Shown: positions 1 through 64,000 of the stretch, in pieces
How the letters are laid out: the number at the start of each line of letters is the position of its first letter
Numbering within the stretch: position 1 is the first letter of the stretch
Assembly: GCA_958510825.1 (NCBI GenBank)
Contig: OY294046.1
Span: 4,774,001 to 4,838,000, forward strand
Source of the DNA: Brachypterus glaber
Taxonomy: Eukaryota; Arthropoda; Insecta; Coleoptera; Kateretidae
Reading direction: 5' to 3'
DNA length: 64,000 bases
The notes under the pieces: model-generated
Database searches by the model: none
Told to the model about the DNA's origin: nothing
What the model saw: the letters and a program-made list of their open reading frames with translations, nothing else
Position numbers and translations under genes: made by a program

Positions 1-156
1 TTATTTTATGTTTTTGTGACATGTTCTTGGCTAGATCGAACGGCTGATATTTCTGACAACCTATAATGTTTCAAAGATAAATTACAAATAAACCAATAAT
101 TAAATAATTATTCTCATGTTATGGAAGCATTCCCGATAATATTAATTAATTATTTA
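1..156. other. AT-rich sequence, nothing recognised
   Basis: No coding or structural signal seen before the dispersed repeat that begins near 157. Confidence 0.4.
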
Positions 157-486
157 ATAGTTATTTATGGTACTAGTGGGTAAAGTAAGATATTGCCCAT
201 GAGAAAATGAACCTGCGAGGCGTCAGCCAAGAGGGCAATATCGGTTTACTCATGAGTTCCATACAAGGTTTTATCCAATAAATAGCTTAGGAATTCATAT
301 TTTTATTAAAAATTTTAATGACATTTACAAGAAAATAATTTGACAAGTGACAGTTGAGTGGGTAAAATAAATAATTATCCACTCAATAAAGTAAAAGCCA
401 CGCGGGGGCTATTATTGAGTTTATCTATTTAAAATAAAGCTGGTAATTGTCTCATTATCTGTATGTATTGGATAAATTCTTTTTCT
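157..486 (+). repeat. Dispersed repeat family G (GTGGGTAAAGTAAG)
   Basis: This roughly 330-bp segment recurs inverted at 24858-25183 and again, cut by the window edge, at 63868-64000. It carries two short GC-rich inverted motifs in an AT-rich body: one around CCCATGAG...CTCATGAG and one around CCACTCAATAA...TTATTGAG. It has no reading frame and is probably a non-autonomous element. Confidence 0.75.
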
Positions 487-517
487 TGTACCTTATGTAT
501 TATATATTGATTTTTAT

Positions 518-843
518 CTTGCTTTTAAGAACACAACGCAAATTTATTAAAACACTATAATAATTAAATATAAAAACTAGTGTAAATGGTAAAAATATTA
601 ATAAATTAAATTTAAATTAAAAAATAAAAAAAATAAAAATAAAAAAAAATATTATTCTGTCATATTTTTTTTTAAATTTTTTTAATGTAAATTTAATTTA
701 TTATTATTTTTACCATTTACACTAGTTTTTATATTTAATTATTATATTGTTTTAATAAATTTGCCTTGAAGAAGCCCCAACAATAAGGGGCGAAACGTTG
801 GCTTTATAATTTTGAGTTTTTTCACTGTGTTCTTAAAAGCAAG
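518..843. mobile_element. Foldback element with one hammerhead-like hairpin
   Basis: The outer ends (518-538 and 826-843, CTTGCTTTTAAGAAC and its complement) and long inner arms (about 539-628 and 655-764) are inverted repeats. Only the right arm retains the hairpin at 763-802, so the left arm has lost it. The arrangement resembles the inverted pairs at 29965, 32460, 33854 and 36087. Confidence 0.65.
763..802 (+). ncRNA. Hammerhead-like hairpin (putative)
   Basis: Order seen: GCC, TTGAAGA, one spare A, stem GCCCC/GGGGC with an 8-base loop, GAAAC, GTT, GGC. Outer GCC/GGC can pair as stem I. Compared with the hammerhead core (CUGANGA, stem II, GAAA) there is an extra base before stem II, so activity is doubtful. 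Penelope-like elements are known to carry minimal hammerheads. Confidence 0.35.
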
Positions 844-861
844 ACTAAAATTAATATTAAA

Positions 862-1322
862 TAACGAGAAATTCCTATGTTAAATTGCAATAAATGTACA
901 AGGGTGGTAGTGTTACTGTGACTCCTTTTGATTTTTCACCGAGCAATTTGAGTAAGGGGTTTCCGCTATCTTGAATTTTAGGAGTGAGTGCGGTTATCTC
1001 GCTAAATATGCATCTTACGATAAAAATGCATATAACCAATTTTGTTAAGGAAAAAATTTCCAACAATTTTTGTTGGGATAATTTTTTTAATATATTAATA
1101 ACAACCGAGTTATAAATATTTAAAAACGGCCATGTTGGGAGTGAAATTCGTTTTTTCGATTTTTTAGCCGAATTATTCATTGGAGGATCAAAGTGGTTAT
1201 AAGCAAACTTGTATCTCTTGAAATTCTCTATAAGTTTTATATATTATGCATTTTCATAAGTATTTTTTTTACGGTTACAGTGGGCGCTGAAAGTCGAGTT
1301 GCGCCCTCTGCGTAATGTCTTT
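862..1322 (+). repeat. Single arm of the 34416-35296 foldback family
   Basis: It begins ATAACGAGAAATTCCTATG and ends near GCGCTGAAAGTCGAGTTGCG. The same text forms the left arm of the foldback at 34416-35296. The open frame on the minus strand here is a by-product of the repeat. Confidence 0.7.
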
Positions 1323-1629
1323 TGGTTTCCTGGGATATGATATAATCAGTTCTCGGAAATTAATTATATTATATCATATAAAAAATACACTATAAGAGAA
1401 AGTCAAATACGTGACCGTGAAAAGTATTCAGGACCCGAACCTGTGTTTTGGCTTCTAGGTACGACTGAGCGATGGCGCCAGCTGTATATGAACTTGATTG
1501 TTTAGTGGGAGTGGGGTGAGGGGTGGTATATCTGTCAAAACAATTGAAATTTTACTCGTGAAATTTTACTCGTGATTTGCAATTTATTGTGCTTTTATAC
1601 CGAACTTTTATTGTGATGTCTAATACAAA

Positions 1630-1848
1630 ATGTGTATTGTACCGTTTTGCAAGGATCAGTTAAGTAAACGTCACCGTTTTCCTAGTGATGCAAACTTATT
1701 TAATGTGTGGGTCAAAAACATTAATAGTGCCAAGTTAAATAATATGACTAAAGGCAGGGACTGGCCCTGTCTTGAAAAGCTTCTTATTATTTTGACTGAG
1801 CTATTTAGGGCAGGGACAGCCCCTACACAAAAAAACTTATTGATTTGA
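1630..1848 (+). pseudogene. Truncated THAP zinc-finger reading frame
   Basis: The 72-codon frame opens MCIVPFCKDQ, then KRHRFPSD and a VWV segment. That order (C-x3-C near the N terminus, a basic HRFP motif, then a conserved Trp) is the first half of a THAP (C2CH) DNA-binding domain. The expected later C-x2-H pair is absent: from about codon 40 the frame runs into a degenerate tandem repeat rich in CTGAGC and AGGGCAGGGA words, and it stops at codon 73. It sits inside inverted ends at 1386 and 2643. THAP domains occur in P-element transposases and in host transcription factors; the transposon setting favours the first. No catalytic region is visible, so the gene is broken. Confidence 0.6.
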
Positions 1849-2035
1849 CTGAGCTGTTTAGGGCTAGGACAAATGCCCTAAAAAGCTTCTTACCATTTTT
1901 ACTGATATGTTTAGGGCAGGGATGGCCCCTATCGAAAAGAGCTTATCAGTTTGACTGAGCTAGCCTTAAACAGCTGTTTAGGGATAGCCCCTGGCCAGAG
2001 AAGCTTATCGGTTTAACTGATTCATATTGTTTATC
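1745..2035 (+). repeat. Degenerate tandem repeat
   Basis: About four imperfect units of roughly 60-75 bases share TTTGACTGAGCTGTTTAGGG, a GGGACAGCCCCT-like palindrome and AAAAGCTTCTTA. The units differ by substitutions and short indels. The array has replaced the 3' part of the THAP frame. Confidence 0.7.
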
Positions 2036-2643
2036 TGTTAAATGTAGGAATACTAATTATAAAAACCTTGCAAATGTGCTCTGGCCTTAGGCAGTATATT
2101 GTGTATGACACTCAATTATATATGAAGGCAAATGTTTACTCCTCATATATATTTATTTATAATAAAAAGTTAACTGTTAAAAGTACGACATAATTGTTTT
2201 AATTTCCTATCTACGTTTAAAAAAAAATATATAAAAATCAAAGCAAAGTGTTTTTTTTTAATTATAAGTATAGGTTTATTTAGCAAAAGATAAAATTTCA
2301 TATTTTTAAAGTTTAACAAATTTTACATTTAATTAAAATTTCAATTCATATATTGTTATTTTTAATTAATGTGCGGGTTAGATAAGCCACTTGTTAGACT
2401 TTAAAAATTTGTTTTATCTTTTGGTGAATAAACTTAAAGTTTTAAATAAAAATACAGAGCTTTTCCCCATTTTTACAAAATTGATTTGGGAAAGCAATAG
2501 TAATCTTTATTACCGACTTCCGTAGGTTATCTGTATTATCGGCTGTCGTTGACCGTGAATTTAGTGAATTTTAAAAAACAACCGCTAATGACGGTACAAT
2601 AGTTTTCTATCTCTATCATTTGACTTTCTCTTATAGTGTATTT

Positions 2644-2987
2644 CTTATATGTATTATATCTTATCATTTTACTATCATGGTAGTTTACTTTTAAGGATCA
2701 TCCACATCAGCAAATTACTTTGATTATTAGTATTATTTTGTAATGACGTCAGTTCGAATATTCGAGGCTTACCCATATCGATGTTTATTCTTTATTAAAA
2801 ATATTAAGGATGGCAAACCCTGCGAAACCGTCGTCGATTTGGCCAAGAACATCCAGTAAAGCTTTGTTAGAGCGAAGGAATATTTAGGGGTATTTTATTA
2901 ATCAAAAAGCCCCGATAAACTCCTTAAAACACATAGTACATCGTGCGATGCTAGGTTAGTTACGTGATGCTATTCGTGACCATTCTT
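2644..2987. other. Non-coding, nothing recognised
   Basis: AT-rich with scattered stops in all frames. No repeat partner seen within the window. Confidence 0.4.
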
Positions 2988-3133
2988 AGGCCTATGCAAA
3001 AGCTTGCATAAGAACATAAAACATAAGAATGCGGGGCCGTGATTGGCTTACAAGATACATGGCGGTACATCAAGCCAATCACGGCATCGCATTATTATGT
3101 TTTATGTTCTTATGCAAGCTTTTGGATAGGCCT
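2988..3133. repeat. 146-bp near-perfect foldback
   Basis: The arms read AGGCCTATGCAAAAGCTTGC and its complement, with AGCCAATCACGGC... inside. A related foldback lies at 50762-50904, and a degenerate form is embedded in the larger elements at 4084, 40072 and 63334. Confidence 0.8.
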
Positions 3134-3251
3134 TCAACCCCACTATAATATAATTTTTCTTTACGCCATAGCTAATCCCCTACCCACCTAAGTACGAGAT
3201 GAAATTATTGGATGCCCCATGTAGTGTGACCCTAATGCAACCAATATTTTC

Positions 3252-3604
3252 CTTTTTCTATTTTGCGACTCTTATAAGCTCATAATCACCCGCATTTTGC
3301 GTGTTCTTGCCTATAAGAGGTTAGTACTTTTTTTATTTTGTGTTGGCAAGACAGGACAAAAGAATATCGCTTGGCGATACGTGTTAAAATTACGTAAAAA
3401 AGAGCTGATGAAAGATATCAAAATATCGTTTGTTCTTTGATTTCAAACATTATGAAAATTGTAATGCCAACCCAAAACAAAAATAAATCGGTAATCAATT
3501 TAAATGTAAGTTTTTTTTTAATTTTAGAGCAAAATTGTATAAAGCACTCGTTTCATAACACGTAACGGGTGTTATGAAACTAGTACTTTAATGTACTATT
3601 ATGA
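3252..3604 (+). mobile_element. Family R element, internally shortened copy
   Basis: It begins with the hairpin CTTATAAGCTCATAATCAC...GTGTTCTTG and ends at TATGAAACTAGTACTTTAAT. Other copies are at 13086, 43956, 55567, 59990 and 61613. This one lacks most of the GC-rich palindrome present in the others. Confidence 0.75.
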
Positions 3605-3922
3605 ATAGATTCTAAACCCCTTGGATGATATCTGTTAAAAAAAAATAAAAGAAACAGTTTTTTTTTAATGAAAGAAACAAAAAATACTAAATGCGACAAA
3701 AATATATTGAAATTGAACCATATAGTCAATAGAAGAACTAGACATGTGACTCCCTTAACTTTATGTCACTTGACCTATTTCCTAACTTATTTTTTACTTT
3801 TATATTTTAGAATTCTAAATTTAAGAGTATTTTTTTGTGTAGAACAGCGGTGGCAAAAAATCACATTTTTCCCCAGAATCGCACTATGTATACTACCACA
3901 TTATATTATATTATGGTCCAAG
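3605..3922. other. Non-coding stretch
   Basis: AT-rich. A chance open frame (3668-3934) has low-complexity composition and no motif. No element recognised. Confidence 0.4.
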
Positions 3923-4012
3923 GACGAGAAATAATGTTTCGCATGCGGAGATTGTGAATCGAGGCGTGAGTCGAGATTCACAACCGCGTAAAACCGAGAT
4001 ATATTTCTCGTC
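3923..4012. repeat. GC-cored inverted repeat
   Basis: Outer arms GACGAGAAAT/ATTTCTCGTC enclose inner arms GATTGTGAATCGAG/TCGAGATTCACAAC, separated by GCGTGAG. It shares its architecture, but not its sequence, with 12012-12109 and 16722-16820. Confidence 0.7.
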
Positions 4013-4083
4013 TGTGTATCATACTCTATTTTTTATTCGCTTGTAACCATATTTTTAACAAAAAAGGTAAAAATAATAGTAAA

Positions 4084-4667
4084 ATTATAGACCATCCAAT
4101 TATGCAAGATAGTAGTTTAAAATTCCCGCGATTTTTAAGATACATCATTGGTTAAAAAACTCGTACCTTTTAACATATAAAATATTGTGACATTTTTTGT
4201 CTATGACAATGATTGACGGTCGTTAATGCTAATAAAAGAAGAGAAAGTTACATAAAAAATGGTTATACTTAATGTTATTTTGTATGGTATTGAAAAAGGT
4301 ACTTTTTTGGTTTATTCTTGATACACTCACACTAAATTAGTATATTCTAGATATTGTACAAACGTAAATTATATTGAACACAAGGAAAACGTCAAATTTT
4401 TAGGTTACAATTACAACTTAAGGCCTATTCAGAGGCTCGAATAACAACCATGTACCTTTGACGACACATCAAGCCAATCCTGGCATCGCATTCTTATGTA
4501 CTATGCTTGTTATGCGAGTCTTTGGATAGGCCCTTTCCAGGAAAACAGTACCGACATCTGTAAATTTTTGATACACTATGATTTAAGCATAATTATGCTA
4601 TTTATGCGCTCTGTGGTGTAAAACGGGCCGCGTCCCTTACTATCTTGCATAACTGGACGGAGTATAG
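4084..4667 (+). mobile_element. Family T TIR element (about 580 bp)
   Basis: The ends are inverted: TATAGACCATCCAATTATGC at left and GCATAACTGGACGGAGTATA at right. Copies lie at 40072-40629 (same strand) and 63334-63818 (inverted, truncated). It encloses a degenerate version of the foldback at 2988. No transposase frame is visible, so it is a MITE-like element. Confidence 0.8.
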
Positions 4668-5268
4668 TTTTAATTTGGTTCTGTCAGTTATCTGACATTT
4701 TTCCATAAAGGACCGCAAAAGTACTTTGGTGGGCTGCAGCCCGCCAACGTAAAACAAAACACAAACTCTTAACAAAAGTATCACTTTTAACTTAACATTT
4801 CTAACCGAGAAATGTCACTTTGGAATACAAGCGAATAAAAAAATATTTAAGACAAAAATACCAATTACTTAATTTACTTAATGAGATCTACTTTCAGCTA
4901 TTTTTTGTTTGGATTTACAAAATGAATCTTTTATTTTTTTGTTCCTATTTGAGTCCTCACTTTAAAACGGGCAGACACACTGAAACTTTTTTGACACCAA
5001 AAAAAGTTTTTCCTCATTTTCCCGTCGTTTGATGAAATTTGAAACTGATTTTTTAATTTTTTAGTTAAAAAAGCTGCAAATAGACCCATTTCACCCAAGC
5101 GTTAATATTTACCTCAGCTGCACAACCATTATTCGCCGTGTGTGTACACGGATTTGGTCCACAATTGGTACAGGATACTATATCGTTGGCGGTGGAATCC
5201 CTTCTTTTCTTATCACCCTAGGAAAAGCAGAAAAAAATCTTTAAGGCTTTATATAAAGACTTCAAAAT
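4668..5268. other. Non-coding stretch
   Basis: No recognised element. The short open frames at 4602-4784 and 4820-5032 lack motifs. Confidence 0.4.
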
Positions 5269-6187
5269 ATACCGGGTGTCCCACCAGGTTCTTGACAAGC
5301 TATGTCTCCGTTATTTGAAAAGGTAGTATTTTTTCCAAAAACAGCGTTAAATGGGAGCCACTGAAGTTTTTATTCACGTATCCAAAATCACCCCTTGCTT
5401 ACCCACCCCCTTGAAACCACCCCCAACTACTATTTTTCAAATAGCACCCCCCATTTTTATCAAAGAACATGAAATTAAATTTTATTCTTAATTCAACCAT
5501 GTATTATAACCAGTATCTAATTTCTTAAAGGGGCATAACAACTATTATTTATTAATAATACTGTCCGACAAGGTTTTAGAAGGGCTATATCTCTGTTGTT
5601 TAAAAAGATAAAAAAATCGGAAAAAAAACAAAATTAAATTCGAGTCAAAGTAGAATTTACTGACTTATGCAAAACTAACCCTTACTTACCCACCCTCTTC
5701 GAAACACCCCCAATTATGTTTTTTAAATAGCGCCCTCTATTTTTACTAAAGAATATGTAAGCACATTTTATTCTAAATTCAACCATGTATTATAAGTAAT
5801 ATCTAATTTTTTATGGGGCTCCAAAGTACAACCCCATCAGATCACAAGCAATATTTTTTATCAAAAAAATGTCAAAAAACTCCTGGGACTTTTTATTAAT
5901 AAATAATAATTGTTATTTGGAGTCCCTTAAATGATAAGATACCACTTATAATACATGGTTGAATTCAGAATGAAATGTACTTTAATATTCTTTGATAAAA
6001 ATGGGGGAGTGCCATTTGAAAACAGAATTTGGGGGTGGTTTAAAGGGGGTGGGTAAGCAAGGGGTGGTTTTGGATACGTAAATAAAAACTTCAATGGCTC
6101 CCATTTAACGGTGTTTTTTGCAAAAAATTCTATCTTACCAAATAACGGAGATATAGCTTGTCAAGGACCTGGTGGGACACCCGGTAT
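5269..6187. mobile_element. 919-bp foldback with ACCGGGTGTCCCAC ends
   Basis: The left arm (from 5269) and right arm (to 6187) are inverted copies for about 220 bases, including a C-rich/G-rich stretch (CACCCCTTGCTTACCCACCC and complement). The middle contains further degenerate copies of the same arm text near 5655-5760. There is no coding capacity. Confidence 0.8.
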
Positions 6188-6221
6188 ACAGTATAATACA
6201 GGGTTAATAAAAACACTGTCT

Positions 6222-7461
6222 AGTTAAACGTCCGACGTATACGAAGCTAGGTATACGTCCTGTACTTTTATTGGCTTATGTCACATATTAAAGGAGATGA
6301 TTCTAAATCAAAAAACATGAAAAACCACTGTTAATAAAAATAAGGTTTTTTAATTAGTAACTCTGGTTCCCTTTGAGGTAGAGCAACGGGGTTTTGCATG
6401 TAAACTAACCTTAGTAAGGCCCATCGTCGTATGTTATTTTTATGTACCTATTTTAACCGTGAGCGTGCGAAAGGAGGGGGCCTTATCAGTTTGGACTTTT
6501 TTTTTGGGAAAAAATATGGTAAGCCACAGCCGTTTCGCACGTCTAGGAGCGATTTTGGAAAAATTTACAAGCTAAAATAATTGACCTTAATAATACTAAA
6601 CCACATGCAAAACCTTGTCCCTCCAGCTCAAAGGGCTCCAGAGATATTAAATAAAAACCCCATTTTGCGTATCCCCTTTAATAGGCCATAGTTTCCTTAG
6701 GAGCAATTTGCGGGTCTACGTTTATATAAACTTTTTGTTATATTGTTTGATGTAGTATGTGTACCTTTAAGAATGGTCGCGAGTTATAAAATATAACATA
6801 ACCCAACCCTTTGGTTTAGGTCTGTTTTTTCGCCTGTTTGGTATTTTTGTTGGGAAACCAACGGGGAGAATACACTGACGAAAAATATATATACCTTAAA
6901 ACCAAAGAACTTTTACCTCAAGAGGTAATTTCAGACCAATGTTTATGAAGGTGTCATCTTTTTGTTTGTTTATTTACTAACAGAAACGCGATACAGCTTT
7001 GTGGTGTAAAATGTAGATGTCGCTAGTCGACTTTCATATATACTATAATTATGTTTAATAATAATATTATATATATTATAGTATATTTAAATCTATTAAA
7101 ATTAAACTACTAGTTCATATAAAACTCATACAGAACTAATTCTTAAAATTTACAATAAAATATCCAAAGTATATGTTTCCAATCGGCAACACTACCCCTG
7201 TCAGTCATTTTACGACATTAGACTGTGAGTTTACACATTCTTTCTCTCTCTTTACGCGTACTAAGTGTAAACAATAGTCACTCCTCACCAGCCCCTCACC
7301 GTAGTTGGTTCACGCTTCAAGCATACGGTAGATATCATCATGTTCCTTCTTGAGGTAAAAGTTCTTTGCTTAAAACCTTTGAAAACCCTAAAAAACAGTC
7401 AATAAGAATACAGGACGTATACTAAGCTTCATAAAAGCCGGTCGTATAAATAGTCTGTCCC
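6222..7461. mobile_element. Possible TIR element of about 1.2 kb
   Basis: TAGGTATACGTCCTGTA near 6250 is matched, inverted, by TACAGGACGTATACTA near 7410, with weaker complementarity outwards. No coding frame is seen inside. The exact ends are uncertain. Confidence 0.4.
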
Positions 7462-7754
7462 TAATGAAAAAAACAAATCAAAAATTAAAAGGAGATAAAA
7501 GAATATTTCTAATGTCAACACTAATTTTTATTTTATTATATAAAAAGTGACCTAAGTGATATTTAGTAAGAGTTCTCACTCATTTCAGAAAAAAAAAATC
7601 AAATCCTTAGAAACGCATAAACTATCGACAAAATAGAACGTGGGTACCATTTAAAAACAACTGCCGTATCATTTTTGTAAGATAAATAGCATCGTGTGCC
7701 CATTTGGGAACATAATTTCTAAGTATCATCTATGAACCTAGATAGCACTAGTTT

Positions 7755-8090
7755 ATACAATGGATATTCCCGGAATATCCATTTTGGGATTTTCGACATC
7801 CCCAGGATATACGATTTCATCTATAGATAACCGTACGAGATCCTCAGCAGGACTGGACAGAGCCAGCCCGGCCCCTGGGACTTGGACTCTCTCGCCTCTG
7901 AAAAAAGAGCTTTACCCCCTGCAAAAAACAGGAAACTTTCGCCGCCGGGCCCCCTCGGGAGCCCGAGCCCCGGCAATCCTCCCCCCTCCCCCTGAATCCG
8001 GCCCTGATCCTTAGAAACGGGAATCCTAGCGACTTCCAAACCGTATATCCCAAAGATATCCCGAGGGTATGTCCTGAGGATATACTGCAC
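7755..8090. repeat. GGATATCC-word cluster flanking a GC-rich insert
   Basis: Degenerate words such as GGATATTCC, AGGATATAC, GATATCCCG and GTATGTCC recur at both edges (7760-7815 and 8040-8090). Related clusters are at 8508-8592, 8885-8992 and inside 29024-29419. The middle (7848-8012) is unlike its surroundings in base composition. Confidence 0.55.
7848..8012. repeat. GC-rich island
   Basis: About 165 bp rich in GGGCCCCC, GCCGCCGGG and CCCCCTCCCCC runs within AT-rich surroundings. Open frames on both strands reflect this composition, not a gene. It reads like a separate repeat insertion. Confidence 0.55.
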
Positions 8091-8141
8091 GTCTGTTCTA
8101 AAGATAGCTACTAATTATATACACCTGTCGCCGACAAAAGT

Positions 8142-8277
8142 GGCTATCAAATAGTATTACTTTTATTATTTTTTTGTGAAATATTGCTATTAGCAGCTTG
8201 CACCTAGATGCAAGTTATTTAAATTTAAGCTGATAGTTTCACAGAAAAAACAATAAAAGCAATACTATTTGATAGCC
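8142..8277. repeat. 136-bp foldback
   Basis: GGCTATCAAATAGTATTACT at left and its complement at right. An inner hairpin is formed by AGCTTGCACC/GATGCAAG. Confidence 0.75.
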
Positions 8278-8507
8278 GGGGACATTTGTACACGATTATT
8301 AACTTACTTATCTACGAAATATATTTCCTTTTTCCCTCAGGGAGGGGTAATACTCACGAAATTGTCCAACAGACGAAAACACAATATAAATATTTAATAA
8401 TAAATGTGAAAAAAATTTACGCACATAAATAGACCACAAACACCGACAATAACATCCGCCATTAAAGTCTCGAAAAACGCGGTAAATTTAAAATAATGAA
8501 GGAAAAG

Positions 8508-8592
8508 CCATCGTAGGATATCCCAGGGACATCCGAAAGAACATTCTCAGGACATCGCCTCGGGACGTCCCTGGGATGTAAGGACACATTTT
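8508..8592. repeat. GGATATCC/GGGACATCC word cluster
   Basis: Contains GGATATCCCAGGGACATCC, CAGGACATCGCC and GGGACGTCCCTGGGATG, all variants of the words at 7755-8090 and 8885-8992. Possibly one disrupted element spanning 7755-8992. Confidence 0.5.
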
Positions 8593-8745
8593 ATTTTATT
8601 TTATGTTGAAATTTCGTTTGTCAGAAGTCATTGTTAATAGTTTTTTACATTGTATTGTTATTTATATGGTTTAATGTTTTACGTAAGGCGTATACTATGC
8701 CTAATATTATTTTTATGTTGACAATATGCTAAATGAAGTAATTAA

Positions 8746-8787
8746 GCCCTGAAGAAGAGCGACCGTTTAGGTGCTAGAAACATTGGC
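8746..8787 (+). ncRNA. Degenerate hammerhead-like hairpin (putative)
   Basis: GCC, CTGAAGA, a partly mutated stem, GAAAC, ATT, GGC. It has the same order as 763-802, with an exact CUGANGA match but a poor stem II, so it is probably decayed. Confidence 0.25.
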
Positions 8788-8884
8788 GATTTTACATTAA
8801 AAAAGCATTTATTTTGGTCCTATAACCTATAATTACAAACACTTCAAATAATTTGATTAAGGACATATAAAAAATGGAAAGTTA

Positions 8885-8992
8885 TGAATACCGTATATCC
8901 TCAGGACATACTTTTCGGGATATCCTTGGGATATACGACTAATGTCCCGGAACATACGACATTTTAAGGACATTGAGAGGATATCCGGGGAA
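8885..8992. repeat. GGATATCC word cluster
   Basis: TATATCCTCAGGACATAC, GGGATATCCTTGGGATATAC and GAGGATATCCGGGG repeat the same palindromic word with substitutions. The open frame at 8942-9172 begins inside this cluster and is not a gene. Confidence 0.55.
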
Positions 8993-9318
8993 TACTGTGT
9001 GCTACATGGTAAGTTATGTTTCCAAATGGAAACAGAATGCGATCGGTGGCGTAACTACAAATTGGCGTCCTGTGTGCAAAAAATGCTCGGGGCCTCTATA
9101 AACGTTTTAAAGTTGCATTATTTACTTTTTGAAAAACTGGCGAGACTAAATTTTATAAAAATTACCTTTTAATAAAATTTTGCCTATGTGATTATATCAA
9201 CACCGCATGCGATTTAGTTTTCTTAGTTTTCAATGCGACTTTTAATACATTTTCCATTTAATTACATTATTAAACTAAATTAAATTGTTTGATATTAACA
9301 AATTTAAAAAATCTATAT

Positions 9319-9926
9319 AAAACATTTTACTATTCCTTAAAACGACTTTTGTTTGATTAACGCAGTCGTCCCTCCGAAGTGACTGATCGATTTCGTGCTT
9401 TTTAGCACTCTTCAGAGCCACATATCGGTAGTAGGGACAACTACGAAAATCAAATCCTTTCCATATATCTCTATATGGAGTTTAAAAATCGCTGTAAGGA
9501 AAAGCAAAAACAGCTAGCGACATCTACTGCTAAAAGCAGAGACTGGATAAACCTATCGACAGGGTGCCCTCCTAGCGTTTAGGATTCAATTGGCAGCAAT
9601 GTCCACCGTGGCATTGATTAATCTGCCCCCTATCGACAGCGTGCAATAGGTTCTTGAAACCAATAACTGCTTCCTTTTTGGACTGTCGATAGGTTTATCC
9701 AGTCTCTGCTTTTAGCAGTAGATGTCGCTAGCTGTTTTTGCTTTTCCTTACAGCGATTTTTAAACTCCATATAGAGATATATGGAAAGGATTTGATTTTC
9801 GTAGTTGTCCCTACTACCGATATGTGGCTCTGAAGAGTGCTAAAAAGCACGAAATCGATCAGTCACTTCGGAGGGACGACTGCGTTAATCAAACAAAAGT
9901 CGTTTTAAGGAATAGTAAAATGTTTT
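9319..9926. mobile_element. 608-bp foldback with 243-bp arms
   Basis: Arms 9319-9561 and 9684-9926 are reverse complements of equal length with almost no mismatch seen by eye, separated by a 122-bp unique spacer. No protein is encoded. The near identity of the arms suggests a young insertion or ongoing arm conversion. I could not define a target duplication. Confidence 0.85.
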
Positions 9927-10485
9927 AATTACATTATTGTTATGTATGATAGCAGACAATTTTTTTTAGAAAAATAAATTAATTTTAAAATATTTCAGTA
10001 AAAAAATGTCGATAATAGGAATCTAATCTATACATCACTGGTAGTAAAGTTTTGTTTCTAAGCTCACCGCTGCGGCGCAGGCAATTTTTTTTAATTTTCA
10101 GGGTTTCACATTTTCAAGTGTTTTTGAAAAGAAAATTTTATAAAATTTTTCAGTAAAAAAAAATGCTATGGAGAGAGGATAATCAGAATTAAGTGATGTA
10201 ACTTTTGGTTGCTTTGCACACACTTGCCACATAGTAGTTACAACCCGATGCGAAATTAATTTTAATAAATTTAGGTTTATTAGAACCATTTAGTCCAAAA
10301 AGTTACCACACGTTTTAAACGTTATATACGTTTCTGGGATCCTGTAGTTAAAAAGTTTTTAGTTGTTATTCCACACAAAAATTAATAAAGCCAAAACTTT
10401 AGACGGGTAGGAAGGTTAATATTCAAGTCATATAAAACATCTCACTATAGGTCACCAATTATTTCTTTTTCGGTAAATATAGATA
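9927..10485. other. Non-coding stretch
   Basis: AT-rich. No recognised element or gene between the foldback and the Tc1-type element. Confidence 0.4.
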
Positions 10486-11519
10486 CAGTCGGTCAAGTAA
10501 GAGCGTGTCACCTATATGTAGTCGGTAAGAGAGGGCCATACTTTTTTATTTCGAGGACCTCCAATTTGCGTCCTTTTAAAGAAAATGGAGGATTTTTATT
10601 ATGGATAAAACTATGTACTTGTCATGATGGAGAGTAAAGAAAATATTGTCTTTTGCCATCTGTGAATTAAATTAAATATAATCTAAATTTATTGTTATTA
10701 TAACACTCTGAGTATGTATAAACTACCTTTTGTAAAGGTCCAAAAATGAATATAAACTAATAAACTAAACTAAACTAAACTATAGTTTACTTCCTGACGC
10801 ACAATGCTTTGTACATAGAGACTACTTCTGAAGCTCATTTTTGGTGAACTAAAACGTTTTAAAACTTGATATTTGTGCTGCGTACCTGACACAGTTCGAG
10901 GCTGTCTTCCTCTATTCGCAAATGACGCCTACAGCAGCTGCGAAGTATATGGGCAAGTCGGGGACATTTGTCAACAAGTGAGTGAAATGATACTCGGAAA
11001 TGAAAAATGTTGACGACTTATTAGATCGTGGCTCAACAGGAAAAGTGTCGGCTAAGTACGAAAAATAATTTTAAATATGTTATCTCAGAATCCTTAATTA
11101 ACCCTGCGATAAGATGTGAAAATACCGATGCATAAAAGTTTGGATATTTCGCATGAAACAATTTGGGCTCACAATTTAAAGTAGCGAAGTGCAATAAAGA
11201 AACCTTTGTTGAGTGAAAAATAGAGAAGAACGAATCTCGTAGGTCAAAGAAAAGATTGATCGAGATTGGCCGTCCCAGTCGCCCGACGCAAACCCCATCA
11301 AGCACAAGCTTTGCGTCTTTGCCGTAGGAATATGTGGAAAATCTCGTCAAAGTATGCCCCCACGATGCCAGGAGATCATTGACGCCAATGGGCACTGGAC
11401 GAGTTCCTAAATTATTTGCATTGATCTACCATTCATTGACTGTGAGTTGATGTACAAAACTTTAGTATAAATAAATTCTTAAATAAACAATGCGTGACAC
11501 GCTCTTACTTGACCGACTG
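10486..11519 (+). mobile_element. Tc1/mariner-type transposon, defective
   Basis: The 26-bp ends are identical inverted repeats starting CAGTCGGTCAAGTAAGAGCG. A TA dinucleotide flanks each end (10484-10485 and 11520-11521), the standard target duplication of this superfamily. The length (1034 bp) is near that of a full short Tc1 element but the transposase has lost its catalytic core. Confidence 0.9.
10874..11410 (+). pseudogene. Tc1/mariner-family transposase pseudogene
   Basis: Three transposase pieces can be read. From 10874 the frame gives LTQFEAVFLYSQ, TPTAAAKYMGKSGTFVNK, then YSEMKNVDDLLDRGSTGK, the paired helix-turn-helix DNA-binding region, broken by two TGA codons where Trp and Arg codons are expected. 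A middle piece near 11130-11215 reads ETIWAHNLK then SAIKKPLLSEK, with stops. The last piece, in another frame from about 11262, reads DWPSQSPDANPIKH, the signature around the third catalytic acidic residue region of the DDE/D fold, here with Lys in place of the usual Glu before His. The segment that should hold the first two catalytic Asp residues is missing. It lies between intact inverted ends. It is non-functional, but the family assignment is firm. Confidence 0.85.
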
Positions 11520-11578
11520 TAATTTATAGCTAAATTGTCCTTCGTATGAAAAATATAACAGTTTGAAAAAATAGGTAG

Positions 11579-11731
11579 AGCTCGTCAAACGTAGGAAGAG
11601 ACGTGAGTTTTTAAAAATGGACACGCCCCCCTAGTGCGCATTGGACAGCGGCTGAATTCTCCAGTTGTTGTCTTTCTTCCTCCGAATAATTTCTCTTACA
11701 TTTCCACGTCTCTTCCTACGTTTGACGAGCT
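11579..11731. repeat. 153-bp foldback
   Basis: The ends are AGCTCGTCAAACGTAGGAAG and its complement, inverted, continuing through AGACGTG. The unique centre includes GGACACGCCCCCC. It lies 60 bp from the Tc1-type element. Confidence 0.8.
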
Positions 11732-12011
11732 GTAAATTACGATACAACTTATCTTTTGTTAACCGAAACGAAATTGTTTTTTTTTTGGACAAGTAATTTT
11801 AAAACAATAGTTGTTTCTTAGAAATACTCTTGAATTATTAATATAAAAGGTTTAGTAGGTTTAATCAATAAGTTTTCAGTCATAGCATGACTTACGCTAC
11901 ATCGGGGACTTTCACAAAATGTGGAATAATATTCTTGTTCAGCAGTCTCCTATATCAGAATAATTTTTGTAATACTTTTTTAAAGAATTGTAATAGTATA
12001 TTCTGTAACTA
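11732..12011. other. Non-coding stretch
   Basis: No element recognised. Confidence 0.4.
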
Positions 12012-12109
12012 GTATGGAATAGACAATATTCTGCGCGAGCGGAAAGTATGTCATACGAGCCGGCAGGCGAGTATGACGGTCCCGCGAGCGCGGAATGACT
12101 ATTCCATAC
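12012..12109. repeat. GC-cored inverted repeat
   Basis: Outer GTATGGAATAG/CTATTCCATAC. Inner GTCATAC/GTATGAC separated by GAGCCGGCAGGCGA, with GCGCGAGCG and GCGAGCGCG at the two shoulders. It has the same layout as 3923-4012 and 16722-16820. Confidence 0.7.
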
Positions 12110-13085
12110 GTGTTGTAGACTATACTTTTTCTTCGACTGCAAATATAAAACACTGTATGGCTTTAAACTGCGGACAAGGTTAAAAACAATGTTTTTTGTG
12201 ACTCGACATTGTAAATACAACAAAACACATATTTTTAAATAAAGAAATTAATGTTATTTAATAATTTTATCAAATCAGTACTTAAAAAATATTTTTATTT
12301 AATTTTAGCACATATTTACAAATTATAATGCAAAAATTGAAGGTTATGTCAGATTGTTGTGACAGATATCAGGTTTAAATATTTAACAATAGATGGAGCA
12401 GTTTTAATTTTTTGAACTAAATTGATAAAAAACTGGTCAAATATTAAGAAAAACTAATAAACTTTATATAATTTTAACGCAAAACTTTAAATTGCATTAA
12501 ATTATTCAATATTTCATGGTAAAATAAATTAATTTTTGCTAATTTTGCTACAGTTTTCTTTACTTTTATAAACAAGAGATGGCACTACATGTGCTCATTC
12601 TAACACTTGATACGGAATATTCATACCGTATCTAGAGCTAGAATAAATTCATTCTGTGTTTGAAAAGTGTGTGTATTTGCTTACATTCTAAAGCAGTCGT
12701 AGAAAAAAGTATTTTTTTTAGAAATTACATATATCCACAAAAAAATACGTTAACCAACTTTATTGCAACATGTTAACAGGCATGTGATATTAGGGTGGAC
12801 CTTATGTTTTTTTTTGGGGTCCTAATTGGGCCCCTTTAATTTGTAAATTACCCATAAATCGTAAAAAATCGTTGAAAATTCTTTGTAATTTTTGTATACA
12901 TAAGTGAAAATTTTAAAGGACTTGAAATCTTATTATTGTTCCTTTTGAGCATACAAAATTATGTGCCAAATTGCAAAATGATCAACAGATTCTAACCCGT
13001 GTCAAAAATCCGCCAAAGTTGCCCCTAACACTAACATTTACAAATTTCTACCATAAATGTGAGTCAAACGGTAAACGAACATTTT
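12110..13085. other. Non-coding stretch
   Basis: Very AT-rich. A short hairpin (ACGGAATATTCATACCGTA) lies near 12612. No gene or known repeat seen. Confidence 0.4.
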
Positions 13086-13607
13086 AATAGTATATTAAAG
13101 TACTAGTTTCATAACATACGTTTTTAGCGCACGAGTACAAGTTTAGAAAACGAGCCGCTTGCGGCGAGTTTTCTAAAGTACTAGTGCTCTAAAAACGTGT
13201 TATGAAACGAGTGCTTTATAGAATTTTTTCTATTTTGCTCTAAAATTTAAAAAACTTACATTTAAATTGATTTAGGGATTTTTGTTTTGGGTTGGCATTA
13301 CAGTTTACACTATGTTTAAAATTCTAAGAACAAATGATATTTTGATATATTTTACAGTCATCTCTTCTTTTTTCACTGCAATTAACCAGTTCACAATTTT
13401 AACACGGTAAAAAATAACCCAAACACAAAATTTTGTAAAAAATTAAACTTTAAATCGACATTGACATTTGCACGCAATACGTCAAGAGATAGGATTTTGT
13501 ATGTTGCCAACCCAACAGAAAAAAAAGTAGAGACCTCTTATGGGCCTATAAGAACACGCAAAATGCGTGTGATTATGAGTTTATAAGAGTCGAAAAATAG
13601 AAAAAAA
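13086..13607 (-). mobile_element. Family R element, full copy
   Basis: Inverted relative to 55567-56079 and 61613-62137. It includes the palindrome CATAACATACGTTTTTAGCG...CGTGTTATG enclosing TTTAGAAAACGAGCCGCTTG, and the terminal hairpin with CGCAAAATGCG. No reading frame. Confidence 0.85.
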
Positions 13608-14008
13608 TATATCAAACCGGACTGAATGTCGCTTTTAGAATTAATCGAATAAAAAAGTTATTTTTAAAATTTATTTATCCTTCTAAAGAAGGTATATCTG
13701 AATTTAAATTTAAATGTCTTAAGATATATTATTTTTGCAAATATTTTAACTTGGAATATGGCGATATTAAAATCCAACTACCAACCTTGGAAAAACGAGT
13801 TTGCAGTTGAACAAACTTCAAGTTTATATGAATTGTTGTTAGTAAAATTTAAACTTTTTGTTTTAAAAGCATATTATTTAAAACTTTATGTGCAGTCTAA
13901 TCTAAAAATAAAATTTACAACAAAATAAACATGCAAAAGGCAGTGGCTCATTCGCTTAATGGCTATTATAATGTAAAGTTTAATTACATCTTTGAGTTTC
14001 TTTGCTAA
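13608..14008. other. Non-coding stretch
   Basis: AT-rich, nothing recognised. Confidence 0.4.
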
Positions 14009-15205
14009 TACCGGGTGTTTTTTTTAAACTGAAACTTTTAAATATCTCGAATACTATGCATTTTAGAAAAAAAAAATGTCGGACAAAAGTTGTTTATTTT
14101 AAAGGGAGCAACAAAATGGCGTATTTATTTTTTACGGATATTTACGTTTTCAAGGTAATTTCAAGGTCAACTTTATTTTTTTAAATGGGAACATATATTT
14201 TTTTCCTGTTATTTAATTCTATCTACTTAAAAAAAATCTTTTGTAAAAAACTTTTTTTGATCGGACTTTTAGTTGCAGAGATAACACAGCCACACATAAT
14301 TAAAAAGGTTGGATCTCCGACGGACTTGACTAGTATTTTGAGCCGCTGAATCCGAATCTGAGGTCGGAATTGAAAAGTTTGCTCTCACTTTTAACATAAC
14401 CTGAAAAAACATATCATATCATTGCGAAAAGTATGTTTTTTGAGGTTATGTTGAAAATGGGAGTTAACTTTCAAATTCCGACCTCAGCGGCTCAAAATAC
14501 ATAGGAATTGACTAGTCAAGTCCGTCGGAGATTCAACTTTTTTAATTTTGTGTGGCCGTGTTATCTCTGCAACTAAAAGTCCGATCAAAAAAGTTTTTTA
14601 CTAAAGATTTTTAATTTTTGAGGACAATGGAGCTCTCTACTACTAGAATTATGAAACAAAAGACGTCTACCCTATCTCTATCTCATTTGTGCTACACTTT
14701 CCAGCCAACCAAATAAATACTGTATTTGTTTTTCATACAACAAATACAGTATTTATTTGATTGGCCGGAAAGTGTAGCACTGAGCGGCACGAACGAACAT
14801 AGCTAATGTGAATCTGTAAAATAAGATAATTCTACTAAAATTTAGATGGCGCCAGTAATTTCTTTAATAAAAATAATATAGTTACACTTTTCGCCCGGTC
14901 AAGTAAATATTGTATTTGTTCAACAAAGAACAAATACAGAATTTGTTTGGTTGGGTGGAAGTGGGAGTGTATGTATGTCTTCTATCTTTTTTGGGTAGAA
15001 CTTTTGTCCCTGTCTAATCTAACGGGAGAAATCGCCATTAAATAAGTAAAAAAATATGGTCCTATTTAAGAAAAACAAAGTTGACCTTGAACTAACACTG
15101 AAAACGTAAATATCCGTAAAAACAACTTTTGTCTGACATTTCTTTTTCTAAAATGCATAGTATTCGAGATATTTGAAAGTTTTAGGTTAAAAAAATACCC
15201 GGTAT
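14009..15205. mobile_element. Foldback element with TACCGGGTGTTTTTTTT ends, carrying a nested MITE
   Basis: The left arm (14009-about 14190) and right arm (about 15060-15205) are inverted copies including TATTTACGTTTTCA. A second inverted pair (about 14245-14360 and 14490-14604; GATCGGACTTTTAGTTGCAG and complement) sits inside. A complete double-hairpin MITE at 14626-15040 lies between the inner pair and the right arm. A half copy of the outer arm occurs at 22410-22600. Confidence 0.8.
14626..15040 (+). mobile_element. Family M double-hairpin MITE, copy 1
   Basis: About 414 bp. It contains two strong hairpins: AAATAAATACTGTATTTG with its complement, and GTAAATATTGTATTTG...CAAATACAGAATTTG. 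The ends AATGGAGATCTCT/AGAAATCGCCATT are imperfect inverted repeats. Other copies are at 17769, 23621, 31497, 45874 and, halved, 57305. Confidence 0.9.
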
Positions 15206-16721
15206 ATGATTATACTAGAGCTAAATATTTATATTTATTTATAGTCCAAGCAAATTAAGCTTTTAACTAAAAGCGATACATTCAATTTTTATAGAAAGCA
15301 CTATAGTGCCTAATTCGAGTTATTCTCAACCCTACAACTTTTTAACAGTTTAACATATCGACTTCAAATCTGAATCACGTTAATAGAATAATAGTTGCTT
15401 TATGTTGGTGTATAACGCACATTTTTAGACAAATGGGGCGTAGGTGGGGGAGAAAAGTATACCTATAAATAAAACGGGAAGTTATTTGACACATCAAATT
15501 AAAGATCTAAAAAATGCATATTGCTGTACCCGGTGCGTGTGTGGTGGGGTTAAAACCACCGGTCACCCATGACATAAGGTAAGTGCAGGTATTATGCCCA
15601 TGCTAACGTATAATTGCTGATAAAAATTAAAGGAGATAACTTCAAAACAAAATAATATATATAGAGGCCAGATTACTTATTTATGCTTAAGTTATTAAAG
15701 AAAAACATGAAAAAAGTTTTAAAAAATAAAAAATATAGGCCGTTTAAAAAATGTATCAATTGGCCATATTACCAACACGGTGCTGGTAATATGGCCACAT
15801 ATGAAATAAATCATATTTTTCTAAATATTATCAAGTTAAGTATTTATATATGCTCGTTTTTATTGCCTTTTATTATATAAAATAAAAAAAATTAAAATGT
15901 TAAATAAAAACTATACACTTTATAAAATATAAAAAAAAAACAATTAATGGCTTTAGGTAAACTAAAACATACTTGATAAATATTTTATACTAGCTATTTT
16001 TTTTTTAATTATTCACAATCTGAATAAAAATGGTCCTTTGTAATTTTCTGTTAGTCTAACACAATATTTATGTAAATAAACGTAACATCTATCAGCGAGC
16101 CTCATAGCTTCCTGCAGGAAGCATGCTTATTGCCATGGCCATATTACTATACACACAAACTGGCCATATTACTCTACATTGTAATGTAGAAGATTTCCTA
16201 AATTTTTGTTAAAGTTATGTTTATTGACTGAAATTCTATATAGACCAACTGTTAAATAGAAAGTTTTGCTATAATAAAATATAAATAAAATGTAAAGTAC
16301 TTACCGTAATCAAATGTTATGAATTTTCAAAATATTAAAATTTTTATATAATAGTTTACCAAGGAAAAGAAAATCACTAAAATCGTTGCAAAATTAAAGC
16401 CATTAATAGTGGCGCGATCTAGCGCTTGCCCTAGGAATCTGGTTAGAAACACTAACCTAAAATACTGTAATCAAAATTTTTTCATTCTTACTTTTTGAAA
16501 TATGGAAAATTGGCCATAATAAATACATGGCCTTAATACCTGCAACCCTTATTTCAAACATTTAAAAAAAAACCCTTAAAACCGTATCGCAAAAATTAAA
16601 ATAATGCAATAAGTAATTATCATAATAAATTTAATTTAAACTAGAAATTTATAGTTAAAATTAAATTTATCCTTTTACTATTGTTTGCCTAATTAGCAAG
16701 TAATAGTATATTATTAACCAA
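15206..16721. other. Non-coding tract with GGCCATATTA words
   Basis: No gene. The word TGGCCATATTAC or close variants occurs at about 15761, 15787 (inverted, forming a 35-bp hairpin with GGTGCTGG), 16136, 16171 and 16510, within 15660-16560. This suggests one element with an internal word repeat, but I could not define its ends. Confidence 0.45.
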
Positions 16722-16820
16722 GTGAGAGAAGTTTAAAATTTTTGACCTGCGTCAAATTGCGGATGAGCGCGTAGCGCGAAGCCCGCAAGACGCCGTCTAA
16801 AATGTTAAATCTTCACTCAC
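16722..16820. repeat. GC-cored inverted repeat
   Basis: Outer arms GTGAGAGAAGTTTAAAATTT and an imperfect complement ending CTTCACTCAC. Inner GACCTGCGTC/GACGCCGTC, with the centre GAGCGCGTAGCGCGAAGC. It has the layout of 3923-4012 and 12012-12109. Confidence 0.65.
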
Positions 16821-17768
16821 GTGGAAAATATAGTATTTTTTTCACTACCAGTACAATTAATTAGCTATTTATTTATTTATTTTACTAAAATTTAATGAAA
16901 AAGCTTATAAATTTAAAATATTACGCTGGCCATTCGCGGCCATTAAAAAAACAAATGAATAACTTGACATTTCTTGCACAAATTTTCTTGTGATCTGCTA
17001 AAATTATTAAGTTAGAAAATGTTTCCGTGTTAAGTGTAATAAAATATATAAAAATAGAAAGTGAAATGTAAAGTGATGATTCTGGTACTCCCCCAGAAAT
17101 AATGGGACAGGAGAAAACTGTGAGGGAGAATCTATTGCCTCAAAAATCAATATATGGGGGTTGTACCTCTAATAATCTATGATTCTTACGGTAATATATG
17201 GGTTGTATAATCTATAGTTGAATATGATAGACCAATGATTTTTACTTTTCGAAGTGTTTTGTAAAACATGTTTTATAGGTACTAATTTAGTTAATATTTT
17301 TTAATTTATCATGCAATAAATAAATTTGGTGCCTAAAGACACTTATAATAGCAATGTAATTTAATAATTATGTGAAACGTCAGATGCCAAAACATTATTA
17401 ACCATGGTGCAATTTCATTATTTTTAGAACCTCTGACGTCATAGGTAGAGAAATAATATTTCTACCAATGAAAATAACAGTAATAAAGATGTGCTTTTAG
17501 GCTGGTAGTGAAAAAAAGTAATTAAAATGGTAAGTACAGTCATAAGGGATTTGTAAAACAAATAATAATAAATTATTTTATAAAAATATAATACCAGTTA
17601 TACTAACCTATACCAGATTAGGTTTGTTTTTTTTTTAAACATTTAACGGATATACCGGAATGTCATATGCTAAAGCTTTTATAAACTAGAATTGTGTGAT
17701 AAAAAATAAATATTAAAAAATACATTTTTAAATTTAATTTAAATATTGTTTTTTTGTACTTACACCGC
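16821..17768. other. Non-coding stretch
   Basis: TTTTTTTCACTACCAG near 16838 is mirrored by CTGGTAGTGAAAAAAA near 17502, which may be the ends of an element of about 0.7 kb. Nothing coding. Confidence 0.4.
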
Positions 17769-18173
17769 AATGGAGATTTCTCCCGTTAGATTAGACAGGG
17801 ACAAAAGTTCTACCCAAAAAGGATAGAATACATACATACACTCCCACTTTCACCCAACCAAACAAATTCTGTATTTGTTCTTTGTTGAACAAATAGAGTA
17901 TTTACTTGGCCGGGCGAAAAGTGTAACTATATTAAAGAAGTTACTGGCGCCATCTAAATTTTAGTAGAATTATCTTATTCTACAGATTCACATAAGCTAT
18001 GTTCGTTCGTACCGCTCACTGCTACACTTTCCGGCCAACCAAATAAATACTGTATTTCTTGTATGAAAAACAAATACAGTATTTATTTGGTTGGCTGGAA
18101 AGTGTAGCACAAATGAGATAGAGATAGGGTAGACGTCTTTTGTTTCATAATTCTAGTTGTAGAGATCTCCATT
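17769..18173 (-). mobile_element. Family M MITE, copy 2
   Basis: Inverted relative to copy 1 and complete, with both hairpins. It differs by scattered substitutions and a short deletion near 17933 (one run of about 10 bases missing). Confidence 0.9.
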
Positions 18174-18390
18174 GCCTTGAGAACATGTCGTTTTAATTTC
18201 GTAAAAGGAAGTTTAATCATAATTACTCGTTCCATCCAGTTTTGGGCGAAACATGTGTGTCGAATAAAATATTCTATGGAACACGTGAGTAAATAAGTAT
18301 TATTGAAAAGGAAGTGTATATTATTCCGAGTACAGGGAATACTTTAGTACAGTTACATATAGCTAGTCCGACAATAATGTTTTAAGGTAT
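18174..18390. other. Non-coding stretch
   Basis: Nothing recognised. Confidence 0.35.
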
Positions 18391-18603
18391 AGTCCTAATA
18401 ATGGTGGAGGTCGCTTGCAAAACAGCCCTACATTATATTACGATATATCAAGAAAGCTTTGACTCAGAGACTTCAATTTTGGACCAAATATTTTAACGTG
18501 ACAAAAAACTTTTGGTGAAAATTTTAAGTCTCTATGTCAAAGCGTTCTTGAAATATCGTGGTGTAAAGTTGTTTTGCAAGCGACCTGCACCATTAATAGG
18601 ACT
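18391..18603. repeat. 213-bp foldback
   Basis: AGTCCTAATAATGGTGGAGG at left is matched, inverted, at right by GACCTGCACCATTAATAGGACT; TCGCTTGCAAAACA/TGTTTTGCAAGCGA continues the arms. The inner text TCAAAGCGTTCTTGAAATA resembles 62285-62300. Confidence 0.75.
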
Positions 18604-19716
18604 TTATTACAATTTGTAAAAAAACTCTTTAATATTTACAAATTTGGCGAAGGCGCGTCTACGTGTTTGGTCTTTAATAACACTAGGCAACAAATCACAA
18701 CTTTTTTTTTGCCCCGATCGAAAAGTAAATTTTTCTTACTAATTCGAGGGCGTAGAAACCGAATCTGACCTTAGAAAAATTTTAGCACCTAAAATTTTTG
18801 AGTAAATAAATGAAAAAGAAACATAATTAAAGTACACAGTGTAAACTTTTTTCACAAAAAGCCCAAAAAGTATATTTTTCTTATCAATTTAAAGGCGCAG
18901 AATCCAAATTTGACCTTAAAAAAAATCCAGCACACCTATTTTTTTAAATTTTAGTACAGGCAATTATGCCAATTTAAAAATAATTTATAAAACAAAATAT
19001 TGTGTATTTTTTGTTTGTTTTTTTTTTTTAATAGTTCTACATCATAAAAATGTTACTTTATTACATAAAAACCATATTGCTTAACATTTTTTAGTTCATT
19101 TTTGACCCCCTAGTAATGATTTTTGACAATTTTTAGCATGGGTACGTGGCGATAAGCTTATACACCCTTCTCCTTACCCTCCACACATACTTAGTTTTGT
19201 CACATTATCCATTTTTTTTTAATTTTTTTTTCATAATATCCCTATTTATTCTACCTGTGAATTTAAAGTTTCCATGTTTTAAATTGGGTATTTTTTAACT
19301 AATATTGAGTCGCCGAATCTAAATTTGTTCTTGGAATATTTTTATCTCCCATGATTTTTGAACAAAAGAGGGATAAAATAATGATTTTTTAACATTTTTA
19401 TCTCATTTTTCTCAGAAAATTTAGGCAATAGAAATATTCTGAGGCCAGATTCAGTTTCAGCGACCCAAAATTAGTTAATATGACTCCAATCAGGGCAAGA
19501 AATCGTGTTGCCTAGTGTAATAAAACACAACTGAATTAAATAGTTTTTTTACTTTTTTTAGGCCACTGAATCTAAAGTTACATAGGTCAATATTTCTATC
19601 TGTTTATTAGATTCTTGAGATAAATAAGGCCAACATCCCTATGTAATCAAATTCACTGATAAAACACTTCCAAAAGGTTCCTTTAAACCTTTTCCTGGGT
19701 ATCTTTTTAAAGATAT
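18604..19716. other. Non-coding tract with degenerate direct repeats
   Basis: The phrase AAACCGAATCTGACCTTAGA and variants recur near 18757, 18900, 19315 and 19440 (inverted). It is probably an old decayed repeat. The open frame at 18574-18768 is fortuitous. Confidence 0.4.
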
Positions 19717-20462
19717 CTTTTCACGGAGCAATTTGTACGCAAGTTTGATGCTATGCAATTCTGTTGCAAGAATGATTCAGTCACTGCGCATGCCTTCAAG
19801 CAACTTTGATGCTATTTTTGAGCCATCAAATTATTAGAACAAGTTCTATTTTTCGACGATTTTCAGGAACGGCTATGTGCTTTATGCAACGTTTTGATAA
19901 ACTGCGCATGCGCACGCGCCTGCGATGACCGTTTTCAATATGTTATTTTCGATAAAAAACATTTTTTTACAAAAAAAAAAACACGAAACAGACGCCAAAC
20001 CAACGTTAACGAAAACCAAGGCCCCCTCATTAAAAAAAAAGACCAAACCAAGAAAAAACCAAAACAAACTCCTGCACAGAGAGCTGCATTTAGGCGCTTT
20101 GCGATTTTCACGCAGAGATTTATAGTTATTTTCGTGGTACCAACTTGGAAAAAAGTTACCAAATCGATTTCTTTTCACTAATATAGTAGCGACTGCACAT
20201 GTTAATAATTATTATTATTAATAAATAATAGGCCGGTCTAACTAAAAAACTTCCTTAAAAAAGCAAATGCTAGGTCATGTTTTTGTAAACAAACACAAAA
20301 ATTGCCTGGTTGGCAGCACTGTTTAACTTGCAATATATAGCGTCAAACCTGCGTACAACTTGCTCCGTGAAAAGGCAAATGAATGTGCAATTGTCCTCAT
20401 GCTATATCTGGCAGCAAACTTGCATAGCATCTAACTTGCGTACAAATTTTTCCGTGAAAAGG
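19717..20462. mobile_element. TIR element with 40-bp ends
   Basis: The left end CTTTTCACGGAGCAATTTGT, continuing through ACGCAAGTTTGATGCTATGCA, is matched at right (about 20420-20462) in inverted orientation with few mismatches. The interior contains a purine-rich stretch giving overlapping open frames on both strands (19882-20181). None has a motif, so I treat the element as non-coding. Confidence 0.75.
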
Positions 20463-21451
20463 CCCCTTAAGAATATTGATAAATTATAATTATAATTTGC
20501 ATAATGCTATAGAGGAGCTATGTATATTCACAGAAGCTGAGATTTTAATGTAGTTTAAACACGTTACGTGGTAAAAGGAAACTGAACTATTTTGGAATTA
20601 TCACTACGTGTTTGTGTAAGATCACTTATAAAATGCAAAAACCTTTCAAATGCAGACCAATGTTATCTATTAATATTTATTTATAATTAATTTTCCACGA
20701 AAAAGTTTATGGATTTATTGTTTGGTTGAATAAAACTTATTATATAATTAACTAGAAAGTTATTTATAGTTGATCAACATATTACTGATCAATATATTGA
20801 TATTATTTCTTATTATTTAAATGAACAATAAAGCAAAAATAACAAAAGAGCTAGGGTGATTTTTTTAGTTTATAACGAACCTACGCTAAATTTTTTTTAT
20901 AAAAACAAAGCGAAAAAAACAAAGTTTTCAGAAACCAAATGGAAACCGACTCTGGCAGCTTTAATACGTGAATTGCGACTTGATTCATTTCTCTAATAAA
21001 CATTGTTTAATATAATACCTTTAAAGACGATTAAATTAAAACAGTACGAAATTGGACTTGATCCGTTTTAATTTAGAACCCCTCTGTATGTATTTTTTCG
21101 TCCCCGACGTACTATCGACATCAGTTTTAGGTTATATTTGTGACGTCATACATACGACGTATATCAAACGTCGACAAGACGTCAGTTTTTGGTCAAATAT
21201 TGACGTCATCGAAATTGTGCCACTTTTACCCCACACTGATGCATTTCTTTACAGTTTTTTGCAGAATGTTATCTCAATTAGTTTTTGGAATAGTAAAAGA
21301 GACATTTTAGACTTTTTTGAAAATTTCGTTTGGACTTGGTCAAAACTCTTTTAAAGATTTATTATCTGGCTGTAACAGAAGGCCGGAGAACCTACACGGG
21401 TTCTGTTTTTTTGTTTTTGAGGATGCAATTTTAAAAATCACGATGCAGATA
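20463..21451. other. Non-coding stretch
   Basis: AT-rich. The open frame at 21052-21354 has no recognised motif and sits among repeats. TGACGTCA and ACGTCGAC-like words occur near 21140-21210. Confidence 0.4.
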
Positions 21452-22145
21452 CCTGGTAGAAAAGTTCATAAATCTAACTTAACATAACATTAATTAGTGA
21501 CATTTTTATGTTTAGTCCCAAACGTTATACAAAAACGTTATAGAATATATATTTTCTAACCTTAAAAACTAACGTTTGACAAAAACGTTATAAAATACAT
21601 AAATCTAACGTTAGTTTCCCAGCTAAATTCTAACCTTTTTCTAACCTTATTATAACTTTAAATATTATTTAAATTTCCATTATTAATATGTAAGCTATAG
21701 TAGAAAATACTCATTTCAGACAGCTATGTGCCTAGGTTTGATAATTATTTATTATTTCTATAATAAGTTTAAAAAAATATCCCCCAAAAGTCAAAATTAA
21801 AAAGATGGCTATTTTATAAATAAATGTAACGAAATTATGTTTAAAAATATTGTGATTGCTAAAATATATTAAGATTTATTTATATGAATAAATTTGTCTC
21901 CAGCTGTCATTTTATGATGCAGGTAGAAATTTCCTAGTTGGCCACGCCCCCTCGGAAAGTTAGAAATTAAACGTATTTATAACATATTTCTAACTTAAAA
22001 AAAATCTAACGTAAGATTAACGTTTGTAACTAACGTTTGATTCTAACGGTAAAAAGCGGAACATTTTTACATATTTTATAACGTACTTTTATACAGTTTT
22101 CTAACGTTAGAAAAACGTTATTCTGACGTTAAATTTCTACTAGGG
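21452..22145 (+). mobile_element. Family W1 element, rich in AACGTTA words
   Basis: The ends CCTGGTAGAAA and TTTCTACTAGGG are inverted. At least a dozen copies of AACGTTA/TAACGTT-type words crowd both flanks, and the middle is unique (AGCTGTCATTTTATGATGCA). A second copy is inverted at 58964-59769. Confidence 0.85.
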
Positions 22146-22409
22146 GAGTGATTAATCCTAAATATTAAATTTAATAAAAATATCGATAAAAATAGGTATA
22201 TGTTATATTGTAAACTATTTCTTTGCCAGTTATAGCTCAATAAAATATAACTGCCAATTATTTTTGTAATAAAATAAATGAATTACCCCTTTTATTTCAT
22301 TATCAAATCTAATATTTTGTAAGAAATAAACTTTATTACAAGGATATTATAGTGTTTTATTAGGAGTAAAATTGATGCATTTTGGGTCAAATCTCTAAAG
22401 TTTAATATA

Positions 22410-22600
22410 CTGGGTGTTTCTTTTTTTAACCTGAAACTTTCAAATATCTCGATATGCATTTTAGAAAAAATAAATCCCACAAAAGTTGTTTATTTTAATG
22501 GGGGAAATAAAATGGCTTATTTACTTTTTACGTTTTTACGTTTTAAAGGTCAACATTTATTTTTAATGCAAACATAAACTGTGTATTTAAAATAGGATAC
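22410..22600 (+). repeat. Half copy of the 14009-15205 foldback arm
   Basis: TACTGGGTGTTTC, then AACCTGAAACTTTCAAATAT and AAAATGGCTTATTTACTTTT parallel 14009-14190. No matching right arm is seen nearby. Confidence 0.65.
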
Positions 22601-23620
22601 GAAATGTTAAGGGGTTGTTCTAAATAAGAAAATATGACAAAAAGTTCCTATAAGCATTGGTCTAAAAATGCGTCGTAAGGGAGTTAAGCCCCTTTGAAAA
22701 TCGATTTGCAACACATGTAAAGATACATTAAAAAAATATGTAGCTTTTAGATACACGCCTATATACTATGGTATTAATTTCTATGTAGTTTTCAAGCCTT
22801 GGCGTAGTAGGTACTTCTGATTCCAGAAATGGCTGAAAATTTTTGTTTGGCTTGGAAAAAAATAATTTGGATAATATAATTTTAATCATTTTATAACATT
22901 ACTTAGTGGCAATTCAACTACTTTTGCCTTAAAACATTAATAAATTGACAAACAAGCTTTTTGGCGAAAAAAAAAATGACTCGGCCAAAATGGCAAAATG
23001 TGTGTTAAAAGTATAACTTACGTTTCTTTATCAGGAAATTAATCATTAAATAAAAATTCTCTTAAAAGAATGTCGAATAGAAAACTTGATGAGTTTTAAA
23101 ATGATATGTCACACGAACCCCTTTCCGTTTAAAAAAATCCCCCCTTGTCCTCTGCCTCCATCATCCCTGTTGAAAATGACGGGTCTGGGCGGGTATAAAT
23201 GGCACACAAACCCGTCATTTTCAGTAGGGATCCCCATAAACATCCAATATATACCAAATTTTTTTTTGGGTTATGTTATTTACGTGTTCAAACCAAATTT
23301 GATAGCTTAAGCCGTTCAAAAGTTTGACATGCACGGTATAAAAACGACTGCAAAATCAAATACGCTTTAAACAAAAAGCTTTTATTTAAATTAACAAATT
23401 GTTTAGTTATGTTAATAAATCATGAACAGAAATTAGTCGAAATTCTCTTTGTTTGCTTTTTATATGGTACACTGAATGCAACAAATGAGTTGTAAATTAG
23501 AGTGCCAGCATAGAAACCTTGTACTGAATACGATTTGGATACAATACATTGTAAAATACAATTTGTATTCAGGCCCGGACTGGGTCAAATTGGCCACAGC
23601 GACAACTCTGGATGGCGATC
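22601..23620. other. Non-coding tract with one hairpin
   Basis: At 23165-23229, CCCTGTTGAAAATGACGGGT and ACCCGTCATTTTCAGTAGGG form a hairpin. The remainder is unassigned. Confidence 0.45.
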
Positions 23621-24034
23621 AATGGCGATTTCTCCCGTTAGATTATACAGCGACAAAAGTTCTACCCAAAAAGGATAGAAGACATACATACACTCCCACT
23701 TCCACCCAACCAAACAAATTCTGTATTTGTTCTTTGTTGAACAAATACAATATTTACTTGGCCGGGCGAAAAGTGTAACTATATTATTTTTATTAAAGAA
23801 ATTACCGGCGCCATCTAAATTTTAGTAGAATTATCTTATTTTATAGATTCACATTAGCTATGTTCGTTCGTGCCGCTCAGTGCTACACTTTCCGGTCAAC
23901 CAAATAAATACTGTATTTGTTGTATGAAAAACAAATACAGTATTTATTTGGTTGGCTGGAAAGTGTAGAACAAATGAGATAGAGATAGGGTAGACGTCTT
24001 TTGTTTCATAATTCTAGTTGTAGAGAGCTCCATT
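23621..24034 (-). mobile_element. Family M MITE, copy 3
   Basis: Complete copy, 414 bp, inverted relative to copy 1. It interrupts a longer sequence: GGCCCGGACTGGGTCAAATTGGCC lies at its left and GGCCGACGCGGCATTTGC appears about 600 bp beyond. Confidence 0.9.
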
Positions 24035-24110
24035 AGCTACCAATTTAACCCGTAGCTACTGATGTGGAGACAGACTGCTCGTGAAATTACAGGGATAATT
24101 TTGAAAACAA

Positions 24111-24500
24111 TATACAGGGTTATTCAGAAATAGGGTAATTAATTTTAACCGGTGATTCTACAAAGGAAAATATGAAAAAAAGTTCCTTTACACATATGTC
24201 CAAAAATGCGTCGTAAGGGAGCTAGGCCCCTTTGAAAGTGGCCCAAACTTTTTTCTGTGTAACTTTTTGGTGATTTTATTTTTGGAATATGATTCCTCAG
24301 GTAAAAATAAATAAAAAAGGTACTCTTGTTGTAATACTTTAGGATTAACCGTTCCCGAGAAAAAATAATTTGAAGGAGTAATTTCACGGTTTGAGGGCGA
24401 AAAATTAAATAGTAAAATGTTGAAAACCAAAATTTCAACAAAAAAATAATAATAAAAAAAATACTTTTTTCAAAATTTCTAATTTTCATGAGCCCCCGAT
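24111..24500 (+). repeat. Half copy of the 42107-42816 foldback arm
   Basis: TATACAGGGTTATTCAGAAA, AATATGAAAAAAAGTTCC and TAAGGGAGCTAGG match the left arm of the element at 42107. No inverted partner arm is present here. Confidence 0.65.
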
Positions 24501-24857
24501 TAAACTAGTGTTTATGATGAACAAAACTTTCTCTCTTACAGTGCTAGTCTATCTTCCCTTCTTTCGTCTAAGGTAATATTTATGCTATACTTTCTAAATT
24601 AAAATCAACAAAAAAAGAGTTAATTTTAGGCATTTGACCACCAAGGATTTGTTGGCCGACGCGGCATTTGCCGCTCGGCCAGTCCGGTCCTGATCAAATT
24701 TGCACAATAATTTAATAACAAATATATCTCTGACATAAAGCGCCGTGTTCATTATCACATACCGAGCGCTTCATACTGATACTGAATACAATATTGGTAT
24801 CTGTTGTACCTACATAGACAGCAAAATGTCTCGTGCTTATGACGGCAAAATTTTAGC
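24501..24857. other. Non-coding stretch
   Basis: Includes a GC-rich segment GGCCGACGCGGCATTTGCCG near 24654. Nothing coding. Confidence 0.35.
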
Positions 24858-25183
24858 ATGAAAATATATTTTTATCCAATACATACAGATAATAAGACAA
24901 TTACCAGCTTTATTTTAAATAGATAAACTCAATAATAACCCCCGCGTGGCTTTTACTTTATTGAGTGGATAATTATTTATTTTTCCCACTCAACTGTCAC
25001 TTGTCAAATTATTTTCTTGTAAATGTCATTAAATTTTTTAATAAAAATATGAATTCCTAAGCTATTTATTGGATAAAACTTTGTATGGCACTCATGGGTA
25101 AACCGCTATTGCCCTCGCAGGTTAATTTTCTCATGGGAAATATCTTACTTTACCCACTAGTACCATAAATAACTATTATTTTC
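24858..25183 (-). repeat. Family G repeat, inverted copy
   Basis: Reverse complement of 157-486 over its length, including CCCCCGCGTGGCTTTTACTT and CTCATGGGTAAACCG. Confidence 0.8.
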
Positions 25184-25279
25184 CGACGTCAGTTTTTGTG
25201 AAGAATTATTTTAATATTAAAAAGGGGACCCTAACAAGTATTTTGCAAAAACTTAAAATTACATTACATTACATTACAT

Positions 25280-25415
25280 GTTTGTTTAACCTCGTACTAT
25301 TCTACTTAATTAAGCATCCCCTAAGTCCAGGACTTGTGTGGGCTAGTAGTAGAGGGAACCACCGGCTTATACTGACTTTCGAACCAGTTTCTAGGGAGTG
25401 TCCGTTTCACTTATC
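25280..25415 (+). repeat. Fragment shared with 53760-53880
   Basis: TAAGCATCCCCTAAGTCCAG, GACTTGTGTGGGCTAGTAGT and GGAACCACCGGCTT recur at 53780-53840. In the second copy the text is followed by an A-rich AAATAAATAAATAAAT tail, which suggests the 3' end of a non-LTR retrotransposon. No reverse transcriptase is present here. Confidence 0.55.
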
Positions 25416-25700
25416 GCCTTCGACAAATAGCTAAATTTAAAATTTATCAGCCAACGAAAAACTTTTTTAGAAAAAGTCATATCAGGAATAAGCTCATTTT
25501 AAATCAGTTAGATCTTAGCAAACTTATTTTTTACTCAAATATTTGAATTTTCTTATGAATACGCCGATGACCTTTTTTTATTCAACAAGTTTTTGACTTT
25601 AAAACTATCTGATTTTTTTTTTCGTGCATATTCTTGCGGAAGGAAGCGCGCTAGCGGCGTAACATGTTATTTATAAGGCTTTTCAGAATGCTTTGATTAC

Positions 25701-26394
25701 ATCGGCACTTAGTGCTACTAAGAGTGCAGATGTATTGAAATCTTCGCCGAAAATTCAAAATCTTTGACCACGTTTTTTTCACATTTCTCGACGTTTTAGA
25801 CCATTCTGAGTCGAAATCAGTAAAAAAATTTTTGCGTCCGTCTCTGTCCGTCTGTCTGTCTTTAAACTCGATAACTCCATTTCTAAAAAAGATATCGACA
25901 AGCTTTTTTTTTGCATATTGTTTCTTATCGTATTTCGAAGAGCTGATTAGATTTTGGGGGTAAACGATTGGGGGTAAAGGGGTAAAAATAGGGTAAAACT
26001 CCTATTTTTAGCGTTTTTTGTTTATAATTAAGGCAATTATTATTGTATATTATTAATTTTGCACTTACATGAAAGATAGTTTTAAATTGGTCAAAAAATG
26101 TTATAAACAACGTTTTCCTAAAACGCATTGTTTTCGAGATATTGGCGTTTAAAGCATTAAAACGTTTTTCTAGCATATCTCAGTTATTTATAACCCGATT
26201 TTAAAATTTTTTAAATGAAAGCTGTTTTTAAGCCTTATAAAAAATATTATATACAGTATTTTGCTAGAATATAACGTTTTGGAGATACAGACTTTCAAAC
26301 TTTAATAAGTTATAAAGGTTGCCTATTCACGTGATCATAAAACATTCCTTTTTATAACGTTTCAAATTAGTGCCTAGTGCTGATGTTTTGCAAC
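25701..26394 (+). mobile_element. Family C element (ATCGGCACTTAGTGCTACTA)
   Basis: It begins with a hairpin, ATCGGCACTTAGTGC...GAGTGCAGAT, then CTTCGCCGAAAA, a TCTGTCTGTC microsatellite, GGGGGTAAACGATTGGGG and CGAGATATTGGCGTTTAAAG. It ends near GTGCCTAGTGCTGATG. Sister copies are at 37764-38269 (internally deleted) and 57524-58193. Confidence 0.75.
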
Positions 26395-26812
26395 TGTTCA
26401 TCTGGTTATACTTTAGTTATAAGACTTTTCATTATTAAGCTCATTTGTGGTTATAAACAAAGAATTTTAAATGAGCTTTAAATGCATAAATATCCCTTTG
26501 AAGTACTTCGGTTATACCTGATTAATCATATAACCAATGTGTAACCAGAACATCCCGAACAGGCTATATGTTATCTATTGTCACGCGAAAGAGGCCCTGA
26601 AGCGAAATACTGTTAGGTACCGTCAACCGGGGTTAAGTGAATCACTAGGGGTCATTCGCCAAAAGTTTCTCGCACAGGGTGTTTAATATTTCTGTGATTA
26701 TGGGCGGATCTACACGGTCTAGGCCAATCAATTCATAAGAAAAACAGTAGTTCTTCTTCATAGTAATGAAGTTGGCTTTCACGCTTGAATTAAACTCACC
26801 GAAATGAGAATA
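26395..26812. other. Non-coding stretch
   Basis: Nothing recognised. Confidence 0.35.
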
Positions 26813-26965
26813 GGGAACGTTTAAGTATTACGTAAGGCAAAAAGTCCAAAATTTTGATCATTTTGGACCCCCCCTGTAACGCTATTTTCCTACACCATTA
26901 ACATGGGCCTAACACTCTAAAATGACCCCCCTCCCAGGAGCGTTACGTAATACTTGAACGTTCCC
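26813..26965. repeat. Foldback family F (GGGAACGTTTAAGTATTACG), copy 1
   Basis: 153 bp. The ends are inverted repeats of about 25 bases. ATA flanks both sides and may be the target duplication. A larger copy is at 49832-50070 and a single arm at 58322-58385. Confidence 0.75.
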
Positions 26966-26978
26966 ATAGCTACCCAGA

Positions 26979-27127
26979 CTCGATATACTGCCCTGCTAAG
27001 ACAAGTTGTCTTATATACAAAATAGATGTTTTGAGATATGGCCAGTTTTATTGTTTTTGTTTGCACTTTTTGAAAAGTGAATTTTTGTATATAGGACAAC
27101 TTGTCTTAGCACGGCAGTATATTGAGT
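26979..27127. repeat. 149-bp foldback
   Basis: ACTCGATATACTGCCCTGCT with AAGACAAGTTGTC at left, complement at right. It lies directly beside the preceding foldback. Confidence 0.8.
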
Positions 27128-27343
27128 ACCACGCGGCCAAAGCACTGCCGATCGATCGTCATATAACTAAAAATATATTAATAAAAAAATAAAAAATTTA
27201 CATAAAGGCAAAAATATTAGTAAAAATGTTAGAAATATAGATGTAAATTAAAATAAGCTTAGAAAAAAAACATTTATTATGGGTTAATAAGGAAAGTTAG
27301 TGAGATTGGTAAAAGATTTGTCTTAGCGAAATCGTTAAAAATA
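27128..27343. other. Non-coding stretch
   Basis: Nothing recognised. Confidence 0.35.
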
Positions 27344-27764
27344 CACGGAAAGAAATTAGTGGGCTCTGCGCTATACATTATAAGATATTTGGTAACAGTG
27401 GCAAATTATAGTGATTTAAGCTATAGATTATAAGGGACACAATAACTAATAATGTTAAAAATAAATTGGAAACGATTATATATATTACAGACACGATTAT
27501 ATTTATTACAGGCACTATTATAAATTTACAGAAATTTTATTATATTATAAAAATTATTAGCACGGACAATAATTAAATCTATTTAAGCTATAAATGCCAT
27601 ACTTGTTATATTTTATTATTCACTAAACAATTAAAGTATTTCATATAAATTTTTACACTGACTGCCATAATTGTAAGAGAAAGCCTTGTATTTATATAAT
27701 AAGCGATTATAATTTGCTTGGTATGTGTGTTATAGCGCTCCTAGCTATATTTTTTTTTTCCGTG
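27344..27764 (-). mobile_element. Family N element, copy 1
   Basis: 421 bp. The ends CACGGAAAGAAATT and ...TTTCCGTG are inverted, flanked on both sides by TA (27342-27343 and 27765-27766). It is nearly identical by eye to the inverted copy at 60472-60895. Non-coding, interior very AT-rich. Confidence 0.9.
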
Positions 27765-28327
27765 TACTAATTGCTTAATTAAAAAAAAAAGCTAATTTGT
27801 TTTAGGCAGCTCGTATTAATTTTTCAATTAATTAGTTTAAAAGTGTCACATATAGTGTTATACACTTTTATTCGGGTAAAAAATAAACTGTACCATGCAG
27901 ATGATCGTAAAACATGCAGGTCATATATGAGGGGCTGGCGGGGGGCGGTGCATATTGGCTGGGGAATAGCTTAGCTAAAAAACCTTTTCGTTTTGGTTAC
28001 CAAAGTTTTGGCCATACGTTTGGTATTTATCTTTTGATTTGGAACTCAAATCTGTAACCGTGCTTTGAGAGCGGTTATAGCGTTTGGTTATTATTACAAC
28101 TTTTTCCAAAATCTTCTTTCTCTCTTATATGTACCGAAACATTCTCAGTATAAACGGCTGTTTTTTACATCCTACCATTTCTGTTTACAAATTGTAACGA
28201 AATTCTTGTATTTCTCTACACTTGACAAAACAAACAAAATACTACTACTTATAGGTTATATTTACTACAGTAACTGTCAGTGTAACCAACAAATTCGGAA
28301 GTATTGGTAAATTATTTGAACCAATAT
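27765..28327. other. Non-coding stretch
   Basis: Includes GGGGCTGGCGGGGGGCGG near 27930. The open frame at 28065-28310 has no motif. Confidence 0.35.
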
Positions 28328-28566
28328 CAACGAACTAATAACTCTTCTCTATAGAATAGGCATTTCATTCGTTAAAACTGACAAAAACGTCGGCAACATA
28401 AACATTCGTCTATCTTACTCGCACATTTTTGTTCTAACAGAGACAACAATACCAGTTACTGGTAACTGTTATTGTTCAGGCCTAAATATACCTACTATTT
28501 GTTTACAAACAAACCGAGATGTTGGCGATACTTTATTATAACGGTATGCGTATTCTAGAAAGAAGA
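28328..28566 (+). mobile_element. Family K MITE, copy 1
   Basis: CAACGAACTAATAACTCTTC at left; the right end is AGAAAGAAGAG but lacks the final TTATTAGTTCGTTG seen in 38470-38724. The interior includes AACAGTTACTGGTAACTGTT-like palindromic text and TTGTTTACAAACAAAC. The right end abuts the large foldback at 28575, consistent with truncation. Confidence 0.8.
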
Positions 28567-28793
28567 GGGCAATGAAAAGTAGAATTAATTTCATGAAGAA
28601 ATGTTCATATAAACGTAGGTCCTATCTTTCTTTGTTCAGATCTGAACAATTTCTTCGAAGTTTTATAGCGCTTTTTAAAATTTTTAAGTTGTAAAAACGT
28701 AGAAGCCATGTTTTAGAAAAACAAAATTTAGTAACTATCTTTTTAAATAATTTCAAAAATACTTTGTTTATGTCAATGGTAAGCTCTAAATTT

Positions 28794-29015
28794 AGATTAG
28801 GTAAAGAGAGAATTTCTACAGAGGGAGACAAAAGTATAATTATTTTGCTTAAAATAAAATTATACATATTTTAGGTATTCATTAGCCTCTTTAAAAGTAA
28901 TTTTAAATTTAATTTAAAATGTTATTTTTATCTAGAATATGCATAATTTTATTTTAATAATAATTATACTTAGGTCTTCCTCTAGCTCTGTAGAACTTCT
29001 CTCTTTATCTAATCT
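28794..29015. repeat. Inner foldback
   Basis: AGATTAGGTAAAGAGAGAAT at left; TAGAACTTCTCTCTTTATCT then AATCT at right, inverted with small indels. Confidence 0.75.
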
Positions 29016-29023
29016 CAATGTAT

Positions 29024-29419
29024 CCAGACAGCACATAATAACTATTGGATATTCAGGGGATATACTTTTTGGATATGGGCATCCAAATGGAAATCCAAGA
29101 AATATCCAGTGGATATTCATAATAAATCTCTAATGGATTTCCAGTGGATACACTTTAGGGAGGTTAAAAAAATAGATACCCAATGGATATCCAGCGGATA
29201 TCCTTGATATAGGCGGACATATGGATGTCCATGGGATATCTAATGACAATCCAGGCTATTCACTGGATATACTCTATATCCAGAAAGTATGTCCCCTGGA
29301 TATCTAATAGTTATTATGTTCTGTCTGGATATCTAATAGTTATTCATGACCCCCGAGGATTTCGTGATAAAATTTTTGAAAATATTCGAAGAAAAAAATT
29401 ATTATGTTCTGTCTGGGTA
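29024..29419. mobile_element. Family W2 element, rich in GGATATCC words
   Basis: The left end CCAGACAGCACATAATAACT is inverted against AGTTATTATGTTCTGTCTGG-type ends, which occur twice on the right (29305-29328 and 29399-29419). The interior holds many variants of TGGATATCCANTGGATATCC. An AT dinucleotide flanks 29024-29328 on both sides. Confidence 0.7.
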
Positions 29420-29620
29420 GCGCTGACCATTGACATAAACAAACTATTTTTGACATGTGATTATTTAAAATGATATCAAGATACAAAATTTTGTTTTGCT
29501 AAATCATGGCTAGTACGTTTTTTTAACTTAAAGATTTTAAAAGCGCCATAGCTTCTGAACAAAGAAAGATAGGACCTACGTTTATATGAACATTTCTTCA
29601 TGAAATTAAATCTATTTTTC

Positions 29621-29964
29621 AATGCCAAAGTTTGTAAGAGGCTAATAAATCACCCTGTTTTACCAATCATAACCATAACCTCAACTTTGGTAAGCAATTC
29701 GAAAAGGCTGTTTAAGCCTAAAAAGAGTATCCTAGGCTTACCAAGGGACTTGCCAGAATTATGCCTATCCTGCTCAGTACAGCGGGCAATCGCTGCAACA
29801 TTAGAGACCACACAACGTACAATCTTATGAGGACCAACTGATTTACAGGGTGTTTCTAAATTAAGTGAAAATAATGCCAACTTTCCAATTTTAACTACAC
29901 ACAGAGAAAAATATTCCTAATTTAAATAAATACCTTAGTGTTTTTTTACCCCGGTTTTTTTCTA
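29621..29964. other. Non-coding stretch
   Basis: Overlapping open frames at 29600-29830 and 29650-29880 have no motif. Confidence 0.35.
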
Positions 29965-30760
29965 TTCGTTGATGTTTTTTTTGGGAAGAGGGTTGAAATT
30001 AATAATACTCAAACTATTTTCTTAAATCGTGACGTTTCGAGGGTGGTTTCCCTCGTCCTCAGACCTTTGATATGAGAAAAAAACAATATTAAAATTATAT
30101 ACGAACAAGTTTCTGTATAACCAAAACTTTGTTTTTGTTGGGTTAACCAAAAATCATTAAAAACTACTTACAAAAATTTAAACCCAGTTTGAATACACGT
30201 TAGAGACATACATATATACACAATATAATAAATAAAACATTATTAAGGACTACACAATACTTTTACAGTTATTAATAATAATTTCTTACACAAAACGTAT
30301 CAGCTGACAGACAATTAAAACAATAATTCTTCTTCTTCTTCTTCTTCTTCTACTGTGTCCGCTACAAGTAGAAGAAGAAGAAGTATTGTTTTAATTGTCT
30401 GTCAGCTGATACGTTTTGTATAATAAATTATTAATTATTATTATTATTAATAACTGTAAAAGTATTGTGTAGTCCTTAATAATGTTTTATTTATTATATT
30501 GTGTATATATGTATGTCTCTAACGTGTATTCAAACTGGGTTTAAATTTTTGTAAGTAGTTTTTAATGATTTTTGGTTAACCCAACAAAAACAAAATTTTG
30601 GTTATACAGAAACTTGTTCGTATATAATTTTAATATTGTTTTTTTTCTCATATTAAAGGTCCGAGGACGAGGGAAACCACCCTCGAAACGTCACGATTCA
30701 AGAAAATAGTTTGAGTATTATTAATTTCAACCCTCTTCCCAAAAAAAAAACATCAACGAA
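29965..30760. mobile_element. Inverted pair with two outward hammerhead-like hairpins
   Basis: Arms of nearly 400 bp (TTCGTTGATGTTTTTTTTGG... and complement) meet around 30345-30370 at a (TTC)n/(GAA)n tract. Each arm carries the hairpin motif at 30029-30065 (minus) and 30658-30694 (plus). The layout matches the ends of the Penelope-like element at 32460-33485. Confidence 0.8.
30029..30065 (-). ncRNA. Hammerhead-like hairpin (putative)
   Basis: On the minus strand: GGT, CTGAGGA (fits CUGANGA), one spare C, stem GAGGG/CCCTC, GAAAC, GTC, AC. The partner at 30658-30694 has CCGAGGA instead. The spare base before stem II is the reason for low confidence in activity. Confidence 0.35.
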
Positions 30761-31496
30761 TTTAAATAAATACTTTTTTTTTCATTAAATATTAACGGAC
30801 AATAATAATAAATATTATTGTACCTAGATGAAAAAGTCCCGTTAAACAAGTACAAAAATCATCATTTGCCTCAAAAAATCCTAAATTTATAAAAATTGGT
30901 GTAGATTTAGTTTAGTCCTTCCTGAATAACGCACCGCTATCTTTGTTTTTTTTGCAAATTATTTCCAAACGAACAATTTTTCTTAAAAATAAGTTATTTT
31001 AAAAAAGAAAGCTTATAAAATACTCTAAAAAAATACTTATATCAAACTTAATAACTTATTATTTAAAAATTTTGGCCGTTGAGAAGATATTTGCAAAAAG
31101 CTACAAAAGTGTATCATAAAATTATGATATCGGCACAATTTTTACCCATTTTCTTGAAAACTAAGTAAGTTTGAAAAAAGTTCTTAATAAGTATTTTGTA
31201 GATTATTTTTTAACGTTTTTATCAACCAATCATTTAACAATATTTTTGACCACGTGTTTATTACTGTCCAATCATATTACAGTTATATCGGGAATTTTCT
31301 ACTGTAGAAAATTCTAGTGAGAATCGCTGTAGTATTTTTTTTTTCAGTATTTCTCTTTTACAACAAGATTTCATACCTAAAACTAATTAATAAATAAATA
31401 TGAATATATTACTATTTATAATTATTGTTTTTACTTTATTATTTACCAAAAAATACCACAAAATATTTTTTATTGAGAATGGAATTAAATTAACCA
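30761..31496. other. Non-coding stretch
   Basis: AT-rich, nothing recognised. Confidence 0.4.
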
Positions 31497-31910
31497 AATG
31501 GAGATCTCTACAACTAGAATTATGAAACAAAAGACGTCTACCCTATCTCTATCTCATTTGTGCTACACTTTCCAGCCAACCAAATAAATACTGTATTTGT
31601 TTTTCATATAACAAATACAGTATTTATTTGGTTGGCCGGAAAGTGTAGCAGTGAGCGGCACGAACGAACATAGCTAATGTGAATCTGTAGAATAAGATAA
31701 TTCTACTGAAATTTAGATGGCGCCAGTAATATCTTTAATTAAAATAATATAGTTACAGTTTTCGCCCGGCCAAGTAAATATTGTATTTGTTCAACAAAGA
31801 ACAAATACAGAATTTGTTTGGTTGGGTGAAAGTGGGAGTGTATGTATGTGTTCTATACTTTTTGGGTAGAACTTTTGTCCCTGTCTAATCTAACGGGAGA
31901 AATCGCCATT
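31497..31910 (+). mobile_element. Family M MITE, copy 4
   Basis: Complete, same orientation as copy 1, both hairpins present. Ends AATGGAGATCTCTACAAC and GGGAGAAATCGCCATT. Confidence 0.9.
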
Positions 31911-32459
31911 AAAGAATATGCTTGCAAAAATATTAAGATAAGTAATAAAACAATTTATATCATTTTGCGATGACAAAAAAATATAAAAGTTCGTTTGACA
32001 TATTATAAATCGTTAAAAAATAATCTTCCGAATAACACATGATTCTTCGAATTATCGGGAAAAAATCAGTTTTCATTCAAATTTGCTTTCAAAGGAAATA
32101 ATTACTCCAGGGGCATTATTTCCAGGCAGCAAATTTTCATATAAACAGCGAATTTTTCCCGCATAATTCTCAGCCTTTTGTGTTATTATATTTGAGAACT
32201 GTATAAGCTTTCTTTTTTACTTAACTCATTTTTTTTTTAATTGACCGTTTGGAAGTGATTGGCAATAAACTCCAACAGTGCACCTTAAAATCAAGAACTC
32301 AAATTTAATTGTTGGGGACTTTTAGCACGTTCATCAGAAATATCTAAACAACATTTCTACCAGTTAAAAAAAAAATGTATTTTTTTTGAGGCCAAAGACT
32401 TTCGTTGCGAGGACTAATAATTCCTTTTATATTTAAATAACTTTTTTAGAAATAAAGAA
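31911..32459. other. Non-coding stretch
   Basis: Nothing recognised; possibly remnants of the retroelement 3' side. Confidence 0.35.
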
Positions 32460-32501
32460 CTTTCACTTTCGGGTTTAGACCGTGTTAATGGATTTTCACT
32501 T

Positions 32502-32542
32502 TCCGACGTTTCGTCTCTTACTACTAGAGACATCTTCAGGGA
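32502..32542 (-). ncRNA. Hammerhead-like hairpin in Penelope-like end (putative)
   Basis: On the minus strand: TCC, CTGAAGA, one spare T, stem GTCTC/GAGAC with a 9-base loop, GAAAC, GTC, GGA; TCC/GGA can pair as stem I. Identical copies on the plus strand are at 33396-33436 and 33632-33672. Minimal hammerheads are an established feature of Penelope-like elements; the extra base before stem II is a departure from the textbook core. Confidence 0.45.
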
Positions 32543-32582
32543 TTAATCTGAAACTAAGTTTCGAATCAACTTGTGTCACTAT

Positions 32583-33365
32583 TTATGACGAGTTGTGGTT
32601 ATTCACCCGTGACGAGGTTTTTCCTATCAAAGACTTCCATATTGCAGGTAAATGGTAACCAGTGTCCCGATTGATATTGTTAGGATGCTTGATGATTTCT
32701 ATCGATTCCCGTATCTTCCTTGGCATTTTTCTGTTTTCTGTTAATATTTGTTTTGTTTCAGACAAATTGATTTTATGACCTGTTTCATGTACATGTTCGG
32801 CTACTGCCGATAAGGAAATTTGTTTCTTTCGTATATTGCGCTCATGCTCTTGAAGTCTTGTAGAAATTTTTCTCTTAGTTTCACCTATGTAAACCGTACC
32901 ACAGGAGCAGGGTATTTTATATACGCCTTCTGAGCTCAGGGGTATTTTGTCTTTTGTTGAAGTCAAACATTGACCTAATTTTTGGTTGGACCGAAATATA
33001 GGCTTAATATTTGACTTCTTCAAAAGTTTACCTATTTTATCCGTGATACCGCTTACATAGGGAAGTATAACTTGTGTCTGTCTGTCATTGTCACTATTAT
33101 CCTGTTGTTTGGGTCTGGGATTTCTGTATTTGTATATGGTCTTATTAATGTCTTTTTTGGTATAACCGTTCATGGTCAAGGCTTTGGTTAGTTTAAGGAG
33201 TTCTGTGTCTAGGGAATTCTTGTCTGAAATCATGAAAGCCCTATGAACAAGTGAATTAACTACCGAGCGTTTTTGAGAGGGATGGTGATGTGAAAATATG
33301 GAAGTCTTTGATAGGAAAAACCTCGTCACGGGTGAATAACCACAACTCGTCATAAATAGTGACAC
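32583..33365 (-). CDS. Penelope-like element protein, C-terminal part with GIY-YIG endonuclease
   Basis: The 260-codon frame is intact but represents only the end of a Penelope-like polyprotein. Residues 1-25 derive from the inverted terminal copy and are not native. Residues about 26-45 (HHHPSQKRSVVNSLVHRAF) match the region that follows the reverse-transcriptase catalytic core. A basic linker precedes the GIY-YIG nuclease at about 145-185: GVYKIPCSCGTVYIGETKRK supplies the GVY and YIG strands and the CxC pair, followed by RLQEHERN and later HVHETGH, which complete the Cys/His zinc-binding pattern of this family. The tail DTGYHLPAIWKSLI resembles the family's usual C terminus. The nuclease nicks target DNA for retrotransposition. 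With no polymerase the copy cannot move itself. The start codon is only the first Met of the frame. Confidence 0.88.
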   Translation of the reverse strand: MSLFMTSCGYSPVTRFFLSKTSIFSHHHPSQKRSVVNSLVHRAFMISDKNSLDTELLKLTKALTMNGYTKKDINKTIYKYRNPRPKQQDNSDNDRQTQVILPYVSGITDKIGKLLKKSNIKPIFRSNQKLGQCLTSTKDKIPLSSEGVYKIPCSCGTVYIGETKRKISTRLQEHERNIRKKQISLSAVAEHVHETGHKINLSETKQILTENRKMPRKIRESIEIIKHPNNINRDTGYHLPAIWKSLIGKTSSRVNNHNSS

Positions 33366-33482
33366 AAGTTGATTCGAAACTTAGTTTCAGATTAATCCCT
33401 GAAGATGTCTCTAGTAGTAAGAGACGAAACGTCGGAAAGTGAAAATCCATTAACACGGTCTAAACCCGAAAGTGAAAGTTCT

Positions 33483-33621
33483 TTATATCTTAATGGCCGT
33501 GAAAGCTTAAAATCTAAAATAAAACTTTTTTAGAAATTTTAAAAATACATTTAAAATACATTTGTTGTAAAGTTATTATTATTTTAGATTTTAAGCTTTC
33601 ACGGCCATTAAGATATAAAGT
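33483..33621. repeat. 139-bp foldback between two element ends
   Basis: TTTATATCTTAATGGCCGTG with AAAGCTTAAAATCTAAAATAA at left, complement at right. It separates the second and third copies of the Penelope-like end, so it was inserted into, or duplicated with, that end. Confidence 0.8.
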
Positions 33622-33724
33622 TTCAGATTAATCCCTGAAGATGTCTCTAGTAGTAAGAGACGAAACGTCGGAAAGTGAAAATCCATTAACACGGTCTAAA
33701 CCCGAAAGTGAAAGTTCTTTATAT
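33622..33724 (+). repeat. Third, direct partial copy of the Penelope-like end
   Basis: GTTTCAGATTAATCCCTGAA through CCCGAAAGTGAAAGTTCTTT repeats 33386-33485 without interruption, including the hairpin. Confidence 0.85.
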
Positions 33725-33853
33725 GTTATTATTATTATCCGTAAATTTTAAGTAAAAAATATTGTCTAAATTTAACTCAAAACTAATGGAAAATTATTGT
33801 AGACGATAAGTACAAGATTTTCCTGAATATTTTAATAGTTTTTGAATATTTAA

Positions 33854-34285
33854 ATTATAGCTTTTTGATTTTTGGGGAAGGTTTGGATCTGACTAAAATG
33901 GTTATCTAATTTGCTGTGACGTTTCGACGATGGATTTTCGTCGTTTTCGAACCTTTATTGGAAATTAAAAAGTATATATAAAAAAATACAATTGTTTAAA
34001 CATTTAACTTAACCTTAAAATAAATAATAATAAAATACAGAGAAGAACTTACAGAGAATTAAAGCCAAAGATTAGTCATTGTTACTAACAGTAAACACTC
34101 ACATAAACAAAACATTTTTATTATTTATTTTAAGGTTAAGTTAAATGTTTAAACAATTGTATTTTTTTTCCAATAAAGGTTCGAAAACGACAAAAATCCA
34201 TCGTCGAAACGTCACAGCAAATTAGATAACAATTTTAGTCAGATCCAAAGCCCTATTCCCCAAAAATCAAAAAGCTAAATTATAC
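33854..34285. mobile_element. Inverted pair with two outward GAAACGTC hairpins
   Basis: Arms of about 180 bp (AAATTATAGCTTTTTGATTT and complement) flank a centre near 34030-34120. The hairpin (stem GACGA/TCGTC, then GAAACGTCAC) is on the minus strand at 33917-33953 and the plus strand at 34178-34216. The CUGANGA position reads TCGAAAA, so any ribozyme is decayed. Confidence 0.75.
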
Positions 34286-34415
34286 AAATCGGGCAAAAAT
34301 CTTTAATTTATTTAAATTTTAGGTATTAATTCCCTGTGTGTACCTTTTTAGATAAAGCAAATATGTTTAACATTGTTTTTCTTCAATATATGTTATATTA
34401 TATATGTTTCTATTA

Positions 34416-35296
34416 TAGTCCAGTCAAATAACGAGAAATTCCTATGTTAAATTGAAATAAATGAACACGGCTTGATATTTTAAAGAGTAGTAGTGGTTAG
34501 TAACAGAACACTCCTGTTCGTTTTTCACCGGGTGATTTGCTTAAGGGGTGTCCGCTAGCATGAGTGCGGTTATCTCGCTAAATATGCATCTCACGATAAA
34601 AATGCATATAACCAATTTTGTTAAGGAGGAAATTTCCAACAATTTTTCTTTGAATCAATTCTTTAGAATATTAATAACAATCGAGTTATAAATATTTAAA
34701 ATAGCCATGTTCGGGGTGATATTGTTTTTTCGAGTTTTCATCCAAATTATTCATCGGATGATAACAGTGGTTATGATCAAACTTTTCTATAATTTTTATA
34801 CCTATATTATACATTTTCATAAGTAGTTTGGTACGATTACAGTTGGCGCTGAAAGTCGAGTTGCGCCCTCTGTAGCCGTACCAAAGTACCTAAGAAAATT
34901 TATAATATATGAAACTCATAGAGGACTTCAAGACCTACCAGTTTGCTCATAACCACATATCCTCCGATGAATAATTTGGCTGAAAAATAAAAAAAAAACA
35001 ATTTCACCTCCAACATGGCTATTTTTCAATTAACTCGATTGTTATTATTATATTAAAAAAAAATGATCCCAACAAAAATTGTTGGAAATTTCCTCTTTAA
35101 CCAAATTGGTTATATGCATTTTTATTGTAAGATGCATATTAAGCAACTCACCCCAAAATTCAAGATAGCCGACACCCCTTACGCAAATCACCAGGTGAAA
35201 AACTAACAGGAGTTTTCTGTTACCATCCACTACTAACCTTTAAAATATCAGCCGTGTACATTTATTGAAATTTACATTTATTATTTGACTGGACTT
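34416..35296. mobile_element. 881-bp foldback (AGTCCAGTCAAATAA ends)
   Basis: The arms are inverted copies of one another over most of their length, including AAATATGCATCTCACGATAA and GCGCTGAAAGTCGAG (left only). Single arm copy at 862-1322. The open frame at 35048-35230 is a by-product. Confidence 0.8.
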
Positions 35297-36086
35297 TTAC
35301 ATTGGTGAATAAAAACAAGTTAGGTTATCTATATGTCACACATTTTTTATATTGTTTTTCATTGTTGATGTTTAAAAAATTACTTTTATCCAACACCTTC
35401 ACAGAAACACTTCTTTTGAGCACTATTTTAAATGTCAAAAGTGAGTTTTTTCCACTAGTGACTAAAAAATTTTTCACCCTCTCTTTTACGTACAGCTTTT
35501 GATCTCACCCAAAATTAGTTACATACCCTATTAATTAAGTATTATAACTATTCTATAAATAGAACCACGTTAACTAAACCATAAAAATTAAAGAGAACCC
35601 CAAATTATTCTTTAGTTTTTGAATAAAATACTGTTTTTATTAAAAATTCTGTCATCACCGCGTCCATTTTGACATTTGTAAGAAATGTAAAACTAGCAAT
35701 TGTTTATTTTTAATAGGCATACTTAGGCCATGGCTACCTATTATTTTAGTATTAAGAAAACTTAATCTTAATATTTTTGACATAATTTTTTGCAAAATTA
35801 TAGATTTTTATTTAAAAATAAAAGGTGTTGGATAAAATTAAATTCTCAACTCGTGTATTAAGTGATTTTATTCACTTAATACACTAGTTAAGAAAATAAG
35901 TATTCCGAATCCATGAAAAACAAGAAATGACTCGCAAGGCCTTTTATAGCCGAGTTTTCTTTATTTAGTGACACCCTGAATTAAGCGTGATGGTATTTCA
36001 TTTACCGACATAAATTCCTATTATTTAGAATTGTTGTAGTCACTGAAGAAAGAAAAAAATAATAAATAAAAATGTAATTTTCTGAT
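35297..36086. other. Non-coding stretch
   Basis: TTTTATCCAACACCTTC near 35384 is mirrored by AAGGTGTTGGATAAAA near 35822, possibly weak element ends. Nothing coding. Confidence 0.4.
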
Positions 36087-36341
36087 TTGTAATAAAACTC
36101 GGATTTTTTGGCAGGTTTTATTATATCGCTAACGTTTTTCCTCTCTTTGGGGGCTTTATCAAAGCTGAAAGATAACAACTATTGTTAATAATAATAATAA
36201 TAATAATAATGATAATATATAACAAAAATATTTTTTTTTATCTTTCAGCTTTGATAAAGCCCCCAAAGAGGGGAGAAACGTTAGCGATATAATAAAGTGA
36301 CGCATTAAAACCTGCCAAAAAATCTGAGTTTTATTACAAAC
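36087..36341. mobile_element. Inverted pair with two outward hammerhead-like hairpins
   Basis: Arms TTTGTAATAAAACTC...GGCAGGTTTTA and complement meet at an (AAT)n tract near 36187-36210. Hairpins (stem CCCC/GGGG, GAAACGTTAGC) lie at 36128-36165 (minus) and 36248-36285 (plus). GCT/AGC can form stem I. The CUGANGA position reads TTGATAA. Confidence 0.75.
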
Positions 36342-36943
36342 CAAAAAATTACATTCGAAGTTTGGCAACCTATATTGTATTTACCTACAACAAATAAAAA
36401 TATGAAAACAATAGGGGAAATAAAATAGTGGCAAAATTGCTTATTTTTTTTTAACATGGCCTACTTTCTTTTCACAGTGACTACTGTATTACGTTGTACA
36501 GGTAATTTTTGTCAGTTTAACTGATCACTAGAAAGACATTTTGATTTTTCTTTCATTTTATTTAATATTCAAGTCAAGATATTTTATTCATAGATAACAT
36601 TTTATTAAGATTTTAACCATAATTAAGAATTATCACCCCCCAAGAAACCCAATGGGTATCATTTTTAGATGCAATAAGCTTTTTTAGTCGGCAAAATAAT
36701 TTTTAGATGTGAGGAGCATTTTTTAAGTGATAAGAATCGATCAATAACTCGTTTCCCAAAAAAAGTGCACAAAGCACGGTTTGCATGTTAACTCCTCATT
36801 TTAAGATTAAACAGAATAAATAATTTAACTATATGGAATATAATTATTAAAATCAATAGTCAATATTTATTTATATATTATAAGGGTTAGGAACTATTAT
36901 ATTCAATACAACAAAATGTCCTAGTTAACATATTAAAGTTTAG
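36342..36943. other. Non-coding stretch
   Basis: Nothing recognised. Confidence 0.4.
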
Positions 36944-37354
36944 TTTTTTAAGGTATAGTTATTTTAAACCTTCCCGCTTGTAAACAATCTCGAAATTACC
37001 ATAGCAACGTAAGATACGCATGCGTCGTGAGCGAAATAACTAGGCCCAATTGACACAACCGTAAAACGTTGACGTGCCATTAACGAGAACAAAACAATGG
37101 TTTATTCCTCTCAATTATTGGAATAAAAGCGATTTTATAAGCAAATTTTGTTTCTACAGGAATACAAAAGTGTTTTTAGCAACAGCTTTATCAGTTCTCT
37201 TTTTTTACATCAAAACATCATAAAAACAAAGTACCTAAACAAAAATTATAAATTTTGGTTATGTTGACATTCAAAACAAGCCACATGCTTCAGTGTAAAT
37301 CGGACTTTGTGGACTATTTAGCGGCAAATTTAAAATAACTATACCTTAAAAAAA
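36944..37354 (+). mobile_element. Family H MITE, copy 1
   Basis: 411 bp. Inverted ends TTTTTTAAGGTATAGTTATT (about 25 bases each). The interior contains GCATGCGTCGTGAGCG and CCACATGCTTCAGTG. An inverted, closely similar copy is at 53261-53672. Confidence 0.85.
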
Positions 37355-37763
37355 TAACCTTTAGTATGCATATAAAACTTATATTGAATTATACAGTGCG
37401 TGTCTAAAGCCCGCCCCTTTAACTTTTGAACTGCTTAAGATATCAACTTGAAATTTGGATCACATAGATAACATCACCCAAACAATTTCTTGCTAAATAT
37501 TTGATATTTACAGGGGGCACAATGGAATTAGAGGGATAAGAGAAAATTGTTTTGAACGAAAAAGGGAGTCATGAGATACATCATTTTAAAGTTTATTTAG
37601 TTCTTAATAATAATTTAATTCTAATTATCAATATAATTTTGATTTTTTAAATTTTTTTTAAGGTGCTTCATTTTTTAGCTAAAAAATGCAATTTCCTTTG
37701 ATTTTTCCTGAAATGTTATTTATACCATTTAAAATAAGGTTAAAAGTGTAAGTTACGTTTTTA

Positions 37764-38269
37764 TATCGGCACTTAGTGCTACTAAGAGTGCCGATGTATT
37801 GAAATCTTCGCCAAAAAGTCAAAATCTTTGACCACGTTTTTTTCACATTTCTCGACGTTTTAGACTTCTGAGTCGAAATCAGTAAAAAAAAATTTTTCGT
37901 CCGTCTGTCTGTCTTTCTGTCTGTCTGTCTGTGTCTGGGTGTAAACTCTCTAACTCCATTTCTACATGAGATATCGACTTTTTTGCATATTGTTTCTTAT
38001 CGTATTCCGAAGAGCTGATTAGATTTTGGGGGTAAACGGGGTAAAAATAGGGTAAAACTCCTATTTTTAGTGTTTTTTGTTTATAATTAAGGCAATTATT
38101 ATTGTATTTGGTTAATTTAGCACTTATATAAAAGATAATTTTAAATTGGTCAAAAAATACAGTTTTTTGCTAGAATATAATGTTTTAAAGATACAGAATT
38201 TAAAATCAAACAAAACACCTAGTTTGAAATTTGCAAACTAGATGGCTCTAGTGTACAATAGTGCCGATG
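37764..38269 (+). mobile_element. Family C element, internally deleted copy
   Basis: Begins ATCGGCACTTAGTGCTACTA and ends GTACAATAGTGCCGAT. It lacks the GTTTTCCTAAAACG...CGAGATATTGG segment present at 57524-58193. Confidence 0.8.
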
Positions 38270-38469
38270 TTTTGACAGGTTGCTTGCATCTAGTTGTGTT
38301 ATGAATCAAGAATCATTAAAAATTATTTGATAAAAAAAAAATGACAAAAATTCCCATTCCCAATACTTTTTTTAACCCCCTCAAAAAAATATTTAAAAAA
38401 TCAAACATAAATCATAAAATAATTTGGGTTATGCTACTTACTGGTCCAAACAGAAAGTTAATATATTAG

Positions 38470-38724
38470 CAACGAAATAATAACTCTTCTCTCTAGAATA
38501 GGCACTTCATTCGTAAAAAATTGACAAAAACGTAGCCAACATATACATTTGTCTGTCTTACTCGCATAGCTTTGTTCTAACAGAGACAACAATAACAGTT
38601 ACTGGTAACTGTTATTGTTCAGGCCTGAATATACCTACTATTTGTTTACAAACAAACCGAGATGTTGGCGATACTTTATGTTAACGGTATTCGTATTCTA
38701 GAGAGAAGAGTTATTAGTTCGTTG
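38470..38724 (+). mobile_element. Family K MITE, full copy
   Basis: 255 bp with inverted ends CAACGAAATAATAACTCTTC and GAAGAGTTATTAGTTCGTTG. Central palindromic AACAGTTACTGGTAACTGTT. Other copies are at 28328 and the head-to-head pair at 62775-63234. Confidence 0.88.
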
Positions 38725-38772
38725 TATATTAGGCAGTTCAAAAGTTAAAGGGGGCGGACTTTTGACATACAT

Positions 38773-39483
38773 GATATATTTTTTTGATGAAGGATCTTGT
38801 AATTTTACGTTACGAATCATTTAAATTTCCATCACGCTGTAAAGTTGCCATTAGCTACTTTTTTTTTGTACTAAAATCTCATTTCAAACAACTTCAACAA
38901 ATCACGACCTGAATTATGTGAGATTTTAAAAGCCATTTATAAATTTTAAGTGAAAAAAAAAGAGCTTATAGTTATGCAAGGAGGTTAGTATTTTGACATA
39001 AAAGAATAAACTTTAGAGTTTTTGTTTTGGAATGTCATGACAGTAGAAAAATTAATATATATTTTTTTTAATCACCTTATTTTTCCACTTTTGTTTGAAT
39101 TTTTTGATTTAGCGCCTAGCCTGTATATAACACGAAAATTAGTGAAACATCTAAAAACTATAGAGCCTGAATGATGGTTTTCACTAGCAAATAGAACGTC
39201 CAGACACCTAACTAAAATGTGACTAATATACCTTAAAAATATTTTAGGACAAAATAAACTTACATTTTCAACTATTTCTAAATTCTTCTCCAGAGAATCT
39301 GACTGATGTTAGATATTAGAAATACTTAAGTACTAACTAGTTTTAACCTACTATTTAAAAGGTATTTTTTGCGATAAAATAAAAATATCGCCCACAAAAT
39401 GTACATTAAAAATAAAGGAATTCTCATAATATTACATACTTGAGAATAATACGGAAATAATTCAACTTTTTCATGATAGATAA
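38773..39483. other. Non-coding stretch
   Basis: Nothing recognised. Confidence 0.4.
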
Positions 39484-39902
39484 CACAGGTTTACAAAAAA
39501 AAAGTCAGGACTCTTTGACCGGACCATGGTATTCCTAGGTATTTTGACGCCCTAAATCAGATCCCGGGATCAGTTTTGCCCCATCACGTCAGGAAAACGA
39601 GATTTCAAGGTCATTTGAGATCAGAATGGTGACTTTTTGGGAGCGGCCCCGGGACAATATCTTAAGCGACCTGTTAACTTCACGGGTAACTGTGTAGGTC
39701 TTGAATACTTTCTGAACGTTGAGATCTTTTCCCGGGGTCGCTCCCAAAAAATAACAATTTTGACCTCCAAATGACCTTGAAATCTCGTTTTCCTGACGTG
39801 ATGGTGCAAAACTGATCCCGGGATCTGATTCAGGGCGCCAAAATACCTAGGAATACCATGGTCCGGTCAAATAGTCCTGACTTTTTTTTTGTAAACCTGT
39901 GT
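39484..39902. mobile_element. 419-bp foldback with GC-rich arms
   Basis: ACACAGGTTTACAAAAAAAAA at the left end and its complement at the right. The arms (about 170 bp) contain GATCCCGGGATC, CCATGGTATTCCTAGG and AACGAGATTTCAAGGTCATT. The spacer is 39655-39730. The open frame 39621-39809 spans the spacer and is not a gene. Confidence 0.85.
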
Positions 39903-40071
39903 AATTGTTACGACATGGGTTAAGCCCCTGGATTTAGGAGTAACTATTTTCTTTGACAACAAACGAATGAAAACCGTTAAATTATTCCCGATAATTCGAA
40001 GACTCTCGTCACGAAAGTCTCGTGTTATTTGGATAATGCATTAATTGCACATGGGGCTCAACGTGTTCAGT
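39903..40071. other. Non-coding stretch
   Basis: Nothing recognised. Confidence 0.35.
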
Positions 40072-40629
40072 ACTATAGTCCGTCCAATTATGCAAGATAG
40101 TAGTTTAAAATTCCCGCTACATCACTGGTTAAAAACACGTACCTTTTAACATATAAAATATTGTGTCATTTTTTGTCTATGACAATGATTATCGTTAAAG
40201 CTAATAAAAGAAGAGAAAGTTACATAAAAAAATGTTTATATTTAATGTTATTTTTTTTGGTATTGAAAAAGGTACTTTTTTGGTTTATTTTTCATACAGT
40301 CACACTAAATTAGCATATTCTACATATTGTACAAACGTAAATTATATTGAACACAAGGAAAACGTCAAATATTTAGGTTACAATTACAACTTAAGGCCTA
40401 TCCATAGGCTCGCATAACAACCATTACAAGATACATGACGACAAATCAAGCCAATCCTGGCATCGCATTCTTATGTACTATGCTTGTCATGCCCTTTCCA
40501 GGAAAACAGTACCGACATCTGTTAAATTTTCGATACACTACGATTTATGCATAATTATGATATTTATGCGCTCTGTGGTGTAAAACGGGCCGCGTCCCTT
40601 ACTATCTTGCATAACTGGACGGAGTATAG
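40072..40629 (+). mobile_element. Family T TIR element, copy 2
   Basis: ACTATAGTCCGTCCAATTAT at left, inverted against GCATAACTGGACGGAGTATA at right. Closely similar to 4084-4667, with short deletions near 40118 and 40490. Confidence 0.85.
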
Positions 40630-40770
40630 CTTATATATTTTAAACCGTTGTTAATGATTGTTAACCTTGACAATCAATAAAGTGAATGTACTCATTTATT
40701 ATTGACTCCGTCCCAACGAAAAAAACTTTAGTCCCGAACACTAAAAACTTCACATTATAACTGTATTTTC

Positions 40771-40881
40771 TAGAGCACTGGATAGGTAAGTTTGTTAGTT
40801 TAGGTGGGTAGTTTGAGTGGTCCGCAGTGTAGTGTGTAACCTACCTACCCACCCTAACAAACCTGCCTATCCAGTACTCTA
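40771..40881. repeat. Family S foldback, empty copy
   Basis: TAGAGCACTGGATAGGTAAG at left and its imperfect complement CTATCCAGTACTCTA at right. The related copy at 58945-59962 has been split by another element. Confidence 0.8.
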
Positions 40882-40909
40882 ATTTTTGAATATTCTACGA
40901 GATAATAAC

Positions 40910-41093
40910 CACGGGTCGGATCGAATTAGCCATTACCGGGGGCATGCAAAAATTAAAATTTTTAAAAACACCATCGACATGACATTCCGCTTGGTGAAGA
41001 ATAGTTTAAAGTGTCTATTTACTTGAAAAAAGAGTTTTTTTAAATTCTAATTTTTGCATACCCCCGGTAATGGCTAATTCGATCCGACCCGTG
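40910..41093. mobile_element. 184-bp foldback with 8-bp target duplication (hAT-like)
   Basis: Arms of about 45 bp begin CACGGGTCGGATCGAATTAG. The direct repeat ATAATAAC flanks both sides (40902-40909 and 41094-41101). An 8-bp duplication is typical of hAT and P superfamilies; CA at the tip favours hAT. Non-coding. Confidence 0.88.
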
Positions 41094-41108
41094 ATAATAA
41101 CTAATGAC

Positions 41109-41335
41109 CAGAGTTGATACTTTCATTACAATAACAGGGTTGGACAACAGGAATTTTAAATTACTTCTAATATTTTTTTGAGTTTGTTTAATACATATCT
41201 ATGCCGAATAAGTCTGTATACAGACATATAATCTTATTCGGCATAGGTCTGTATTAAAGAAACTCACCAAAAATTAGAAATAATTTAAAATTCCTGCTGT
41301 CCAACCCTGTTATTGTAATGAAAGTATCAACTCTG
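41109..41335. mobile_element. 227-bp foldback with 8-bp target duplication (hAT-like)
   Basis: Ends CAGAGTTGATACTTTCATTA and complement; the arms span almost the whole length around GTCTGTATACAGAC. The direct repeat CTAATGAC flanks it (41101-41108 and 41336-41343), sharing one base with the neighbour's duplication. Confidence 0.9.
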
Positions 41336-41624
41336 CTAATGACATATCAATTTTTTTGAAGAATTAACTAGAATCAACTAGTTAATTTCTATGAACAATA
41401 TAGGTTAAAACTAGGGTTAAAACAGACTCTGTATTTGAGTCGATATTTTTAGAGGAAAAACAAAATGAATGCGTTATTGCATTATACGAGGGCAAATCTA
41501 AAAGTTTTATTTAGATATACCTGTAAAAAAAACAAAACAATTTTCTGTACCTACTTTTAAGTAAAAGGAATTGTCAAAATTAAAAAAATTGTTGTTTATT
41601 AGTTTATTAGTTGCAAAAATAAAC

Positions 41625-41655
<31 letters not shown>

Positions 41656-42106
41656 ATATTACAGAAGCATGTAGAGCCCCAAATAAGCTTTTGGCTTGTG
41701 CTAGATAAATAGATCGATTCACTTTTAATCCTGCAGTACACTACAACAACCTTTTATACATGCATAATAATATTGGGTAAACTTTTCTAAAAACAACGAC
41801 GTAAAATTGTAAAAACAAAATATTAAACGCAGAAGCCACATACACTTAAAGATTTGTTCTTTCACAAAGATTTTGACATATTGTTTAAAACACAGTTCTA
41901 AAGCTACCGAAACACTGAATTCGATTTAATCAGAGCGTTGTTTGTTCGTATTCTGTGTTTTTTTCCCACCCTTTCGTCGTAGCTTTCTTACTGTGTGTCA
42001 GACTATACACGGGAAGTCCTATAACTCCGTTCTAGTTAGGACAACTTCCTTTTCTGAAAGATTTGTTTATTGCAACCAAATAAAATATTTACAACAAGCA
42101 AAAATA
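41336..42106. other. Non-coding stretch with (TTA)n
   Basis: A pure ATT/TTA trinucleotide run lies at about 41629-41654. Nothing coding. Confidence 0.45.
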
Positions 42107-42816
42107 TACAGGGTTATTTAGAAATAAGTTCGATAAATTAAAGAGTTGATTCTACGGTAAAAAATATGAAAAAAAGTTCCTATAAAGGTTGGTTCGGAAA
42201 TGAGTCCTAAGGGAGCTACGGCTCTTTAAAATTGCAATAAAAATAAGGTTTTTAATAATAAATCTTGTACCCTTTAACCTACAGTGACGAGCTCTTGCAT
42301 GTATACTAGTATTAATAAGGGCAATAAGTATATGTTAATTTATTTTTTTAAATTTATCCAGAGGCGTGCCTAGACGGACAAAATATGTGAGGCTTAACAC
42401 ATTTTTGCTCCAAACTATTTTATGTATATTTTTGTATTCGTTTTTTGTAATAAATATAGATTCCTTCAGTAAAAATACATAAAAACTGTCATATAGTGTA
42501 ATACTAGGAACAACCGTTTTCAAAAAAAAATGCAATTAAGAGAAAGTAACAGTAAAAATGTTACTTTTTAAAAGGCTATATCTCCTTTAATATTAAATTT
42601 AGGTGTTTTGGTAAAGATACTTTTTTGCTTAGTTTTAAATGAAGAATCGCCCTGCAGCATTAAAATTTTATTTCTGCTTTTTTTGTTCTCGATTCAATAT
42701 GTCCCTCTTCGACGGGCTCATTTCCGGACCAACCTTTCTAGGAACATTTTTTCATCTTTTTTAAAGTAGAATCACCCCTTAAATTTCTCGAACTTATTTC
42801 TGAATAACCCTGTATA
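42107..42816. mobile_element. 710-bp foldback (TACAGGGTTATTTAGAAATA ends)
   Basis: Arms of about 100 bp, with GAAAAAAAGTTCCTATAAAG-type text, inverted at left and right. Half copy at 24111-24500. The interior has no intact frame. Confidence 0.8.
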
Positions 42817-42894
42817 TTTATTTTTTGTGTCAACTGTTAGAACGCCATAATGGTAAGAAATTGTGGGATGTACCAGATCGTGAAAATCTTACAA

Positions 42895-43535
42895 CGGCGC
42901 ACAGTGGTAATTTTCAAGGTTTTTTATTTCAAAATTCAGAAGACGCTCAATTTTGAATCGATCTTCCTATTTTTTTTAACAACTTTCATAACCGACTACT
43001 ACAAATTTGATTTGACATAACAATTGAGTGCTGATAGGTTAAGTTGTCAGATTAAAACTTTTTCATTTATTTCAGGGAAGAATATTTAGGGTTTTGAGGT
43101 TGCTAAAAAATTAAAATGGCGCATCCAATATGGCGTCGAAAATTTAAAATTTTCAATATTGTTTGCCGAAAAATAGTGATTAAGTATTTTTAAGGTCGTT
43201 AAAACCAAATACGATGTTAAAAATTGAAAAATGACTGATTTAATATGAAGCGCGCCAATTTTAAAAATTGGATGCCATATTAGATGCGCCATTTTAAATA
43301 ATAATTTTTTAGCAACCTTAGAAACCCTAAATATTCTTCTCTGAAATAAATGAAAAAATTGTAATCTGACAACTTAACTTCTGAGCACTCAATTTTTATG
43401 CCTCAAATCAAATTTGTAGCAGTAGGCTATGAAAGTACAAGTCTTAACAAGTTCTTAAAAAAAAATAGGAAGATGGATTAAAAATTGAGCGTCTTTTGGA
43501 AATTTGAAATAAAAAACCTTGAAAATTCCCACTGT
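42895..43535. mobile_element. 641-bp foldback
   Basis: CACAGTGGTAATTTTCAAGG at left; CCTTGAAAATTCCCACTGTG at right. The arms extend about 230 bp each through AATATTTAGGGTTTTGAGG and GATGCGCCATTTTAA. The open frame at 43086-43292 covers the arm junction and is not a gene. Confidence 0.85.
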
Positions 43536-43955
43536 GTTGCGTATGATTATTTGACTACAAAATTTTTAAATTGCCCCCGTATAATGCTGAATCGAGTTAA
43601 TTTATTTCTTTTTTTTATGTTATATTATATTTCAGAATAAAACTAGACTAGAAGTTATGAAACATACATTTTTATTTTTGAGGTATATTAAATAAAACAG
43701 TAACAAGCATGCACACTAACACCATGCAGACAGGAGAGAAGAAAATAGAAGATTGAAACCTTGCAGGAAATTCAGACTGAAATTCGTTAAATAATACTGT
43801 AAATTTTCCAGCAGGAATCGTCAGGCTCGGACTGGACAGTAGAGTACCAGCCAAAAATTAGATAATTTTGAACTCGCGCGATTTTTGGGATAAAGCGTAT
43901 CCAATTTTATCCAAAATAAATCTTGTTTAATGCTTTGAAGTGTCGAAAATTGACT
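43536..43955. other. Non-coding stretch
   Basis: Nothing recognised. Confidence 0.4.
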
Positions 43956-44464
43956 AATAGTATATTTAAGTACTAGTTTCATAACATACGTTTTTAGCGC
44001 ACGAGTACAAGTTTAGAAAACGAGCCGCTTGCGGCGAGTTTTCTAAAGTACTAGTGCTCTAAAAACGTGCTATGAAACGAGTGCTTTATACAATTTTTTC
44101 TATTTTGCTCTAAAAAACTTACATTTAAATTGATGACTGATTTAGGGATTTTTGTTTCGGGTTGGCATTACAGTTTTCGCCAGTTTTCTAAGAACAAATG
44201 ATATTTTGATATATTTTATAGTTTTTTTTCACTGCAATTAACCAGTCCACAATTTTAACACGGTAAAAAATAACCCAAACACAACATTTTGTAAAAAATT
44301 AAACTTTAAATCGACATTGACATTTGCACGCAAAACGTCAAGAGATAGGCTTTTCTATGTTGCCAACCCAACAGAAAAAAAATTAGAGACCTCTTATGGG
44401 CATATAAAAACACGCAAAATGCGTGTGATTATGAGCTTATAAGAGTCGCAAAATAGAAAAAAAT
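43956..44464 (-). mobile_element. Family R element, full copy
   Basis: Very close to 13086-13607 in the same orientation, including AAAACGAGCCGCTTGCGGCG, with small deletions near 44116 and 44220. Confidence 0.88.
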
Positions 44465-45199
44465 GAAAAAGTCCAAATGTATCAAGTGACGCTACTTTTG
44501 AAAAGTCTTGATTTCGGCTTCGACAGTTTTTTTATTTTATCGATTTTAATCTTTTTTTTTTTTATTTTCGTTTGTTTCCAAAAAAAAACAATTGACAATC
44601 AAAAACGTTTTTCTACTAAATTACAAAAACTAAAATGAAATATAGTAAACTATTGATAATGCATAAAAAAGTTTATGTTGGGTCAACAGCCCTTAATTTG
44701 GTAATGTGTAGTATATGATACAGTTATATTAATATAACAAAAAAAACCCTTAACCCTTAAAAATTATTTTTTTTTGTTTTTAAGTAAAAAAAAAACAATT
44801 TTTTTTAAACTAAAATGTTTTGAAAAAAGAATTTATGTATCATAATTTCTCCTTAATATAAATGATTTTTTATATTCTTCACCACAAAAAGTGGTTGCCG
44901 AATTAAGAACTAGAAGGAGCTACAGCTATTTTAAAAATTTGGAAATATTCTTACAAGGAGCTGTTGCAACATGTTGTACACTATAGTGGCCAAAATGATT
45001 TTTGGATAGTATATTGAGTTTTCTCTAGATATACTTGACAAAATATGATTTCTTTGAGCTCGTATTCGCACTTTATTTTTGATACTGTAATAAAAGCGGA
45101 ACCCGCTATAATATTTAATTTTTTTTTCGTGTTTTTGCAAAAGTTCTCCTCTCGGGATTTTTTTTGGTCAACATTGGTATGCTGCAAGGGGGGCAAATG
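44465..45199. other. Non-coding stretch
   Basis: AT-rich homopolymer runs. The open frames at 44931-45196 lack motifs. Confidence 0.4.
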
Positions 45200-45790
45200 G
45201 GGAAAAATACATTTTTTTTAACAAAAAATTGAAGATTGCTAAAAGGTTTGGACTTTTTGCTGAAATTGAATCTGATAATAAAAAATTTCAAACTCTACCC
45301 CCGTGGCAGTAAGGGGGTAAATATTTTTAAATAATTTTAATATTTTCGTCAAATTTGACGAATCTGATAATAATTTTTTTTAAATTTTTTCGTGAAAATT
45401 GTTATATTGGGGTTTTTAAGGTTGTTGAAAGTGAATCTGATAATAAAAAAATTCTAACTTTTTAAGAATTAATTAAGAAGAATCTGATAATATATTTTTT
45501 TTAATTTTTTCGTGAAAATTGGCATATTGGGGTTTTTGAGGTTGCTGAAAGTGAATCTGATAATAAAAAAATCTCTCGACTCTCTGAGGGATACTTTTCT
45601 AAAAAATTGACATATTGGGGTTTTTGAGGTTTGCTAAAACTAAATCTTAAAATATTTTTTTTTTAACTTCACCCCCTGAGGGGCGGGTGGTAGTTTTCGT
45701 GAAAACTGGTATATTAGGGTTTTTGAGGTTGCTTTAAGTGAATCTGATAATAAAAAATCCATTTCACGCGCGGAGGTGAAAAATGGGAAA
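45200..45790 (+). repeat. Degenerate minisatellite
   Basis: About five units of roughly 105-125 bases share CGTGAAAATTGGCATATTGG, GGTTTTTGAGGTTGCTGAAA and GTGAATCTGATAATAAAAAA. Units differ in the pieces between these blocks. Confidence 0.75.
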
Positions 45791-45873
45791 GCTCTTTTAC
45801 TGGGCAGTGTATTTTTTCAAGCCTAACCTTGATCACACTTTTTTTAATTGCTGGCCAAATTATAGAATTGCCA

Positions 45874-46287
45874 AATGGCGATTTCTCCCGTTAGATTAGA
45901 CAGGGACAAAAGTTCTACCCAAAAAGGATAGAAGACATACATACACTCCCACTTACACCCAACCAAACAAATTCTGTATTTGTTCTTTGTTGAACAAATA
46001 CAATATTTACTTGGCCGGGCGAAAAGTGTAACTATATTATTTTTATTAAAGAAATTACTGGCGCCATCTAAATTTTAGTAAAATTATCTTATTCTACAGA
46101 TTCACATTAGCTATGTTCGTTCGTGCCGCTCAGTGATACACTTTCCGGCCAACCAAATAAATACTGTATTTGTTGTATGAAAAACAAATACAGTATTTAT
46201 TTGGTTGGCTGGAAAGTGTAGCACAAATGAGATAAAGATAGGGGAGACATCTTTTGTTTCATAAGTCTAGTTGTAGAGAGCTCCATT
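45874..46287 (-). mobile_element. Family M MITE, copy 5
   Basis: Complete and inverted relative to copy 1. Like copy 3, it is near the phrase GGCCCAGTCCGGGC, found on its right side (about 46308). Confidence 0.9.
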
Positions 46288-47652
46288 GGCGATGAAGCCA
46301 AATTGGCCCAGTCCGGGCTTGGCATCGTAATTCCGGAAACTTTATACGAACATTTTATTTTATAGCAACGTTTTACACTAAAACAGACATTTTTTATTTG
46401 ACCAAGTTGCTACAAGTAATAAGGTTTTTTTTTCTAGTTTTATACTTCTTTAAGAAGACGTTAAGTAAATTAGAAAAAAGTGCTAATTTTCAGAAAACAA
46501 TATTTTCAACAACCTGATTAGGGTTTCACAAGAGTAAAAATGCAGCATGTAGAACTTATTTTAATTTTCTCAAAAAATTTATCATGAAAAAATGTTCGTT
46601 ATGCAAAAAAAAATCAGAGAGTAATAGATAGACAGACAGAAAAACTAAAACGATAATTTGATTGCAGTTTTTAGAAAAAATAGCGAAAAGGATAAAATAT
46701 TTGCTAGATCGCGGCTTTATCCGGCTCGAAAGACCAAAATGTACTTTTTGTATAGTTTTTCGAGACTCTCGTAATTGTGCAGGCTTGCTTGATGTATCAC
46801 TACATCTCCACGGTCTGTCTGCCTGCCTGTCCGGAAAATTTGTGACCACGATAACTCAAGAACGCTTTGAGCTCAAAACCTATGAAAAAAAGCTTTACAA
46901 AATAAAGGTCTTCACACTCTAAAAAAAACTTTACCCCTGGCAGATAACAAAAAAAATACTATTTGGGCGCCACTTGGTTTGACCTGACCGCCCCTTGCGA
47001 GGGGCCGGACTGCCCTTCCTGTTAAGATGCTTCTATCTAGAAACGTTATAACACAGTATAAAAAATAAAGAGCGTATTCAAGCGGTTAAAAAAATTCATA
47101 TATTTTTGTTATCTTACGAAGATTTTTTTTCTGTGTACGTAAACGAATTTCAGCCTGAAGTGCAATAAACAAACACTATTACACAAAACTGACACAAAAA
47201 GTGATTAATTGCTTATAATTTTGTTTTATTTGTTATTGTAAAGTTTATAACTATGTATTATTAATTTATTGACTTTATTTAAATTATAAATAAATATTTT
47301 TTGCAGGTTATTGAAATTAGCTGCTAAATACTTTATCGAGTCCATTTATGTGGCTTGTCTTAACTTAAGACTTAAGACTCTTAGGCAATTTTGGCGATTT
47401 GCAAGTTTGTAGCAAGATGAAATTGACCAATAAAGGTCGATTCAGGCATAATTATCACTAAATTCACTAAACTGAATTAAGAAATTTAGAAATTAAAAAG
47501 ATTAAGGAACATAACCTCAAATTCTATATTAAATTTTTCGTGGTAGCCAACAATTAAGATAAACTATAAAATATCTTGTTTTTTTCTTTCTTTTTTATAT
47601 AAGTCTCTATTGTATTTATATTACTTCATATTTTATTATAACAACTTTGTAA
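46288..47652. other. Non-coding tract
   Basis: Overlapping open frames on both strands (46556-46922) lack recognised domains. A GC-rich patch CCGCCCCTTGCGAGGGGCCG lies near 46990. Nothing else recognised. Confidence 0.4.
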
Positions 47653-48421
47653 CCCAGTCCGCACATGGTAAAGAAAGATTTTTTACGTTACATGTGCCAT
47701 ATTACATAAGATGTAACATACATATGTATGATACAGAACATGCAATATTGCATGTTATGTATCATATATATGGTACGAGAACATACACGATACATAAAAT
47801 GTTATGAATTCAATACTAAATATGGCGTCTATATTATTTTAATTTTTATAGGTTAGAATCACTAATATTCTTAAAATTGTTGTTAATAATAAAAGTTTTA
47901 CCCTTAAGTAGTAGAAACGCATGTATTTTTAGACAACTAAACCGATTTTAGATAATTTTAGACAAAAAATTAAAATATATATATTTTTTTAAAATGATTA
48001 TTTGCTATTTTTTCTCTAAAAATTGGCTTTTTATGTGGCCCATGATTTTTAAGCCTGGTAGAAAATTTGCTTTCACAGTAAAAATGCACACCGTATAAGA
48101 ATTTTGCCTGATGGATGCTACATATAAAGATATTTATATACTTTAATTATTAGGTTTATCAAAAAGACGTAAAAATGTTCACCATGTCTAAATCTATCAT
48201 GCACTCCATAACAAGTAAAATTCGGAAACGCCTACTTTTATTGTTATGTACCTAGTATGTATCTGATATGTAGCATGTTATGTAGCTGATACATAACTTG
48301 AGGCGGAATTGTTAAAGTCCAAGGACTATACATGGACTATAAAAATTACATGTCTGCAACATCACATAGAACAGTGGTTATGTACCTGCTATGTTCCTGC
48401 CATGTATTTGTGTTGACTGGG
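47653..48421. mobile_element. Family W3 element, rich in ATGTA/TACAT words
   Basis: The ends CCCAGTCCGCACATGG and CCATGTATTTGTGTTGACTGGG are imperfect inverted repeats. Both flanks hold many variants of ATGTAACAT, ATGTACCTG and TATGTATC; the middle is plain AT-rich. The open frame at 47610-47807 falls in the word-rich flank. Confidence 0.7.
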
Positions 48422-48582
48422 AAAAGGGACGTATGTCCTGTTAAGTTGTAAAATAAATAAATAAATAAATAAATAAAATATACCATAAAATAATGATACA
48501 ATCTTAAAATAAACCATAGAAAAAGAAGAATTTCTGAACTACACTAACTTTTGTGCAAAATGTTATAAACAAACGTTATCCA
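48422..48582. repeat. (AAAT)n tract and flank
   Basis: A run of AAATAAATAAATAAATAAAT lies near 48452, otherwise unremarkable. Confidence 0.6.
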
Positions 48583-49371
48583 CCCAGGTAGCAAGGGATG
48601 TTATATTACAAGAAATTAACATCACTTTTGGGTGTATTTTTAAACTAAATTATAACATCACATAATATTGAAAAATAACATGTATTTAACATCACATTTG
48701 CAACGTAATACGTGTGACGTGACAACCATGTTATTAAATAACAAATATTTAGCAACGCTGTGAATATATCGCATGTCACATATTAACGTGGCTTTCACGT
48801 GAATGTCATGTTATTTTGCTTCTCACCGACGTTCGAAGCAAAAAAATCGATATAAGATGATATTGATAGAGTAAATTATTATAAGGAAATTGTATACACA
48901 TTATACGATTTCCAATGAATAGGGGGCTCTGCCGGGCTTCTCAAGACCACGGACACGGGTTAAAGGAATATATTCTCCGCTTAATCTGCAATTTCGTATT
49001 TAGAATCTATCTGTTTCAATCTGTGATTGTTTCAATTACTGATTGATTTTAAATCCGATTTTTTTATAGGGTTATAGCGTTTTTAATGGTTTTAATTTAG
49101 AAAAAGCTAATATTCTAAAATATTATTTAAATATTAAAGTACCAGTAACGGCATCCATATGATATTCATATCCATATGATATAACAGGAATGTGGATTTA
49201 TGATTTCACAAACACGTTATTTTCGGGATGTCATTGTGTGATGTTATTAGGGGCGGACTTAGGACATCCCCACCATGCTACATTCTTGTTAAATGAGACT
49301 ACAATCTTAACATCACATGTCACATATTAACGTGACTTTCACGTGAATTTCATGTTATTTTGCTACCTGGG
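48583..49371. mobile_element. Family W4 element, rich in ACATCAC and CACGTGA words
   Basis: 789 bp. Inverted ends CCCAGGTAGCAA and TTGCTACCTGGG; CA dinucleotides flank both sides (48581-48582 and 49372-49373). The flanks repeat TTAACATCACATNT and CACATATTAACGTGNCTTTC; the centre is unique. Confidence 0.8.
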
Positions 49372-49831
49372 CAAGTATCAAAATAAAAATGAAGATGGCG
49401 ACACCTTTGTATTTTAAAACTCGTACATTTTCAGTCTTAAGGAAAAACACAGTAGTTACATAAGAAAATAAAAGGTACTTTTGGAGATAGTTGGTTTTAA
49501 ATCACGATTTTTAGACCCAACAACTGCAAATATAGTAATAATCGCCCTACGCAATAGATATTTGTTTTTGTTTTACTTATTCAGTCGTATTTACACATGC
49601 CTATTATCTATTTAGCAGTTACCTTATTGTTGCATACCACGGAAAATTTATTATAAACTTTGAGGTTATGCTTCTTAATTTTGTTAATTTCTTAATTTAT
49701 TAATTCAGTTTAGTGTAGTTAGTGATAATTATGCCTGAATCGACCTTAAAATCCATTTATTTTATTTTTGACGCATTTGAAGGGTAAATATCGTTTTACC
49801 TTACATTATGCGATTTTAACTATTTTAGGTT
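49372..49831. other. Non-coding stretch
   Basis: Nothing recognised. Confidence 0.4.
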
Positions 49832-50070
49832 TGGAAACGTTCAAGTATTACGTAACGCAAAATTTACCAAGATTCATACACTTCATACCTCGGTTCTCGC
49901 GTTATTCAAGGCTGTAGAGATTTCATATTTTGGCAACCCCTCCAACACACCCCCTATTAGGGGAGGTAGCCAAAATATGAAATCTCTATAATCTATAATA
50001 ACGCGAGAACCGGGGTATGAAGTGTATGAATTTTGGTACAATTTACGTTACGTAATACTTGAACGTTCCC
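49832..50070. repeat. Foldback family F, copy 2
   Basis: GGAAACGTTCAAGTATTACG at left, complement with GAACGTTCCC at right. Inner arms CTTCATACCTCGGTTCTCGC and GAGATTTCATATTTTGGC pair with their complements. Confidence 0.8.
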
Positions 50071-50761
50071 TTTATAGCAGGCATCTATCAATCTGAATAT
50101 AGTTAAAATATCATAATGTAAAGCTATAGACTGATAGGGGGAAAGTAAACTGGTGTTTAAAAAAAACTGGAGAAGTCTTTTTGGTGAAAGAAGTATTCCA
50201 TTTATTTTATGGGAGAGAGAAGGAGAAGAATTAACATTTTTTATTAGAAAAAACCAAAAAAAAAAATAAAAAAATAATTTACGAAAAAAAAAAATCACAG
50301 TTTTCAAACAAATTAGACCCCCAATAACCATTTTCATTATTATTTTCTCTGAGATGGTATCACAGTTATCCTAACCATAACGAAACGACAGATCTACAGA
50401 CGGGAAAAATGTTATAACTTTTTCCACGAATTATAAAAAAATAATAATATAAATAATAAAAAAATAAAAAAAATGACTTTAAAGTCAAACAAAGCTTTCT
50501 TTAAACGAGATCTAACTACCGTAGTTATTATTATTATTAATTAATTAATTATTAATAAGGTATTTAAATCCCGTGTAAACGCCATTTTCTGCGGTATTTA
50601 CTAATCGGGAGTTATAAATCTAACCACTTGAAAAACAGGGTTAGAATTAATAATTAGGATTAGGCCGTGACAAAAGGCTATGTAAACGGTAAAGATTTAA
50701 AAATACCGATATTGCCAACCTTAAGCGAAAAAAAAACAAAATACCCCAAACACTTGAATAT
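50071..50761. other. Non-coding stretch
   Basis: The open frame at 49993-50337 overlaps the preceding foldback and has no motif. TTATTATTATTA-type runs lie near 50525. Confidence 0.4.
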
Positions 50762-50904
50762 AAGGGCATATACACAGGCTCGCATAACAACAAAGTACAT
50801 AAGAATGCGATGCCGTGATTGGCTTCATGTGCCGCCATGTATCTTGTAAGCCAATCACGGTACCGCATTCTTATGTACTATGCGAGCTTCTGGATATGCC
50901 TTAA
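50762..50904. repeat. 143-bp foldback, relative of 2988-3133
   Basis: AAGGGCATATACACAGGCTC and GAGCTTCTGGATATGCCTT, with CGTGATTGGCTT and AGCCAATCACGG inside. The overlapping open frames here are by-products. Confidence 0.8.
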
Positions 50905-51263
50905 AGCAGCTTATTTTATTTATAACTACGGTAATTTTTTATTACCTATACACAAAAAAAAAGGATTTCTTGAACCAAGGACAAGTGTATTTCTATGTGT
51001 TCCAAGCCATATTCTCTTATTTCAAGGCTAGAGTTTCTTGAATGAAGAGCACGGGTTTTTGAATGAAGATCCGCGCTCTTCATTCAAGGACATTGGACTT
51101 TGGTTCAAAGAAATGCTAGCCTTGAAACAAGATAATGTGGCTTTGAGCATATCGAATGACAAGTGTCCTTGTTACAAGGAATCGTTTTTTTTTCTGTGTA
51201 AACGAAGCCCACACTTCGTCTTTAGAAGAAAGTAAAAATAGTAAAAAAAATATTTTGACTGAC
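50905..51263 (-). other. Intron or flank downstream of the M3 exon
   Basis: Starts with the donor GTCAGT read on the minus strand at 51263-51258. The next channel exon is not recognisable in 1-51257. Repeated AAGGA/TTCAAG-type words lie at 50960-51170. Confidence 0.5.
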
Positions 51264-51478
51264 CTGCGTGACCGGATTTTCTCCCGGCCTGTACACCACG
51301 TTGTGTAACGGTCGTTTTCTTCCCACGTAGTTTACGCAGACAAATTCGAGGAGTGAAGCGTAAATAAAACACATGCAAACGCCGTCCCAAACATTCATGG
51401 CTGTCAAATTTGAGACAACTGGCAGTGTTGAGCGGAATCCATTTGATGTGGTGAAAAAATTGAGCATTGTCGTGACAC
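51264..51478 (-). CDS. pHCl: pHCl-type ligand-gated chloride channel, exon with M2, M3 and loop start
   Basis: This 215-bp exon (2 bases plus 71 codons) runs from an AG acceptor at 51480-51479 to a GTCAGT donor. It encodes VTTMLNFFTTSNGFRSTLP, the pore-lining M2 helix, then NLTAMNVWDGVCMCFIY and ASLLEFVCVNYVGRKRP, covering the M2-M3 linker and M3, and ends PGENPVTQ at the start of the cytoplasmic loop. Cys-loop subunits form pentameric channels in the plasma membrane. The wording of M2-M3 fits insect pHCl rather than GluCl, HisCl or RDL; that assignment rests on recalled family sequence. It joins the 54214-54366 exon in frame (I-G-V). The first 86 bases are duplicated upstream at 51852, 52314 and 52776. 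M4 is not found in the window. Confidence 0.9.
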
Positions 51479-51546
51479 CTGAAATTTTAAGGTTCATAAT
51501 AGATCTAATAATAAAGTGGTCCATTCTAAAAAAGCCGAAATAAAAA

Positions 51547-51587
51547 CGGAATCCGTTTGATGTGGTGAAAACATTGTGGTGACACCT
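51547..51587 (-). pseudogene. Shortened sub-copy of the M2 exon start
   Basis: Within each full unit there is a second, older piece of the exon start: acceptor AG, GTGTCACCACAATG, then CCACATCAAACGGATTCCG after loss of several bases that shifts the frame. Equivalent pieces are at 52007-52047 and 52469-52509. Confidence 0.75.
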
Positions 51588-51851
51588 CGAATTTTTGGGA
51601 TTTATGATAGATATAAATCCGAAGTGGTTACTTCAAAATAATAATTACAGCCAACTGCAAAACAATAATGCACTGTATAAAATAACAAGCAATAAAATAG
51701 TAAATAAAGTCGAGAAAAATGTCTTATTTTAGGGTAAAACAGTTTAGAACTGGAGTATCAATACATAATGCATTTTTTAATGTATAGTATGGTCTCGCCT
51801 TATTAAGGAATTTAAAAATATTTTTTTTTTACTGAATATATGCCAAAAAGG

Positions 51852-51937
51852 ATTCATAGCTGTCAAATTTGAGACAACTGGCAGTGTTGAGCGGAATCCG
51901 TTTGATGTTGTGAAAAAACTGAGCATTGTCGTGTCAA
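51852..51937 (-). pseudogene. Partial M2 exon copy 1
   Basis: The acceptor AG is retained (51939-51938). 86 coding bases remain open in the original phase and read DTTMLSFFTTSNGFRSTLP and on to LTAMN, with Val-to-Asp and Asn-to-Ser changes in M2. No donor follows at the end of homology. Confidence 0.85.
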
Positions 51938-52313
51938 CTGAAATTTTAAGGGTTCATAATAGATCTAATAATAAAGTGGTCCATTCTAAAAAAGCCGAAA
52001 TAAAAACGGAATCCGTTTAATGTGGTGAAAACATTGTGGTGACACCTCGAATTTTTGGGATTTATGATGGATATAAATCCGAAGTGGTTTCTTCAAAATA
52101 ATAATTACAGCCAACTGCAAAACAATAATGCACTGTATAAAATAACTCAAGCAATAAAATAGTAAATAAAGTCGAGAAAAATGTCTTATTTTAGGGTAAA
52201 ACAGTTTAGAACTGGAGTATCAATACATAATGCATTTTTTAATGTATAGTATGGTCTCGCCTTATTAAGGAATTTAAAAATATTTTTTTTTTACTGAATA
52301 TATGCCAAAAAGG

Positions 52314-52399
52314 ATTCATAGCTGTCAAATTTGAGACAACTGGCAGTGTTGAGCGGAATCCGTTTGATGTTGTGAAAAAACTGAGCATTGTCGTGTCAA
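52314..52399 (-). pseudogene. Partial M2 exon copy 2
   Basis: Same sequence as the copy at 51852-51937, including the Asp and Ser changes, with its acceptor at 52401-52400. Confidence 0.85.
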
Positions 52400-52775
52400 C
52401 TGAAATTTTAAGGGTTCATAATAGATCTAATAATAAAGTGGTCCATTCTAAAAAAGCCGAAATAAAAACGGAATCCGTTTAATGTGGTGAAAACATTGTG
52501 GTGACACCTCGAATTTTTGGGATTTATGATGGATATAAATCCGAAGTGGTTTCTTCAAAATAATAATTACAGCCAACTGCAAAACAATAATGCACTGTAA
52601 AAAATAACTCAAGCAATAAAATAGTAAATAAAGTCGAGAAAAATGTCTTATTTTAGGGTAAAACAGTTTAGAAGTGAAATATCAATACATAATGCCTTTT
52701 TTAATGTATAGTATGGTCTCGCGTTATTAAGGAATTTAAAAATATTGTTTTTTTACTGAATATATGCAAAAAAGA

Positions 52776-52860
52776 ATTCATGGCTGTCAAATTTGAGATA
52801 ACTGGCGGTGTTGAGCGGAATCCGTTTGATGTGGTGAAAAAACTGAGCATTGTCGAGACA
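52776..52860 (-). pseudogene. Partial M2 exon copy 3 (most upstream)
   Basis: Here the acceptor AG is displaced by one base (52862-52861), leaving 85 bases, so use of this site would shift the frame. The M2 wording is otherwise kept. The plus-strand open frame at 52780-52998 is antisense to this copy and not a gene. Confidence 0.8.
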
Positions 52861-52893
52861 CTTGGAATTTTTAGGGTTTATATACATCTAACC

Positions 52894-53260
52894 CGAAAGC
52901 GAGAAAGCTTCACCCCTTCTCCCTCTGAGTCCAGCCCTGGTCGTCGTCGTCATCGTCTTCATTATCGCCGTCGCCTTCGTCGATATGCACTAGGTTAAAA
53001 TATATTAGTAGCACTCCTTTAGTCAATATTTATTTTATGTAGTAAAATAGCGAAGTGAAGATACCGGTATTTTAAAATTTAATCTGACAAGACAGACAGC
53101 GAGAGCGCTAGAGCTTTTTAGTTGATTGATTTATTGCACAATAATTCTAAAAGATGTTTTGAAGGGATGAAGCTTGACATACCTCCAAATGCTTCTTGTA
53201 TTTATTTTTATAACCATACATACTAAAAAAACTAAAATAGTTGCCCCAACTAACGTTTGT
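52894..53260 (-). other. Intron sequence
   Basis: Includes a CGTCGTCGTCATCGTC stretch near 52940. Nothing else recognised. Confidence 0.4.
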
Positions 53261-53672
53261 TTTTTTAAGGTATAGTTATTTTAAATTTGCCGCTAAATAC
53301 TCCACAAAGTCAGATTTACACTGAAGCATGTGGCTTGTTTTGAATGTCAACATAACCAAAATTTATAATTTTTGTTTACTTACTTTGTTTTTATGATATT
53401 TTGATGTAAAAAAAACAGAATTAACAAAGCTGTTGCTAAAAACACTTTTGTATTCCTGTAGAAACAAAATTTACTTAAAAAATCGCTTTTATTCCAATAA
53501 TTTAGAGGAATAAACCATTTTTTTGTTCTCGTTAATGGCACGTCAACATTTTACGGTTGTGTAAATTGGGCCTAGTCATTTCGCTTAGGACGCATGCGTA
53601 TCTTACGTTGCTATGGTAATTTTGAGATTCTTTACAAGCGGGAAGGTTTAAAATAACTATACCTTAAAAAAA
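53261..53672 (-). mobile_element. Family H MITE, copy 2 (intronic)
   Basis: Inverted copy of 36944-37354, with matching 25-base inverted ends and nearly the same length (412 bp). Confidence 0.88.
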
Positions 53673-53744
53673 TAAACTTTATAAACGGTACAACTATTAA
53701 TTTTTGATTAATACGTAATAATTAATAAGTACAATGTACGCAGT

Positions 53745-54086
53745 ACATGTCTGTTTAACTTCATACTATTTTACTTAATTAAGCATCCCCTAAGTCCAGG
53801 ACTTGCGTGGGCTAGTAGTAGATGGAACCACCGGCTTTAACTCCATATAAACCAGTTTATAGGGAGTATATCTGTACGTATAAAAACTTCTTCACGTGTT
53901 AGTTGCTTCCAAATCAAAATTTATCAGCATTATAAATGATTAAAAAACATAAAATTCCCTTCTTACTCCAATATAATCACATGTTCGTCATTTTACTGCA
54001 CATCTTCCATACAATCACTATAAAATATATAAAATCGAATCCGGGGCATATCTAAGATAGCAAATAAATAAATAAATAACTAATAA
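53745..54086 (+). repeat. Probable non-LTR retrotransposon 3' remnant (intronic)
   Basis: TAAGCATCCCCTAAGTCCAG and GGGCTAGTAGTAGATGGAAC match 25280-25415. The segment ends in ATATCTAAGATAGCAAATAA followed by AAATAAATAAAT, like a LINE 3' tail. No coding part is present. Confidence 0.5.
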
Positions 54087-54213
54087 AAAATACTTGATGC
54101 TAAAAATTAAACGCGATTAACGGATTATAAAATTCTTGCCAAAAGTACATGTTCCTCGTTTCACGGGTGAAAAGCAACTGAACATGGATGTTATCTTGTT
54201 GTTTAGTACTTAC

Positions 54214-54366
54214 CAATCATAACTCTGGCAGGTACCGCGTTCCATTCCAGCCAAAATGTGATAAACGATGACGTAACCAATATAATTCCCGGAATGAATA
54301 CTGTAGTAAAATAAAAGGCTCTGTCTCTCGTAAATATCAAATCTACTTTCAAACAACTATAGTTAC
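54214..54366 (-). CDS. pHCl: pHCl-type ligand-gated chloride channel, exon with M1 and PAR motif
   Basis: The 153-bp exon (2 bases, 50 codons, 1 base) lies between TTTCAG acceptor and GTAAGT donor. It encodes NYSCLKVDLIFTRDRAFYF, bringing the second Cys of the extra disulphide pair found in glycine/glutamate-type channels, then the M1 helix TTVFIPGIILVTSSFITFW, and after LEWNA the VPAR motif at the inner mouth of the pore that goes with anion selectivity. It continues in phase from SSWRG of the upstream exon and into IGVTT of the downstream exon. In this family M1 is preceded by the ligand-binding domain and the P-A-R sequence marks chloride rather than cation channels. Introns on both sides are large and full of repeats. 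Confidence 0.92.
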
Positions 54367-54751
54367 CTGAAACAAAATAATTATTTTAATAGATTTATCT
54401 AAAAGCGCTCCCGCGGGTGAAATTGGCGCAAACGTATTACAACACGATTCGCCCACCGCAGTAATGATAAGAATCTAGCACATGCGCACTGGTTTGCTTA
54501 TTTTTTTTTTTTTGACAGATGTCAAAAGTGGCTTCCGTTTAGGCAGTTGTAGTTTTATGAAATAGTTTAATTTGAGTGGGGTTACGGTGCGCATCAGGTC
54601 CACAAAAATGAACTATATTTTTGCACTGATTTCTGGTTTTATTACTAAAACTTACTCTTGAATATAATTAGGTGCGGAAATCCAGTTTTTTTGTTAGAAT
54701 ATATAGCAAAAGATTGTTAAAATACTCACGAATTTCTGTTTAATTTTTTTA
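54367..54751 (-). other. Intron sequence
   Basis: No recognised repeat. AAGTGGCTTCCGTTTAGGC near 54527 has no partner here. CATGCGCACTGG near 54482 is mirrored by CAGTGCGCATGCGC near 55280, around the minisatellite, and GATTCGCCCACCGCAGTAAT near 54447 by ATTACTGCGGTGAGTGAATC near 55304, indicating an inverted-ended element of about 0.9 kb. Confidence 0.5.
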
Positions 54752-55032
54752 ATGGGGGCGTTGGTTTACGCTAACAATGGGTTGGTTTGGTAGTTTGCTA
54801 GTTTGGTGTTTTTTTTTTTAATGGGAGGCGTTGGTTTACGTTAACAATGGTTTGGTTTGGTGGTTTGCTGGTTTGGTGTTTTTTTTTTAATGGGAGGCGT
54901 TGGTTTACGTTAACAATGGTTTGGTTTGGTAGTTTGGTGGTTTGGTGTTTTTTTTAATGGGAGGCGTTGGTTTACGTTAATAATGGTTTGGTTTGGTAGT
55001 TTGCTAGTTTGGTGTTTTTTTTTTAATGGGAG
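54752..55032 (-). repeat. Intronic minisatellite
   Basis: Four full units of about 63-68 bases: AATGGGAGGCGTTGGTTTAC, GTTAACAATGGTTTGGTTTGG, TAGTTTGCTAGTTTGGTG, then a T-run of variable length. Units differ at a few bases. It sits within inverted ends near 54447 and 55304. Confidence 0.88.
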
Positions 55033-55566
55033 GCATTTTTCAGATACGATATTTTAGAATTTAGAAGGCGATATATTTTAAGAATCAAATGTTCATTAAT
55101 GAATATTCCGTATTTTTTTTACGAAAATACTATTAAAAGCGAGTACTTTTAGCCAATTAAAAAAAAACTGTTAGCTTGCAAAGAAAAAAGTAGATATTTT
55201 TGTAAAATTCTGCAAAAGAATGTTACATAACCTTAAAATAATTTTTGGCATACGTCAAAAAAAAAACTAAGAAAATCAGTGCGCATGCGCTGGATTCTTC
55301 TCATTACTGCGGTGAGTGAATCGTATTACAACACCAAAAAAAAAAATATAGGAAAGAAGAAGATCTAAAAGCGCTATTTTTTGTACGATAAACCTGTACG
55401 AAAAGTTTAATTCTTCGGCCTAGGTCAAACAGTAAAATAGTCGACTTTCTTTTTTTTTTTTTGAAAATTATTTGGGAAAATGCAATAAAGCATTTACTGT
55501 GAATAGTATATAATAGAATGCGTAGAATTACATATCTTCAAGGCTTGTTATGTTTATGTAACAGTA
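55033..55566 (-). other. Intron sequence
   Basis: Contains the right inverted end of the minisatellite-bearing element near 55280-55325. Otherwise nothing recognised. Confidence 0.45.
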
Positions 55567-56079
55567 TTTTTCGACTCATATAAGCTCATAATCACACGCA
55601 TTTTGCGTGTTCTTATAGGCCCATAAGAGGTCTCTACTTTTTTTTTTGTTGGCAACATACAAAAGCCTATCTCTTAACGTTTTGCGTGCAAATGTCAATG
55701 TCGATTTAAAGTTTAATTTTTTACAAAATTTTGTGTTTGGGTTATTTTTTACCGTGTTAAAATTGTGGACTGGTTAATTGCAGTGAAAAAAGAAGAGATG
55801 ACTATAAAATATAACAAAATATAATTTGTTCTTAGCATTTTAAACATGGTGTAAACTGTAATGCCAATCCAAAACAAAAATCCCTAAATCATTCATCAAT
55901 TTAAATGTAAGTTTTTTTTTAGAGCAAAATAGAAAAAAATTGTATAAAGCACTCGTTTCATAACACGTTTTTAGCGCACTAGTACTTTAGAAAACTTACC
56001 GCAAGCGGCTCGTTTTCTAAACTTGTACTCGTGCGCTAAAAACGTATGTTATGAAACTAGTACTTTAATATACTATTAT
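55567..56079 (+). mobile_element. Family R element, full copy (intronic)
   Basis: Opposite orientation to 13086-13607 and 43956-44464. It includes the hairpin CATAATCACACGCATTTTGC and the palindromic AAAACTTACCGCAAGCGGCT segment. Confidence 0.88.
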
Positions 56080-57166
56080 ACTATTCTATCTATCTATTCT
56101 ACAATATTTACGATTTTTTTACAATTTCAGACCCGCGTGGAAAACTTTACAAGTTAAGAAAACTATTGTTTTGGTGGCAGAAGATTATTATACTATCCAC
56201 AGCGCCTGCGCTAGAATAATATATGGTAGTTTCAAATTTTCCAAAAATTTCAAAATTCGTCCTAGACAAAAAAATCTTAGATATAAATTTGTTTCATGAA
56301 GAAATAAGAAATTTTTGTTTTTTATCCATCTGTCCGTCTGTCTGTTAGATGTCACGATTTTGTAGACACGACAACTAAAGAACGAATAATCCGATCGACT
56401 TGAAATTTTCAGGAAAAATCAAGTTCTATGAGGGGAAGATCCCTATTGTTTTTGAAAGCAATCCACCCAAAACAAAAAAGTTATGGGGAGTTAAACTTTT
56501 GAAAAAATAAAATAAAAGCTAAAAGAAAAGTCCAATTAACTTAAGTTTTTTAAGAAAAATTACTTTTATTATAAGGATAAATTCTACCAAATTTGAAAGT
56601 AATCCCCCTAAGTACAAAAAAGTTTTAATTAATCCAAAGTTCTAGGCTGGGATTGTTTTTGGTAAAAATCGGGGTAGGGTAAGGAGGTAAAATAGGGGTA
56701 AAATGGGAGAAAAATGGGGGTTAAACGAAGTTTTTTCAAAAAAATTAATTTTCTCCTTTTTTTTATAAATTTTTTTATATTTTTTTTTCGATTTTTTCTT
56801 TTTTTTTGAAAAACAAACTTCTCAAAATTTCTTTTTATTTATTTTTTATTTTTGTGTTTTTTTTTTAAATTGTGTTAATGAACAAACACCTACAGGGTAA
56901 AGTATTATTTTCTTGGCAGCAGAATTTTTTTCATTTTTTTCTTAAAAAAAATCCTTTCAGTTGAAAAAATAAATATTTTTGATAAAATACCCTAACCAAC
57001 ACTATAGTGTCATAATTTAATTAGTCTTAGGCTTCAATGACGTATTTTCTACTGTCTATTTTATCTCGTCAATAATTTGATTAATTTCTATCTCTAGGCC
57101 AACTTGAATCAGGAAAGTTTTGAAAATTCGCAAAGTAAATAGTAATTTGCTACAGGTACGGACAAT
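56080..57166 (-). other. Intron sequence
   Basis: Contains TCTGTCCGTCTGTCTGT near 56330 and AACGAATAATCCGATCGACT near 56381; the latter text recurs near 58393. No gene. Confidence 0.45.
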
Positions 57167-57255
57167 AGATTAAGTCAACATCCTAGTTTAAAGTTATAAT
57201 TTTATAACACGGTTTTATAAAATTATAACTTTGAACTAGGATGTTGACTTAATCT
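57167..57255. repeat. Near-perfect 89-bp hairpin
   Basis: AGATTAAGTCAACATCCTAG through AATTTTATAA is mirrored after the loop CACGG with one or two mismatches. Non-coding. Confidence 0.85.
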
Positions 57256-57304
57256 GGTTTTATTAAAACCAGATGAACAATTCCCAGCGCCCGCTCGCAT
57301 ATTC

Positions 57305-57517
57305 TACTAAAGTCTACTAAAATTTAGATGGCGCCAGTAATTTCTTTAATAAAAATACTATAGTAACACTTTTCGCCCGGCCAAGTAAATATTGTATTTG
57401 TTCAACAAAGAACAAATACAGAATTTGTTTGGTTGGATGGAAGTGGGAGTGTATGTATGTCTTCTATCCTTTTTGGGTAGAACTTTTATCCCTGTCTAAT
57501 CTAACGGGAGAAATCGC
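57305..57517 (+). mobile_element. Family M MITE, half copy
   Basis: Only the segment from TCTACTAAAATTTAGATGGC to GGGAGAAATCGC is present, so the first hairpin half of the element is missing. The right end lacks the final CATT and runs into the family C element at 57524. Confidence 0.88.
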
Positions 57518-57523
57518 AAATAC

Positions 57524-58193
57524 ATCGGCACTTAGTGCTATTAAGAGTGCCGATGTATTGAAATCTTCGCCGAAAAGTAAAAATCTTTGACCACGTTTTT
57601 TTTTCACATTTCTCGACGTTTTAGACCATTCTGAGTCAAAATCAGTAAAAAAATTTTTTGGGTCCGTCTGTCTGTCTGTCTGTCTGGGTGTAAACTCTCT
57701 AACTCCATTTCTACATGAGATATCGACTTGCGGTTTTTTGCATATTGTTTCATATCGTATTTCGAAGAGCTGATTAGATTTTGGGGGTAAACGATTGGGG
57801 GTAAGGGGGTAAAAATATGGTAAAACTTCTATTTTTAGCGTTTTTTTGTTTATAATTAAGGCAATTATTATTGTATTTGGTTAATTTAGCACTTATATAA
57901 AAGATAATTTTAAATTGGTCAAAAAATGTTATAAAAAACGTTTTCCTAAAACGTATTTTTTTCGAGATATTGGCGTTTAAAGCAGTAAAAGGTTTTTTTA
58001 TCATATCTCATATATTTAAAACCCGATTTCAAAAAATTATATTTTAAATAAAAGCTCTTTTTAAGCCCTATAAAAAAATGTTATATACAGTTTTTTGCTA
58101 GAATATGTTTTAAAGATACAGAATTTAAAATCAAACAAAACATCTAGTTTGAAATTTGCAAACTAGATGGCTCTAGTGTACAATAGTGCCGAT
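57524..58193 (+). mobile_element. Family C element, full copy (intronic)
   Basis: 670 bp from ATCGGCACTTAGTGCTATTA to ACAATAGTGCCGAT, with a TCTGTCTGTC tract near 57668. The terminal AGTGCCGAT/ATCGGCACT are inverted. Confidence 0.82.
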
Positions 58194-58944
58194 GTTTTGA
58201 CAGGGTGCTTGCAACGTTTTATCTAGTTTTAAGCGAGTTTTTAAAAAGCTAAATTTATATTCTATAAGACCCATTATTTTTTACTTATTAAGTGCCTATT
58301 CACTAATGGTATAGGAAATTAGCGTTACAGGGGGGGGGGTGTCCAAAATGATCAAAATTTGCATTACGTAATACTTAAACGTTCCCTAACTCAAGAACGA
58401 ATAATCCGATCAACTTGAAATTTTCAGGGAAAAATCAAGTTCTACGAGGGTAAGACCCCTAATCTTCTTTTTACCCCATTCCAGGGGTGTTTTTGGCTCT
58501 AGCTAATGATTTTGGAGGTGAAAGAATTTTTTTTTTGGCTTCGGATTCGGATTTAGCGACCGAAAATACATAGGAGATCATGGGTATGGTTCGCTGGTCT
58601 GAACTTTTTTTTTATGGGGCTGTGTAATTAAATTGTAGCTTATCCGTACCGGTCACGTTTTTTACAGTGTATACCTATGCGCAAAATAAATTTTATAATT
58701 TTGTAATTTGTTGAAATATAATGTATTTTTAGTGGATATCAATAAATTTAAGCTTATCTGGAAAAGGGCATTATCTGGATTTCAATTTGACGATTTTATT
58801 CGAAATTGGCAGTCTAAAATTTTACGTGACAAATAATAAATCCAGAGATAAATCTTGCCATGCATTAAACCATAAAAAAAGAGATTTTAGAAAGCCCCTG
58901 AATAATTGTCCAAACGAAAAGTACGTCAAATTCATACATGGTAC
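58194..58944 (-). other. Intron sequence with a family F arm
   Basis: At 58322-58385 a G-run is followed by GCATTACGTAATACTTAAAC and GTTCCC, a single arm of foldback family F. The rest is unassigned. Confidence 0.5.
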
Positions 58945-59962
58945 CTAGAGCACTAGATAGGTACCCTAGTAGAAATTTAACGTTAGAATAACGTTTTTCT
59001 AATGTTAGAAAACTGTATAAAAGTACGTTATAAAATATGTGCAAATGTCCCGCTTTTTAACGTAAGAATCAAACGTTAGTTACAAACGTTAATTTAACGT
59101 TAGATTTTTAAGTTAGAAATACGTTATAAGTACGTTTAATTTATAACTTTCGCGGGCGTGGCCAACTAGGAAATTTCTACCTGCATCATAAAATGGCAGC
59201 TGGAGACAAATTTATTCATATAAATAAATCTTAATATAGTTTAGGAATCATAATAATTTTAAACATAATTTCGTTACATTTATTTATAAAATAGCCATCT
59301 TCTTAGGTGGCCCTAAATATTTTTCGTGTAATATCCTGTTTTACTTCGATAAATACGTTTACCTCTCAGAAAAACATAATATTTAGTTAGTTAATATTTA
59401 TTTATACATTCAGAATCTTAAAATATTTTTTCAATTATAGCACATAGCTGTCTGAAATGAGTATTTTCTACTATAGGTTACGTATTAATAATGGAAATTT
59501 AAAAAATATTTAAAGTTAGAATAAGGTTAGAAAAAGTTAGGAATTTAGTTAGGAAACTAACGCTAGATTTATGTATTTTATAACGTTTTTGTCAAACGTT
59601 AGTTTTTAAGGTTAGATTTATATATTTTATAACGTTTTTATCAAACGTTAGTTTTTAAGGTTAGATTTATATATTTTATAACGTTTTTGTATAACGTTTG
59701 AGACTAAATATAAAAATGTCACTAATCTAATGTCATGTTAAGTTAGATTTATGTACTTTTTTACCAGGGTAGGTTTGTTAGGGTAGGTGGATATTTTGAG
59801 TGGTTCCGCAGGAAAGCACCGACACAGCCACAATTTCAGACCGCAAGAAATATTCCTAGAAACCGAAAATGTCGTTGCTACTGCAAAAACATTGTTGAAA
59901 TTAAGTCTGTTATACACCAAACTACCTACCTACCCTACCAAACCTGCCTATCCAGTGCTCTA
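58945..59962. mobile_element. Family S foldback split by a W1 element
   Basis: TAGAGCACTAGATAGGTA at left and CCTGCCTATCCAGTGCTCTA at right are the inverted ends, as in 40771-40881. The left arm is interrupted at 58964 and resumes at 59770 with TAGGTTTGTTAGGGTAGG. Confidence 0.85.
58964..59769 (-). mobile_element. Family W1 element nested in family S
   Basis: 806 bp, from CCCTAGTAGAAATTTAACG to TTTTTACCAGGG. Flanked by TA on both sides (58962-58963 and 59770-59771); removing the element and one TA restores the family S arm. Longer than 21452-22145 because of extra AACGTTA-word units. Confidence 0.9.
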
Positions 59963-59989
59963 ATGGTACCTAACCCAAAGGAAACAAAA

Positions 59990-60927
59990 AATAGTTTATT
60001 AAAGTACTAGTTTCATAACATACGTTTTTAGAAAACGAGCCGCTTGCGATGAGTTTTCTAAAGTACTAGTTCGCTTAAAACGTGTTATGAAACGAGTGCT
60101 TTACACAATTTTTTCTATTTTGCTCTAAAATTTCGAAAATCTTACATTTAAATTGATGACTGATTTAGCGATTTTTGTTTCGAATTGGCATTACAGTTTT
60201 CGCCATGTTTAAAATTCTAAGAACGAATATTATTTTGATATATTTTATAGTCATTTCTTCTCTTTTCCACTGCAAGTAACCAAGTCACAATTTTAACACG
60301 GTAAAATATAACCTAAACACAAAATTTTGTAGAAAATTAAACTTTAAATCGACGTTCACAATTTCACGGCAAACGTCAAGAGATAGACTTTTGTCTGTTG
60401 CCAACCCAAAAGAAAAAAAAGTAGAGACCTCTTATGGGCCTATAAAAACACGCAAAATGCGTGTGATTATGCACGGAAAAAAAAATTATAGCTAGGAGCG
60501 CTATAACACACATACCAAGCAAATTATAATCGCTTATTATATAAATACAAGGCTTTCTCTTACAATTATGGCAGTAAGTGTAAAAATTTATATGAAATAC
60601 TTTAATTGTTTAGTGAGTAATAAAATATAACAAATAGTATGGCATTTATAGCTTAAATAGATTTAATTATTGTCCGTGCTAATAATTTTTATAATATAAT
60701 AAAATTTCTGTAAATTTATAATAGTGCCTGTAATAAATATAATCGTGTCTGTAATATATATAATCGTTTCCAATTTATTTTTAACATTATTAGTTATTGT
60801 GTCCCTTATAATCTATAGCTTAAATCACTATAATTTGCCACTGTTACCAAATATCTTATAATGTATAGCGCAGAGCCCACCAATTTCTTTCCGTGTGAGC
60901 TTATAAGAGTCGAAAATAGAAAAAAGT
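59990..60927 (-). mobile_element. Family R element split by a family N element
   Basis: Left part 59990-60471, right part 60896-60927. The host hairpin text GATTATGAGCTTATAAGAG is interrupted after GATTATG. Confidence 0.88.
60472..60895 (+). mobile_element. Family N element, copy 2, nested
   Basis: 424 bp, from CACGGAAAAAAAAATTATAG to TTTCTTTCCGTG. Flanked by TG on both sides (60470-60471 and 60896-60897). It is the reverse complement of 27344-27764 with few differences, so the two copies moved recently. Confidence 0.92.
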
Positions 60928-61612
60928 CAATATCTCTCTGCAATCAAGTACTTCAAAAAAATGTTTATAATTATACCGTAAAACGAGTAATTTTTACTAT
61001 TTTGCAAATAGTAAGATAGGGACTTATGTCTGTCAAAATTGTTAAATAACGTTTGATAAAAGTAAACTTTCCCAATTCATATTTGTAATAGCTTTTTCTC
61101 CCCATCGTCGTAGGGGAGTTATAAATGTTTAAATACACTGACCCAAATTACCCTGCCAAGTGGGCTTTTTGGAAATATTATTAAAAAAACACATTTCACC
61201 AATTATGTATAATCTATACCCCATAGGGTGCTTATCTGGATCCATAAAAAACGTTAAAAACATAAAAAAAATTGATTCCCATAAAAATTGCATAAATAAA
61301 CATTAAAAACTAACTAAAATATTTAAAGCTAGTAAAAAATGCATATCAAATTTGTATTTATAAGTAAGAAGATCATTTCAAATCCTAAATACAGATTTTA
61401 ATGAATTTTAGAAAAATAAAAAAATAAAAAGGTTTGGAAGTTTAGGGCCGTTTCATCAAGAACCAAATAGCCCCAGAACGGAACCAATATAACCCCACTA
61501 ACCTAAAAACTAATAAAAATATGAAGAAAACACGTTTTTTTTTTTTGGATAAGGAACCTAGTTCTTAATGCTTTCCGCAAATGTACATTGTACAATACTA
61601 ACAGAAATATAT
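60928..61612 (-). other. Intron sequence
   Basis: AT-rich, nothing recognised. Confidence 0.4.
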
Positions 61613-62137
61613 TTTTTCTATTTTGCCACTCTTATAAGCTCATAATCACATGCATTTTGCGTGTTCTTATAGGCCAATAAGAGGTTAGTACTTTTTTTAC
61701 TTTTGGGTTGGCAAGACAGGACAAAAGAATATCGTTTGGCGTTTTCCGTGCAAATGTTAACGCCACTTTTAAGTTTAGTTTTCTACGAAATTGTGGTTTA
61801 AGTTAATTTTTACGTGTTAAAATTGTGACTTGGTTACTTGCAGTGAAATAGAAAAAGAGCTGACTATAAAAGATATCAAAATATCGTTTGTTCTACGAAT
61901 TTCAAACATTGCGAAAATTGTAATGCCAAACCAAAACAAAAATCCCAAAATCGGTCAACAATTTAAATGTAAGTTTTATTTAAATTTTAGAGCAAAATAG
62001 AAAAAATAGTATAAAGCACTCGTTTCATAACACGTTTTTAGCGCACGAGTACAAGTTTAGAAAACGAGCCGCTTGCGGCGAGTTTCTAAAGTACTAGTGC
62101 TTTGGGTGTTATGGAACTAGTACTTTAATATACTATA
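61613..62137 (+). mobile_element. Family R element, full copy (intronic)
   Basis: Same orientation as 55567-56079. The 3' palindrome is slightly shortened at TAGTGCTTTGGGTGTTATGG. Confidence 0.88.
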
Positions 62138-62440
62138 AAAACACCATCCTGGTATTAATAAGAATGCAAAGTTTTCAAACTAACACACGTCAATTAAATC
62201 ATTGACATAGAGACGTAAAATTTGGAACAAATTTTGTTTATTACTTAGAAAATCTTTGTTCCAAATTTCAAGTCACTGGGCCAAAGCGTTTTTAAAATAC
62301 CGCAGTGTAAACTTGTTTTACAAGCGACTTGCATCTTTTTCTCTTCTATATGACAGATATGCGCTTGATTTGTTGAAACAGCCCCGCGAAGCCCAAATTA
62401 CCCCGTTCGACGGTAATAATTTAGTATTCCATTTACTTAC
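62138..62440 (-). other. Intron next to the exon donor
   Basis: Donor GTAAGT at 62440-62435 on the minus strand. The plus-strand open frame at 62256-62453 is antisense and not a gene. Text near 62270-62335 resembles the foldback at 18391-18603. Confidence 0.5.
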
Positions 62441-62581
62441 CTCGCCAACTTGATTTTGTCGGACAAATAATGGTTTGGTTTTCGATCAAGTAGGCATTTA
62501 GCGTTGTCAAACTCGGAGACTTCCGTAGAACGTCTTCGTCGTTTTTCCACACGTATTTTATCGCCGTCATCTCGTACGATA
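62441..62581 (-). CDS. pHCl: pHCl-type ligand-gated chloride channel, exon at the end of the extracellular domain
   Basis: The 141-bp exon (2 bases, 46 codons, 1 base) starts after a pyrimidine tract and AG at 62583-62582 and ends before GTAAGT. It encodes SYEMTAIKYVWKND, the late extracellular strand that follows the signature Cys loop in this family, then SLTTLNAYLIENQTIICP with the first Cys of the second disulphide pair, and SSWRG, which joins NYSCLK of the next exon in frame. NQT is a possible N-glycosylation site. Upstream exons with the signal peptide and Cys loop are not in the window. The three exons together make about 169 residues of an expected 450-500. Assignment to pHCl is from recalled family sequence, supported by continuity with the M1-M3 exons. 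Confidence 0.85.
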
Positions 62582-62774
62582 CTAAAAAAAAAATGAAAAT
62601 GTATTATAGGTAAAATTTATGGAAGTTGCGAGAAATTGCTTGTTTAACCCTCTGGCGGGCGACTAGAGATAATGTTGGTACAACCAACTAAGAAAATTTT
62701 GGTTCCCGCAAAGTTGCCTGCACTTTCCCGGCTACTTAATAACGTAACTACTTTTTAACCAACGAAATAATAAC
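62582..62774 (-). other. Intron upstream of the exon
   Basis: Acceptor tract and unassigned sequence. Confidence 0.4.
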
Positions 62775-63234
62775 CAACGAACTAACAACTCTTCTCTCTA
62801 GAATACGCATACCGTTAATATAAAGTATCGTCAACATCTCGGTTTGTTTGTAAACAAATAGTAGGTATATTCAGGCCTGAACAATAACAATTACCAGTAA
62901 CTGTTATTGTTTTCTCTGTTAGAACAAAGCTGTGCGAGTAAGACTGACAAATGTATATGTTAGCTACGTGATTGTCAGTTTTTACAAATGAAAAGTCTTC
63001 ACTCTAGAATAGGCATTTCATTTGTAAAAACTGACAAAAACGTAGCCAACATATACATTTGTCTGTCTTACTCGCACAGCTTTGTTCTGACAGATACAAC
63101 AATAACAGTTACTGGTAATTGTTATTGTTCAGGCCTGAATATACCTACTGTTTGTTTACAAACAAACCGAGATGTTGGCGATATTTTATATTAACGGTAT
63201 GCGTATTCTAGAGAGAAGAGTTCTTAGTTCGTTG
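62775..63234. mobile_element. Two family K MITEs head to head
   Basis: An inverted copy (62775-about 62995) and a direct copy (about 62996-63234) share CAACGAACTAACAACTCTTC ends and form a 460-bp inverted pair around AAAGTCTTCACTCTAG. The open frame at 62988-63194 is within the second copy. Confidence 0.88.
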
Positions 63235-63333
63235 TTTTTAACCGACTTCCAAAAAAGGAGGAGGTTATCAATTCGACATTGTGTGACTTTCTTTTTTTTA
63301 TGTTTGTTCCCGTATAACTTTGGAACAAAAATT

Positions 63334-63818
63334 TAACAGATGTCGGTACTGTTTTCCTGGAAAGGGACTATCCAAAGACTCGCATAACAAGCATAGTACA
63401 TAAGAATGCGATGCCAGGATTGGCTTGATGTGTCGTCATGTATCTTGTAATGGTTCTTTTGTGAGCCTCTGGATATGCCTTAAGTTGTAATTGTAACCTA
63501 AAAATTTGACGTTTTCCTTGTGTTCAATATAATTTACGTTTGTACAATATGTAGAATATGCTAATTTAGTGTGAGTGTATGAAGAATAAATCAAAAAAGT
63601 ACCTTTTTCAATACTATATTAAAATAACGATAAGTATAACCATTTTTTTATGAAACTTTCTCTTCTTTTATTTACTTTAACTACAGTTAATCACTGTCAT
63701 AGACAAAAAATGTCACAATATTTTATATGTTAAAAGGTTCAAGTTTTTAACCAATGATGTAGCTTGATAATCGCGGGAATTTTAAACTACTATTTTGCAT
63801 AATTGGACGGACTATAGT
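63334..63818 (-). mobile_element. Family T TIR element, copy 3, truncated
   Basis: The right end TTGGACGGACTATAGT is intact; the left side stops at AACAGATGTCGGTACTGTTT, without the GGGCCGCGTCCCTTAC end seen at 4667 and 40629. It is preceded by ACCGACTTCCAAAAAAGGAG near 63241, a common insect repeat phrase. Confidence 0.82.
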
Positions 63819-63867
63819 AAAAATATACTTCTATCTTAATTGTTTAGGGATAAATATTTTAATTGTT

Positions 63868-64000
63868 TAGGGATATAGTTATTTATGTTACTAGTGGGTA
63901 AAGTAAGATATTGCCCATGAGAAAATTAACCTGTGAAGCGTCAGCCAAGCAGGTTAATTTTCGAGAGGGCAATAACGGTTTACCCATGAGTGCCATACAA
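63868..64000 (+). repeat. Family G repeat, cut by window end
   Basis: Matches 160-280, with an additional GCAGGTTAATTTTCGAGAGG that completes an inverted repeat with GAAAATTAACCTG. Continues beyond the window. Confidence 0.8.

Follow-up and report, generated by a model that had tools for sequence, protein, structure and literature searches.

The analysed window, a stretch of 64,000 nucleotides (C4:4774001-4838000), lies on a 75-Mb contig of a 648-Mb genome in 842 contigs, and on its minus strand it carries exons of pHCl, the gene for the insect pH-sensitive chloride channel, which hosts the tandem array described here. A 139-residue join of three exons matched PDB 21wy, 'Ligand-gated ion channel pHCl-A' (residues 1-119, E 7.7e-76), and the joined pHCl exons matched Pfam Neur_chan_memb (4.5e-18). 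The window and 20 stretches in its neighbourhood together gave ten coding-exon matches. These extend from an N-terminal piece at C4:4873550 as far as M4 at C4:4770777, and the coding span recovered in this way measures about 103 kb. No second form of the M1 exon was found in the genome, where one match was 96% identical and the other three were 31-48% identical. In other insects, a partial Bradysia model (P0023) has two M1 copies and a Bombyx isoform (P0166) lacks M1, and the R/S form of this exon is seen in PDB 21wy. Past the linker exon at 5101-5217 the reading frame runs on into VNIN and is followed there by GC, with no GT donor; these four residues make up the 12-bp donor extension described for Aethina pHCl (PMC7017565). 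Beetle pHCl is alternatively spliced in the TM3-TM4 linker (PMC7017565; PMC2064938). A search for Rfam RNAs gave no match in the window at the gathering threshold.

Upstream of the true M2 exon lie three extra copies of a piece made up of the intron end and the first 86 bases of that exon (Table 1). TRF reported the array as 51393-52891, with a period of 462, 3.3 copies, 96% match and a score of 2760, and a separate repeat search recovered a 300-nt family in which copies 1 and 2 stood at 100% and copy 3 at 86%. The units run head-to-tail with one period of 459-462 nt. TRF and the comparison of units thus show the tandem intron-exon copies upstream of the M2 exon that the initial annotation had described, and its coordinates and acceptor positions proved correct when they were re-derived. 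It had counted three decoy copies; the three large copies are there, but three short fragments, H1 to H3, had been overlooked. One H fragment is present in each unit, with 39 bases of exon start, GAG ahead of the exon and a 7-nt deletion, and all three are frameshifted. About 64 nt past the M2 exon there is also an inverted repeat (50947-51200) with 93-nt arms that are 80% complementary, which at a guess resembles a small non-autonomous transposon. Upstream of the array, a 152-bp stretch at 53249-53400 has a 94.7% copy at 37214-37365, and this pair is perhaps a piece of a transposon.

Table 1. Parts of the M2 exon array and the adjoining pHCl exons, in window positions
Feature	Position	Strand	Remarks
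pHCl M1 exon (NYSCLKVDLIF...PARVMIG), spliced to M2	54214-54366	-	
True M2 exon, 215 bases	51264-51478	-	bases 1-86 repeated; donor CAG/GTCAGT
Copy 1	51852-51937	-	acceptor kept (TTTCAG/T); 86 nt of exon start; Gly>Val, Val>Asp, Asn>Ser
Copy 2	52314-52399	-	identical to copy 1 across 86 nt
Copy 3, most upstream	52776-52861	-	acceptor AG>AA; Thr>Ser, Asn>Ser, Leu>Pro, Val>Ile
Fragment H1, short exon start	51547-51585	-	GAG precedes exon; 7-nt deletion; frameshift
Fragment H2, short exon start	52007-52045	-	
Fragment H3, short exon start	52469-52507	-	
Unit U1, 459 nt	51479-51937	-	copy 1, spacer, H1 and intron tail
Unit U2, 462 nt	51938-52399	-	mosaic: as U1 through column 251, as U3 from column 263
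Unit U3, 462 nt	52400-52861	-	
Diverged intron tail of copy 3, upstream array end	52862-52892	-	6/30 aligned bases differ from true tail

When the three units were compared in register, U3 and U2 differed at 16 columns, all within columns 1-262, and U2 and U1 at only 6, all within columns 252-448. U3 and U1 are separated by 22 columns; U2 has the U1 state at 15 columns in 1-188 and at column 262, and the U3 state at columns 252-253 (a 2-base indel), 310, 331, 381 and 448, with no private site of its own in the unit alignment. The order of the units, namely U3, a hybrid with its 5' part from U1 and its 3' part from U3, U1 and then the true exon, is the one predicted by a single unequal crossover, and the polarity of the hybrid is that of an unequal crossover once one later change is allowed for. 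This change must be added, in U1 or in U3, because a clean crossover would have left the states at columns 252-253 and at column 262 the other way round. The break would then lie in columns 189-251 or 263-309, within about 52091-52211. Exact identity at an offset of 462 spans 452 nt, so the crossover event looks recent. Conversion is a possible alternative to crossover for U2, and the initial annotation had already read the near-identity of copies 1 and 2, which differ at none of the 86 exon positions, as recent duplication or conversion.

The earlier history can be read from what the copies share. All three large copies have the Asn to Ser change and AAC in common, which indicates one founder copy. 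In copy 3, divergence from the true sequence is 6/30 in the intron tail against 5/86 in the exon part (Fisher p 0.033), and in the H fragment it is 7/30 against 2/39 (Fisher p 0.035). This contrast between tail and exon points to first events that would be older than the rest of the array. Constraint on the true exon can explain part of it, and the remainder could come from conversion or from weak selection on the copies. The number of copies is presumably still varying.

The exon parts of copies 1 and 2 each differ from the true exon at 6 positions and that of copy 3 at 5. In copies 1 and 2, three of the changes are silent and three replace residues; the initial annotation had noticed Val to Asp and Asn to Ser but overlooked Gly to Val, which arises since the first exon base changes from G to T and the split junction codon GGT thereby becomes GTT. 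Copy 3 has one silent change beside its four replacements. Its acceptor AG is lost, and the next AG, one base further on, shifts the frame, in agreement with the one-base displacement of the acceptor noted earlier. The two copies nearer to the true exon had been described as keeping both acceptor and open phase. The acceptor is indeed kept, but the frame stops after 53 codons, 24 of which lie beyond the copied exon part; read in the phase aligned with the exon, copy 3 also gives 53 codons. Every copy reads into a stop and none has the remainder of the exon.

The replaced residues are nearly invariant among homologues. A homologue search found 344 proteins, of which 120 were listed, and 109 of the latter (all except 11) could be placed ungapped over the start of M2. 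Among these 109, the residues changed in copies 1 and 2 were found as Val in 109, Gly in 106 and Asn in 104, while the three residues that copy 3 has replaced beside Asn, namely Thr, Leu and Val, were each present in all 109. If only changes confined to copy 1/2 or to copy 3 are counted, there are 5 nonsynonymous and 2 synonymous ones, where a nonsynonymous fraction of 0.72-0.74 is expected under neutrality; seven events are few, and they weakly suggest a match to the expectation without constraint. The copies therefore appear, as judged from their codons, to show no sign of constraint at the protein level.

The structure of the copies bears directly on the idea that the whole M2 exon was once duplicated and that the copies are old alternative exons which have since lost their 3' halves to decay. 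Tandem alternative exons are frequent in insect channel genes, and the Bradysia pHCl model with its two M1 copies would be in line with such an origin. The GluCl exon 3 variants of insects provide a further precedent for alternative channel exons (PMC7017565; PMC2064938). The array resembles the alternative exons of insect cys-loop channels in that part of an exon of a channel gene occurs in tandem copies, but it differs from them in the extent of what was copied. An alternative exon would have full length, both splice sites and a frame open throughout; here 86 of 215 bases are present and a stop follows after 53 codons, and because only these 86 bases were copied, no copy can replace the M2 exon. 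Moreover, homology to the exon ends sharply at exon base 86, where identity drops from 94% to background, and the spacer that follows resembles the rest of the exon no better than shuffled sequence does (231/300 shuffles reached the score for copy 1 and 73/300 that for copy 3; when the first 40 nt of the copy 3 spacer were taken by themselves, a fraction of 0.281 of 1000 shuffles did so). Since the shuffle test found the spacer to be unlike the rest of the exon, whole-exon duplication was rejected, and we give it hardly any credence. An artefact of the assembly, at least as regards the number of copies, is about equally improbable. Copies 1 and 2 show no difference in their exon parts or in much of the spacer, but the units are distinct at the columns counted above, the array sits within the 75-Mb contig, and the four exon matches are all on that same contig, with no alternative haplotype contig seen.

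The initial annotation had put forward the view that a splicing machinery reading the intron meets decoy M2 starts. On this view the copies would attract the spliceosome and delay or redirect the splicing of M2, with intron detention or a poison isoform and lower channel output as the outcome, which we consider unlikely. With a rough acceptor matrix, the true M2 acceptor scored 7.8, those of copies 1 and 2 (at 51938 and 52400) 5.5, that of copy 3 -0.6 and those of the H fragments 1.1; four other true pHCl acceptors scored 6.4, 6.5, 9.6 and 9.8. The acceptors of copies 1 and 2 thus come close to the two lowest of the latter, and their last 25 intronic bases are the same as those of the true acceptor except for one indel, the exon base at +1 being different as well. 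They are, by these scores, somewhat weak yet plausible and may be usable. On the other hand, they rank only 20th and 21st among the 118 scored AGs of the intron, and the acceptors of copy 3 and of the H fragments are damaged. The top AG of the intron, at 53455, scored 10.0 and surpasses the true M2 acceptor, so the acceptor score by itself says little. By a similarly rough matrix, the strongest donor-like sites that follow the copies scored 3.3-4.3 bits, whereas the M1 donor reached 8.7 and the M2 donor 9.4. However, the 5' splice sites of the OGT decoy exon are weak too, and that exon contains a premature stop (PMC12017769), so the weak donors here do not rule out a decoy role. It also speaks for such a role that a stop is found in all copies, that ATTAAA occurs 156 nt into each large copy, and that splicing of the neighbouring exon varies in other insects, with M1 missing in Bombyx and doubled in Bradysia. 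Against it, the chimeric tail that a decoy would append was found in none of the 25 proteins matching the decoy reading frame, a result that speaks for that protein set only, and the normal continuation of the exon was found in all 25; one 5-letter word of the tail occurred in one (P0039) of 209 proteins, which we take as chance. The splice scores neither single out the copies nor exclude them. Even less probable than a plain decoy is an array that acts as a splicing rheostat of variable copy number, in which the acceptor and exonic sequence of each added copy compete with the true M2 acceptor. If that were the case, more units should give less full-length pHCl or more of the truncated subunit. 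A role in splicing seems unlikely on the sequence evidence, and no finding here calls for one.

Among the closest known systems are the decoy exons of detained introns in OGT, SF3B1 and ARGLU1. The M2 copies are like these in being exon-like, stop-bearing and intronic, in lying upstream of a true acceptor and in having weak donors. The decoy exons of the three genes are cassette exons backed by experiments (PMC12017769), whereas the M2 copies are fragments of the next exon and have very weak donor-like sites. A different comparison is offered by minisatellite-like arrays in introns, which arise by partial tandem duplication across an exon-intron boundary and spread by unequal crossing over. 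Head-to-tail units, near-identical neighbours, a hybrid unit and confinement to one locus are features that the M2 array has in common with them, and it is unlike them in that its unit takes in an acceptor, the start of a pore exon and a nested older fragment of the same M2 exon. A search of the literature, to the extent that its text was available, brought up no array of this kind in pHCl.

We then considered how unusual the array is in this genome. M2 exon DNA gave four matches genome-wide when the best candidates were scored, all of them at the array, the short H fragments going unreported; the spacer gave three matches at the array and one weak 69-base match on another contig. Words that are short or very common escape these searches, so that small pieces elsewhere may have been overlooked. 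A transposable element or dispersed satellite was rejected, within this limited sensitivity, as there were no dispersed exon copies and only the one weak spacer match. In the 264 kb around pHCl, TRF found six arrays with a period of at least 150 and at least 2.5 copies, including the M2 array. The other five total 7,748 bases, lie within 100 kb of the window and are all outside the 103-kb pHCl coding span, so that the M2 array is the only one inside. Two of the neighbouring arrays are at C4:4917384-4920151 (976 bp x 2.8) and C4:4925370-4927355 (221 bp x 9.0). At an array density of 2.9%, 20 exon ends are expected to meet an array about 0.6 times at random, and a single overlap between exon and array therefore needs no special cause, although arrays may be sparser within the gene itself. 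This control rests on the one 264-kb stretch around the gene and on two further 10-kb stretches at chosen round coordinates, with 2-copy repeats of 164 bp and 219 bp in one of them and no repeat with a period of at least 50 in the other. Long-period arrays are ordinary in this neighbourhood. Partial copies of other pHCl exons were not found for nine of the ten exons in the 264 kb (E 0.01).

We consider it highly probable that the M2 array is a neutral, decaying, locus-specific intronic array which arose by tandem duplication and unequal crossover and by chance takes in the 5' end of the M2 exon of pHCl. Among the readings weighed here this fits best, and the initial annotation had named it as its fallback; the tandem copies and the recent duplication that it reported also stand, while its decoy M2 starts gained no positive support and were not refuted. 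The array would have formed in three steps, the order of which is deduced. Old short duplications of the intron end and exon start would have given copy 3 and fragment H; a duplication of the unit made up of exon start, spacer, H and intron tail would then have produced U3 and U1; and in a recent step, misaligned pairing of U1 and U3 with one unequal crossover would have generated the hybrid U2. The true exon is presumably held by purifying selection, with the copies drifting as fragments that have no function of their own. Should the acceptor of copy 1 or 2 be used on rare occasions, the chain would stop 24 residues past the copied exon start, and nonsense-mediated decay would be probable.

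The locus offers a small, clean case in which an intronic array absorbs and multiplies an exon boundary, leaves the true exon unharmed and still shows a readable crossover hybrid. If the copy number varies, it would form a natural series for asking what number of near-identical acceptors can be tolerated in one intron. It is also a trap for gene prediction, as protein searches report extra M2 matches here.

Several other repeats and frames were noticed in the window. The intron upstream of the M1 exon contains an array with a 69-bp unit and 4.2 copies (54744-55034), which is flanked by 78-nt inverted repeats that are 85% complementary (54434-54511 and 55257-55334). A 265-aa open frame at 32583-33380 gave no Pfam match; its VYIGETKRKISTRLQEH stretch presumably recalls the GIY-YIG end of Penelope-like elements. 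Another tandem array, with a 49-bp unit and 2.8 copies, lies at 59564-59698. The same 21-bp tandem repeat occurs in opposite orientation at 27472-27532 and 60707-60767, 33 kb apart, and the peptides flanking the two match, which suggests that they are two copies of one element.
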